Below are positions 1 through 42,270 of a stretch of DNA of 42,270 bases, one piece after another; the stretch's first letter is position 1; every line of letters begins with the position of its first letter. Under the pieces are notes generated by a model. That model was not told the DNA's origin and ran no database searches. It was given only the letters and a program-made list of their open reading frames with translations. This DNA comes from Candidatus Zixiibacteriota bacterium (lineage in GTDB: Bacteria > Zixibacteria > MSB-5A5 > GN15 > FEB-12): assembly GCA_024278515.1 (NCBI GenBank), contig JAJRTA010000121.1, positions 1 to 42,270 of the forward strand, read 5' to 3'. The position numbers were made by a program, and so were the translations under genes.

Positions 1-220
1 GGCCTCAACCGGACAGGACAGAACCGATGACAGAATAATTATTGCCCCGGGGAATATTAGTCGTAACAGCTTCACCATAATGAAATAACATCGGCTGTTC
101 CTTCAGGCAACAAGAGTCTGCCCGGGCATGTTGCCCCGAGGAATAGTATGTTTCAAGATATTTCTCTCTTGTCCGATAATAAAATGAACGCTCGAACTGC
201 GATTGAACGGACGGAAATCT
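1..220. other. Leader region before the pilus operon, no complete gene
   Basis: No complete gene is visible. A + strand frame is open from the left edge to a TAA at 86-88 and another to a TAA at 36-38. Either could be the tail of an upstream gene, but about 10 to 28 residues are too few to recognise. The remainder is probably the 5' leader of the pilus operon. It holds two near-identical 15-mers, TTGCCCCGGGGAATA at 42-56 and TTGCCCCGAGGAATA at 131-145. I see no convincing sigma-70 promoter. Confidence 0.3.
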
Positions 221-1108
221 GTGAAAAAGAAACTTGGTGATCTTCTTGTAGAGAAGGGATATATCACCGAACAACAACTCCAGGAGGGGCTGAGAGAACA
301 GGTCATCTCCGGGCGACGGCTGGGAGAGCTGCTGGTTGAGAAAGAATATATTACCGAGGATCAGCTTCTCGAAACCATATCCGACCGTCTGGGAGTCCCC
401 CAGGTCTCGCTGAGCCAGATGGTGCTCGACCCCCAGGTGGTTCAGACTGTTTCCGTAGACCTGGCCCGCCGCTACACGCTTATTCCGATTTTTGCCATCG
501 GCAACACGATAACACTGGCAATGGCCGATCCGCTGAATATCGTAGCTATCGATGAGATCAGGTATCTGACCGGCTCGGATATCAAAAGAGCGGTCGCCCT
601 GACTTCCGAGATTACCGCGGCCATAGACGAATATTACTCGATCGCCGACTCGCTGGTAGGAATTATGGGCGGCTCTCCCGAGGCTGAGACCGGACGGGAT
701 GAAGATACGGCCGAGACTGTCGAAACAGAAACGCCGGTGGTGAAACTCGTCAACCTGATCATCACCAAGGCGGTCAAGGATCGGGCCACCGATATTCATA
801 TCGAGCCGGAGGAGTCAAGACTACGGGTGCGATGCCGGATCGATGGGGTCATGCGTGAGGAAGCAACGCCGCCCAAAAAAATGCATAACGAGCTGATTTC
901 GCGGATCAAGATTGCGGCCAATCTCGATGTCTCCGAAAAGCGGCTGCCCCAGGATGGCCGGTTTATGACTACAGTAGACGGTCATACGGTCGATCTTCGA
1001 GTCTCCACGCTGCCCACCATCCACGGCGAAAAAATCGTAATCCGTCTTTTGGATCGGAGAAACCTGCTGTTAAATTTCAATCAACTCGGCTTCTCATCAA
1101 AAGTCTAA
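221..1108 (+). CDS. Type IV pilus assembly ATPase (PilB/GspE/MshE family), N-terminal part before an in-frame stop
   Basis: This is the first half of a hexameric cytoplasmic ATPase that would power pilin polymerisation. Residues about 4-56 form two 24-residue MshEN-type repeats (KLGDLLVEKGYIT... and RLGELLVEKEYIT...) separated by five residues, the arrangement that binds cyclic di-GMP in MshE proteins. The N2 domain follows, with the ATPase-entry segment (VKLVNLIITKAV, DIHIEPEE, IHGEKIVIRLLD). I prefer GTG 221, giving MKKKLGDLL as in the family; TTG 203 is an upstream alternative. The reading stops at TAA 1106-1108, immediately before the Walker A motif, and resumes in the same frame. As written, this half has no nucleotide-binding site. 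Together the halves make 575 codons, normal for PilB/GspE. It is first in the pilus operon. Confidence 0.85.
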   Translation: MKKKLGDLLVEKGYITEQQLQEGLREQVISGRRLGELLVEKEYITEDQLLETISDRLGVPQVSLSQMVLDPQVVQTVSVDLARRYTLIPIFAIGNTITLAMADPLNIVAIDEIRYLTGSDIKRAVALTSEITAAIDEYYSIADSLVGIMGGSPEAETGRDEDTAETVETETPVVKLVNLIITKAVKDRATDIHIEPEESRLRVRCRIDGVMREEATPPKKMHNELISRIKIAANLDVSEKRLPQDGRFMTTVDGHTVDLRVSTLPTIHGEKIVIRLLDRRNLLLNFNQLGFSSKV

Positions 1109-1948
1109 GAAAGGTGGAAGAACCTGATTCAGCAACCGGAAGGCCTGGTTCTGATTACCGGACCGACCTCATCCGGTAAAACCTCTACCCTCTACGCCAC
1201 GTTGCAGGAGATCAATTCGGTCGAAAAGAACATCATCACTGTCGAGGACCCGGTCGAGTATTCACTGGGGATGATAATACAGATCCAGATAAATGAAAAA
1301 GCAGGGCTGACTTTCCCGACAACCCTGCGGGCTATCCTTCGTCAGAACCCCGATGTTATTATGATCGGTGAAATACGTGATGGTGAAACCGCCCGCATGG
1401 CGGTGCGTTCGGCCCTTACCGGACATCTTGTTTTTTCGACCATACATACCAACGACGCGCCCTCGGCGGTGACCCGGTTGATCGATATGGGGATCGAAAA
1501 GTACCTCGTTGCCTCGGCTGTCAAGGGGGTTCTGGCTCAGCGACTGGTTCGTCTGAACTGTCCTGATTGTACTGAGACGTACCGACCGGGTGACGCGGTA
1601 TTGCAAAGAGCCGGGTTGATCGAGATGGCTGATGAAATTGAGTTCAAGCGCGGGGTTGGTTGCAGTCAGTGCAAAAATACCGGCCAGCGCGGACTGAACG
1701 GAATCTACGAATATGTCGAGCTGACTCCCGCCTTATCGGAGCTGGTGATGAACGACGCTTCCCTGAACCAACTCAAGGATGAAGCTCGTCGTTCCGGATA
1801 TGTCCCCTTGTTTGAAATGGGCCTGGAAAAAGTGATCGCCGGAAAGATCTGCCTCGAGGAACTGCTGAAAGAGACTACCAATGTCGAGGATTTCACGGCT
1901 CCTTCGATAATAGAGGCCGAGGATATGATCTATGCCGGTACAGTATAA
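1109..1948 (+). CDS. Type IV pilus assembly ATPase, C-terminal part in the same frame after the stop
   Basis: This is the catalytic half of the same PilB/GspE-type ATPase. It continues in the frame of the upstream half with no indel. Walker A is GPTSSGKT at 1160-1183. It is followed by the Asp box (ITVEDPVEY), Walker B ([12 protein letters not shown]), the His box ([12 protein letters not shown]) and the tetracysteine zinc motif (CPDC ... CSQC). The first possible restart codon is TTG 1202, already past Walker A, so independent translation would give an inactive protein. Function therefore needs read-through of TAA 1106 or an intact allele. The end overlaps the start of the PilC gene by 17 bases. 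Confidence 0.85.
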
Positions 1949-3146
1949 ATACAAAGCTGTCACCCTGACCGGTGCAAGCGAAGAAGGCGTCGCCACAGCC
2001 GAGTCCGAACGTCAGATGCTCGACAACCTGACGAAACGTCAGTTGATACCGATATCAGTTGAGCCGGTCAAAGAAACATCACCATTTGCCTTCTGGGGGT
2101 TCTTCCGAGGTATCCGCTATGAACAATTGATAATGTTCACCAACAACCTTCAAACCATGTACCGGGCAGGCATCCCTCTTTTGAGAATACTCGATGTCGT
2201 ACGGGTCGGCCCCGAGGACGGCCGTTTCAACTACGCCATCAAACAGATGCGTCTCAGCCTGCAGTCCGGCCATCAGCTATCGACGGCCATGGAAGAGTTT
2301 GAGGATCTTTTCCCAAAGTACTACATCGCCAGTGTCGCGGCCGGTGAAGAGTCGGGTAAGCTCGATGATATCCTCGAGGAGTTAGCCGACATGCTGGAAA
2401 AAGAGATGGAGCTGACCCGTCAGATCAAATCCGGCGTACGCTACCCGGCGATGGTAATCGCGGCGCTGATCGGCGCTTCCGTAATAATGATGACCTTCGT
2501 GGTTCCTCGGTTCGTGAGTTTCTATGAAGGGTTCAATGCCGAGCTGCCGTTTTTTACCCGATTGTTGATCGAGACAAGTAATTTCTTTGCCCACTCATGG
2601 CCTGTCCTGGTCGTGTTGATGGTCATATCCATCATCGGTTTTCGTAAACTGGCCCTGAATCCGAAATCACGTCTGGTAATAGACCGAACCATCCTGAAAC
2701 TTCCCGTGATAGGACAACTCGTCATCAAAGGCAACGTCGCCCGTTTCAGTCTGATGTTCCGCATCCTGATCCAGTCCGGACTGCCGATTGTCAAATCTCT
2801 GGATATCCTGAATGAATCGATCAAAAACTCCCAGATCGCAACCGAAGTAGGGCGACTTAAAGAGCTGTTTCAGGAGGGTAAAGAAACCCTGCTGGCCGGC
2901 CAGAAGTTCATAGGACTACCGAGGTTATCTTTGCAGATGATGACGATCGGGCTTGAATCCGGTTCACTGGAACGAATGCTGGGGGAAGTGGGGAACCACT
3001 TTTCCAAAGAGGTACAGTATATGTCCCGTCATTTGACCGCTATTCTGGAACCGATTCTGACCATAGGCCTGGGCGCTTTTGTGCTGATCCTGGCCCTGGC
3101 GATCTTCCTGCCTATGTGGAACCTGATCAATGTCTTCCGAGGATGA
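1932..3146 (+). CDS. pilC: Type IV pilus inner-membrane platform protein PilC/GspF
   Basis: This is the polytopic inner-membrane platform of the pilus machine, which couples the cytoplasmic ATPase to pilin subunits. It has 404 residues, normal for PilC/GspF. The N-terminal part ([20 protein letters not shown]) is the typical small entry domain. Two GspF domains follow: the first has [19 protein letters not shown] and [19 protein letters not shown], and the second has [20 protein letters not shown] and [14 protein letters not shown]. Hydrophobic segments lie near residues 175-195, 225-245 and 375-395, matching the three-helix topology. ATG 1932 has GAGG about nine bases upstream and overlaps the ATPase gene, indicating translational coupling. 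Confidence 0.95.
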
Positions 3147-3180
3147 TTATGAACTAAATCGATATACGGATCGACCGATA

Positions 3181-3223
3181 AAAAGAGTAGAAATCTACAA
3201 TTAAACCAAAACTCTTTTGGAGG
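3181..3223 (+). promoter_or_regulatory. Hairpin-forming leader and strong ribosome binding site of the first pilin gene
   Basis: AAAAGAGT (3181-3188) and ACTCTTTT (3211-3218) are perfectly complementary and can close a stem that ends directly before the Shine-Dalgarno GGAGG at 3219-3223, five bases... upstream of ATG 3228 after the spacer AACC. A small GTAG/CTAC stem (3187-3198) is an alternative. This is the only strong, structured ribosome site in the operon and fits a gene needing much higher output than its neighbours. Whether the stem stabilises the mRNA or controls access is not shown by sequence alone. Confidence 0.5.
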
Positions 3224-3227
3224 AACC

Positions 3228-3653
3228 ATGCGCAGTCGTTTGAACCAGAGAGGTTTTACGTTGATCGAACTTGTGATCATCATTATTATCCTTGGTATTC
3301 TTGCCGCCGTGGCCATTCCCAAGTACCAGGACCTCTCAACAGAAGCCAAAGAAGCCGCTGCCCGCTCGGCGCTCGGCAGTATACGGTCGGGTGTAATAAT
3401 CTATTACGCCAATCAGGCCGTACAAACCGGTACCGCAACCTGGCCGGCCTTGGACAGCCTGGCCACGATAGGTGTTGTGATGGAACAGGCCATTCCCAAA
3501 AACCCATATCAGGCTGACGCCAACGCCCCCGACTCAATAGTCACCGGCGTTACCAAAGGCGTCATTGTCGGCTCCCGGGGCGGTTGGGCGTATAATGCCT
3601 CAACCGGAGAGGTCTGGTTGAATACAAACACGGTTGGTGAAAATAATTGGTAG
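3228..3653 (+). CDS. Type IV pilin / pseudopilin with class III signal peptide (likely major pilin)
   Basis: This is a 141-residue prepilin. The short basic leader MRSRLNQRG is cut by prepilin peptidase before FTLIE, and the glutamate at mature position 5 is present. The hydrophobic N-terminal helix (VIIIIILGILAAVAIP) follows. The globular part (residues about 35-141) has no cysteine pair and resembles MshA/GspG-type small pilins. The strong ribosome site GGAGG, seen on no other gene of this operon, suggests it is the abundant subunit; that is inference. It ends with TAG in the expected place, 40 bases before the next pilin start. Confidence 0.9.
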   Translation: MRSRLNQRGFTLIELVIIIIILGILAAVAIPKYQDLSTEAKEAAARSALGSIRSGVIIYYANQAVQTGTATWPALDSLATIGVVMEQAIPKNPYQADANAPDSIVTGVTKGVIVGSRGGWAYNASTGEVWLNTNTVGENNW

Positions 3654-3693
3654 AAATATCATTCGGTTCAATGATGTGAACAATCAAAACATT

Positions 3694-4143
3694 ATGACTC
3701 ACAGCAGGCTCGATCATAGAGGTTTTACTCTGATCGAGCTTGTTATTATCATCGTGGTACTCGGCATTCTGGCTGCCTTTGCTGTCCCCAAGTTCTCAAG
3801 TATCGCCGAAAGTTCAAAGGTGACAGCCACCCGGCAGGAAATGCAGGCGCTGAAGGAAGCGATCATCGGCAATCCCAAAGTGGTTTCATCAGGAGTGCTT
3901 ATTGATCGCGGTTTCCTCGGCGATGTCGGTTTTGTGCCGTCGCAGTTGACGGATCTTGCTGTCAAGCCTGATTCAGTACCGGCTTACAACAAGCTGACCC
4001 GTCTCGGATGGAACGGACCTTACATCGATGATGACAACAATGACTACCTGACCGATGCCTGGGGAGTGAGCTATTACTACGACCCGGGCGGTCGGATGAT
4101 AGTATCCACCGGCGGGCCTGACAGTATTTCAATTACGTTTTAA
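3694..4143 (+). CDS. GspG-like pseudopilin / minor pilin
   Basis: This is a second prepilin, 149 residues from ATG 3694: leader MTHSRLDHRG, then FTLIELVIIIVVLGILAAFA with the conserved Glu5. The C-terminal region has the GspG signature of an aromatic/Pro-Tyr segment followed by an acidic calcium-type loop and aromatic strand (GPYIDDDNNDYLTDAWGVSYYYDP). It is therefore closer to the T2SS major pseudopilin GspG than the preceding pilin is. A longer reading from GTG 3634 overlaps the first pilin and would place about 20 extra residues before the leader, which does not fit prepilin processing. The ribosome site is weak. It may be a minor or priming subunit. Confidence 0.88.
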   Translation: MTHSRLDHRGFTLIELVIIIVVLGILAAFAVPKFSSIAESSKVTATRQEMQALKEAIIGNPKVVSSGVLIDRGFLGDVGFVPSQLTDLAVKPDSVPAYNKLTRLGWNGPYIDDDNNDYLTDAWGVSYYYDPGGRMIVSTGGPDSISITF

Positions 4144-4157
4144 GGATAGCAATTCTG

Positions 4158-5765
4158 ATGGAATTACTGTCGAAAATCCACAGAGCCGAGCATAATAAAC
4201 GGCAACCTGACGATCTGCCCCCCGAGTCCGCTCGGGCCGGGCTGATCGAGACGACGATACCTCCTCCGCGTCGCTGGGCGGTGGGGCGTCGTCTGGCTTT
4301 TTCCATTGAAGACGGCTGGATAAAAATGGCCGCGGCAAGACATTTACCCGGCAAATCAGATTTGCTGGACGTCTCTTTAGTATCATTGGTTGGCGACAGT
4401 GAGGCCGCCGTACGCCGCGAGGAACACCTCTCCCTCACCGTAGCCGATTATGTAGCACGGTTCGGTGGTCGCACTCCCGAAATCGAACTGGTAGTTAGCA
4501 GCAGAGAAACCGCCTTTCGCTGTTTTCTGATGCCGCAGCTAAAAAAACGTGAATTAGCCTCGGCAATCAGTTACGAAGCTCGAAAACAAGTACCGTTTCC
4601 GCCGGATGACTGCATCGTTGATTATCAGCGGACTTTCAGAATAGTCGACCAGGACCGGTCCCGCTATAAAATAGCCCTGCACGCGACAACCACCAAACTG
4701 ATCAAAGAGCAGATTGAGCCGTTTCGTCAGAAAGGTTTACAGGTCACAGGCATTGCGATAGCCGACGATGCCCTGGGGCATCTCCTGGCCGCATCGACCG
4801 GGTTTGACGCCGACACTGTGTATACGGTGCTAACTATTGAGGAGAATAGTTGCAAAATAGCATACTACCGTGGAGCTGCCCTGGAATTCGTTCACCGCGG
4901 AGCGGTCGGCTCAGTACATTTGGGCGATGAACCGGATATTGCTCAGATCAACTATTTTGCTGAAAGGCTGACCGGCGAACTGTCCACTTCGCAGGATTTC
5001 TACTCCGGGCAGTATGGAAGAGTACTACCGAACAGGATACTGGTTGTCGGTAATATCACAAAAGAGAAAGAACTGCTCGAACATATCAGTGAAAAGTCAT
5101 CCTTTGAATTTGTCCCCTTCCCCCTGCCTGAAAACCTGAACGACAAATCCGAAGTCATCTATTCGTGTCTTCCGGTCGTTTCCGCAGCGATAACCCGTTA
5201 TCAGTTGTGCAACCTGTTGCCGAAACAACTACGGATTGACAGAATCAATCACAGAATTGACCGGTTCGGTCGGCTGGGCCTGGCCCTTCTGGGAACAGTA
5301 TTGATGGTCAACTGGGCTGCGATGCGATTGTCACTGAGAACCGACCTCACGGCAGCTGAAACACTGGAACATCAGGTAAAAGTGACGGAACAGTCGGATG
5401 CCTACCGTTCTCATCTGGCCATTATGCAGCAGATCACTTTTGATCGCGCTTATATGAACATGGCTGAAAAGCCTGCCGGCTATCTGAACTACTCGCTGAA
5501 GGAACTTTCACTGCTGACACCCGAGAAAGTGCAGCTTTACCGGTATGAATACGCGCCCAATCTGCTGGAGAACAACAGGAACCTGATATTGTATGGGAAA
5601 GTTTCATCTTCCGATGTGCCGCCTGAAATCATACTGGCTCAGTATATCGAAAAACTAAAGGCCTCACCTTTTTATCATGACGTGCTGTTGAAGCGTCACT
5701 CCAAAAGAAAATATCGCGACGAGTTTATTATCGATTTCCAGATCGAACTTCAGGGGGTGGCGTGA
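4158..5765 (+). CDS. Fused PilM-PilN pilus assembly protein
   Basis: This 535-residue protein appears to join two pilus components normally encoded separately. Residues about 45-340 are an actin-like PilM domain. The PilM hallmark ISYEARKQVPFPPDD is near residue 140, where other PilM proteins have E-A-x-x-x-I-P-F-P. A single hydrophobic helix near residues 370-390 (LGLALLGTVLMVNWAAM) leads into a short coiled coil and a PilN-like periplasmic ferredoxin-type domain to the C-terminus. No separate pilN exists: pilO follows at once with a 4-base overlap. The topology matches GspL of type II secretion, which has the same cytoplasmic-TM-periplasmic plan, so GspL/MshI-like is an equally good name. 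The N-terminal 40 residues are basic and Pro-rich and not conserved in families I know. Confidence 0.85.
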   Translation: MELLSKIHRAEHNKRQPDDLPPESARAGLIETTIPPPRRWAVGRRLAFSIEDGWIKMAAARHLPGKSDLLDVSLVSLVGDSEAAVRREEHLSLTVADYVARFGGRTPEIELVVSSRETAFRCFLMPQLKKRELASAISYEARKQVPFPPDDCIVDYQRTFRIVDQDRSRYKIALHATTTKLIKEQIEPFRQKGLQVTGIAIADDALGHLLAASTGFDADTVYTVLTIEENSCKIAYYRGAALEFVHRGAVGSVHLGDEPDIAQINYFAERLTGELSTSQDFYSGQYGRVLPNRILVVGNITKEKELLEHISEKSSFEFVPFPLPENLNDKSEVIYSCLPVVSAAITRYQLCNLLPKQLRIDRINHRIDRFGRLGLALLGTVLMVNWAAMRLSLRTDLTAAETLEHQVKVTEQSDAYRSHLAIMQQITFDRAYMNMAEKPAGYLNYSLKELSLLTPEKVQLYRYEYAPNLLENNRNLILYGKVSSSDVPPEIILAQYIEKLKASPFYHDVLLKRHSKRKYRDEFIIDFQIELQGVA

Positions 5766-6325
5766 AAAAACGGCTGGTCATATACAGCGGGACAGCACTG
5801 GTAATGCTGGCAGCCTGGTATGCCCTGCTTTTCGTGCCGTTTTCGAAAGATCATCAGGAGATAAATACGCGAATACAGCAGGCACAGGCCAGACTCGACG
5901 AATACCATCGGATAATGGAGCAGTTGCCGAAGTATCTCGACACATACAAAAATCTCAAACGTTCAATGTCAAAGCTGAACGAAGGCTTATACGCCAAAGA
6001 TCAAATACTTGATCTTTTCGACTTGTTACACAAGCAGGCGGCGAAGCATGGACTGAAAATTGTCGAGATAACTCCTCCCATCGAGGAGCTTTTACTGTTG
6101 AACAGTATCATGCCCGGCTCTCAGAAGCCTCCCTTTTTGAACCTGGGTGTAAAGCTTCAGGGAAGTTTCGCCGATTTCGGAAGGTACGTGCGTTTTATAG
6201 AGAATGCCGATTTCTACCAGGGTATCAACAGATGCCAGGTCACGAAATCCGAAGATGACAATTCGCCGATCAACCATCTGATCGCCTTTCGTGCGTTGAT
6301 CGGTTATTCGGAGGAAGAATCGTGA
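5762..6325 (+). CDS. pilO: Type IV pilus alignment-complex protein PilO
   Basis: This is a 187-residue bitopic inner-membrane protein. It has a short cytoplasmic KKR start, one membrane helix (residues about 7-25), a coiled coil (residues about 30-75, QEINTRIQQAQARLDEYHRI) and a ferredoxin-like periplasmic domain. The segment LQGSFADFGRYVRFIE is the PilO/GspM motif. PilO dimerises with PilN and contacts PilP to align the ATPase platform with the secretin. GTG 5762 overlaps the preceding TGA (GTGA), and the end overlaps the next gene the same way, so translation is probably coupled along the operon. Confidence 0.88.
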   Translation: MKKRLVIYSGTALVMLAAWYALLFVPFSKDHQEINTRIQQAQARLDEYHRIMEQLPKYLDTYKNLKRSMSKLNEGLYAKDQILDLFDLLHKQAAKHGLKIVEITPPIEELLLLNSIMPGSQKPPFLNLGVKLQGSFADFGRYVRFIENADFYQGINRCQVTKSEDDNSPINHLIAFRALIGYSEEES

Positions 6326-6789
6326 AAGAACGAACTCGCCGGAAAATAGTAATCGGGGCTCTGCCGATCGCCATGCTCTGGGGGGCGTATAACCTGTTCT
6401 GGAACGATGACAAGTCCTCCCCGCCTCCGCCGACTCCGGAGATCTCGATAGAAACAGCAATGGCGTCGGCTGAAGCGACGGCCAAGGCAGCGACCCCTGC
6501 TGTCAACGATTCTATTATCGAACGATTGGCGCATACGAAATGGGGATCGGACCCGTTCGTCAGACAGATCAAGAAGTCGACCCGGAAGGCCGACAATCAA
6601 GGTAAGAAGCTGGAACTGATCCTTTCAGGAATTGTGTTCAGTGAGAAATCACCGATGGCTGTAATCAACAGTAGAATGGTACGAGTCGGTGATATCGTTG
6701 ATGGCGGTAAAGTGATCAGAATCGACCCTGAATCGGTGACGGTAGAGATTAACGGCAAGCGGAAGCAACTGCAAGTCACAAAAGGCTGA
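6322..6789 (+). CDS. PilP/GspC-like pilus assembly protein
   Basis: This 155-residue protein has an N-terminal membrane helix (residues about 9-25), a Pro-rich and Ala-rich linker (PPPPTPE ... AMASAEATAKA), the DPF motif (WGSDPFVRQ) that precedes the folded domain in PilP/GspC/MshK proteins, and a C-terminal beta domain (LILSGIVFSEKSPMAVIN ... VRVGDIVDGGKVIRIDPESV). This domain (homology-region type) docks on the secretin N0 domain. The protein lacks a lipobox, so it is anchored by a helix like GspC and not by lipid like classical PilP. GTG start, 4-base overlap with pilO, 4-base gap to the secretin gene. Confidence 0.85.
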   Translation: MKERTRRKIVIGALPIAMLWGAYNLFWNDDKSSPPPPTPEISIETAMASAEATAKAATPAVNDSIIERLAHTKWGSDPFVRQIKKSTRKADNQGKKLELILSGIVFSEKSPMAVINSRMVRVGDIVDGGKVIRIDPESVTVEINGKRKQLQVTKG

Positions 6790-6793
6790 CCGT

Positions 6794-8119
6794 ATGAGAT
6801 TGTTACGCATTATTATAAGCACATCCGTTCTGCTGGTTATCGGACTTTATGCTTTGCCGGCTGTGCCGGGCGCCGCTCCTTTTGAGAAAAGCGACAATAT
6901 CTCCCTGACTCTTGAAGGCGTTGAGATAGGAGTAGCCCTGGCCATGATCGCCGAGCAGAACGATCTTAATATCGTTGTCGGTGGAGATGTTACGGGAAAA
7001 GTTTCGATGCGACTTATCGAGGTTGATCTCGAATCCGCCCTCGAAGCTATTCTGGCGCCGGGCGGTTACAACTATTATATCCGTAACGATGTCCTCGTGG
7101 TAAAGCCACAGGAGACCAAGGCGATAGGTGAGCTTTTGTCGCGGACGATCACCCTGAAGTATGCCGACCCGCTTGCGATTAAGGAAGTCCTTGAATCCCG
7201 GTTATCCGATCGGGGCAAACTGGTTATAGTCGGAGCACCACTGCAGGGTGAATTCACAGAGGAAGTTATTTCTCCCACCCGAATCGTCGTCACTGATTTC
7301 CCGGCTATCGTTGATGAAGTAGTGTTACTGGCTGAAGAGCTCGATAAGCCGCAACAGATGGTATCAATCGAGGTAAAAATAATTGAGACTAAAGTTGATG
7401 CCAATAATAAGCTCGGCTTTGCCTGGCCGACCAGCTTCACGACAAGCCTCGGTTCAAGCACAACCAACTACTCTAACAGCAACAGCAATAATACCGGCAC
7501 GAACACGCAAACTTCCCTGACCAATGTAGCCGGCAGTCATGATCTTAACAGTGGACGCTGGACATGGGGAACCCTGACAGTCGATCAACTCACGACCGTA
7601 CTCGACCTTCTGAATCGCCAGGGCAACAGCAAACTTATTTCAGACCCTCATATTACAACGTTAGAAAATCAGGAAGCATACATCAAAGTACAGACGGTTA
7701 TACCGATCGCCACTATCAGCCGCTTTACCGAAGGAGCCGCCACCCAGGACATTCAGACATTTTATGACGAAGAAGTTGGTATTTCGTTGAGCGTCACACC
7801 GAGGATAAACGAAGGCAAGCGGATTACGCTTGAGGTACATCCACAAGTGGAAGATATCATCGGGTTTTCCGGTCCCTCGGAAAATCAGAAACCGATCACA
7901 TCATCACGAACACTCAAGACAACCGTTACGGTCAACGAAGGTGAAACTGTAGCGCTGGGCGGCCTGCTTAAGGAATCTGAGATCGAGCAGGTACAAAAGT
8001 TTCCGTTGCTCGGTCAAATTCCTGTTTTAGGGAAACTGCTTTTTACCAACAGATCAAAAGAAAAGAACACTACTGATCTGATTATTTTTATCACGCCTCA
8101 TATTATGCCGATGCCCTGA
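6794..8119 (+). CDS. pilQ: Type IV pilus outer-membrane secretin (PilQ/MshL family)
   Basis: This is a 441-residue secretin subunit forming the outer-membrane gate for the pilus. Signal peptide to about residue 27. An STN/N0 domain (residues about 35-95, ISLTLEGVEIGVALAMIAE) and an N1 domain (TITLKYADPLAIKEVL) follow. Residues about 215-245 are an Asn/Ser/Thr-rich loop, and the C-terminal secretin domain ends with the diagnostic IPVLGKLLFTNRSKEKN...DLIIFITPHI. There is no AMIN domain, so it is shorter than classical PilQ and closer to MshL/GspD-core size. Its TGA is the last gene end of the operon and abuts the stop of the convergent gene with no spacer and no obvious terminator. Confidence 0.93.
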   Translation: MRLLRIIISTSVLLVIGLYALPAVPGAAPFEKSDNISLTLEGVEIGVALAMIAEQNDLNIVVGGDVTGKVSMRLIEVDLESALEAILAPGGYNYYIRNDVLVVKPQETKAIGELLSRTITLKYADPLAIKEVLESRLSDRGKLVIVGAPLQGEFTEEVISPTRIVVTDFPAIVDEVVLLAEELDKPQQMVSIEVKIIETKVDANNKLGFAWPTSFTTSLGSSTTNYSNSNSNNTGTNTQTSLTNVAGSHDLNSGRWTWGTLTVDQLTTVLDLLNRQGNSKLISDPHITTLENQEAYIKVQTVIPIATISRFTEGAATQDIQTFYDEEVGISLSVTPRINEGKRITLEVHPQVEDIIGFSGPSENQKPITSSRTLKTTVTVNEGETVALGGLLKESEIEQVQKFPLLGQIPVLGKLLFTNRSKEKNTTDLIIFITPHIMPMP

Positions 8120-8566
8120 TCAGGCTCGATCGATCATCCACTTGCGGGAACGACTGAACCAGAGCTGAAGAGTCAGCGCCAAAAGCGGTATATCCCTGAG
8201 GAACCCTTCAAGCGCCGATCCTTTGCCGCTTCCCCCTGCCTTGAAACATCCGCAATCAATATCCAGTCCACGGACAACCGCGGAACCAAGCGCGATAAGA
8301 AACAGTATTGTCATAAGATTGATCAATAATATCGACCCGCGATAAAACAGACCGAGAATCAATCCAATCCCGGCCAGCAGCTCAACCCACGGCATGAGAA
8401 GAGAGGTGATATTTATCAGTGAACTCGGCGCTAAGTGATAGTTCCAGATAGCGTTGGCAAAGGAGAGCGGGTCGGCAATCTTGTAAACCGAGGCCCAGAT
8501 AAAAGTGACGCCCACGACCAGACGGGAAATAACGGTCAGGTAATCATTATCGATTATTCTCCGCAT
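8120..8566 (-). CDS. DoxX/MauE-like membrane protein
   Basis: This is a four-helix integral membrane protein of the DoxX/MauE group, 148 residues. The helices are near VISRLVVGVTFIWASVYKI, SLLMPWVELLAGIGLILGL, ILLINLMTILFLIALGSAV and DIPLLALTLQLWF. The motif DCGCFK after helix 3 carries two cysteines and recurs in MauE-type members that handle thiol or quinone chemistry. ATG 8566 has GGAGG five bases upstream, so a longer N-terminal reading is unlikely. It overlaps the end of the rhodanese gene by 13 bases, which argues for a joint role in sulfur or disulfide chemistry at the membrane. The precise reaction is not known. Confidence 0.8.
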   Translation of the reverse strand: MRRIIDNDYLTVISRLVVGVTFIWASVYKIADPLSFANAIWNYHLAPSSLINITSLLMPWVELLAGIGLILGLFYRGSILLINLMTILFLIALGSAVVRGLDIDCGCFKAGGSGKGSALEGFLRDIPLLALTLQLWFSRSRKWMIDRA

Positions 8567-9072
8567 TCTACCCTCCGTTCCATCGGCAGGCCGAACCGCT
8601 CCCACTCACGAGCGCCGCCGAAAAAGATAGCGAGGTCGGTATATCCCTCGGCCTGCAGATTACGGGCCAGATGAATCGAGAGATCACATTCATCACCGGA
8701 GCAGAAAACGATAATACGGCTGTCGTAGGGAATCCCGCCGAAACAGGAATCAAAAAACGGCGCCAAAGCACCCTCCGGCAGATAATCAAAAGGAATGCTT
8801 ACTGAACCGGGAATAGTGCCGCAATCGAATTCTTCCGGATCCCGGGCATCAACGAAAATCGTGCCGCCGGAGTTGAATTCAAGCTGGGCCTGATCGATTG
8901 TGACAAACGGCGGATCACCCGGTTCCGGATCGGGCGGTTTTACCGGACCTTCGCCTGTATGCAGGGTCCGCCACTGCCCCACCCAGGGGATGCGGTCGGC
9001 TCGGACCAGGTTGAGACCAAATCCGATAACCGCTGAAATTACGAGAATATAGAACGCTTGTTTTATCGCCAC
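8554..9072 (-). CDS. Membrane-anchored rhodanese-like protein
   Basis: This 172-residue protein has an N-terminal membrane helix (residues about 5-22), a Pro-rich linker (VKPPDPEPGDPP) and one rhodanese domain. Recognisable rhodanese segments are IFVDARDPEEFDCGTIPGSVSIP (family R-x-x-x-E-[YF] ... G-H-I-P-G-A) and the active loop VFCSGDECDLS with the expected catalytic cysteine. The loop lacks the usual Arg of C-x-x-G-x-R, so substrate preference may differ from thiosulfate sulfurtransferases. The domain faces the periplasm if the helix is an anchor. GTG start with GAGG upstream. It precedes and overlaps the DoxX-like gene, probably co-transcribed. Confidence 0.85.
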   Translation of the reverse strand: MAIKQAFYILVISAVIGFGLNLVRADRIPWVGQWRTLHTGEGPVKPPDPEPGDPPFVTIDQAQLEFNSGGTIFVDARDPEEFDCGTIPGSVSIPFDYLPEGALAPFFDSCFGGIPYDSRIIVFCSGDECDLSIHLARNLQAEGYTDLAIFFGGAREWERFGLPMERRVECGE

Positions 9073-9318
9073 TGGACGGTCACCTCATCCTGCTTTGAGC
9101 CTTATACAGCATATCGACCTTTTCGGTTGAATAAATCAACACCACCTGGCGCCGATCAAACAAAACTTCAACAGTACGACCAATTTTTTTATCAGGAGAT
9201 AAAACAGACTGAGGATTATATCAGATAAAATAAGCGGGACCCAGTATATATATGGGTCCCGCCGGATTTGTGGATTCGCTGCCCGGATGTCATTTTTGCT
9301 CTTAAAATGACAGCGAAC
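9073..9318. other. Intergenic region with two strong hairpins
   Basis: No gene is seen. The region holds the perfect 10-bp hairpin at 9234-9262 (listed separately) and a second bulged one: TGTCATTTT (9288-9296) pairs with AAAATGACA (9304-9312), and TTCGCT (9275-9280) with AGCGAA (9312-9317) around it. The second directly follows the stop of the 61-residue gene read leftward. The promoter of the rhodanese-DoxX pair must lie in 9073-9230, but I could not settle on one -35/-10 pair. Confidence 0.4.
9234..9262 (-). terminator. Rho-independent terminator (leftward)
   Basis: GCGGGACCCA (9234-9243) and TGGGTCCCGC (9253-9262) form a perfect GC-rich 10-bp stem with a 9-base AT loop. Read on the - strand it is followed by the T-rich run TTATTTTATC. 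On the + strand no T tract follows. It therefore suits the end of leftward transcription from the small genes at 9319-10710, insulating the rhodanese operon. Confidence 0.65.
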
Positions 9319-9504
9319 TCAGTTTGGGAAAAGGTGCTCCATACGCCTGTCAAGCTTTGACGATATCAGTACATAACGGCCGCGAAGGATTTTACCGACC
9401 ACCAACGAAAACTTCGCCGGCGTCAACATTTGCAGACCGTAGGAATGCCAACAATCTTTCTCGCCCAAGCTTGCAAACTCCTGATTCTCTTTTCTCTTCG
9501 GCAT
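9319..9504 (-). CDS. Small basic protein of unknown function (61 aa)
   Basis: I do not recognise this protein. It has 61 residues, starts MPKRKENQEFASLGEKDC and ends RMEHLFPN. It is rich in Lys/Arg with no membrane segment. The start is supported by AGGAGA seven bases before the ATG. The frame is open further upstream, but no earlier start has a ribosome site with proper spacing. It lies downstream of the region 4-like regulator gene in AT-richer DNA than its neighbours, suggesting an acquired patch. A DNA-binding or adaptor role would fit the charge but is speculation. Confidence 0.55.
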   Translation of the reverse strand: MPKRKENQEFASLGEKDCWHSYGLQMLTPAKFSLVVGKILRGRYVLISSKLDRRMEHLFPN

Positions 9505-9698
9505 AACGCATCTCCTAAAGAGTTTTTCCCCTCTCTTTAACAAACGAAGCGTACTCAATACAAATTGCGGTGAGGAAACAGAGATGCCTATTTTGAAATA
9601 CCTATCACCTCCTTTAGCAGACTTCAAATCTCCCCGACAATCCAAAGCCTGCTCAATAATTGCACAATTCTTCCATATAATAGTTTTTTGACATACAC
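9505..9698 (-). other. AT-rich gap with an orphan consensus Shine-Dalgarno
   Basis: No gene with a usable start is visible. On the - strand AAAGGAGGTGAT (9604-9615) is a full-length match to the anti-Shine-Dalgarno complement, yet no ATG, GTG or TTG lies 4 to 12 bases after it; the following codons soon reach TAG. The sequence between it and the 61-residue gene is open in that gene's frame. It may be a lost start codon or a ribosome-pausing or leader element. Confidence 0.3.
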
Positions 9699-10016
9699 CT
9701 AAGAGGCCATAACCCTCTTTAACTTCTTGATAGCACGCCACTTATAAATATTCACAACCTGTTGAGCAACCCCTAAAATTTCCGCAATCTGACGTTCTTT
9801 CTTGCCTTTCAGGTAATATTTTATCACCTGCTTCTGACGCTTTGACAGAGAATGGTCTATGTGCCACCTCAGGCGGTTTCGAAATTTATCCAATGCGGGG
9901 CTTTTCGCTCCGCAGCCATCCCCGGTATGATAAGCCGACTGTTCATTGGCGAAAGATTCCAGGAACAGCTTATCGACCATCACTTCCGCGAAATCACTTT
10001 CCCTCTTTGGTGGCAT
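9699..10016 (-). CDS. Sigma-70 region 4-like helix-turn-helix protein
   Basis: This is a 105-residue protein. Its C-terminal half (from LSKRQKQVIKYYLKGKKERQ to about residue 103) matches sigma-70 region 4: an L-S-x-R-Q-x-x-V helix, a recognition helix IAEILGVAQQVVNIYKWRAI, then a basic K-K-L-K-R tail. The N-terminal half is acidic and then basic, and shows no region 2, so it is not a complete ECF sigma factor. Such region 4-only proteins occur in phages and mobile elements as transcription activators. That is a family parallel, not proof. It ends with TAG. GGAG lies about ten bases upstream of the ATG. Targets are unknown; the neighbouring small genes are candidates. Confidence 0.65.
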   Translation of the reverse strand: MPPKRESDFAEVMVDKLFLESFANEQSAYHTGDGCGAKSPALDKFRNRLRWHIDHSLSKRQKQVIKYYLKGKKERQIAEILGVAQQVVNIYKWRAIKKLKRVMAS

Positions 10017-10032
10017 TATATCATGCTCCGTC

Positions 10033-10710
10033 TCAATAGCTTAAATAGTAATCCTTACAAATTGCTTTAAGCTGTTGCATACTGATTGAATACTCGGCGG
10101 CGGTCTTTATGCTGATTTCATATAGCGCGACTTTGCGCTCCTGCGAAGTAAGATCTTTGGGTAATTCGGAATACAGCTTTCCATAATAAGTAAGCACCTG
10201 CTCGCGCAGGGCGGGAGTGATTTGTTCGGCGGATGTTTTTTCCGGTAGTTTCTCAGGCTGGGGCTCTTGTACGGCAGGTTGTGTTTCGGGCTGTTCGACG
10301 ACAGCTTCGGAAGATGATGGTTTCGAAGGTTCTGCCTTGACGACAGCTTTCGGTTTGCTTTGAGTTTGTGTTGTCGGAGAAAGATTGGGATTGGTCTGAA
10401 TCTTTGCTTTGGGGCGTTGTTTTGGGTGAGCCACTACCGAGTCGAGGAACCCGACCAACCGGCTTATCTCAGCCCGGTAAAGACCGTCACGCTCAGCCAG
10501 AGAATCGGCGAAAGCTTCCTCCTGAAGTTTTAGCAGAGCTTTCAGCGAGTCGACATCCTGTTGAAGCATAACCAGTTGCTTGCCTGAATAATCCTTCCCA
10601 TGTTCAAACGCCTCACGACGCTGATCTGTTCCCCGCACACTTTTTATGTATGTCACCGTAACCACCACCAGGAGCAGTACGGCCGCTATAAATAATCGTT
10701 TCATGATCAT
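10033..10710 (-). CDS. Membrane-anchored coiled-coil protein of unknown function
   Basis: I do not recognise this 225-residue protein. It starts with a membrane helix (residues about 4-20, LFIAAVLLLVVVTVTYI), followed by a predicted coiled coil (residues about 40-95, heptad-like LQQDVDSLKALLKLQEEAF). A Pro/Gln/Thr/Ser-rich linker (residues about 96-165) and a compact helical end (LREQVLTYYGKLYSELPKDL ... MQQLKAICKDYYLSY) follow. One anchor, a stalk, a flexible linker and a C-terminal helical bundle suggest a periplasm-spanning tether or adaptor. It lies 16 bases upstream of the region 4-like gene on the same strand. Start may be ATG 10710 or ATG 10704. A 7-bp stem (10721-10727/10735-10741) lies in its leader. 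Confidence 0.65.
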   Translation of the reverse strand: MIMKRLFIAAVLLLVVVTVTYIKSVRGTDQRREAFEHGKDYSGKQLVMLQQDVDSLKALLKLQEEAFADSLAERDGLYRAEISRLVGFLDSVVAHPKQRPKAKIQTNPNLSPTTQTQSKPKAVVKAEPSKPSSSEAVVEQPETQPAVQEPQPEKLPEKTSAEQITPALREQVLTYYGKLYSELPKDLTSQERKVALYEISIKTAAEYSISMQQLKAICKDYYLSY

Positions 10711-10807
10711 CGATATTCCTATTCCTTATGTGAAAAGGAATCAGGCCCTTCAGAGCAAGTCAAGTTTTAACAGAACCGCAACGGTATGTGTACGGGCAGG
10801 GGCAGAA

Positions 10808-11530
10808 TTACTTTCTTAGTCTCAGAATAAGAAAAATCCAGGGGCGAACCATCGACCACCAGCCGATAAACGGCCTTATCTTGCTGTAATTGGTCTTCTC
10901 AGCCGGATAAACCATCGCAACCGGAACTTCGACTATACGAAAGCCGAGGGTGGCCGTTTTGTAATGAATGTAGTATTCCATTTCGTAGCGGCCCAGCCAG
11001 TCCTGTTCGATATTGATCCGAGGGTGGTTAAAAATATTCAGCCGGTAGGCCCGAAAGCCGCATGTAATGTCGGTACCCTGGAATCGCAGGAAGATATTAA
11101 CAATGGCCGTAAACAGGCGGATCGTAATTTTACGAAAAGTCGGAAGGTTGGGTGACCTTCCTCCCTCAAGGTATCGTGACCCCTGCACATAGTCGGCGCG
11201 GTTATCGAGAATCGGCTCAATCAATTTCGGTATTTCTTCCGGTTGCATCTTACCGTTGCCGGCCATGATCACGATAATCTCGTAGCCTTGTTTGCGAGCA
11301 TATTTGACGGCATCCCTTATACCCGCGCCAACACCGAGATTTGTGTCATGCCGTATAACCGCATGACCCAACGACGACAAAAACTGCTCGGTGCCATCAT
11401 TGGAGCCATCATCGACAAACAGAAGGTCATAACTTCCATCGGAGGAGAACCTGGGAACGAGCGATTTCAGCTTTTCCCCCTCGTTGTATGTCACAACAGT
11501 AACGAGGACCTCAGACAAGCTATCCCCCAT
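10808..11530 (-). CDS. Family 2 glycosyltransferase (dolichol-phosphate-mannose-synthase-like)
   Basis: This 240-residue GT-A enzyme would transfer a sugar from a nucleotide sugar to a lipid carrier or glycan in the cytoplasm. The N-terminal nucleotide-binding part has VTVVTYNEGEKL and LLFVDDGSNDGT. The usual metal-binding D-x-D (M-D-A-D-x-Q-x-x-P-E) is replaced by MAGNGKMQPEEIP. QGSRYLEGGRSPNLPTFRKI and TDITCGFRAYR are typical acceptor-side motifs. The end is hydrophobic (WSMVRPWIFLILRL) without a full membrane domain. It is last in the glycosylation operon, and its start overlaps the acetyltransferase end by 11 bases. The AGN variant recurs in a polyprenyl-phosphate GT2 subgroup as I recall, so it need not be inactive. 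Confidence 0.85.
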   Translation of the reverse strand: MGDSLSEVLVTVVTYNEGEKLKSLVPRFSSDGSYDLLFVDDGSNDGTEQFLSSLGHAVIRHDTNLGVGAGIRDAVKYARKQGYEIIVIMAGNGKMQPEEIPKLIEPILDNRADYVQGSRYLEGGRSPNLPTFRKITIRLFTAIVNIFLRFQGTDITCGFRAYRLNIFNHPRINIEQDWLGRYEMEYYIHYKTATLGFRIVEVPVAMVYPAEKTNYSKIRPFIGWWSMVRPWIFLILRLRK

Positions 11531-12110
11531 CGGGAAGTTTTATCACTACCTTGTTTTCGAGCCGATACTTTCGACCACACGAGCAGGTAACGACATCCCC
11601 GCGTTCGACCGCATCTCCATCGAGACGTTCGGCGCAGGCGCAGACATAACCGGCAATTCGAGCCGGATTGCCCAGCCAGAGGGTGAAGTCGGGGGCATCC
11701 TTGGTAAGCACCGCACCGGCTCCGATAAAAGCAAAACGGCCCACCGTGTGCCCGGCAATAATCACCGCGTTGGCTCCTATGGTAGCGCCAAGGCGAATAA
11801 GAGTACGATCCGGCTGGTCATGAAAGACCTTGCTGCGTGGCTTGATGTCGTTGGTGAAAACAGCGTTGGGACCGATAAAGACATCGTCTTCGATGGTAAC
11901 GCCCGTCCAGAGCGAGACGCCGTTCTTTACAGTTACCCGGTCGCCGATTGTTACATCGTGCTCGACAAAGCAGTGATCGCAAATGTTGCAGTCGGCACCG
12001 ATTACAGCCCTTTCCTGAATGTTCGAGAAAGCCCAGATACGGGTGCCCGTGCCGATATTACTACTGTCGCAGATTGCTTTCGGATGCACGAAATATTCAG
12101 AGTCGGCCAT
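11520..12110 (-). CDS. Sugar N-acetyltransferase, left-handed beta-helix (WbpD/WlbB-like), with C-terminal CxC...CxC
   Basis: This 196-residue protein has hexapeptide repeats (residues about 12-150: IGTGTRIWAFSNI, IGADCNICDHCFVEHDVTIG, IEDDVFIGPNAVFTND, IGANAVIIAGHTVGRFAFIG). It ends its core with WLGNPARIAG as in WbpD/WlbB, which acetylate the 3-amino group of UDP-GlcNAc3N-uronate. After the helix, CAC and CSC about 20 residues apart look like a small zinc ribbon, seen in some members. ATG 12110 (MADSEYFVHP) is preferred. It lies just after a Gfo/Idh dehydrogenase, the usual WbpB partner. The matching aminotransferase (WbpE) is not in the window, so the exact sugar is uncertain. It ends with TAG inside the next gene start. 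Confidence 0.85.
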   Translation of the reverse strand: MADSEYFVHPKAICDSSNIGTGTRIWAFSNIQERAVIGADCNICDHCFVEHDVTIGDRVTVKNGVSLWTGVTIEDDVFIGPNAVFTNDIKPRSKVFHDQPDRTLIRLGATIGANAVIIAGHTVGRFAFIGAGAVLTKDAPDFTLWLGNPARIAGYVCACAERLDGDAVERGDVVTCSCGRKYRLENKVVIKLPDGG

Positions 12111-12114
12111 AAAC

Positions 12115-13131
12115 TCAATCCAGTTCAATCACCCGGCTGTTTTCACGAATAGAACGATTGGCCGCTTCCAGAATACGCACAACTCTCAGGCCGGCATCAG
12201 CATCGGTTTTTGGGGCCCGGTTTTCATTTACGGCTTTGTAAAACTCGGCGCTGGCCAGTTTGAGCGCTTCCGTGGAATCAAGGCGGGGAGCAAGCATGTC
12301 ACCGGTGCGATACTGAACGAGAATATCATAGATCGCGTTCTTGTCCTCGATCATCTCCACCCCGCGCTCGTATACTTTGACTTTCTCCGATGGATCGGTG
12401 TCGTCATAGATAACCATCTGACGTGATCCGGACAGCAGTGTCTTGCGTACTTTGACCGGAGCCAGCCAGTTGACATGAATATGGCCGAGTAAATTGCCTT
12501 CATAATAAGTGGAGATGGAGGCGATATTCTCGATATCGGTATCGAAATGGGCCATGCCGGTAGCGGCGATCGCTTTGGGTTGACGATCCAACAGGTAATC
12601 CATGATCGACACATCATGCGGGGCCAGGTCCCATATCACGTTGACATCATGCTGGAACAGGCCGAGATTGACCCGCACTGAATCGAAATAATACAGCTCC
12701 CCCAGGGTGCCGTCATCAACCAGTTTCCTGATCGCCTGAACCGCCCCTGTGAATATGAATGTGTGATCAACCATAATCCGGAGGTTCTTCTGTTCGGCCA
12801 GATTGATCAGCCCTTCGGCCTGTTCGACGGTCGCAGTGAACGGTTTTTCAATAAACAGATGTTTGCCGTTGGCCAGCGCTTCCATCCCGAGCGGAAAATG
12901 AGTAGAAACCGGAGTGGCTATGACCACGGCGTCAATATCGGGCGACTTGAGAATCTCGCCGGATTCCTTCGTAAATAAACGGATCGCCGGATACTGACGC
13001 CTGATAAAATCAAGCCTTTCCTCGCGCGAATCGCAGACAGCCACAACAGTGACTTCATCCATCGCGCTGAAATTCCTTACCAGGTTCGGGCCCCAGTAGC
13101 CGCAGCCGATTACACCGACTTTCATCTGCAA
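12115..13131 (-). CDS. Gfo/Idh/MocA-family sugar dehydrogenase (WbpB/WlbA-like)
   Basis: This 338-residue NAD(P)-dependent oxidoreductase has an N-terminal Rossmann fold (VGVIGCGYWGPNLVRNF, then D/R at strand 2), the EKPFT motif of the Gfo/Idh family (residues about 92-96), and a C-terminal alpha/beta dimer domain with DLAPHDVSIMDYLL, where the catalytic His lies. Members next to WbpD-type acetyltransferases oxidise C3 of UDP-GlcNAc-uronate before transamination, so this is the probable step. The next gene starts right after its stop. An alternative is a scyllo-inositol or other sugar dehydrogenase; context disfavours this. Confidence 0.85.
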   Translation of the reverse strand: MQMKVGVIGCGYWGPNLVRNFSAMDEVTVVAVCDSREERLDFIRRQYPAIRLFTKESGEILKSPDIDAVVIATPVSTHFPLGMEALANGKHLFIEKPFTATVEQAEGLINLAEQKNLRIMVDHTFIFTGAVQAIRKLVDDGTLGELYYFDSVRVNLGLFQHDVNVIWDLAPHDVSIMDYLLDRQPKAIAATGMAHFDTDIENIASISTYYEGNLLGHIHVNWLAPVKVRKTLLSGSRQMVIYDDTDPSEKVKVYERGVEMIEDKNAIYDILVQYRTGDMLAPRLDSTEALKLASAEFYKAVNENRAPKTDADAGLRVVRILEAANRSIRENSRVIELD

Positions 13132-13143
13132 CCTTTCACATTG

Positions 13144-15354
13144 TCAGTACAGCGAAAATTCGCCTTTCTCATTTAAGCGTACCAGAAACATATTGTATCG
13201 TCCGATCTGGCGTCCGATCGACGGCGACAGATCACGGCCGCTTACAATCTCGTCACCGTTCGAGTCAATATAATATGAAATAACCGAATCCGACATGAAT
13301 TTAACCTCTTCCCGAATTCGCGGGTCGCCGCGATGGTTATGCCGTTCCACCGATGTTTTCGTAAGGGACGGGATGAACGAGGCGCCTCCCTGAGTCCCAT
13401 AAATATACAACGCCTCTTCGGCGTCTGCCGACGGAGTAAGATTTAACGATACGTCGACATAACCCTGTCGCTCGATGGATTGATTTATTTCTCCGGGCAG
13501 CAACTCTATGAAAGCATACTGTCTGAAAGCGGCGATATCGATCCGTTCCAGTCGCGCATACTCAGTATAGGTCGGCTTGGAGTAAAAATGGCGGCGTAAC
13601 GGTTCCTGTCCGAGGATATATGAGCCGGTGCGTCGGCCAATTTTTACTTCGAACAGAGGCGGTTTGCCTTCAGGTACGTTCATATCTACCAACAGCCACC
13701 AGACGGACGGCACATTCTCAGGCATGAGGTCGGACAGATAGAATCTGGTCCCGGCCCGAACCTCCGGGTCATCGATACGGCAAGCGAACTCCGACCAGTT
13801 GTCGCGAGACAGGACCGGCGTCACTACTACCACAACGTACGGTATCACGACCAAAATCACCATAAGCCACCGGTATAACGGGCCTGTGTCACGAAGCAGG
13901 ATGCGGGACAGGATATACAGCGCAAAACCAATAAATCCTGCTTTGAAAACCAGGCCAGGCAATACCAAACCGTATGTTTGAGCCGATCCCATAAGCAGTG
14001 CGACCCATGATGGTTCGAACACCGCCCCGGCCGGTATCAACAGAATCGCCTGCAAAACATGGCGCCAACGGTTGGTGGATTTGTTACTCAGTTCATCATA
14101 CAGTGTTGTCACGGTCCAGGCCGCCATAATGAACAACAGCGGCAACGCATTAAAGCTGTATCGGTTGAGCGAGTGAAATATCAGATGGATTGCAGTATAG
14201 TAGCCGCTGATAAGAACAGGCCAGACAGCCAGACGAAATGACCGGAACAAAAGCACGATCATCCCGATCAGCCCGAAAAAAATTACCGCGCTGTGCAGCC
14301 AGCGTACGAAGGATTCAGGCAGAATAAACGACCGCTTGAAGGCAATATAGGGACTGCTCCACAGCCGTTCGAATTTTTTGGCGAACAAACCGAGATATTC
14401 CGGTAACCGGGGAATCAGGTCATCATACGGCTGACGTTCCCAGAAATCATCATCCACACGGTCGAGGTCGTATCCTTCATATTCAATGGATGAAGATTGC
14501 CGCAGGTTCGCACCGGCATAGGATGGATCCCGAAGAGTCGGTTGATCGAATTTGATCGAGGCCACAGTCAACCAGGCCGCAAACATGATCAGGGCGGGAA
14601 CAGCCATTATCCCCACACGGCGAATAAACCGACGAAGCGACAATTTATTTCGGGTATAGAAATAAAACCCGACAACCAGCGGGATGCTTATGAACATCGC
14701 GGTCGGCTTGTGCATGACCAACAGACCGCATACAACTCCGGCCAGAGTGAAAAAAAGTCGACGATCGGTCTCTGCTCCCCGCATCAGCAGATAGATCCCC
14801 AGCAGGATGAAGAAGCTGGTCGATGTCTCCAGCAAAAGAACCGTCGATGTCTGGATGAACGGGAAATAGATCGCGTACAACACTCCACCGACAATAGCAG
14901 CCCTCCGTCCGGCCAGTCTTCGCGCCACCAAAATCAGCATCCACAGAGCGCCGAGATCGAATAATATGCCCAGGAGTCGAGCGAAGGTAAAATCTGCAAC
15001 CGGCGCAAGCGCGAATATTGCCGCCAGCAAGGCCGGATACAGAGGGCCGGCCAGAAAAATATCATCCCGCGCCTGGGTAAGAGAAGAGGGTGTGTAAAAC
15101 TGGAAATCTATCGGTTCCCCCTGAATATATTTTTCGTAGTAATGCTTGAAGGCGTACCGGTCGGCGCGTTCATCGGATGACGTCTCCGGGCCGGAACTGT
15201 CCAGGTATGAGATCATGCCGATCGCGGCGCAGGCATATCTGCGGGCGTCCCAGATCACCGGCAACACTTCACCGGACAAAAGAAAGGCGATACGGATCAG
15301 TCCGGCGGCTATAACAACAGCCGGAACTGTTTTCCGAAACCATGTATCAGCCAT
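13144..15354 (-). CDS. GT39/ArnT-like polytopic membrane glycosyltransferase with periplasmic C-terminal domain
   Basis: This 736-residue protein belongs to the GT-C fold (GT39/PMT/ArnT type), which moves sugars from polyprenyl-phosphate donors to periplasmic acceptors. An N-terminal helix is followed by a loop with acidic residues (VIWDARRYACAA and YTPSSLTQARDD), where GT-C enzymes hold their catalytic Asp. About ten helices follow to residue about 515 (including LLGIYLLMRG, VVCGLLVMHKPTAMF, SLNRYSFNALPLLFIMAAWT). Residues about 530-736 are soluble and beta-rich (VDMNVPEGKPPLFEVKIG ... YVDVSLNLTPSADAEEALYI) and probably fold in the periplasm. I do not recognise that domain. It sits between the YbhN-like and sugar dehydrogenase genes. 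Confidence 0.8.
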   Translation of the reverse strand: MADTWFRKTVPAVVIAAGLIRIAFLLSGEVLPVIWDARRYACAAIGMISYLDSSGPETSSDERADRYAFKHYYEKYIQGEPIDFQFYTPSSLTQARDDIFLAGPLYPALLAAIFALAPVADFTFARLLGILFDLGALWMLILVARRLAGRRAAIVGGVLYAIYFPFIQTSTVLLLETSTSFFILLGIYLLMRGAETDRRLFFTLAGVVCGLLVMHKPTAMFISIPLVVGFYFYTRNKLSLRRFIRRVGIMAVPALIMFAAWLTVASIKFDQPTLRDPSYAGANLRQSSSIEYEGYDLDRVDDDFWERQPYDDLIPRLPEYLGLFAKKFERLWSSPYIAFKRSFILPESFVRWLHSAVIFFGLIGMIVLLFRSFRLAVWPVLISGYYTAIHLIFHSLNRYSFNALPLLFIMAAWTVTTLYDELSNKSTNRWRHVLQAILLIPAGAVFEPSWVALLMGSAQTYGLVLPGLVFKAGFIGFALYILSRILLRDTGPLYRWLMVILVVIPYVVVVVTPVLSRDNWSEFACRIDDPEVRAGTRFYLSDLMPENVPSVWWLLVDMNVPEGKPPLFEVKIGRRTGSYILGQEPLRRHFYSKPTYTEYARLERIDIAAFRQYAFIELLPGEINQSIERQGYVDVSLNLTPSADAEEALYIYGTQGGASFIPSLTKTSVERHNHRGDPRIREEVKFMSDSVISYYIDSNGDEIVSGRDLSPSIGRQIGRYNMFLVRLNEKGEFSLY

Positions 15355-15404
15355 TGTTTACCCCGCGGGATAACATCAGGGAAAGTGAACATGTCACGAC
15401 TGAT

Positions 15405-16439
15405 CTACGTCGTGCCTGACGGTGTCTCTTCATTATCTGCAGAAGCCTCATCCTCGAGCTGCTTGAGCGAGAGGTGTTCTTTTTTGAGATAAACAAAACC
15501 CATAAATGTGACCAATATGTACTGGGCGGCGTGTAAAACCAGAGCGCATGACAACGCTTCCGGTCGAGAGACACCATACGCTTCCAGCGACCAGACCGCA
15601 CCGGCATGATAGACTCCGACAAACCCGGGCGAGGAGGGCACGAGAATGGAAACCGAAACCACTACCAGCACCACGAACGAGGCGTCCAGAGGAAGGTTCA
15701 GCCCGAATGCGCGAAATACGAACAGGTTGGATATCCCCATCAGGATCCAGATGAACAGGGTTTGCAGTCCGATCCAGCCGGTTACTTTCTTGTCGCCAAG
15801 AAATTCAAGACCACGTGAGAACTTTACAAGAATCGAAACGATCACCTGCTTCCCTTTCTCGGGGATAAAGAACAGGTACCGCCCGATGGCCCGGCCGGTC
15901 TGTTCCGGACGACGCGCCAGGATGAAGATCATAATAAGACCGACCAGGGCTACGGCAATCGCAACAGCCAGCCCCAGACGCATCGATTCATCAAGATGTA
16001 TTCGTGAAAAGTACAGCACCGAACCAAAGATCAAAAGAAGAGCGACCAGGTCAAAGACCATCCGCTCGACAAAAATCGTAGCCAGCGAGGCGGACTTGGT
16101 TATCTGCTTATGTTGTGATGAAAGCGAATAGGCGCGGACAAACTCACCAAGCCGTAACGGCAGGACATTGTTGGCCATGAAGCCGATCCAGGTAGCGGCA
16201 ATCAGTTTGGAGAAGGGTACTTTTCCGATTGGGGCCACCATATATTTCCAGCGATAGGCGCGCTGGTACATAGTGAAAAAAATCAAGGCGATGTTGGGAA
16301 TAAGCCAGACATAACTGGCCCCTTTCAGAGCCGACCAGAGCTCCCCGAAATGAATATTACGAAACAGCGCCCAGATCAGACCAGCCGAGATGGCCAGTCC
16401 CAGGGAAAAATAAAATGTTCTTTTGCCACGAATTGTCAT
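15405..16439 (-). CDS. YbhN/UPF0104 (LPG synthase transmembrane-region-like) membrane protein
   Basis: This 344-residue polytopic protein resembles the membrane domain of lysylphosphatidylglycerol synthase (flippase-like family). The hallmarks are YRWKYMVAPIGKVPFSKLIA, ATWIGFMANNVLPLRLGEFVRAY, FVERMVFDLVALLLIFG and the late SPGFVGVYHAGAVWSLEAYG. The aminoacyl-transfer domain is absent. Such stand-alone proteins often sit in glycan operons and are thought to move lipid-linked material across the membrane; this is inference. The C-terminus (QLEDEASADNEETPSGTT) is acidic and cytosolic. It starts two bases after the GT4 stop and ends with TAG. Confidence 0.85.
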   Translation of the reverse strand: MTIRGKRTFYFSLGLAISAGLIWALFRNIHFGELWSALKGASYVWLIPNIALIFFTMYQRAYRWKYMVAPIGKVPFSKLIAATWIGFMANNVLPLRLGEFVRAYSLSSQHKQITKSASLATIFVERMVFDLVALLLIFGSVLYFSRIHLDESMRLGLAVAIAVALVGLIMIFILARRPEQTGRAIGRYLFFIPEKGKQVIVSILVKFSRGLEFLGDKKVTGWIGLQTLFIWILMGISNLFVFRAFGLNLPLDASFVVLVVVSVSILVPSSPGFVGVYHAGAVWSLEAYGVSRPEALSCALVLHAAQYILVTFMGFVYLKKEHLSLKQLEDEASADNEETPSGTT

Positions 16440-16441
16440 TA

Positions 16442-17551
16442 TCAGTCAGCCAGTACTTCTTTTACAACCTTCTCGAATTTAGCCGCGGCATCATCCCAGT
16501 TAAACTTATCGGCCCATTCGAGGCCGCCCTTTTCCAGGTTTGCTCTCAGCTTATCATCGGTCAGGATGGCCAGGAGTTTCCCGGCCAGCTGATCAATATC
16601 ACCGTACTCGTACAGAAACCCGGTTCGACCGTCTCGGACCGAGTCGCGCAATCCGGGGGAGTCGGCCGCGACAACAGTAGTGCCGACAGCGTTGGCTTCG
16701 ATATTGGTCAAGCCCCAGCCTTCCTTGAGACTGGGTAACACCGCAACATGAGAGCGGCGCAGAGTGTCGACCTTTACCTCCGGTGAAACAAAACCGGGGA
16801 ATTCCACCTGTTCAGCACAACCCAACTGTCCGGCTAAAGCTTTGAGCGTATCGAGATAATCACCGGCGCCGACAATTTTCAGACGGGCTTCGGGCAGTTT
16901 TTCACGAACTTTTACAAAAGCGCGAATCAGGTGGTGTATTGATTTGTACTTTTTCAGTCGCCCCAGATATAATATCGTCGGTTCATCGTACTTGCTGACA
17001 GAGCTGTCCGGATAATAGGTATCACGATCAATTCCGCAGTGCACAACCGAGATATCTTCGCGCGGTATCCCCCGCGCCACCATATCATCGGCGGTCGATT
17101 CTGAGATAACGTTGAAGTGCAAACCTCGATAGACCGGAATCAGGGGGCGTTCGGCCAGATAGATATAGCTGCCGAGCACGAAATTGATTTCATGAAAAAC
17201 GGTTGTGGCAAACAGGTGCGGAACGACCACAAGAGTTTTCAGATTCAGGTAAAGCGGTGTGTAAAACGGTATCTTGTTGATATCTTCGATGAGAATATCG
17301 AACCGGTTCTCACGGACAATCCGCCTGAGATGAAACGGCGCCACCAGGTTGAAATTAAAACGATTACCCCGGCGAATTATCCGGATTCCCTCGATCACTT
17401 CTTCCGGGCGGCAACCCTTGAACCCGGAACAGAATAAAGTAACCTCATGGCCGAACCTGACCAGTCGTCGAAGCAGTTCTTCAAGGTGTACCTCGGCCCC
17501 GCCGCCGTAAGGATTCTTGAGATCGTTCCAGTTCAGGGCCAGAATTTTCAT
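16442..17551 (-). CDS. Family 4 glycosyltransferase (GT-B fold)
   Basis: This 369-residue retaining glycosyltransferase has N-terminal acceptor-side motifs LNWNDLKNPYGGGAEVHLEE and LVRFGHEVTLFCSG. The C-terminal donor domain has ILYLGRLKKYKSIHHLIRAF, LKIVGAGDYLDTL and the E-x7-E motif (EGWGLTNIEANAVGTTVVA). It is cytoplasmic and likely adds a hexose to a lipid-linked glycan. ATG 17551 overlaps the TGA of the upstream DUF2723 gene (ATGA), so translation is coupled. The exact sugar cannot be told from sequence. Confidence 0.9.
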   Translation of the reverse strand: MKILALNWNDLKNPYGGGAEVHLEELLRRLVRFGHEVTLFCSGFKGCRPEEVIEGIRIIRRGNRFNFNLVAPFHLRRIVRENRFDILIEDINKIPFYTPLYLNLKTLVVVPHLFATTVFHEINFVLGSYIYLAERPLIPVYRGLHFNVISESTADDMVARGIPREDISVVHCGIDRDTYYPDSSVSKYDEPTILYLGRLKKYKSIHHLIRAFVKVREKLPEARLKIVGAGDYLDTLKALAGQLGCAEQVEFPGFVSPEVKVDTLRRSHVAVLPSLKEGWGLTNIEANAVGTTVVAADSPGLRDSVRDGRTGFLYEYGDIDQLAGKLLAILTDDKLRANLEKGGLEWADKFNWDDAAAKFEKVVKEVLAD

Positions 17552-19128
17552 TGACTGTCCTGATTATTCCGACCCTGCCGGCGTCCCTGCCTTCGCAGAT
17601 CGGTCAGCATCGCCCTTATCTGGCCGTCACGCGGATTAAACTGCAGCCACCGGGCCAGTAAGCTGTCCATCGCGGCCGGGCGGTTGTCCTCGAAGTACAG
17701 CCGGATAAGTTCATCCAGAGCCGGACGGTATTTCGGACTGGAATGCAACATAGCCTGAAGCATTTGCTCCGCGGTTGCGTTGTCATCATTTGTGCGATGA
17801 CCCCGGGCAAGCAATACCTGCAACCATTCGCGATCACCGGCCTGTGCGTCGGCGATAAGTTCAGTAAGCTGTTCTACTTTGCCCGTTTCAGCATAGAGAG
17901 AAGCAAGGAACTCGACCGCATCGCCCGAATGTGGAATCAGGTCCACCGCGTGCCGGATCAGTTTCTCCGCTTTTTCAAGATCACCGGCCTTTCGAAGCGT
18001 GTCGGCCACCACCAGAAACCCGTTGGCGTAATTACCGGTAAGACGACGGGCTGTTTCATTTTTGTAAACTGTCGGATCTGCTACCGAGCGCGCCTGAAAG
18101 CGGCCCTCGGTCAGGAAGAAATCCAAAGAGGCCTCGATATCCACCCGGCGGCCACCCGCCTCCTCGTTGAGCTTCCACATCATCCCGCTGAGTGAAAGCA
18201 TCGAGTCGATTTTTCTCCCCAGGTAATACTTGGAGCCTCCCCCCATTGAAACTGCATAGTTGATGGGACGCTTACCGAGATACGAATAGATAATCTTATC
18301 CTGCACCATGCTGTTTAATCGGAAGGTCCTTCCGTACGGTACGCCGAGGGCATACAGGCTGTCCTTTTCCTGTTCTGACACCGCAAGGTAATCATACAGC
18401 GATTTATCAATATACTGTTGCCGTTGTACCAGGGTCATACTGTCGGGAATATGGAACGGCCGCAACTCGTCGATATGCTTGTTGCTCCAGCCGAGATCAA
18501 GGCCCATCGCGTCCTGAATCTGCTTGATATACCATTTCGTGTTGGCCAGCGCGAGACAGATTATAGTGACATCAGTGCGAATTCCGTAAACTCCCTGCAT
18601 GCACCACAACGGGAAAGTGTCGTTGTCGCCATTCGTGAACAGGACCGCATTTTCCTCAGCGCTGTCCAGCAGGTTCCAGGCATAATCCCACGGTGTCCAG
18701 TCGCGTGAACGGTCACAATAGAAATAATTACCCGACAGAGCCAGTGACGGCAACAGTAGAAGCGCCGTGCTCGAAGCAATTATTACCTTACGCGGACCGG
18801 GAGAGAACTTTTCAACCGACTGTCTCAGGTATTGCAGAACAACAGCAATGCCGAAGCCTATCGACAGACCGAAAAGGATAAACCCTGAGGTAAAGAAGTA
18901 GTCACGTTCGCGAACCTCGATGTAGTCCTGACCGGCCGGAGTCATACGCGTGCCGTCGGCAAAGTTCATATACAGAACCAGCCCCACTGTACTCAGCAAA
19001 ATCAAGACCACGAACGGCAACCCGATTGTCGGTCGCCTGCGTACAATCTCCCACAGGCCGAACAGGCCGAGCAAAAACAGTATCACGAATCTCGGGCCGG
19101 TAAGTCCGTACTGTTTCTGGAAAAAGTG
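17548..19128 (-). CDS. DUF2723 membrane glycosyltransferase, C-terminal part after an in-frame stop, with TPR tail
   Basis: This frame continues that of the upstream half after TAG 19129-19131 with no shift. It begins HFFQKQYGLTGPR, then has four helices, and then the characteristic periplasmic segment LFTNGDNDTFPLWCMQGVYG and RTDVTIICLALANTKWYIKQ. The end (residues about 850-1030 of the whole protein) is helical and TPR-like (DLEKAEKLIRHAVDLIPHSG, ALDELIRLYFEDNRPAAM), finishing in basic RRQGRRQGRNN. The first start codon is GTG 19086 within a membrane helix, so separate translation would make an odd fragment. The intact protein would have about 1038 residues, normal for DUF2723 proteins with a TPR tail. 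Confidence 0.85.
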   Translation of the reverse strand, partial: HFFQKQYGLTGPRFVILFLLGLFGLWEIVRRRPTIGLPFVVLILLSTVGLVLYMNFADGTRMTPAGQDYIEVRERDYFFTSGFILFGLSIGFGIAVVLQYLRQSVEKFSPGPRKVIIASSTALLLLPSLALSGNYFYCDRSRDWTPWDYAWNLLDSAEENAVLFTNGDNDTFPLWCMQGVYGIRTDVTIICLALANTKWYIKQIQDAMGLDLGWSNKHIDELRPFHIPDSMTLVQRQQYIDKSLYDYLAVSEQEKDSLYALGVPYGRTFRLNSMVQDKIIYSYLGKRPINYAVSMGGGSKYYLGRKIDSMLSLSGMMWKLNEEAGGRRVDIEASLDFFLTEGRFQARSVADPTVYKNETARRLTGNYANGFLVVADTLRKAGDLEKAEKLIRHAVDLIPHSGDAVEFLASLYAETGKVEQLTELIADAQAGDREWLQVLLARGHRTNDDNATAEQMLQAMLHSSPKYRPALDELIRLYFEDNRPAAMDSLLARWLQFNPRDGQIRAMLTDLRRQGRRQGRNNQDSQ

Positions 19129-20664
19129 CTAGAAACCCATTCGACGGTAATTGCCGAACTGGTTCTCCCATTCGCCGCGACGTTTGAACATCCGCTCCAC
19201 CATGCCCATCGAACCGTACTGTTTGCGTTCGAGAAAGTTGATCGTCGCCTGGTAACCGTCGGACGGCTTGTTTTCATCGAGATACGGATTCTGTGCTGAG
19301 CGAATCGGAATAAACAGGTTCACAGAAAATCCGAATGCCGCCACCACGATGATTATCAATGCCGATTTCCAGCGCGGCATTTTGAACAACAGTCCAAGCG
19401 CAAGAACGATAAGCAACCCGACTCCGGTCGCATAGAAATACAATTCAAGACCGATAACCACAGTCGAAATACAAACAAGCGCGGCAAGGATCGGCCAGTT
19501 GATCTCACGCCACTGAAACAATACCAGAACGATCAATGCAATTACCGACAACACAAGGAACGGAATATATCCTTTCGGTACGTATAAAAGCAGCACCATG
19601 AGAGCGGCGGCCAGTATAAACCATGCCTGAATCCTGAAACGTGATTTTTGATCTCGTGAGGTACCGCCCGAAAGGTACTTGCTTAGACAGTACAGCCCAT
19701 AAAGTATCATCGCCCCAAACGCAATCTGCCCGATCAGTGTGGCGGCGCTCATGGCCGGACTGGGACCCGCCACAACCTTTCCCGGTTGAGTGGTGGCCGT
19801 TTCGACAGCCTTAACATACAGGGGAGCGATACTGACCAGAAAACCGCCGCATAGATACAGAAAAACGGCCGGTATTTTATCGAATGAAAAAATATAGAAA
19901 AGGTACAGGGTGAGAACCATGACCACGGGAAGGTAGTACGGAATCTCCCCCTCGCGCGAGGACAGCGCGAAAACCATGTACAGCTCGGCCAGGAAAAACA
20001 GCGCCACGCCAAACCAGGTCGAGGCCGGCGCTTCTTTGCGGATCACAAACAACAGGGCGGCCACCGGCAGGACGAGAAATGTGACCATGTGCACACCGAT
20101 TCCCAAAAACGAGACAAATACGATAAGCAGCATAATGCGTTCGGCAGTGAGACTGCCCCGCAGGTCCTTATAAACGAAAGTCAGCCAGAGAGCGCCTGAG
20201 CTGATCATCATGGCCATTCCATAAACTTCGGCCTCTATCGAATTGGTCCAGTTGGTCAGACTGAAAGCGGCGAACAATGCCCCTGCGGCCGCGCCACCGT
20301 AAATCAGCAGACGTGTGAAAGCAGAAGCGGTTTCATCGAACCAGTGACGAAGAATCCGCACACCGGTCAGGTAACAGAAAAGGGCGGTGAAAGCCGAGCA
20401 GAAACCGGACAGGAAATTCAGTCTGACACCGATATCCGACACTACCGGTATCAGTGAAAAAATCCGTCCGATCATAACATACAACGGCGAACCGGGCGGA
20501 TGGGGAATGGAAAGCGTATATGCGGCAGTGATGAATTCGCCGCAGTCCCAGAACGATAAAGTGACATGTTTGGTCATCCAGTAGACGACCATTGCCGCAA
20601 TCCAGACAAAAGCCCCGATCAGAGCGTTGGTTTGGTCGAATTCTTTGTCGAAATATAGTTTCAT
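19129..20664 (-). CDS. DUF2723 (TMEM260-like) membrane glycosyltransferase, N-terminal part before an in-frame stop
   Basis: DUF2723 proteins are GT-C-fold membrane proteins related to O-mannosyltransferases. The signature is here: SFWDCGEFITAAYTLSIPHP then PGSPLYVMIGRIFSLIP, carrying the D and E expected in the first periplasmic loop. About eleven further hydrophobic segments follow to residue 480, then the loop LFIPIRSAQNPYLDENKPSD and MVERMFKRRGEWENQFGNYRRMGF before TAG at codon 512. Homologues continue here with another helix, supplied by the next reading in the same frame. It is the first gene of a 10-kb glycan operon, behind a likely promoter at 20744-20771. Acceptor and sugar are unknown; surface protein O-glycosylation is the best guess. 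Confidence 0.85.
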   Translation of the reverse strand: MKLYFDKEFDQTNALIGAFVWIAAMVVYWMTKHVTLSFWDCGEFITAAYTLSIPHPPGSPLYVMIGRIFSLIPVVSDIGVRLNFLSGFCSAFTALFCYLTGVRILRHWFDETASAFTRLLIYGGAAAGALFAAFSLTNWTNSIEAEVYGMAMMISSGALWLTFVYKDLRGSLTAERIMLLIVFVSFLGIGVHMVTFLVLPVAALLFVIRKEAPASTWFGVALFFLAELYMVFALSSREGEIPYYLPVVMVLTLYLFYIFSFDKIPAVFLYLCGGFLVSIAPLYVKAVETATTQPGKVVAGPSPAMSAATLIGQIAFGAMILYGLYCLSKYLSGGTSRDQKSRFRIQAWFILAAALMVLLLYVPKGYIPFLVLSVIALIVLVLFQWREINWPILAALVCISTVVIGLELYFYATGVGLLIVLALGLLFKMPRWKSALIIIVVAAFGFSVNLFIPIRSAQNPYLDENKPSDGYQATINFLERKQYGSMGMVERMFKRRGEWENQFGNYRRMGF

Positions 20665-20975
20665 CAGCGTAATCCGGTCCCGCCCACGTTGCTATAATCC
20701 TCCAGCGTGGCTGGGGACCGAACGGGAACAGTCAAAGGGCCGAAATATAGCAGTTTTTGATGATGTGTAAAGGTTGTTTTCCGGGACTCCGAATTGCCGA
20801 CTTGCCTCACAGAAATGTTATCAAGAAATGTTTTGTGGCAGACATACGTCCCGTGCGCCGACAATGGCCTAACCGGCCTATCCTATGCGTTGCGTACGTC
20901 CTCGTGCACAGCGTGAACTCTGCCACACCTGCACCTGTCGACGGCGATGTCAAAACTTAATGGAGCAGGCGATAT
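20665..20975. other. Intergenic spacer between nusB and the glycosylation operon
   Basis: No gene is seen. Besides the promoter candidate it contains CGTCCCGTGCGCCGACA at 20847-20863, which occurs again as its exact reverse complement at 25994-26010 in the repeat cluster. Flanking GTGG and T/C positions agree further, so this looks like one copy of a dispersed element. The terminator of the nusB end is not obvious. Confidence 0.4.
20744..20771 (-). promoter_or_regulatory. Putative sigma-70 promoter of the glycosylation operon
   Basis: On the - strand TTTACA (20766-20771) and TATATT (20744-20749) are separated by 16 bases, about 80 bases before the DUF2723 start. The same -10 hexamer and spacing are seen for the riboflavin operon, which adds some weight. 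Confidence 0.4.
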
Positions 20976-21404
20976 TCATATACGGCCGACTTTGGACAGA
21001 TTCTTCACGTACTGGTCCAGAATACCGTTGACGAATGCAGAACTCTCAACCGTCGAGAACTTCTTGGCCAGCTCTATCGCCTCGTTAAGGACGACCTTGA
21101 CCGGCACATCAACCATGTGATCAAGCTCGACAATAGCCAGCCTGAGAATATTACGGTCAATCAATGCCATCCGTTCGATCTTCCAGTTGGTGGCCAGCCC
21201 GGCGATAATCTCGTCCGCCCGGGCCGCGTGCTCACGCACCAGACCGAACAGCTTTACGGCATAGTCACGCGACCGCTCGGACGGCGCGTCATCCTCGGAA
21301 GCAATTTCAAACAGGTCGTCGTTCGGCTGGGCCTCGCCGCACTCGACGGCATACAACGCCTGCAAGACCAGTTCACGGGCGGCGGTACGCGGAGATTCGG
21401 ACAT
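20976..21404 (-). CDS. nusB: Transcription antitermination factor NusB
   Basis: NusB (142 residues) forms an RNA-binding heterodimer with S10 for rRNA antitermination. It is all-helical with the family motifs ARELVLQALYAVECGE at the start, IERMALIDRNILRLAIVEL in the middle and VVLNEAIELAKKFSTVESSAF followed by VNGILDQ near the end. Its place directly after ribH is a very common bacterial arrangement. The end at IKVGRI-type residues is complete. Two bases separate ribH's TAA from the nusB start, so it is expressed from the riboflavin promoter unless an internal one exists. Confidence 0.96.
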   Translation of the reverse strand: MSESPRTAARELVLQALYAVECGEAQPNDDLFEIASEDDAPSERSRDYAVKLFGLVREHAARADEIIAGLATNWKIERMALIDRNILRLAIVELDHMVDVPVKVVLNEAIELAKKFSTVESSAFVNGILDQYVKNLSKVGRI

Positions 21405-21406
21405 AC

Positions 21407-21877
21407 TTAAGCCATCGCTTTGTACAGGTTGACCATTTCAATCGCGCTCTGGGCCGCATCCCATCCCTTATTGCCCGCCTTGGTGCCCACCCGTTCGATC
21501 GCCTGCTCCAGAGTATCGGCAGTCACGATACCATAGACGACCGGGATACCGGAATCAAGGGCGATTTTCGCGATACCTTTGGCCGATTCGTTGGCGATGT
21601 AGTCAAAATGCGGCGTATCACCACGAATCACAGCACCAAGACAAACAACCGCATCGTAGTTGCCGCTCCGGGCCATTTTGGCGGCGGCATAGGGTATCTC
21701 GAACGCGCCGGGTACGTAAGCGACCGTAAAGTTGTCTTCATCACCGCCATGACGCCTGAGACAGTCGAGCGCGCCGTCACACAGTTTGTCGGTCAGGAAG
21801 TGATTGAACCGTCCGACGATAATCCCGATTTTCAGCCCGGAAGCATCCAGGTTTCCTTCGATTACTTTATGACTCAT
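21407..21877 (-). CDS. ribH: 6,7-dimethyl-8-ribityllumazine synthase
   Basis: RibH (156 residues) condenses 5-amino-6-ribitylamino-uracil with dihydroxybutanone phosphate. The motifs are [55 protein letters not shown] with the catalytic His, and [20 protein letters not shown] with [14 protein letters not shown]. Length is normal. It usually forms icosahedral or pentameric shells. It follows ribBA by 17 bases that hold a GGAGAGAAAG ribosome site. Confidence 0.97.
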
Positions 21878-21894
21878 TTTTCTTTCTCTCCTGC

Positions 21895-23115
21895 CTATTT
21901 GAGATTGAGCAGATGTCCCAACTTGTCTCGTTTGGTTTGCAGATATGCCTGATTGTATTCCGAGGGTTTACTTTCCAGCGACAGTCGTTCGGTTATTTCA
22001 AGACCGTAACCCTGGAGGCCGACCACTTTGCGCGGGTTGTTGGTCAAAAGACGTATCGAAGACAGCCCGAGATCGACCAGTATCTGCGCCCCGATACCAT
22101 AGTCGCGAAGATCGGCTTCGAACCCGAGTTCTTCGTTGGCCTCGACCGTATCCCGACCGGCCTCCTGAAGTTTGTAGGCGAGGATTTTGTTCACCAGGCC
22201 TATCCCCCGCCCTTCCTGACGCATATACAGGATGACCCCTTTGCCTTCCTCTTCGACCCGGCGCATGGCGGTATGAAGCTGGCTGCCGCAGTCACAGCGA
22301 CGACTGGCGAAAACATCACCGGTCGGACAACTCGAATGCACTCGCACGAGGACATCCTTTGCTCCCGACACATCACCTTTGGTTAAAGCGAGGTGATGAT
22401 GATCATCAGTCTCCGAACGGTACAGGTGGAGTTTGAAATGTCCGTAGTCGGTGGGAAGATCGACAGTTTCCACTTTTTTGACCAGTTTTTCGGTTCGAAT
22501 ACGATAGGCAATCAGATCACGGATCGATATCAGCTTGAGGTCGTGTTCTTCGCACATCTGCTTGAGACGGGGCAGGCGGGCCATACTGCCGTCATCATCC
22601 ATGATCTCACACAGCACTGCTGTCGGTGAGAATCCGGCCAGACGGGCCAGGTCGGTGGAAGCCTCCGTGTGACCGGCGCGAGTGAGAACACCACCCGGCA
22701 GGGCGCGAATCGGGAAAATATGCCCGGGGCGGGCCAGGTCATCGGGGACGGTTTTTTCATCAGCCAGCACCCGAATAGTCAGGGCGCGATCGAAAGCCGA
22801 GATACCGGTAGTCGTGCCTTTTCTGGCGTCCACCGAGACGGTAAAACGAGTGCCCAAAAGGGCGGTGTTCTGTTCGGTCATCGGGTGCAGGTCGAGTTGT
22901 TCGATTCGTTCGGTGGTCATGCACACACATACCAGGCCGCGTCCATATTTGGACATGAAATTGACATGCTCCGCGGTGACTTTGTCGGCCGCCATGATAA
23001 GATCGCCTTCGTTCTCGCGATCCTCGTCGTCGACCACGACCACGAATTTCCCGGCCTTTATATCTTCTATCGCTTCTTCAATCGTGTCCAGGGCAATCGA
23101 GTTGTCGTTATTCAT
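21895..23115 (-). CDS. ribBA: Bifunctional 3,4-dihydroxy-2-butanone-4-phosphate synthase / GTP cyclohydrolase II
   Basis: This 406-residue fusion makes both riboflavin precursors. Residues about 1-205 are DHBP synthase ([20 protein letters not shown], with the acidic metal ligands). Residues about 206-406 are GTP cyclohydrolase II, with the zinc cysteines in [19 protein letters not shown], the catalytic [17 protein letters not shown], and [14 protein letters not shown]. Ser replaces the usual Glu in H-S-E-C, a mild variant. The stop is TAG at the expected end (GHLLNLK), with an in-frame TGA eight codons on, evidence that TAG terminates here. Confidence 0.97.
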
Positions 23116-23118
23116 CAG

Positions 23119-23754
23119 TTACCATCCGCTTTCAAACAGTTTCTCTTTCGTCAGACCTTCACTTTTCGGAAGCCGGCCGGATTTCAGGATGTATTTCCCT
23201 ATCATATCGAACTCAAGATTAACAGAGTTGTGAGGTTTAAGTTTCAAAAGATTTGTAGCGCTTAAAGTATGGGGAATCAGGTTGACGGTTAAAGCGCCGG
23301 ACTCCACACTGTTCACGGTCAGCGACACACCGTCAACAGCGATGGATCCTTTTTCGATCACCAAAGGATCGAAACGGGGATCAAAACCGATAGTCAACTC
23401 CACAGAGTCACCTGTTTTCTGAATCCTGGTCAGCTTTCCCACGTCATCCACATGACCGCTGACAATATGACCGCCCATCCGATCACCGACTTTGAGCGCG
23501 CGCTCAAGATTGACGACAGACCCGGTCTGATAGCCGCCGAGCCTGGTCCGCCTCTGTGTTTCCGTGGACGCTTCCACCCAGAAGGAGTCATGGTCGATTT
23601 TCACCACGGTGAGACAGGCGCCATCGCAGGCTACGGATTCACCTATAGTCAGCTCGGAGGTATCAATGTCCGAATTGATCCGAAGAATTCTGTAATCGTT
23701 GCGCCGATTGATTTCAAGAATACGCCCGGTGGTTTCAATCAGACCCGTGAACAT
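23119..23754 (-). CDS. ribE: Riboflavin synthase, alpha chain
   Basis: This 211-residue protein has two lumazine-binding barrels with internal similarity: MFTGLIETTGRILEINRRND ... ESVACDGACLTVV and MGGHIVSGHVDDVGKLTRIQ ... GSIAVDGVSLTVN. The N-terminal MFTG and the repeated S-x-x-x-D-G-x-x-L-T-V motifs are diagnostic. It dismutates two lumazines to riboflavin. It starts right after the ribD stop. Symbol use varies (ribE or ribC). Length is normal. Confidence 0.96.
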   Translation of the reverse strand: MFTGLIETTGRILEINRRNDYRILRINSDIDTSELTIGESVACDGACLTVVKIDHDSFWVEASTETQRRTRLGGYQTGSVVNLERALKVGDRMGGHIVSGHVDDVGKLTRIQKTGDSVELTIGFDPRFDPLVIEKGSIAVDGVSLTVNSVESGALTVNLIPHTLSATNLLKLKPHNSVNLEFDMIGKYILKSGRLPKSEGLTKEKLFESGW

Positions 23755-23755
23755 T

Positions 23756-24862
23756 TTATTTGCTCCTTTGGGGATAACCTATAATAGCCAGATCCTTCCC
23801 CAGGGTGATAGTTGTTGTGTGTTCCAGTCGTACTGAATCGATCACTCTTTTAACTCCGAAACCGGTGACCGAGTTCACCCCCTCACCGATAATCATCGGA
23901 GCGACAACGAAAACATACTTGTCAACCAGTCCGGCCTTGACAAACGAACCGGCCAGGCGGGAGCCGCCCTCGACAAGAAGCGACTGCAAACCGAACCGGT
24001 CAGCCTTTTCCACAAGGTCATTGAGGTCGATCATACCCTGTCGTGTTTTTTTCAGTTTCCAGTATGTCAGCGATACTTTGCCTGAATCTGTTCGGGCGCG
24101 ACGATTCGGAACAGCGCCGGTGGCGATTATCGTGCGGCCGTCATCGTTGAGCATAAGAAGCCGGGAATTCCCCGGTAGTTTGGGATCAGAAGTAACAACC
24201 ACCCGGTAAGGGTTCCTGCCTTTGACATGCCGAACGGTCAGGGCCGGATTGTCATGCAGTACAGTACCGCGTCCCACCACCACGGCATCCGATTGGGCCC
24301 GTAACTGGTGGGCCAGTTTCCGGGCAGGCTTGCCGGTGATCCATCGAGATTCCCCGCTGCTCACGGCGATACGGCCGTCCAGGCTTTGCGCCAGCTTCAG
24401 GGTAACAAAAGGACGACCATTATCATGATAGCCGAAATACTGTTCGTTCAGTTGGCGGGCTTGATCAGCCATCAGATTTCCCCGGACTTCAACCCCTGCC
24501 TTTTTGAGTACTCGCGCCCCGCGTCCGTTAACCCGGCGGTCAGGGTCTTTTACCGCAAAGACTACCTGCCTGATACCAGCTTTGATAATTGCCTCGGTAC
24601 ACGGTTTGGTAAGGCCGGTATGGCAGCATGGCTCCAGCGAGACATACAGAGTTGCTCCCTGACAGCGCATCTTTGCTTTGCGCATAGCTTCAATTTCGGC
24701 GTGGGGACGTCCCGCCGCATGATGGTAACCCTCACCGATAATCTTACCGTTTTTTACTACTACCGCGCCGACCATCGGGTTGGGGCTGGTATACCCCCGG
24801 GCTTTTTCGGCTAATTCAAGAGCGCGTTTCATGAATCTCTGGTCGGCGGCTTCACTGGCCAC
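23756..24862 (-). CDS. ribD: Bifunctional pyrimidine deaminase/reductase RibD
   Basis: RibD (368 residues from GTG 24862, against 367 in E. coli) deaminates and then reduces the early riboflavin intermediate. The deaminase domain has the zinc motifs HAEIEAMRKAKM and PCCHTGLTKPCTEAI. The reductase domain has LKLAQSLDGRIAVSSGESRW and LLVEGGSRLAGSFV. The frame is open upstream as far as 25048, but that stretch is the FMN riboswitch and its expression platform. ATG 24880 lies within the loop of the presumed terminator hairpin. GTG 24862, directly after the T run, gives the correct N-terminal length; ATG 24832 is the shorter alternative. First gene of the rib operon. Confidence 0.93.
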   Translation of the reverse strand: MASEAADQRFMKRALELAEKARGYTSPNPMVGAVVVKNGKIIGEGYHHAAGRPHAEIEAMRKAKMRCQGATLYVSLEPCCHTGLTKPCTEAIIKAGIRQVVFAVKDPDRRVNGRGARVLKKAGVEVRGNLMADQARQLNEQYFGYHDNGRPFVTLKLAQSLDGRIAVSSGESRWITGKPARKLAHQLRAQSDAVVVGRGTVLHDNPALTVRHVKGRNPYRVVVTSDPKLPGNSRLLMLNDDGRTIIATGAVPNRRARTDSGKVSLTYWKLKKTRQGMIDLNDLVEKADRFGLQSLLVEGGSRLAGSFVKAGLVDKYVFVVAPMIIGEGVNSVTGFGVKRVIDSVRLEHTTTITLGKDLAIIGYPQRSK

Positions 24863-24890
24863 AAAAAAACCCCATCGCATATTTCGGGGC
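24863..24890 (-). terminator. Riboswitch expression-platform hairpin with T tract
   Basis: On the - strand CCCC (24886-24889) and GGGG (24870-24873) close a loop and run into seven T residues (24863-24869), 50 bases past the FMN aptamer. This looks like the intrinsic terminator that ligand binding would favour. The stem is short (four GC pairs plus G-U wobbles), so control might also or instead act on translation of the GTG that follows immediately. Confidence 0.5.
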
Positions 24891-24940
24891 GCATACACAG
24901 ACACCGTCAGCACGGTTCTGCCAGAGCAAGAATCGTCATG

Positions 24941-25057
24941 ATCTTCTCTCATCCGGACTATTGCCGTCGGCGCCTGAATTTCACAGACTCTGCTGATGAC
25001 TTCATCAGCTCGCGGGCTGTAACCGCCGGTCGAGGAATTCCACCTCACCCCGAAGAT
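24941..25057 (-). promoter_or_regulatory. FMN riboswitch (RFN element)
   Basis: This is an aptamer of 117 nt on the - strand. The outer stem is ATCTTCGGGG at the 5' end with GAGAGAAGAT at the 3' end. The conserved blocks follow in order: GGTGGAATTCCTCGACCGGC, GGTTACAGCCCGCGAGC, a variable stem GCTGATGAAGTCATCAGC, GTGAAATTCAGGCGCCGACG and AATAGTCCGGATGAGAG. It represses the ribD-ribE-ribBA-ribH-nusB operon when FMN is plentiful. Confidence 0.97.
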
Positions 25058-25068
25058 TTATAGAGCGA

Positions 25069-25096
25069 AATATAAGTTACTGCCGGGAATTGGCAA
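25069..25096 (-). promoter_or_regulatory. Putative sigma-70 promoter of the riboflavin operon
   Basis: On the - strand TTGCCA (25091-25096) and TATATT (25069-25074) are 16 bases apart. The -10 ends 11 bases before the first riboswitch stem, so the transcript would begin almost exactly at the aptamer, as expected. Confidence 0.55.
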
Positions 25097-25201
25097 GTGA
25101 ATTCAGCAAAACATACCAGCTCGGCTTGATATCCGTAGTAGTCCAATTATATCATGCTGTCATCCAGTCATGAACTGACTGATTGAGCCTGTCGACTCCG
25201 T

Positions 25202-25723
25202 TCAGAAATCCATATTGGCCGGCTCGAAGTATTCGCGGGCATGTCCGCAACTCGGGCATTTGGCGGGCGGCTCGGTCCCCTCGTGAATAAAGCCGCAGAC
25301 CGAACACTTCCACTTGATCTTTTTTTCGCGCTTGAAGACAGTACCGTTTTCGACCATTTCAAGAAGTTTAAGGAATCGGTCGCGATGGTGCGCTTCGATC
25401 CCGGCGATAACTTTGAACAGAGCGGCGGCTTTCTTGTTGCCCTCCTCGGCTGCTTCCTTTGCAAAAGTGGGATACATTTCGGTGCTTTCGTAATTTTCAC
25501 CTTCAGCCGCGGCCCGTAAATTGGCCGCGGTATCACCGATGCCTCCCAGCATCGCGAACTGATCCTTGGCGTGACGTTTTTCATTCTCGGCCGTTTCTTC
25601 GAAGATTTTGGCGATGTAATGGTAGCCCTCTTTGCGGGCGACCTTGGCCCAGATAGTGTATTTGTTGCGCGCTTCCGATTCACCGGCGAATGCAGCTTTC
25701 AGGTTCTTCTCTGTTTTGCTCAT
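25202..25723 (-). CDS. Rubrerythrin
   Basis: This 173-residue non-heme diiron peroxidase detoxifies hydrogen peroxide, typical of anaerobes and microaerophiles. The ferritin-like helices carry the diiron ligands (GESEARNKY, EETAENEKRHAK, EGENYESTEMYPTFAKEA and IEAHHRDRF). The C-terminal rubredoxin-like domain has CSVCG and CPSCG for one iron. The order is standard (not reverse) rubrerythrin. It seems a single-gene unit: a 6-bp CAGTCA/TGACTG stem lies downstream at 25165-25181, without a T tract. Cytoplasmic; electrons come from rubredoxin or NAD(P)H reductases not seen here. Confidence 0.96.
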   Translation of the reverse strand: MSKTEKNLKAAFAGESEARNKYTIWAKVARKEGYHYIAKIFEETAENEKRHAKDQFAMLGGIGDTAANLRAAAEGENYESTEMYPTFAKEAAEEGNKKAAALFKVIAGIEAHHRDRFLKLLEMVENGTVFKREKKIKWKCSVCGFIHEGTEPPAKCPSCGHAREYFEPANMDF

Positions 25724-25835
25724 GGTATTCCTCTTTGTCTTTTTGTCTGCATGAGCAGTCTAACGCTTTCGGAAGGTGATGTCAACTCGAACAGGAAGAT
25801 ATAATATCGTTCATTATGACAACAATAATAATCGT

Positions 25836-26143
25836 GTCATGCTGTCATGCAGGGAAACAAATGTCCCTGGATTCCGGGGCAGGGCCCGGAATGACGCTCA
25901 GTGGAAGCGTCCTCATAACTCGCCTTGCCAGTTGGTGGCAGCCCTTCAGAGCGGGGGGATATTTCGTGCGTAGTGGACGTCCCTGTCCCTTCGTGTCGGC
26001 GCACGGGACGCACGCAGACCACGGACACAAGTCGTCTTGCCGGATCTGATCCGGCATCCACTTCTATTTCATGTCATACTGAACTTGATTCAGCATCCAT
26101 GAAACAAATGCACATGGATTCAGGGGCCGACCTGGAATAACGT
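25836..26143. repeat. Cluster of related short palindromic repeats in a 430-bp spacer
   Basis: No gene is seen between rubrerythrin and the aminopeptidase. Four units share a GTCAT-x-C-x-G ... C-x-G-x-ATCCA plan. Unit A (25871-25892) is ATTCCGGG/CCCGGAAT. Unit B (26038-26056) is TGCCGGATC-T-GATCCGGCA, perfect. Unit C (26079-26093) is CTGAA/TTCAG. Unit D (26101-26142) repeats the GAAACAAATG ... TGGATTC ... GGAAT-x-ACG frame of 25854-25896 with about ten differences and one indel. Between A and B lies a block with the 17-mer also found inverted at 20847-20863. Such GTCATTCCGG...ATCCA repeats are widespread non-coding elements in diverse bacteria. Confidence 0.7.
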
Positions 26144-26151
26144 TCAGGTTC

Positions 26152-27252
26152 CTAAATCGTGAACTTGCCGTTTTTATAAATGACCTTGCCGTCAGCGGTG
26201 ATCTGCGCGTTTTTTTTCAAATCGCAAACCATATCCCAGTGTAGAACGCTGTTATTCTTACCACCTGCTTCGGGGATGCTTTTGCCGACTGCGAGGTGGC
26301 AGGCACCGCCGATCTTTTCATCGAAAAGAATACTTGTCGAGGACCGCTTTATCTGGTAATTGGTCCCGATGGCAACCTCGCCGAGAAAGCGCGCGCCCTT
26401 ATCCATGTTAAGCATGGCGGTCAGGTAGTTCTGATTCTTACCGGCAGACTCGGCGATCACTTTCCCCTTTTTGAATTCCAGGCGAACATCCTCGACCTCA
26501 CGTCCGCCGTATACGGCCGGGTAACTGTACCGGATGTATCCTTCCGCCGAGTCTTCGATCGGACTGGTGAACACTTCGCCATCGGGGAAGTTCTCGGTAC
26601 CGGCGCAGTTGATCCACTTGCGGCCTTTGACCCGCAATTTCAGGTCCGTATCTTTCGACTGTATATGAATCCTGTCAAACCGGTTGAGTATTTTGACCAG
26701 GCGGGCTTGTTCCTTGTGAACTTTTCGCCAGTGCGCAACCGGGTCACGGGCATCGATATGACCCGCTCCATAGACAAAATCTTCATAGTCCGATAACGAC
26801 ATCTCGGCTTCCTGCGCATCGGCCGGAGTCGGAAACTGTGTCCCCACCCAGCTCAGCTCTTTGGCCGAGACCCGTTTGAAAAAAGTATCAAACACTTTCT
26901 TGGTGGCCAGGCGGGCCAGCGCCTGTCGTTTCGGATCAACACCCGACATATTCCGCGTATTCTCAGAACCCCAGATGCCGATATAGGCATCTATCTTTTT
27001 GATTTCCATCGCGGCCATCGGCGGCAGGTATTTCAACTGAGCGTCGCTGCCCAGTTTCAACATAACCTCCTCGTTGTCCGGCACCCGGATCTGGGTGTAA
27101 GGGTGTGCGCCGACTTTGACAGCTTCTTTATAGACCGCTTTTATCAAAGGCAGGGCGGCGGTTTCGCCAACGATCTTGACCAGTTGCCCTTTCTTGAGAG
27201 AAACAGAATAGTGCACCAGCACCCTGGCCAGTTTTTCAATACGTGGATCCAT
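26152..27252 (-). CDS. M29-family (thermophilic-type) aminopeptidase
   Basis: This 366-residue cytoplasmic metalloaminopeptidase of the AmpS/PepS/aminopeptidase T family removes N-terminal residues using two metal ions. The N-terminal domain begins DPRIEKLARVLVHYSVSLKK. The C-terminal catalytic domain has ENFPDGEVFTSPIEDSAEGY with metal-binding Glu, FLGEVAIGTN, FDEKIGGACHLAVGKSIPEA and HWDMVCDL with the His and Asp ligands. It ends with NGKFTI followed by TAG, the usual family end. ATG 27252. It is followed on the same strand by the repeat spacer, with no clear operon partner. Confidence 0.95.
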   Translation of the reverse strand: MDPRIEKLARVLVHYSVSLKKGQLVKIVGETAALPLIKAVYKEAVKVGAHPYTQIRVPDNEEVMLKLGSDAQLKYLPPMAAMEIKKIDAYIGIWGSENTRNMSGVDPKRQALARLATKKVFDTFFKRVSAKELSWVGTQFPTPADAQEAEMSLSDYEDFVYGAGHIDARDPVAHWRKVHKEQARLVKILNRFDRIHIQSKDTDLKLRVKGRKWINCAGTENFPDGEVFTSPIEDSAEGYIRYSYPAVYGGREVEDVRLEFKKGKVIAESAGKNQNYLTAMLNMDKGARFLGEVAIGTNYQIKRSSTSILFDEKIGGACHLAVGKSIPEAGGKNNSVLHWDMVCDLKKNAQITADGKVIYKNGKFTI

Positions 27253-27303
27253 CGAGATTCTCCATTCGCAGTCAGGTTACAATAACAACCCGAACCCGGC
27301 CGG

Positions 27304-27807
27304 TTACGACCTTCGTTCTTCGAGTTTCAACAATTTCTTCTTGAGCACAGGACCACCGCCGTAACCACCCAAACCGTTAGCCGCAACAACACGATGACAG
27401 GGGATAACCAGCGGCAGGTTGTTTTTCGCATTGGCGCCGCCGACCGCCCGCGCCGCTTTGGGACTACCGATCGCACGGGCAATGTCACCGTATGTGCGTG
27501 TCCGGCCATACGGAATCCGGGCAACCTCTTCCAATGCTTTCTTCTGAAAAACAGTACCGTTAATCTGTAGCGGCAGGTCGAACTTAAACAGTCTTCCCTC
27601 AAGATAGGCCGTGATCTGTTTCTGCGCTTCCCTATTGACAGGACCGCCTGCAAAGCGGACATGATCTTTGAACATAGTATTTAGTATGGTTTCAACTCTT
27701 TTCTCCGACTCAGCGGGCAGAGCGATCAGAACCAGCCTGTTGTCGGTTGCGACAGTGCGAACGAAACCGACAGGAGTATCGAAAGAGTTGAAAAACAGTT
27801 TTTTCAT
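27304..27807 (-). CDS. ogt: Methylated-DNA--protein-cysteine methyltransferase
   Basis: This 167-residue suicide repair protein takes the alkyl group from O6-alkylguanine. The active-site motif PCHRVVAANGLGGYGGG and the preceding IPYGRTRTYGDIARAIGSPK and AARAVGGANAKNNLPLVI are complete. The N-terminal domain is short and lacks the Ada metal-binding cysteines, so it is of the Ogt/MGMT type. Length is normal. Confidence 0.95.
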   Translation of the reverse strand: MKKLFFNSFDTPVGFVRTVATDNRLVLIALPAESEKRVETILNTMFKDHVRFAGGPVNREAQKQITAYLEGRLFKFDLPLQINGTVFQKKALEEVARIPYGRTRTYGDIARAIGSPKAARAVGGANAKNNLPLVIPCHRVVAANGLGGYGGGPVLKKKLLKLEERRS

Positions 27808-27922
27808 TATTTCACAATGTTCAACGTTCGCTCACCTGTCACATGATCGCCTCGTTCAGAGTCCGGTACAATCACATCCCAGGCTGTTCACTCTCTTCCG
27901 GTTTATCCCCAATAATCCATAA

Positions 27923-28561
27923 TCAGTCGATCCCAAGTAACGAAGGCAACCGGTCAATGCTTTGAACAAAATGATCAGGCTCCGACGCAATCAGTTCTTC
28001 ACTATTACCGTACGGCGATGCGACCGCCGTGACCGCCATCGGCACCGCTTTGGCCGCAAGTACATCGTTGATAGTGTCGCCTACTACCATAGTCCGGGTC
28101 GGGTCTGCTCCAAGACGATCCAGCGTAATCTGAAATATCGCCGGATCCGGTTTGAAACGTTCCGCTTCGTCCCCGCCTACGATAACATCGAAGTACTCGC
28201 CCCAGCCCAGCTTATTGATTATTCCGTCAACGTGCATTCTTATCTTGGTCGTGGCCACCGCCAGTTTGAGATCGGTCCCGGCAAGGCGTTCCAGCAGCTT
28301 TTCCACGTGCGGCAGAGCGACAGAAGACCTGACCACAGATTCGGCCGCTTTCACTCCGAAGTGAGCGTATAGTTCGTCGTATGGCGCATCGGTGAAATCC
28401 GGATACATCTGTTCCAGAGGATACCCGATGTATGGTTTAATGACTTCCGGCGGCTGTTCTTCGGCGCCGACCTGCCTGAGTGAGTAGTTGACCGCTTCGA
28501 CGACACCATCAGAAGAATCAATCAGGGTACCGTCAAGGTCGAAGATCAAGTGCTTATACAT
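27923..28561 (-). CDS. HAD-superfamily hydrolase, phosphoglycolate phosphatase-like
   Basis: This 212-residue HAD subfamily IA phosphatase has motif I DLDGTLIDS with the two Asp. A helical cap follows (residues about 15-80, with IGYPLEQMYPDF). Motif II is the T in VATTKIRMHVDGI, motif III the K in ERFKPDPAIF, and motif IV is MVVGDTINDVLAAK. It looks like Gph or PpaX, but substrates of this group are promiscuous. ATG 28561 lies one base after the stop of the upstream gene; an in-frame TTG at 28579 would overlap that gene and is less likely. Confidence 0.9.
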   Translation of the reverse strand: MYKHLIFDLDGTLIDSSDGVVEAVNYSLRQVGAEEQPPEVIKPYIGYPLEQMYPDFTDAPYDELYAHFGVKAAESVVRSSVALPHVEKLLERLAGTDLKLAVATTKIRMHVDGIINKLGWGEYFDVIVGGDEAERFKPDPAIFQITLDRLGADPTRTMVVGDTINDVLAAKAVPMAVTAVASPYGNSEELIASEPDHFVQSIDRLPSLLGID

Positions 28562-28562
28562 A

Positions 28563-29342
28563 TCAAAAGAGCTTGTCAACCTTTCCTATCAACTGGTCCA
28601 GCCCGATCTCGTAAACCTGGTCCACTGAGCCGAGATTCGCGGTTGCCACCAAGATAGAATATTGCCCGGCCACGGTCAACGGCCAATCGCCCCGCAGGCT
28701 GACGCCGAGAGGTCCGTCGTGGGGATCGGGCAGATCGTTAACCACTACCAGCCCGTCGGCCACCATAACGGATTCATACGGCAGACCAAGAACAAAACCT
28801 GTCCGACGGGTTCCTTGATCGTCCACAAACCGAACCATCTCGAAACGCTCGGGCATGTGATGCAATATCGGTTTGCCGACAAAGGCGATATCTATCATAT
28901 ATTCGAGGCGGTCGGTTTTCAGAACATCTCCGGTTGCGAACCGCGGATTGAGCCGGTTGTTTTGCATGGTATAGATTTCAGGGCGGTTTCTCCAGGCGAT
29001 ATTCAAAACAGCCGCCGGTGAGATTATCTGATAGACTACTCCGATTAACAGGAATAAAAATATCCGACGCATTGTACGGCTGAATGTTTTTCGTTTTCTT
29101 TTAACCGTACGCGCCAGGTCTATGAAAGTGAAGAGATAAAAAACCAGCGGCAGCCAGAGTATAAGCATTTCGGCAAAATACGGCATCGGTACAAATAACA
29201 GGGCAACATAAAGCACACCGGCCAGAAGTGTAATCAGGTAGATAAACAGACCGAATGAGAACTCTTTCCAGAAAACATGCCCCAACCCGGGCAAAAGGAT
29301 ATTCAACAACCAGGCTGCAATAAAGCTATCAGGGAATCTCAT
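28563..29342 (-). CDS. Signal-peptidase-I-like (S26 fold) membrane protein lacking catalytic residues
   Basis: This 259-residue protein has four hydrophobic segments (residues about 8-24, 28-50, 56-76 and 92-112), then a soluble domain recalling S26 signal peptidases: P133-RFAT-GD139 (family S-M-x-P-T-L-x-x-G-D), GFVLGLPYESVMVADGLVVV (family K-R-x-x-G-L-P-G-D), GQYSILVATANLGSVDQV (family G-x-Y-F-V-L-G-D-N-x-x-x-S-x-D) and the end LIGKVDKLF. Aligning on these, the catalytic Ser falls on Arg130 and the general-base Lys on Gly182, so it should not cleave peptides. The fold assignment rests on motif order only. It is co-oriented with the phosphatase gene, one base apart. Confidence 0.7.
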   Translation of the reverse strand: MRFPDSFIAAWLLNILLPGLGHVFWKEFSFGLFIYLITLLAGVLYVALLFVPMPYFAEMLILWLPLVFYLFTFIDLARTVKRKRKTFSRTMRRIFLFLLIGVVYQIISPAAVLNIAWRNRPEIYTMQNNRLNPRFATGDVLKTDRLEYMIDIAFVGKPILHHMPERFEMVRFVDDQGTRRTGFVLGLPYESVMVADGLVVVNDLPDPHDGPLGVSLRGDWPLTVAGQYSILVATANLGSVDQVYEIGLDQLIGKVDKLF

Positions 29343-29688
29343 ATAACATAATCATACGAGATTGTTCATCGGTTGGACATTTTTTTTTGCAGAGGTTTGC
29401 ATAAATCCGTATAAGCCGATAGATATAAGCAGGTTAGTCCCTGACGTCGGCGTTGTCACGCCGGTACGGTGACACAAGCCTGGTTTCCGAAAGTTTTTAA
29501 CATAGCTAAGTAATTGAAAGATATTGGATTGTCGAGCAAAACGGTTGCCTATAAAGTGTGAAAGCAACTAAACTGGCCCGATAAGCGTATAAACTTCAAA
29601 GAGATACACAATGTCTGCGGCAGGCATCCAACTTGACAAAGCCTGCTCCGGAGTTATCTTGCGCATGTACTGAAACGAGCACCCTGTA
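29343..29688. other. Divergent intergenic region before the protease gene
   Basis: No gene is supported. It separates the leftward S26-like gene from the rightward protease gene and must hold both promoters. The + strand promoter candidate at 29633-29660 is listed separately. TGTCAC (29454-29459) and GTGACA (29469-29474) form a 6-bp hairpin with a GC-rich 9-base loop. I see no other clear signal. Confidence 0.4.
29633..29660 (+). promoter_or_regulatory. Putative sigma-70 promoter of the C-terminal protease gene
   Basis: TTGACA (29633-29638) matches the -35 consensus exactly, and TATCTT (29655-29660) follows after 16 bases. The gene start is 40 bases further, with GGAGG at 29691-29695 five bases before ATG 29701. 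Confidence 0.5.
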
Positions 29689-29700
29689 TTGGAGGTCTTA

Positions 29701-31509
29701 ATGATTCGTTATAGTGTCCTGTTATTTGGAGTCACCGTCTTTGCCCTTGCCACGATCTGGAAGATCGGCTCGACAGAGGCCTCACCTGCCAATAATGACC
29801 CATCGGTGCTCTGGGCCGATACCTCACACATACAGATAGAATCAGGCAGCGAAAGCCCTAAAGAAACCCCGCGTCAGAAACGTGACAGTTTTTTAAGAGA
29901 TGTCAAAAAACTTTCTTCGACCGCTTTCAACATTCGCAATCAGTACATGGAAGAGGTCGATACCGACGCCATTATCAAAGCAGGTATCCGCGGGATGCTG
30001 GCGGACCTGGACCGCTATTCCGTGCTGATGGAACAGTCGTCATACGAGGCGTTGATGGAATCGACGCACGGCAAGTATGAAGGCCTGGGGATGCAGATTG
30101 ATCAGCGCGACAACCGGATTATTATCGTAACGCCGATAGAGGGTACCCCCGCCTATCGCAAAGGGCTTCGAGCCGGCGATATCATCTGGGAGATCGACGG
30201 AAAATCGACCGAAGGGATGAAAACCTCGGACGGCGCCAAGCTCATGCGCGGTCCGGCCGGCACATCGGTGATCCTGACCATTAAACGAGCCGGCATTGCC
30301 GATCTGATGGAGTTTGAAGTTGAGCGGGCGGTGATCGAACTCAAGTCTGTTCCCTACGCCGGGATCATTCCGGGAACCGATATCGGTTATGTCCGGCTTT
30401 CTCGTTTCGCGGAGGAAACCTCGCATGAGTTGCGTCAGGCTATTTCCGACCTGAAGGATCAGAACGTATCGGCTCTTATTTTCGACCTTCGAAGTAACGG
30501 CGGCGGTCTGCTTGATCAGGCCAAGGAAACCGCTGAACTGTTTCTTGAGGAAGGCCGTGAAATCGTCTACACCAAGGGCCGCTACGAAACCAGCGAGCGT
30601 CATTTCTATTCGGAAAGATCTCCCCTGTTTGGCGATAAACCGCTTGTGATTCTGGTTAATGAAGGCACGGCTTCGGCCAGTGAGATCGTGGCCGGTGCAA
30701 TCCAGGACTGGGACAGGGGCCTGATCGTCGGTTCGACCACTTACGGCAAAGGGCTGGTACAGCAGATCTTCAATATCACCAATGATAATTCGATGGCCTT
30801 GAAACTGACCACAGCCAAGTACTATGTCCCTTCGGGGCGGTGTATCCAGAAACCGGACAAACAGGCCAAACGCAACTCACATCCCGAAGAAGTACTGGTA
30901 AAAGATAAGACAGAAGAAGAAGACAGCCTTTCTGTCGCCGAGGAGCACGCCTTTTACACCAACGGCGGGCGGATTGTTTACGGCGGCGGGGGAATCGTAC
31001 CGGACTATGAAGTTGAATCGGAATTGTACAAGCCTATCGAAATCAACCTGGAAAGACAGTCGCTGTTCTTCGATTTTGCCGTCAATTATGTTGCCGAACA
31101 TCCGGATGTGAAACCCGGATTTGAAGTTACCGACGAGATCCTGGAACAGTTCCGCCGGTTTATCGATGAAAAGGAGTTCGACTACAAAACTTCCCTTCAG
31201 GTAGCGCTTGAAGATTTGCGTGAAACCGTAAACGAAGAGGAATCCGAAGAGTTGTTTGCCGCCAGCCTGGCCGACCTGGAAGCTCTGGTTGAGAAGGAAA
31301 AATCGGATGACTTCGAGGAATCGAAAGAGTATATCAAACGTTCGATCAAACGTGAAATCCTTTCATCGATCGTCGGCCAGCGCGGTGTCTACGAATGGCT
31401 GATCCTTCAAACCGACAAAACGATTCTGAAAGCAGTCGAGATTCTCAACACGCCGGACATGTACTCCCGGATGATTACCGAGGGACAGAAAAAGGCGGAA
31501 TTGAACTAA
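29701..31509 (+). CDS. Carboxyl-terminal processing protease (S41A, CtpA/Prc type)
   Basis: This is a 602-residue periplasmic serine protease. It has an N-terminal signal or anchor helix (residues about 5-22), a helical cap domain, a PDZ domain (YEGLGMQIDQRDNRIIIVTP ... AYRKGLRAGDIIWEIDG) and the S41 core. The catalytic Ser is S325 in NEGTASASEIVAGA, with Lys K350 in TTYGKGLVQQ, 25 residues on as in E. coli Prc, and Gln 354 four further. A charged C-terminal extension (residues about 490-602, with EEESEELFAASLADLEALVE) is longer than in minimal CtpA. The ATG 29701 start has GGAGG in the right place; the TTG at 29689 is part of that site. It ends at a strong terminator and is monocistronic. 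Confidence 0.95.
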   Translation: MIRYSVLLFGVTVFALATIWKIGSTEASPANNDPSVLWADTSHIQIESGSESPKETPRQKRDSFLRDVKKLSSTAFNIRNQYMEEVDTDAIIKAGIRGMLADLDRYSVLMEQSSYEALMESTHGKYEGLGMQIDQRDNRIIIVTPIEGTPAYRKGLRAGDIIWEIDGKSTEGMKTSDGAKLMRGPAGTSVILTIKRAGIADLMEFEVERAVIELKSVPYAGIIPGTDIGYVRLSRFAEETSHELRQAISDLKDQNVSALIFDLRSNGGGLLDQAKETAELFLEEGREIVYTKGRYETSERHFYSERSPLFGDKPLVILVNEGTASASEIVAGAIQDWDRGLIVGSTTYGKGLVQQIFNITNDNSMALKLTTAKYYVPSGRCIQKPDKQAKRNSHPEEVLVKDKTEEEDSLSVAEEHAFYTNGGRIVYGGGGIVPDYEVESELYKPIEINLERQSLFFDFAVNYVAEHPDVKPGFEVTDEILEQFRRFIDEKEFDYKTSLQVALEDLRETVNEEESEELFAASLADLEALVEKEKSDDFEESKEYIKRSIKREILSSIVGQRGVYEWLILQTDKTILKAVEILNTPDMYSRMITEGQKKAELN

Positions 31510-31539
31510 GCATACTTTTTTATCAGCATAATTTTCATA

Positions 31540-31567
31540 AGAGCGTCCACACGGCGCTCTTTTTTTA
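31540..31567 (+). terminator. Rho-independent terminator after the protease gene
   Basis: AGAGCG (31540-31545) pairs with CGCTCT (31555-31560), extended inward by a T-G wobble and a C-G pair around the loop CACAC. Nine T residues follow from the stem's end. It lies 30 bases after the TAA and is the clearest intrinsic terminator of the window. Confidence 0.9.
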
Positions 31568-31569
31568 TT

Positions 31570-31835
31570 GTGTCGACAAATTCTGTTATGTTGTGTGGGC
31601 CTGAACAGGGCGCCGAGGCTTACCCCTCCTCGGACAACGCGTGGGACCGTTTCGGTGAAGCCCTGGCCGCCAACGGACAAGTGGGCCGGGCAATCGAATG
31701 TTACAAAAAAGCTCTGTCTTTGCTTGACCGTAACACCGGAATAAACCCGACCCTGCGCGATGCCGTCCGAACCAACGCGAGCAGATAATCGAGCGTTTGC
31801 ATCGACAGCTTGTGGAGCAGTCATCTGAAGGTTGA
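31570..31835 (+). pseudogene. Remnant of a TPR-containing protein, truncated and frameshifted
   Basis: Between the terminator and the reductase gene a frame encodes YPSSDNAWDRFGEALAANGQ then VGRAIECYKKALSL, a textbook TPR unit of the kind that ends many serine hydrolases and other enzymes. It stops at TAA 31786. A one-base shift near 31775 restores REQIIERLHRQLVEQSSEG and a TGA at 31833, which reads like the natural C-terminus. There is no N-terminal domain: the frame upstream runs straight into the terminator stem. I read it as the tail of a gene whose front was deleted and which then took a frameshift. A GTG at 31570 exists but lacks a ribosome site. Confidence 0.6.
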
Positions 31836-31899
31836 CACGGCCTCGCCAGAGACGTAAAGTTAAAGACAAATAACATCCAGGTTCTTCCGGAGAAAAGTC

Positions 31900-33141
31900 A
31901 TGAGTGAGCAAAACTCAGAATTCACCCGCAGGAAATTCCTCGCCGCGTCGATGGGCTGCCTGGCAGCCGCTTCCGTGGCCGGTGTACCAGGTGTGATAAT
32001 GGCCGACGAAAACAATAAGCCCACAGGCAAGATGATCGAACGACCGCTCGGTAAAACCGGCATCACGCTGCCGATCGTAAGCATGGGAGCAGGCGCCGCC
32101 AACGACCCCGGCCTCGTGGCGGCCTGCTATGAAGCCGGTATGCGACATTTCGACACCGCCGTATCCTACGCCTATGGCCGCAATGAACAGATGGTCGGCC
32201 AGGCGCTGGCCAAACTGGGAGTACGAAAAGATTGTATTATTTCGACCAAGCTGCATACTCCGAGCCAAAGGAATTCCGTATCGACCAAAGCTGAGTCGAA
32301 GAAGCTGATGATGTCGACAATGGAAGCATCGCTCAAGAGGCTCAAGACCGACTATGTGGATATTCTGTACATTCACGATGTCCGTGACCCCGCTCCGGTT
32401 ACCGACGAGGCGATCATGGAAGGTCTGCAGAAGCTGAAAAAACAGGGCAAAACTCGTTTTATCGGCATTTCCACCCATGCGAACATGGCCGGCGTGGTCA
32501 GGGCTACCGTCGAGGCCGGAATTTACGATGTCGTGTTGACCGCGTTCAATTTCACCATGGCCGATGATACCGCACTGCCGGCCGCGATTAAGAAAGCGGC
32601 TGAAAAGGGGCTTGGTGTAATCGCCATGAAGACGCAGGCGGGCGGCGCCAACTACCCCAACTCCGAGACACTGCGAAACTATTCAACTGCGGTGATCAAC
32701 TCGGCGGCGTTCAAATGGGCAATGCGCAACGAAAATATCTGCACGGCTATCACCGGGATCAGCAACTATGAGCACTTGCGCTGGAACACAGGTTACGCCG
32801 CCGATCTGGAGCTGACCTCGGAAGAGACAAGATTCCTTGCGGATAACAGCGTCTTGCTGGGAATGGGCTTCTGTCGCCAGTGCCAAGGCTGTCTGGCCAG
32901 TTGTCCGAAGAATACCGATATCCCGGATTTGATGCGTACGCACATGTATGCGACGCAATACGCCGATTTTACCAAGGCGCGTCGCACGCTCAAATCGATT
33001 CCGGCCGGTGCGGGCCTCGCCTTATGTACTTCATGCGGTTCCTGCGTCGCCGTGTGCAAAAACTCGGTTGATGTGCCGATGAAGATAGATCAGCTCAGGG
33101 AGATTTACGACCGGATCGGACCGATAAGTACCTACTGCTGA
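31900..33141 (+). CDS. Tat-exported aldo/keto reductase with C-terminal 2x[4Fe-4S] ferredoxin domain
   Basis: This is a 413-residue protein. The twin-arginine signal (TRRKFLAASMGCLAAASVAG) implies folded export to the periplasm. Residues about 45-310 form the AKR barrel with the tetrad Asp (HFDTAVSYAYGRNEQ, Asp then Tyr), Lys (IISTKLHTP) and His (DILYIHDVRDP). The C-terminus has two C-x2-C-x2-C-x3-C motifs (CRQCQGCLASCP and CTSCGSCVAVCK). Such AKR-ferredoxin fusions are common in anaerobes but their substrates are mostly unknown. GGAGA lies seven bases before the ATG. It is apparently monocistronic, with a convergent lar operon 25 bases downstream. Confidence 0.92.
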   Translation: MSEQNSEFTRRKFLAASMGCLAAASVAGVPGVIMADENNKPTGKMIERPLGKTGITLPIVSMGAGAANDPGLVAACYEAGMRHFDTAVSYAYGRNEQMVGQALAKLGVRKDCIISTKLHTPSQRNSVSTKAESKKLMMSTMEASLKRLKTDYVDILYIHDVRDPAPVTDEAIMEGLQKLKKQGKTRFIGISTHANMAGVVRATVEAGIYDVVLTAFNFTMADDTALPAAIKKAAEKGLGVIAMKTQAGGANYPNSETLRNYSTAVINSAAFKWAMRNENICTAITGISNYEHLRWNTGYAADLELTSEETRFLADNSVLLGMGFCRQCQGCLASCPKNTDIPDLMRTHMYATQYADFTKARRTLKSIPAGAGLALCTSCGSCVAVCKNSVDVPMKIDQLREIYDRIGPISTYC

Positions 33142-33166
33142 TAATCGATTCACAGTGGCAGATGGA

Positions 33167-34339
33167 TCAGTTGTTTTCGTCAGAGCCGGTTGAACGCATG
33201 ACTTCATCGTAAACCTGTGCGAGTGGGACACCCTCACGGAGTGCGGCTTCACGGCAGTCCTCGTACTCGGGGGCAATGCGTTCTGTCCGTCCCAGGCGGG
33301 AAACTTTCACTCGTATCTCACCGAAATGAGTACGGACTGTGCGTGTTTCACGTTTCAACTTGCGCCGCATCAGGCGTTGTGTGCGAATACCGATAGTGCT
33401 GGTCTCGGCAAAAATCGTAGAAGACAACGCATCATACCGGGCCTGATCAGCCAGTACGGAGAGAGTTACCGCGGGACGATTCTTCTTCATCTGAATCGGC
33501 GTAAACCAGACATCCCGCGCACCCTCCGATAATAAACGTTCCATAACATAACCGAGACGTTCACCGGTCATATCGTCAAGGTTGCACTCCATCAGGAGTA
33601 TTTCGTCAATTTCGAGGCTGTCGGTTGCGCTTTCACCGATCACGACACGGATCATATTGGGGATTTCGAGGTCGCGGCTCCCGGCTCCATAGCCGACCGA
33701 GGTTGTGGTCATCGGAGGAACCGGGCCAAAACTGTCAGCCAGTGTTTTCAGAAGAGCCGCGCCGGTGGGTGTGGTCAGCTCGGATCGGATACCGGATGAC
33801 CAGGTCGGCGCTCCCTTCAGTATTTCCAGGGTCGCAGGAGCAGGTACCGGCATTTTGCCGTGCTCACACTCGATAAATCCGGTTCCGAAGTGGACAGGTG
33901 AAACCATAATTTGCCTAATGCCGAGATAGTCAAGCCCGATCACCGTACCGACAATATCAACAATAGCATCAAGAGCGCCGACTTCGTGAAAATGAATCTT
34001 GTCGGTGGTAGTGCCGTGGATTTTGGCCTCGGCGCGAGCGAGTGTTTCAAATACAGCTATGCCGCGCGACTTCACCTGGCCGGACAGGTCGCTATGGTCA
34101 ATAATCTCCGTAATATCGCCAAGGTGTCGATGGACATTTTGCTCCCCGGTTATCACACTGAGTTTGGTCCCGCTGATTCCGTTTTTCATCACCCTGTCAC
34201 ACTGCAGATCGAAGCCGTCCAACTTAAGTTTTGCCAGCTCGCTTTTCAGAAAATCGAACGGCAACCCGGCGTCGATCAGCGCTCCGAGGATCATATCCCC
34301 TGCCGCCCCGGCGAAGCAGTCAAAATAGGCCAGTTTCAT
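33167..34339 (-). CDS. larC: Nickel-pincer cofactor nickel-insertion protein LarC
   Basis: This 390-residue CTP-dependent cyclometallase inserts nickel into the pincer cofactor. It opens [20 protein letters not shown], followed by [20 protein letters not shown] with the metal-binding His/Glu. The C-terminal domain has [36 protein letters not shown] and [20 protein letters not shown]. In Lactobacillus plantarum larC needs a programmed frameshift to make the full protein; here one continuous frame encodes both domains. Its ATG overlaps the larB TGA by four bases (ATGA). Last gene of larE-larB-larC. Confidence 0.95.
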
Positions 34340-34593
34340 TTATCGACCCCCATCAGGTTTGTGACTGCGGCAAAATAACCGGCGCCGAAGCCGTTGTCGA
34401 TATTTACCACCGCGATACCGGGCGAGCAACTGTTAAGCATGGACAAAAGAGCGGCAAGGCCGTTGAAACTGGCCCCGTACCCGACCGATGTCGGCACCGC
34501 CACCACCGGACAGTCAACCATCCCCCCGACCACCGAGGCCAACGCGCCTTCCATGCCGGCCACAACAATCACTATAGCGGCTTCGAACAGTGT
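34336..34593 (-). CDS. larB: LarB, C-terminal part in the same frame after a stop
   Basis: This continues the larB frame immediately after TAG 34594-34596 with [20 protein letters not shown], then [20 protein letters not shown] and [20 protein letters not shown], the most conserved part of LarB (it resembles PurE). Without the upstream half it lacks much of the active site. The possible internal start is GTG 34572. The frame ends by a 4-base overlap with larC, so the downstream coupling is intact, arguing against long-term decay. Confidence 0.85.
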
Positions 34594-35094
34594 CTACTTA
34601 TTATGAAGGTGGCGATGAATCCCGGCTACCCCGTTATCATACAGGCGATCGACCGGATTACTCATAGACTCTGCTGTCACAGCCGCTTCTTCGGCAACCG
34701 GCATATCGGATGTCCCGGCCGACACAACGACGATCTTCTTCCCTGTGCGAGGTTCGGGCAGTTGTCCGCTGAGGATGATTTGGGCCGTTTCATGGTAAAC
34801 CGTATTCGGATATACCTTATGGACCGCGTTGAACAGATCCGGCGCGGCCTTGGTGGCCATAACCAGCCTGTCACCAACGGCAAGTTTGCCGAAAATCGCA
34901 ATAACCTGTTTTGTTGTTTTACCTTTGCAAAAAACCACTTCAGGGAAACCTCGCCTGAGGTCACGATGTGTATCAAGCTTGGCGAAACCGATATCTTCGT
35001 ACGGCAGGTTTTTGAGCTGAGTCATGGCCTGGTCAATGTCAAGCCGGTGATTTCTGATATCTTCCAGCAGTTTTCTCAGGTTATTCCTGTCCAT
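34594..35094 (-). CDS. larB: Pyridinium-3,5-biscarboxylic acid mononucleotide synthase LarB, N-terminal part before an in-frame stop
   Basis: LarB carboxylates and hydrolyses nicotinic acid adenine dinucleotide at the first step of nickel-pincer cofactor synthesis. This half has the typical N-terminal helical region (LRKLLEDIRNHRLDIDQAMT, LPYEDIGFAKLDTHRDLRRG), FPEVVFCKGKTTKQVIAIF, and KKIVVVSAGTSDMPVAEEAA then TAE, ending DRLYDNGVAGIHRHLHNK before TAG at codon 167. Homologues continue here without a break. The combined 252 codons match LarB. It overlaps larE by 14 bases. Confidence 0.88.
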   Translation of the reverse strand: MDRNNLRKLLEDIRNHRLDIDQAMTQLKNLPYEDIGFAKLDTHRDLRRGFPEVVFCKGKTTKQVIAIFGKLAVGDRLVMATKAAPDLFNAVHKVYPNTVYHETAQIILSGQLPEPRTGKKIVVVSAGTSDMPVAEEAAVTAESMSNPVDRLYDNGVAGIHRHLHNK

Positions 35095-35965
35095 TGCCTG
35101 CCTGCGAAAGTGATTCGTTCAGGCTGCCGCTTCGGAAACCAAGCAGATCAACCGCAACATAACCGTAACCAAAAGATTTGAATTGATCGGTTATTTCTTT
35201 GGCCCGACCGTTCGCGAACAACCGATCGATATCATCCGGCGGCAGTTCTATGCGTGCAACCTTATCGTGATCACGCACCCTGAGGACTTTGAAACCGAGG
35301 CTTTTCAGGTAGTTTTCAGCCTGCTCTATCCGGGCCAGTTTCTCTTTGGTAATCGGTGACCCGTACGGAATCCGCGACGACAAACAGGGCGCGGCCGGTT
35401 TGTCCCAGGTGGGCAGATTCATTGTTCGGGATAAAATACGAATATCTTCTTTGGTCATACGGGCATCTTTCAACGGGCTGATAACAGCAAACTCGTTGAC
35501 CGCGCGGAACCCGGGACGATAATCATCGAGATCGTCATAATTCGACCCTTCAACCACGACCGGTATATTCATCTCCACCGCAAGTTCGGTTAATCGGCCA
35601 AACAACGTTTTCTTGCAGTGGTAGCATCGATCCGGAGGATTGGCCACAAAATCCGGATCGCACATCTCATCAGTACGTATGATAATATGACGTGCGCCGA
35701 TCTGCCCCGCTATTGTCGCGGCAAGCTCCAACTCGGACGCCGCCAGCGTGTCGGATTCCGCCGTGACAGCAACCGCCTTGTCGCCGAGCAGGTCAACCGC
35801 CACTTTCAGCAGGAATGTGCTGTCCACGCCGCCCGAAAAAGCCACGATAACCGATTCCTGATCCGACAGAATCTTTCTGAGCAAACCAAGTTTTTCCGAT
35901 AAGCCGAGGCTTATTTTATCATTTCGCATTTTGGCCGGTCGCTTTGCCATAGTCTTTGCTTCCAT
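35081..35965 (-). CDS. larE: Pyridinium-3,5-bisthiocarboxylic acid synthase LarE (sulfur transferase)
   Basis: LarE (294 residues) adenylates the LarB product and adds sulfur, in some members sacrificing its own cysteine. It has the PP-loop SGGVDSTFLLKVAVDLLGDK, PDRCYHCKKTLFGRL and KPAAPCLSSRIPYGSPITKE. To my knowledge the family's sulfur-donor cysteine lies in the C-L-x-S-R segment, and it is present. Three or more cysteines around it would allow the [4Fe-4S] type as well. ATG 35965 and ATG 35950 are both possible starts; a promoter candidate lies just upstream, which favours 35950. It is first in the lar operon. Confidence 0.93.
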   Translation of the reverse strand: MEAKTMAKRPAKMRNDKISLGLSEKLGLLRKILSDQESVIVAFSGGVDSTFLLKVAVDLLGDKAVAVTAESDTLAASELELAATIAGQIGARHIIIRTDEMCDPDFVANPPDRCYHCKKTLFGRLTELAVEMNIPVVVEGSNYDDLDDYRPGFRAVNEFAVISPLKDARMTKEDIRILSRTMNLPTWDKPAAPCLSSRIPYGSPITKEKLARIEQAENYLKSLGFKVLRVRDHDKVARIELPPDDIDRLFANGRAKEITDQFKSFGYGYVAVDLLGFRSGSLNESLSQAGNGQE

Positions 35966-36418
35966 TTATTCCGTGTAAGATACAGGAAGAATCTGCTCAC
36001 GGCAAGGCCGTAAAAAATGACAGTTATAACCTGATAATCATACTCGTACCAGTCGTTTATCCTTTAATGTAATGACGATGATAAACGCTGAAGGTTCGAA
36101 AAATCGCGCGATCAAACCGTGTCTGACTGCGGCCCACTGAAAAATATTATACGTGGAATATAATCGCCTGCTGTCTCATTAACGATATTAAGGTCACATC
36201 TGTCATATAATTAGCAGGATTTTTCGACCTTTTTTAATTGACACGGATTAATAGAAATCCCAACCTATACAAAGAATAAGACAGTACTTTTGGATAAATA
36301 CGACCGCATGGATGTTGGTTTTTTTTCAAAGGAGGAGAAAACGTATAAAAAAGTGTTAACTGTCCGTATTACGTGCATACGGAAATCCCAATTCATACTT
36401 AATCATAGGAGCAAAGTA
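35966..36418. other. Divergent intergenic region and long leader of the TonB receptor gene
   Basis: No gene is supported in these 450 bases. Besides the lar promoter candidate, the right part is AT-rich. AAAGGAGGAG at 36328-36337 is a strong ribosome-site-like run, but the only start within 20 bases (GTG 36353) is badly spaced. TCCGTAT (36363-36369) and ATACGGA (36377-36383) form a perfect 7-bp inverted repeat 36 bases before the receptor start, a possible operator or leader hairpin. AGGAG at 36407-36411 is the proper ribosome site. Confidence 0.4.
35977..36005 (-). promoter_or_regulatory. Putative sigma-70 promoter of the lar operon
   Basis: On the - strand TTGCCG (36000-36005) and TATCTT (35977-35982) are 17 bases apart, directly before larE. 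The -35 half overlaps a small ACGGC/GCCGT hairpin (35999-36011). Confidence 0.4.
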
Positions 36419-39313
36419 ATGAGACTGAAACTAATTCCGATTACCGTTCTCTTGCTGTTGCTGTGCAGTGGTGTGGTTTTTGGTTCAGTGGTCGGTAAGA
36501 TCACTGGCGAGATCACGGATGCCGACAGTGATCAGCCTGTTGTCGGAGCAACGGTGGCGGTAAAGGGGACCGACCTGGGAGGAGTGGCCGATCAGGATGG
36601 AATTTACACAATCCGCAATGTTCCGGTGGGGACTTATACCCTGGTGATCACGGCTGTAGGTTATGCCACTGTGGAAATCAGCAACGTCGAGGTTTCAGCC
36701 GACCTGGCCAGTTACCATGACGTGGAGCTGAGTTCCAAAGCGGCGGACATCGGTAAAACAATCAAAGTTTCGGCCGAGCGTCCGATGGTGATCAAGGATA
36801 AAACAACAACCGTGAGTATCATCAAACGGGACGAGCTGCTGTCTATGCCGACTCGTGGCATGGAACAGCTCGTCGGCATCCAGAACAGCGTGGTGCGGAT
36901 GAATTCCGGCAATTTCACTGTTCGCAACCGTGGTCAACGTCCCGGTGCTGAAAGCGCCCGTTCACAGGAACTGAACCTGCGTGGCGGCCGTCCTTCCGAA
37001 GTGGCATACTATGTCGACGGTTTCTCACAGCAGGATCCCCTGACCGGCGCTTCGACCACCAATATCAGCAACAACTCGATCAAGGAGATCACAGTTACGA
37101 CCGGCGCTTTTTCAGCCGAGTATGGCCATGTTGCTTCCGGTATCGTCAATGTAATCACCAACTCCGGTGGAGAGGAATACCACGGTGATGTAGAAGTTCT
37201 GACCGATAACGTTCTTGCTGAAAACTGGGATCAGAACTTCTATTCAGTCGACTTCGGCGGCCCGGTCCCGGGTATAGATAAGGCGTACTTTTTCCTTTCA
37301 GGGGAACGCACATTTTTGCGCGACCGTTCGCCTTCTTCCAAAACCAAAGAAGTGCACGAGACCTACGGCAAGCCGTACGGTCTGGACACTCTCTACTCGG
37401 AGAATCCGCAGCGTTTGCCCAGTAACAGTTATTCGAGCTGGTCGTATCAGGGCAAGCTGGACTATGAGTTGAGCCCCAACACCAAGCTGCAGGCAAGCGG
37501 CACCGGTTCACAGACCTGGTGGCGCGAGTATCGCCAGGAATGGGCGCTCAATCCGGCCCACATGCCGCGCTTTGAGGACAAAAACATCGGTCTGAACGCC
37601 AAGCTCACTCACACCCTGAACGCCGATGCGTTCTTCAACCTGAGCAGTTCGTATTTCATGACCGAACGTCTCCGTGGTGACGGTGTCATTTTTGACAATT
37701 ACGAAGCCTATGAACGTAAATACGACTGGGGCAATGGTGAAGTCGACGATATCGTTAACCCCGAATTCGAAGATTACAATCTGTTCTGGACTGATTCTGA
37801 AGATATCACCGTGGTTTCCAATAACGGAGATACGGTGGTCCTATCCGAGTCTCCTTACTGGGGCGGCTACCTTCACCGCAAATCATCCTATATCGGCTTC
37901 AAGGGTGATATGAATATGCAGGTGGATGAACGAAACACTTTGAAGTTCGGTTTCGACTTCCAGCGCCATACTCTGCGTTATTTCCGCAATCTCGACGCCA
38001 CCAAAGGTTACTCGGTAACCCGCGTTAATCGTTACGGATTCGACAGCCTCGGCAACGAGTCGGATAACGAAGGTGTCTTTAATGACACCAAACATCCGAT
38101 CAACCTCGGCCTGTATGCTCAGGACAGGTTTGAGTGGCGCGGTGTTATTGTGAACGCCGGGTTGAGGTTCGATTACTTCGATTACAAAACACAGCGTATC
38201 AGGGATTCCCTGAATCCATATCAGTACGGAACACCGGGGGAGCTGGACGAAGCCGATCTTGAAGACTCCGAGAAGTTCATCCGCTTATCACCTCGTCTGG
38301 GTATTTCATTCCCGATTTCAGATCGTACACAGATGCATGTCAGTTTCGGTAAGTTCTTCCAACGCCCCAATCTTGACAAGCTGTACGTGGGCTATGACTT
38401 CTGGGAAGCTCGTGTAACCGCCGGTTCTTACTTCCCTTTTGCCAGCCCCAACCTGGAACCGGAGAAAACAACCCTGTACGAAGTGGGCTTCACCCATCAG
38501 TTGGGCGACAACCTGGCTATTAGCGTCGATGCCTACTACAAGGATATTCAGGACCTGACCCAGATCCACACGTATGACTCGGTCGATGCTTCGATTCGTA
38601 CTTACAGTATTTTCGACAACATCGATTATGGTACTGTTAAAGGGCTCGATTTCAATCTGGCCATGCGTCGCACGAAGAATATCCGGCTCGACCTCAAGTA
38701 CACGCTTAGCTGGGCGACCGGCACCGGTTCGTATGCTCAGTCGGCGTATGTGATCAACTGGTCGAACCCGGGGGGAACACCCAAGGTCACAGCACCGCTC
38801 GATTACGATCAGCGCCATAATCTGGCCGGAGTGATCGACATGCGGCTCGGCCGTCAGGAAGGACCGCGCTTTGGTGATATATTCCCGTTTGAAAACACCA
38901 ATATCAACACTATTATCTATGCCGGAAGCGGCACCCCGTACACACCGACCGGTATGTATGACGCGGCTGTCGAATCGGCGGTAAGGCCCGGCCCGTCGGC
39001 GCCTGTTAATTCTTCCACCAAGCCCTGGTTCTTCCAGATCGATGTCAAGATCGAACGGGTATTCAAAATCGGTAACTACGATCTTATCCCCTACGTCTGG
39101 GTGAAGAACCTGCTGGATCGCGAAAACGTGATCGGCGTTTATGAAACGACCGGCCAGCCTGATAACACCGGCTATCTGGCCAGCGGCCCCGGACTGACCA
39201 ATATCGCCAACGAAGGTCAGCCCTATATCGATGCTTACAACCTCAAACAGAACAACCCGACCAACTACGCCAATCCGCGGATGGTGTATGTTGGCCTGCG
39301 GGCGTCATTCTAA
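36419..39313 (+). CDS. TonB-dependent outer-membrane receptor with N-terminal carboxypeptidase-regulatory-like domain
   Basis: This 964-residue outer-membrane protein has a signal peptide at residues 1-22 (LIPITVLLLLLCSGVVFG). A CarboxypepD_reg-like domain (about 25-110: GEITDADSDQPVVGATVAVK ... VPVGTYTLVITAVGYATVE) is followed by a plug (about 115-235: TTTVSIIKRDELLSMPTRGM ... VAYYVDGFSQQDPLTGA ... GAFSAEYGHVASGIVNVIT). The long 22-strand-type barrel ends in Phe (MVYVGLRASF), the usual assembly signal. No TonB box is obvious. The layout is that of SusC-like and related receptors in FCB bacteria. ATG 36419 with AGGAG seven bases upstream is preferred over the open frame from 36290, which would bury the signal peptide. 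Nine bases follow to the next gene, its likely partner. The ligand is unknown. Confidence 0.93.
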   Translation: MRLKLIPITVLLLLLCSGVVFGSVVGKITGEITDADSDQPVVGATVAVKGTDLGGVADQDGIYTIRNVPVGTYTLVITAVGYATVEISNVEVSADLASYHDVELSSKAADIGKTIKVSAERPMVIKDKTTTVSIIKRDELLSMPTRGMEQLVGIQNSVVRMNSGNFTVRNRGQRPGAESARSQELNLRGGRPSEVAYYVDGFSQQDPLTGASTTNISNNSIKEITVTTGAFSAEYGHVASGIVNVITNSGGEEYHGDVEVLTDNVLAENWDQNFYSVDFGGPVPGIDKAYFFLSGERTFLRDRSPSSKTKEVHETYGKPYGLDTLYSENPQRLPSNSYSSWSYQGKLDYELSPNTKLQASGTGSQTWWREYRQEWALNPAHMPRFEDKNIGLNAKLTHTLNADAFFNLSSSYFMTERLRGDGVIFDNYEAYERKYDWGNGEVDDIVNPEFEDYNLFWTDSEDITVVSNNGDTVVLSESPYWGGYLHRKSSYIGFKGDMNMQVDERNTLKFGFDFQRHTLRYFRNLDATKGYSVTRVNRYGFDSLGNESDNEGVFNDTKHPINLGLYAQDRFEWRGVIVNAGLRFDYFDYKTQRIRDSLNPYQYGTPGELDEADLEDSEKFIRLSPRLGISFPISDRTQMHVSFGKFFQRPNLDKLYVGYDFWEARVTAGSYFPFASPNLEPEKTTLYEVGFTHQLGDNLAISVDAYYKDIQDLTQIHTYDSVDASIRTYSIFDNIDYGTVKGLDFNLAMRRTKNIRLDLKYTLSWATGTGSYAQSAYVINWSNPGGTPKVTAPLDYDQRHNLAGVIDMRLGRQEGPRFGDIFPFENTNINTIIYAGSGTPYTPTGMYDAAVESAVRPGPSAPVNSSTKPWFFQIDVKIERVFKIGNYDLIPYVWVKNLLDRENVIGVYETTGQPDNTGYLASGPGLTNIANEGQPYIDAYNLKQNNPTNYANPRMVYVGLRASF

Positions 39314-39322
39314 AGGACGGGG

Positions 39323-42270
39323 ATGTATACAATGAAAACAAAACTGCTTACAATTCTACTGATCTTCATTGTGGCATTGCCGCTTATCGCGGCGCCGCCG
39401 CATAACAAGAAGATCAGAGGTATTCAACCGATGTCGGCCGTGATTGACAACGCTACCTACATCAATGCCAACAACATATTGATGTTCGTAACCAATCACG
39501 CCAATTTCGCCCGCGATCTTTCAGGAGTTTTCGGACTGGACGCGGGGACATTTTATCCCTACGTAGACAACGCGAGTATTGTCGACGGATCGCTGGACGA
39601 CTATGTAGTGTATGCTTCCGGTCTCTGGATCGGTGGTGTCGTCAACGGTGAAGTACGTGTAGCCATCGCCGAGTACAGTGATGAGTTCGTCCCTGGCCCG
39701 ATGGACAGTATCCTCAGCGTTAATGGTAACGACACAACCTGGACATACAACTCAGGCTTTGAAACTGACCCGGATTTCCGGGTTTACAAGCTGTACTCCG
39801 ACAGTATGTCCGACAACCCGAACCAGGACTGGATTGATATTCAGTCTCAGTATGGCGCGCCGTTGAACGATCAGGGCGAGCCGGACATGATCGGCGACCA
39901 GATGCTCTGGGCTATTTACAACGATGCCAACCCGGATCAACATGCAAACGACGCCGGAGAAACAGCTCCCCTCGGCATCGAGATTCGCCAAACAACTTTT
40001 GCATTCGATCGTACCGACGCACTTGGTGATGTTATCTTCCTTCGCTTTCAGGTATTCAACAAGGGCGGCAACACTATCGAAAATTGTTATTTCTCACTCT
40101 GGTCGGACCCTGACCTCGGTGAGTACACCGACGACCTTGTAGGATGTGATACTACGTTGTCAGTCGGATTTGTTTACAACTCCGATAACGATGATGCCGG
40201 TCATTACGAAGATGCTCCCCCATGCGTGGGTTACGATTTCTTCCAGGGGCCGCTTCAGTTTACCGGCAACGATGAAGACACAGCCCGGATGTGGGGTCAG
40301 AAATGGCCGGGCTATGTCAACATGGGTATGACTTCGTTCAATAAGTACATCAATGGTACCGACCCGAACGATTTCAATGAAACCTACAACTACATGAAGG
40401 GACTTAAAGCAAACGGAGAAGATTACACAAACAACGAAGGTGTTGTTACTCTCTTCCAGCTGGCCGGTGACCCGGTAAAAGGAACCGGTGATCTCGATGT
40501 TGATCCGGCTGATCGTCGCTTCATGATGTCGACCGGACCGATCACTTTCGCCCCCGGGGACTCGACTGAGTTCGTGGCGGCAATCGTGGTTGGTCAGGCG
40601 ATCAACCGGCTGACTTCAATTTCTTTGATGAAGTTCAAGGATGCTTTCGCACAGATCGCTTATGACAGCGACTTCGATCTTCCGAAGGCTCCGGCCGCGC
40701 CGATCGTCGATGTAGCATGGAAGGATCAGGGGATTTCCCTTTCCTGGACAGACACTTCGGAAACAGACCACGGCACTTATCCTTTTGAAGGATACATGGT
40801 CTGGCAGGGCGAAACAGCCTCCGGCCCGTGGACTCAGGTTGCCGCCTTCGATATCCAGAACTTCATCGAAGATGTATTCGACATGGTCTTTGATCCGGTG
40901 ACGGCTGTGCCGGAACTTCGTCTGGTCAAAAATGGTGAAGAGCTTGGCATCAAACGTTATATCTTCCTCGACGAAGATCATATTAACGGCGGCCCTCTTC
41001 GCAATATCAAGAACTACTACTACAAGGTCGAAGCCTATTCGGTGGACCTGTCCCAGCCCGACGGCTTTAAGACTCTGACTTCGGCTACTGTAGTATCGGC
41101 CAGGCCCCAGCGGCCGATTGCCGAAAACAGTTATACCTCCGTGTTCGGAGACACACTGTCGTGGACACACACTGCCGGGGGTGGTGACGGCACCATTATA
41201 CCCATAGTCATTGACCATACACAGGTAACCGGTCATACGTATCGCGTTACCTTCACTGAAACGGATGGGACGCTTTACTGGCACCTGACCGACCTGACCA
41301 CCAACACTACGGTGCTGGCCGATCAAACCAACCAATCAGGTGACGATACATATTCTATTGTCGATGGTATCATGGTGAAAGTTCTGGGACCGGCCTTTGG
41401 TGTAGTTGCAATCCAGGAAGTTCAAGATGCATCCGGTCCGATAGACCCGGACAACGTCATGTACTCCCTGAACTCCACTCGAGACTGGTACATCGCCTCG
41501 GATCAGGGTTCGAACTTTGACCGCATGAACTGGCGCGGTCATATCGGCACTTCCGACTGGGAGATCCGTTTCACTGCCACAGGTTCTGAATACTACGACT
41601 GGATATCCGAAACCCTTTGGGGTGATCGCGCGCCGTTCGAGGTCTGGAATATCGGAATAGGAACTCCTGATGATCCCTCCGACGATGTCCGGATCAATTT
41701 CGCCATTATCGACGATGATGGATCGGGCGGATGGTCCTACGGCGACAGGATCTATCCGTACGAAAGAGCGTATTCGGAACCTTCGCCTGCCACCATGGAA
41801 TACACGTGGGACGATGACTTCCTGATTGGACGCATAGTCATATCGGACTATTCGGAAGCAACGACCGCTCCGGCAGAAGGAACTGTAATCAGATTTACTA
41901 CGGCCAAGGTGAACACGGTCGATGATGTATTCGAGTTCAATACTGACGCCGCCACCGTTTCCAAAGCCGCATCTGTTCTGGACAATATTACTGTATCACC
42001 GAATCCGTTTTATCTGTACGGACCGTACGATCCGGCGGTAGGCAACTACCAGATCATGTTCCAGAATCTGCCGGAAAAATGCGAGATCACTATTTACAAC
42101 CTGTCCGGTGAATACATCAATACCGTAAAGAAAGATGATCCGACGATCAGCTATGCCAGTTGGGGCGCCAACACAGCCAACGGGTTGCCGGTAGCCTCGG
42201 GCATCTACTTCTGGGTTGTCGACGCACCGGGTATCGGCCAGAAAACCGGCAAGATGGCGGTCTTCACCGA
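39323..42270 (+). CDS. Large secreted protein with C-terminal sorting-type domain, partial (runs off the right edge)
   Basis: An open frame runs from ATG 39323 (AAAGGA five bases upstream; ATG 39332 is the alternative) to the window end, at least 982 residues. A signal peptide (KLLTILLIFIVALPLIAA) is followed by a domain with YASGLWIGGVVNGEVRVAI and DQMLWAIYNDANPDQHANDA, which I have seen in uncharacterised FCB surface proteins. Two fibronectin-III-like pieces follow (PAAPIVDVAWKDQGISLSWT; YYYKVEAYSVD). From residue about 890 the typical FlgD/T9SS-like end appears: ITVSPNPFYL ... ITIYNLSGEYINTVKK ... WGANTANGLPVASGIYFWVV. That domain usually drives surface delivery. Tryptophan- and aspartate-rich, with no catalytic motif seen. 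Probably functions with the upstream receptor. Confidence 0.88.
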   Translation, partial: MYTMKTKLLTILLIFIVALPLIAAPPHNKKIRGIQPMSAVIDNATYINANNILMFVTNHANFARDLSGVFGLDAGTFYPYVDNASIVDGSLDDYVVYASGLWIGGVVNGEVRVAIAEYSDEFVPGPMDSILSVNGNDTTWTYNSGFETDPDFRVYKLYSDSMSDNPNQDWIDIQSQYGAPLNDQGEPDMIGDQMLWAIYNDANPDQHANDAGETAPLGIEIRQTTFAFDRTDALGDVIFLRFQVFNKGGNTIENCYFSLWSDPDLGEYTDDLVGCDTTLSVGFVYNSDNDDAGHYEDAPPCVGYDFFQGPLQFTGNDEDTARMWGQKWPGYVNMGMTSFNKYINGTDPNDFNETYNYMKGLKANGEDYTNNEGVVTLFQLAGDPVKGTGDLDVDPADRRFMMSTGPITFAPGDSTEFVAAIVVGQAINRLTSISLMKFKDAFAQIAYDSDFDLPKAPAAPIVDVAWKDQGISLSWTDTSETDHGTYPFEGYMVWQGETASGPWTQVAAFDIQNFIEDVFDMVFDPVTAVPELRLVKNGEELGIKRYIFLDEDHINGGPLRNIKNYYYKVEAYSVDLSQPDGFKTLTSATVVSARPQRPIAENSYTSVFGDTLSWTHTAGGGDGTIIPIVIDHTQVTGHTYRVTFTETDGTLYWHLTDLTTNTTVLADQTNQSGDDTYSIVDGIMVKVLGPAFGVVAIQEVQDASGPIDPDNVMYSLNSTRDWYIASDQGSNFDRMNWRGHIGTSDWEIRFTATGSEYYDWISETLWGDRAPFEVWNIGIGTPDDPSDDVRINFAIIDDDGSGGWSYGDRIYPYERAYSEPSPATMEYTWDDDFLIGRIVISDYSEATTAPAEGTVIRFTTAKVNTVDDVFEFNTDAATVSKAASVLDNITVSPNPFYLYGPYDPAVGNYQIMFQNLPEKCEITIYNLSGEYINTVKKDDPTISYASWGANTANGLPVASGIYFWVVDAPGIGQKTGKMAVFT

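Follow-up and report, generated by a model that had tools for sequence, protein, structure and literature searches.

An unshared TAG in a conserved TMEM260-like gene of a FEB-12 bacterium, probably a consensus error or minor allele in the assembly

Introduction

Consensus errors and genes interrupted by nonsense codons occur in metagenome-assembled genomes. The gene described here resembles such cases in that a single stop, not shared by relatives, lies in a conserved gene, and several such stops fall on one contig. It also resembles selenocysteine and pyrrolysine recoding, where an in-frame stop has conserved coding sequence on both sides, but differs in that the TAG is not shared by its homologues. 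DUF3179 proteins with a UxxC/T motif are already a listed selenoprotein family according to two articles (PMC9312934, PMC13188914).

The interrupted gene belongs to the family of PF11028, which we take to be the former DUF2723; a literature search under the name DUF2723 returned nothing. Pfam describes the family as protein O-mannosyl-transferase TMEM260-like, and PMC11292533 places TMEM260 among the families that initiate O-mannosylation. By this likeness, the gene product of the FEB-12 bacterium may transfer sugar to protein. It shares with the family the N-terminal domain and full-length relatives of about 1000 residues, and differs from it in being broken by an unshared TAG.

The stretch analyzed here, referred to as the window, is a 42,270-nucleotide contig (JAJRTA010000121.1) of assembly GCA_024278515.1 from Candidatus Zixiibacteriota. 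It corresponds to contig C85 of our genome G000, a 2.86 Mb assembly in 257 contigs rated 98.9% complete.

Results

The frame from the ATG at 20664 to the TGA at 17548-17550 on the - strand contains one in-frame stop only, a TAG that divides it into 511 and 526 codons and stands as residue X512 of 1038 (Table 1). The same frame lies on either side of the TAG, and the two parts jointly make about 1038 residues, as originally predicted. The N-terminal half matches PF11028 at 161.4 bits against a cut-off of 24.2 (residues 40-211). Pfam matches in the C-terminal half are to TPR models only, yet that half is covered by full-length homologues. Family signatures had been claimed for both parts, and the Pfam matches bear this out for the N-terminal part and not for the C-terminal one.

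Table 1. Coordinates of the interrupted gene, its neighbors and the other interrupted genes of the assembly (positions are those of the window unless a contig is given)
Feature	Position	Strand	Remark
N-terminal 511 codons, TMEM260-like (PF11028) membrane glycosyltransferase	19132..20664	-	Upstream of the stop
In-frame TAG	19129..19131	-	Residue 512
First start-like codon downstream of TAG, GTG	19084..19086	-	No Shine-Dalgarno sequence evident by eye
C-terminal 526 codons and TGA	17548..19128	-	TPR repeats near the end
Next gene, GT4-type glycosyltransferase	16442..17551	-	Open frame; ATGA overlap with the end of the interrupted gene
Rest of glycan-type cluster: LPG_synthase_TM, PMT_2, GFO/IDH/MocA oxidoreductase, hexapeptide transferase, GT2	10808..16439	-	
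TAA in PilB/GspE-type ATPase (203..1948)	1106..1108	+	29/29 aligned homologues open, Glu in 22
TAG in LarB (AIRC; 35094..34336)	34594..34596	-	13/13 aligned homologues open, Glu in 9
TGA in HD-domain protein	C82:21992 (L094:1992-1994)	+	Gly in 19/19 aligned homologues
TAA inside GT2 domain	C254 (L096:19129-19131)	+	19 homologues: 8 Glu, 7 Lys, 4 others
TAA in TonB-dependent receptor	C226 (L151:13401-13403)	-	Pfam barrel match spans the stop
TAG in Ig/PKD-type repeat protein (3151+472 codons)	C168 (L168:18518-18520)	+	Por secretion tail after the stop

We searched 54 genomes from the GTDB family to which the window belongs, its own genome among them, at E <= 1e-20. The C-terminal half was matched in 53 of them, G037 being the exception, and none of the C-terminal-half matches listed contained an internal stop. 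This search yielded 30 loci, of which the window's own was left out and the remaining 29, one per genome, were aligned. The alignment at position 512, which the original prediction had called for, gave tryptophan encoded by TGG in all 29 homologues, within the motif RRMGFW.FF..QYG, and every one of them runs as one uninterrupted frame. An additional homologue in G036, on a contig that ends soon past the site, is likewise open across it, its TGG codon being read by position. Homologues broken into two proteins here, the observation that would have spoken against a split gene, did not occur among the 29. Since each homologue reads through the site in one frame, both halves belong to a single gene, and the claim of one glycosyltransferase-type gene split by an in-frame TAG stands. 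The TAG differs from TGG by one base and, among the homologues compared, is present in this assembly only. No second orthologous copy was found in the assembly, which holds paralogues only, on C194 and, weakly, C193. A wider contig scan matched two loci, with no other assembly of the species among them.

Downstream, the overlap at 17551/17548 fits coupled translation of the next gene, and the rest of the cluster is collinear and unbroken in comparison with relatives G033 and G034. The idea of a coupled operon head thus agrees with the overlap, while the operon itself is deduced from gene order and spacing. Elsewhere in the window, an FMN riboswitch (24937-25061, - strand, 102.2 bits) precedes - strand riboflavin genes followed by nusB.

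Conservation was compared on the two sides of the stop. Amino-acid identity to G033 is 0.714 before and 0.703 after it. The corresponding pN/pS values, rough since synonymous sites are near saturation, are 0.274 and 0.255 against G033, 0.338 and 0.317 against G034, and 0.435 and 0.404 against G032. For the intact pair G033-G034 they are 0.331 before and 0.299 after the equivalent site. Relaxed selection past the TAG is therefore not visible in these comparisons, pN/pS being about equal on both sides as in the intact pair. With conservation equal before and after the stop, the substitution is of recent origin or is not a real one; the same pattern would be expected of a very young pseudogene.

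Two further genes of the window are interrupted (Table 1). The stop in the PilB/GspE-type ATPase was found by comparison with stretches of G033 and G034 (L091, L092) that are syntenic with the window over about 0.2-25 kb; neither matches the window past about 25 kb, where the synteny comparison ends. Within that range, no frameshift was found in the genes comparable with both relatives. The PilB homologues were drawn from 30 loci with the own locus left out. The stop in LarB, whose gene overlaps a LarC-type nickel insertion gene as ATGA, was found by a hexamer scan. Clustering of stops on this contig was given no test, as the window had been chosen for having one such stop.

The hexamer scan for interrupted genes, using the best of six frames, returned 13 raw matches in 540,250 bases of G000 (33 stretches, window included), 11 in 456,001 bases of G033 (23 stretches) and none in 57,001 bases of G034 (3 stretches). 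Scans based on codon usage were dropped as too noisy, neither of them having listed the PilB site. Five of the 13 matches in G000 were checked by homologue columns (three in the window and those on C82 and C254, the latter two each against 20 loci less their own) and one by a spanning domain (C226). The stop at L168:18518 is a probable interruption, with no domain spanning it, and the match at L158:798 is a TGA shared by orthologues, described below. The other five, comprising two matches in L102 and one each in L101, L152 and L168:6462, were set aside by eye as neighboring genes or ambiguous. Thus, 498 kb of other G000 contigs contain three more interrupted genes (C82, C254 and C226), and the sampled fifth of the genome holds five besides the TMEM260-like gene, with all three kinds of stop represented.

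Among the 11 matches in G033, ten appeared by eye to be neighboring genes or alternative frames and one, in mnmE (L177), was ambiguous; Pfam searches on five of the 11 gave no domain spanning a stop. The excess of interrupted genes in G000 over G033 is small in number. At L177:18930 (+) of G033, the MnmE frame lies directly after YidC with no ATG, GTG or TTG ahead of its N-terminal domain, and an ATG in another frame and a run of A stand just before it; a frameshift or base-count error at this run is possible. Other assemblies also contain such stops, the PilB match of G048 having two internal TGA codons and the HD-domain match of G047 one TAA. All 28 ABC_tran matches of G000 are free of internal stops.

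We also counted private changes at columns that are otherwise invariant. Random error as the source of all three nonsense codons in the window would imply about 0.22% per coding base, a rate at which a hand estimate gives about 2 extra changes at the invariant columns of the three genes. The DUF2723 gene has 3 private changes including the stop (mean of the other rows 1.34), PilB has 1 (1.14) and LarB has 1 (1.38). Excluding the stop, the three genes have 4 such changes in all, where the means of the other rows add up to 3.86, so that no excess of private changes shows in the three broken genes, in a comparison of low power. A G-to-T excess, from oxidative damage or a mutator, was dropped as an explanation, one transition among five inferred changes being not unusual (P = 0.21 for at most one of five when the transition/transversion rate ratio is 4).

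A different kind of in-frame stop occurs in this genome's DUF3179 gene (contig C58, L158:90-1154, - strand), where a TGA at 798-800 lies in a TW*PLC motif and a PF11376 match of 223.7 bits runs across it. We fetched 23 other loci, of which 15 (L230-L243 and L245, from 14 genomes) are orthologous and cover the site; the same TGA is present in all 15. L244 stops short of the site, the best matches in L250-L252 are neighboring orthologues already counted (L237, L236 and L240), and the paralogues in L246-L249 have cysteine codons at the TGA position. Shortly 3' of the TGA, complementary arms GGCAU/AUGCC or GGUAU/AUACC are found in 16 of 16 loci, our own included, and in single-sequence folds of 15 loci the arms appeared paired by eye in all but L238 and L239. 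Judged from these sequence features, the DUF3179 gene of G000 is a selenoprotein gene of an already known family with a truly recoded stop.

Discussion

The original prediction hinted at a special meaning for the nonsense codon, which the evidence does not support: the stop is absent from the homologues compared, five further genes are interrupted, and no suppressor was found. Conservation is complete downstream of the TAG, as would be expected if a suppressor tRNA or a pyrrolysine-type system inserted an amino acid at it, or if it were read through. However, no homologue looked at carries the stop, and the interrupted genes of G000 use TAA, TAG and TGA rather than one codon. Nor is TAG rare as a true stop, ending 91 of 375 frames in the sampled DNA of the genome and 7 of 37 in the window (non-overlapping frames of at least 150 codons, broken genes included), and release factor RF1 is present above cut-off (TIGR00019, 509.8 bits). 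PylS had no match in the genome, in a search whose control passed its cut-off in one genome of the 14 named. ARAGORN read all 38 tRNA matches in the genome, and no anticodon pairing with a stop codon, CUA included, occurs among them; the set is incomplete, tRNA-His and tRNA-Asp being missing too, so the absence of a suppressor tRNA is no proof. RNA structure past the TAG is unremarkable (z of -0.77, with 45 of 200 shuffles as good). Decoding or read-through of this TAG is accordingly very unlikely. Even harder to credit is the view that the organism carries a raised nonsense load in conserved genes, tolerated through general read-through or a suppressor tRNA in unassembled gaps. Two working polypeptides made by restart at the GTG are extremely improbable as well. 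That codon follows the stop after 14 intervening codons, ahead of the first ATG, which comes after 53, but no aligned homologue (0 of 29) is split there, a ribosome-binding site is not evident by eye, and the restart would drop the conserved FF..QYG segment. The GTG does lie within the hydrophobic stretch FVILFLLGLFGLW, in line with the predicted restart inside a membrane helix, although the helix is called by eye.

Unshared stops of three kinds in unrelated conserved genes, together with the conservation kept around the TAG, point to either the assembly or a very recent mutation. We consider the TAG to be probably an error of the consensus or a minor allele that the assembly picked up, and not a change fixed in the living population; an origin in the assembly, and not in the cell, is favored by the other unshared stops, two on the same contig and three interrupted genes on others. 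A real and recently fixed nonsense mutation, which would make the gene a young pseudogene in this strain along with pilB and larB, is possible but on balance doubtful. The change is a single clean substitution, the window genes compared over about 0.2-25 kb are free of frameshifts, several further interruptions elsewhere in the genome would fit relaxed selection, and the private missense excess that random error would give is lacking. The private-change result and the 28 stop-free ABC_tran matches do count against a general error load. Against fixation, however, stand the lack of decay past the stop and the need for several unrelated conserved genes to have been lost independently, all very recently, and with no second orthologue found in the assembly, no twin would make up for the loss.

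The change itself is a one-base substitution of TGG to TAG in an otherwise intact TMEM260-like gene. Read literally, the sequence would have translation stop after residue 511, leaving the C-terminal half unmade and lowering translation of the coupled downstream gene.

The interrupted gene matters little by itself and is an ordinary case. It serves as a warning that single in-frame stops in fragmented assemblies need checking against relatives. The two stops of this genome differ in just this respect, the TGA of the DUF3179 gene being shared by its orthologues and the TAG of the TMEM260-like gene being unshared: the former is real recoding as judged by that comparison, whereas the latter is probably noise.
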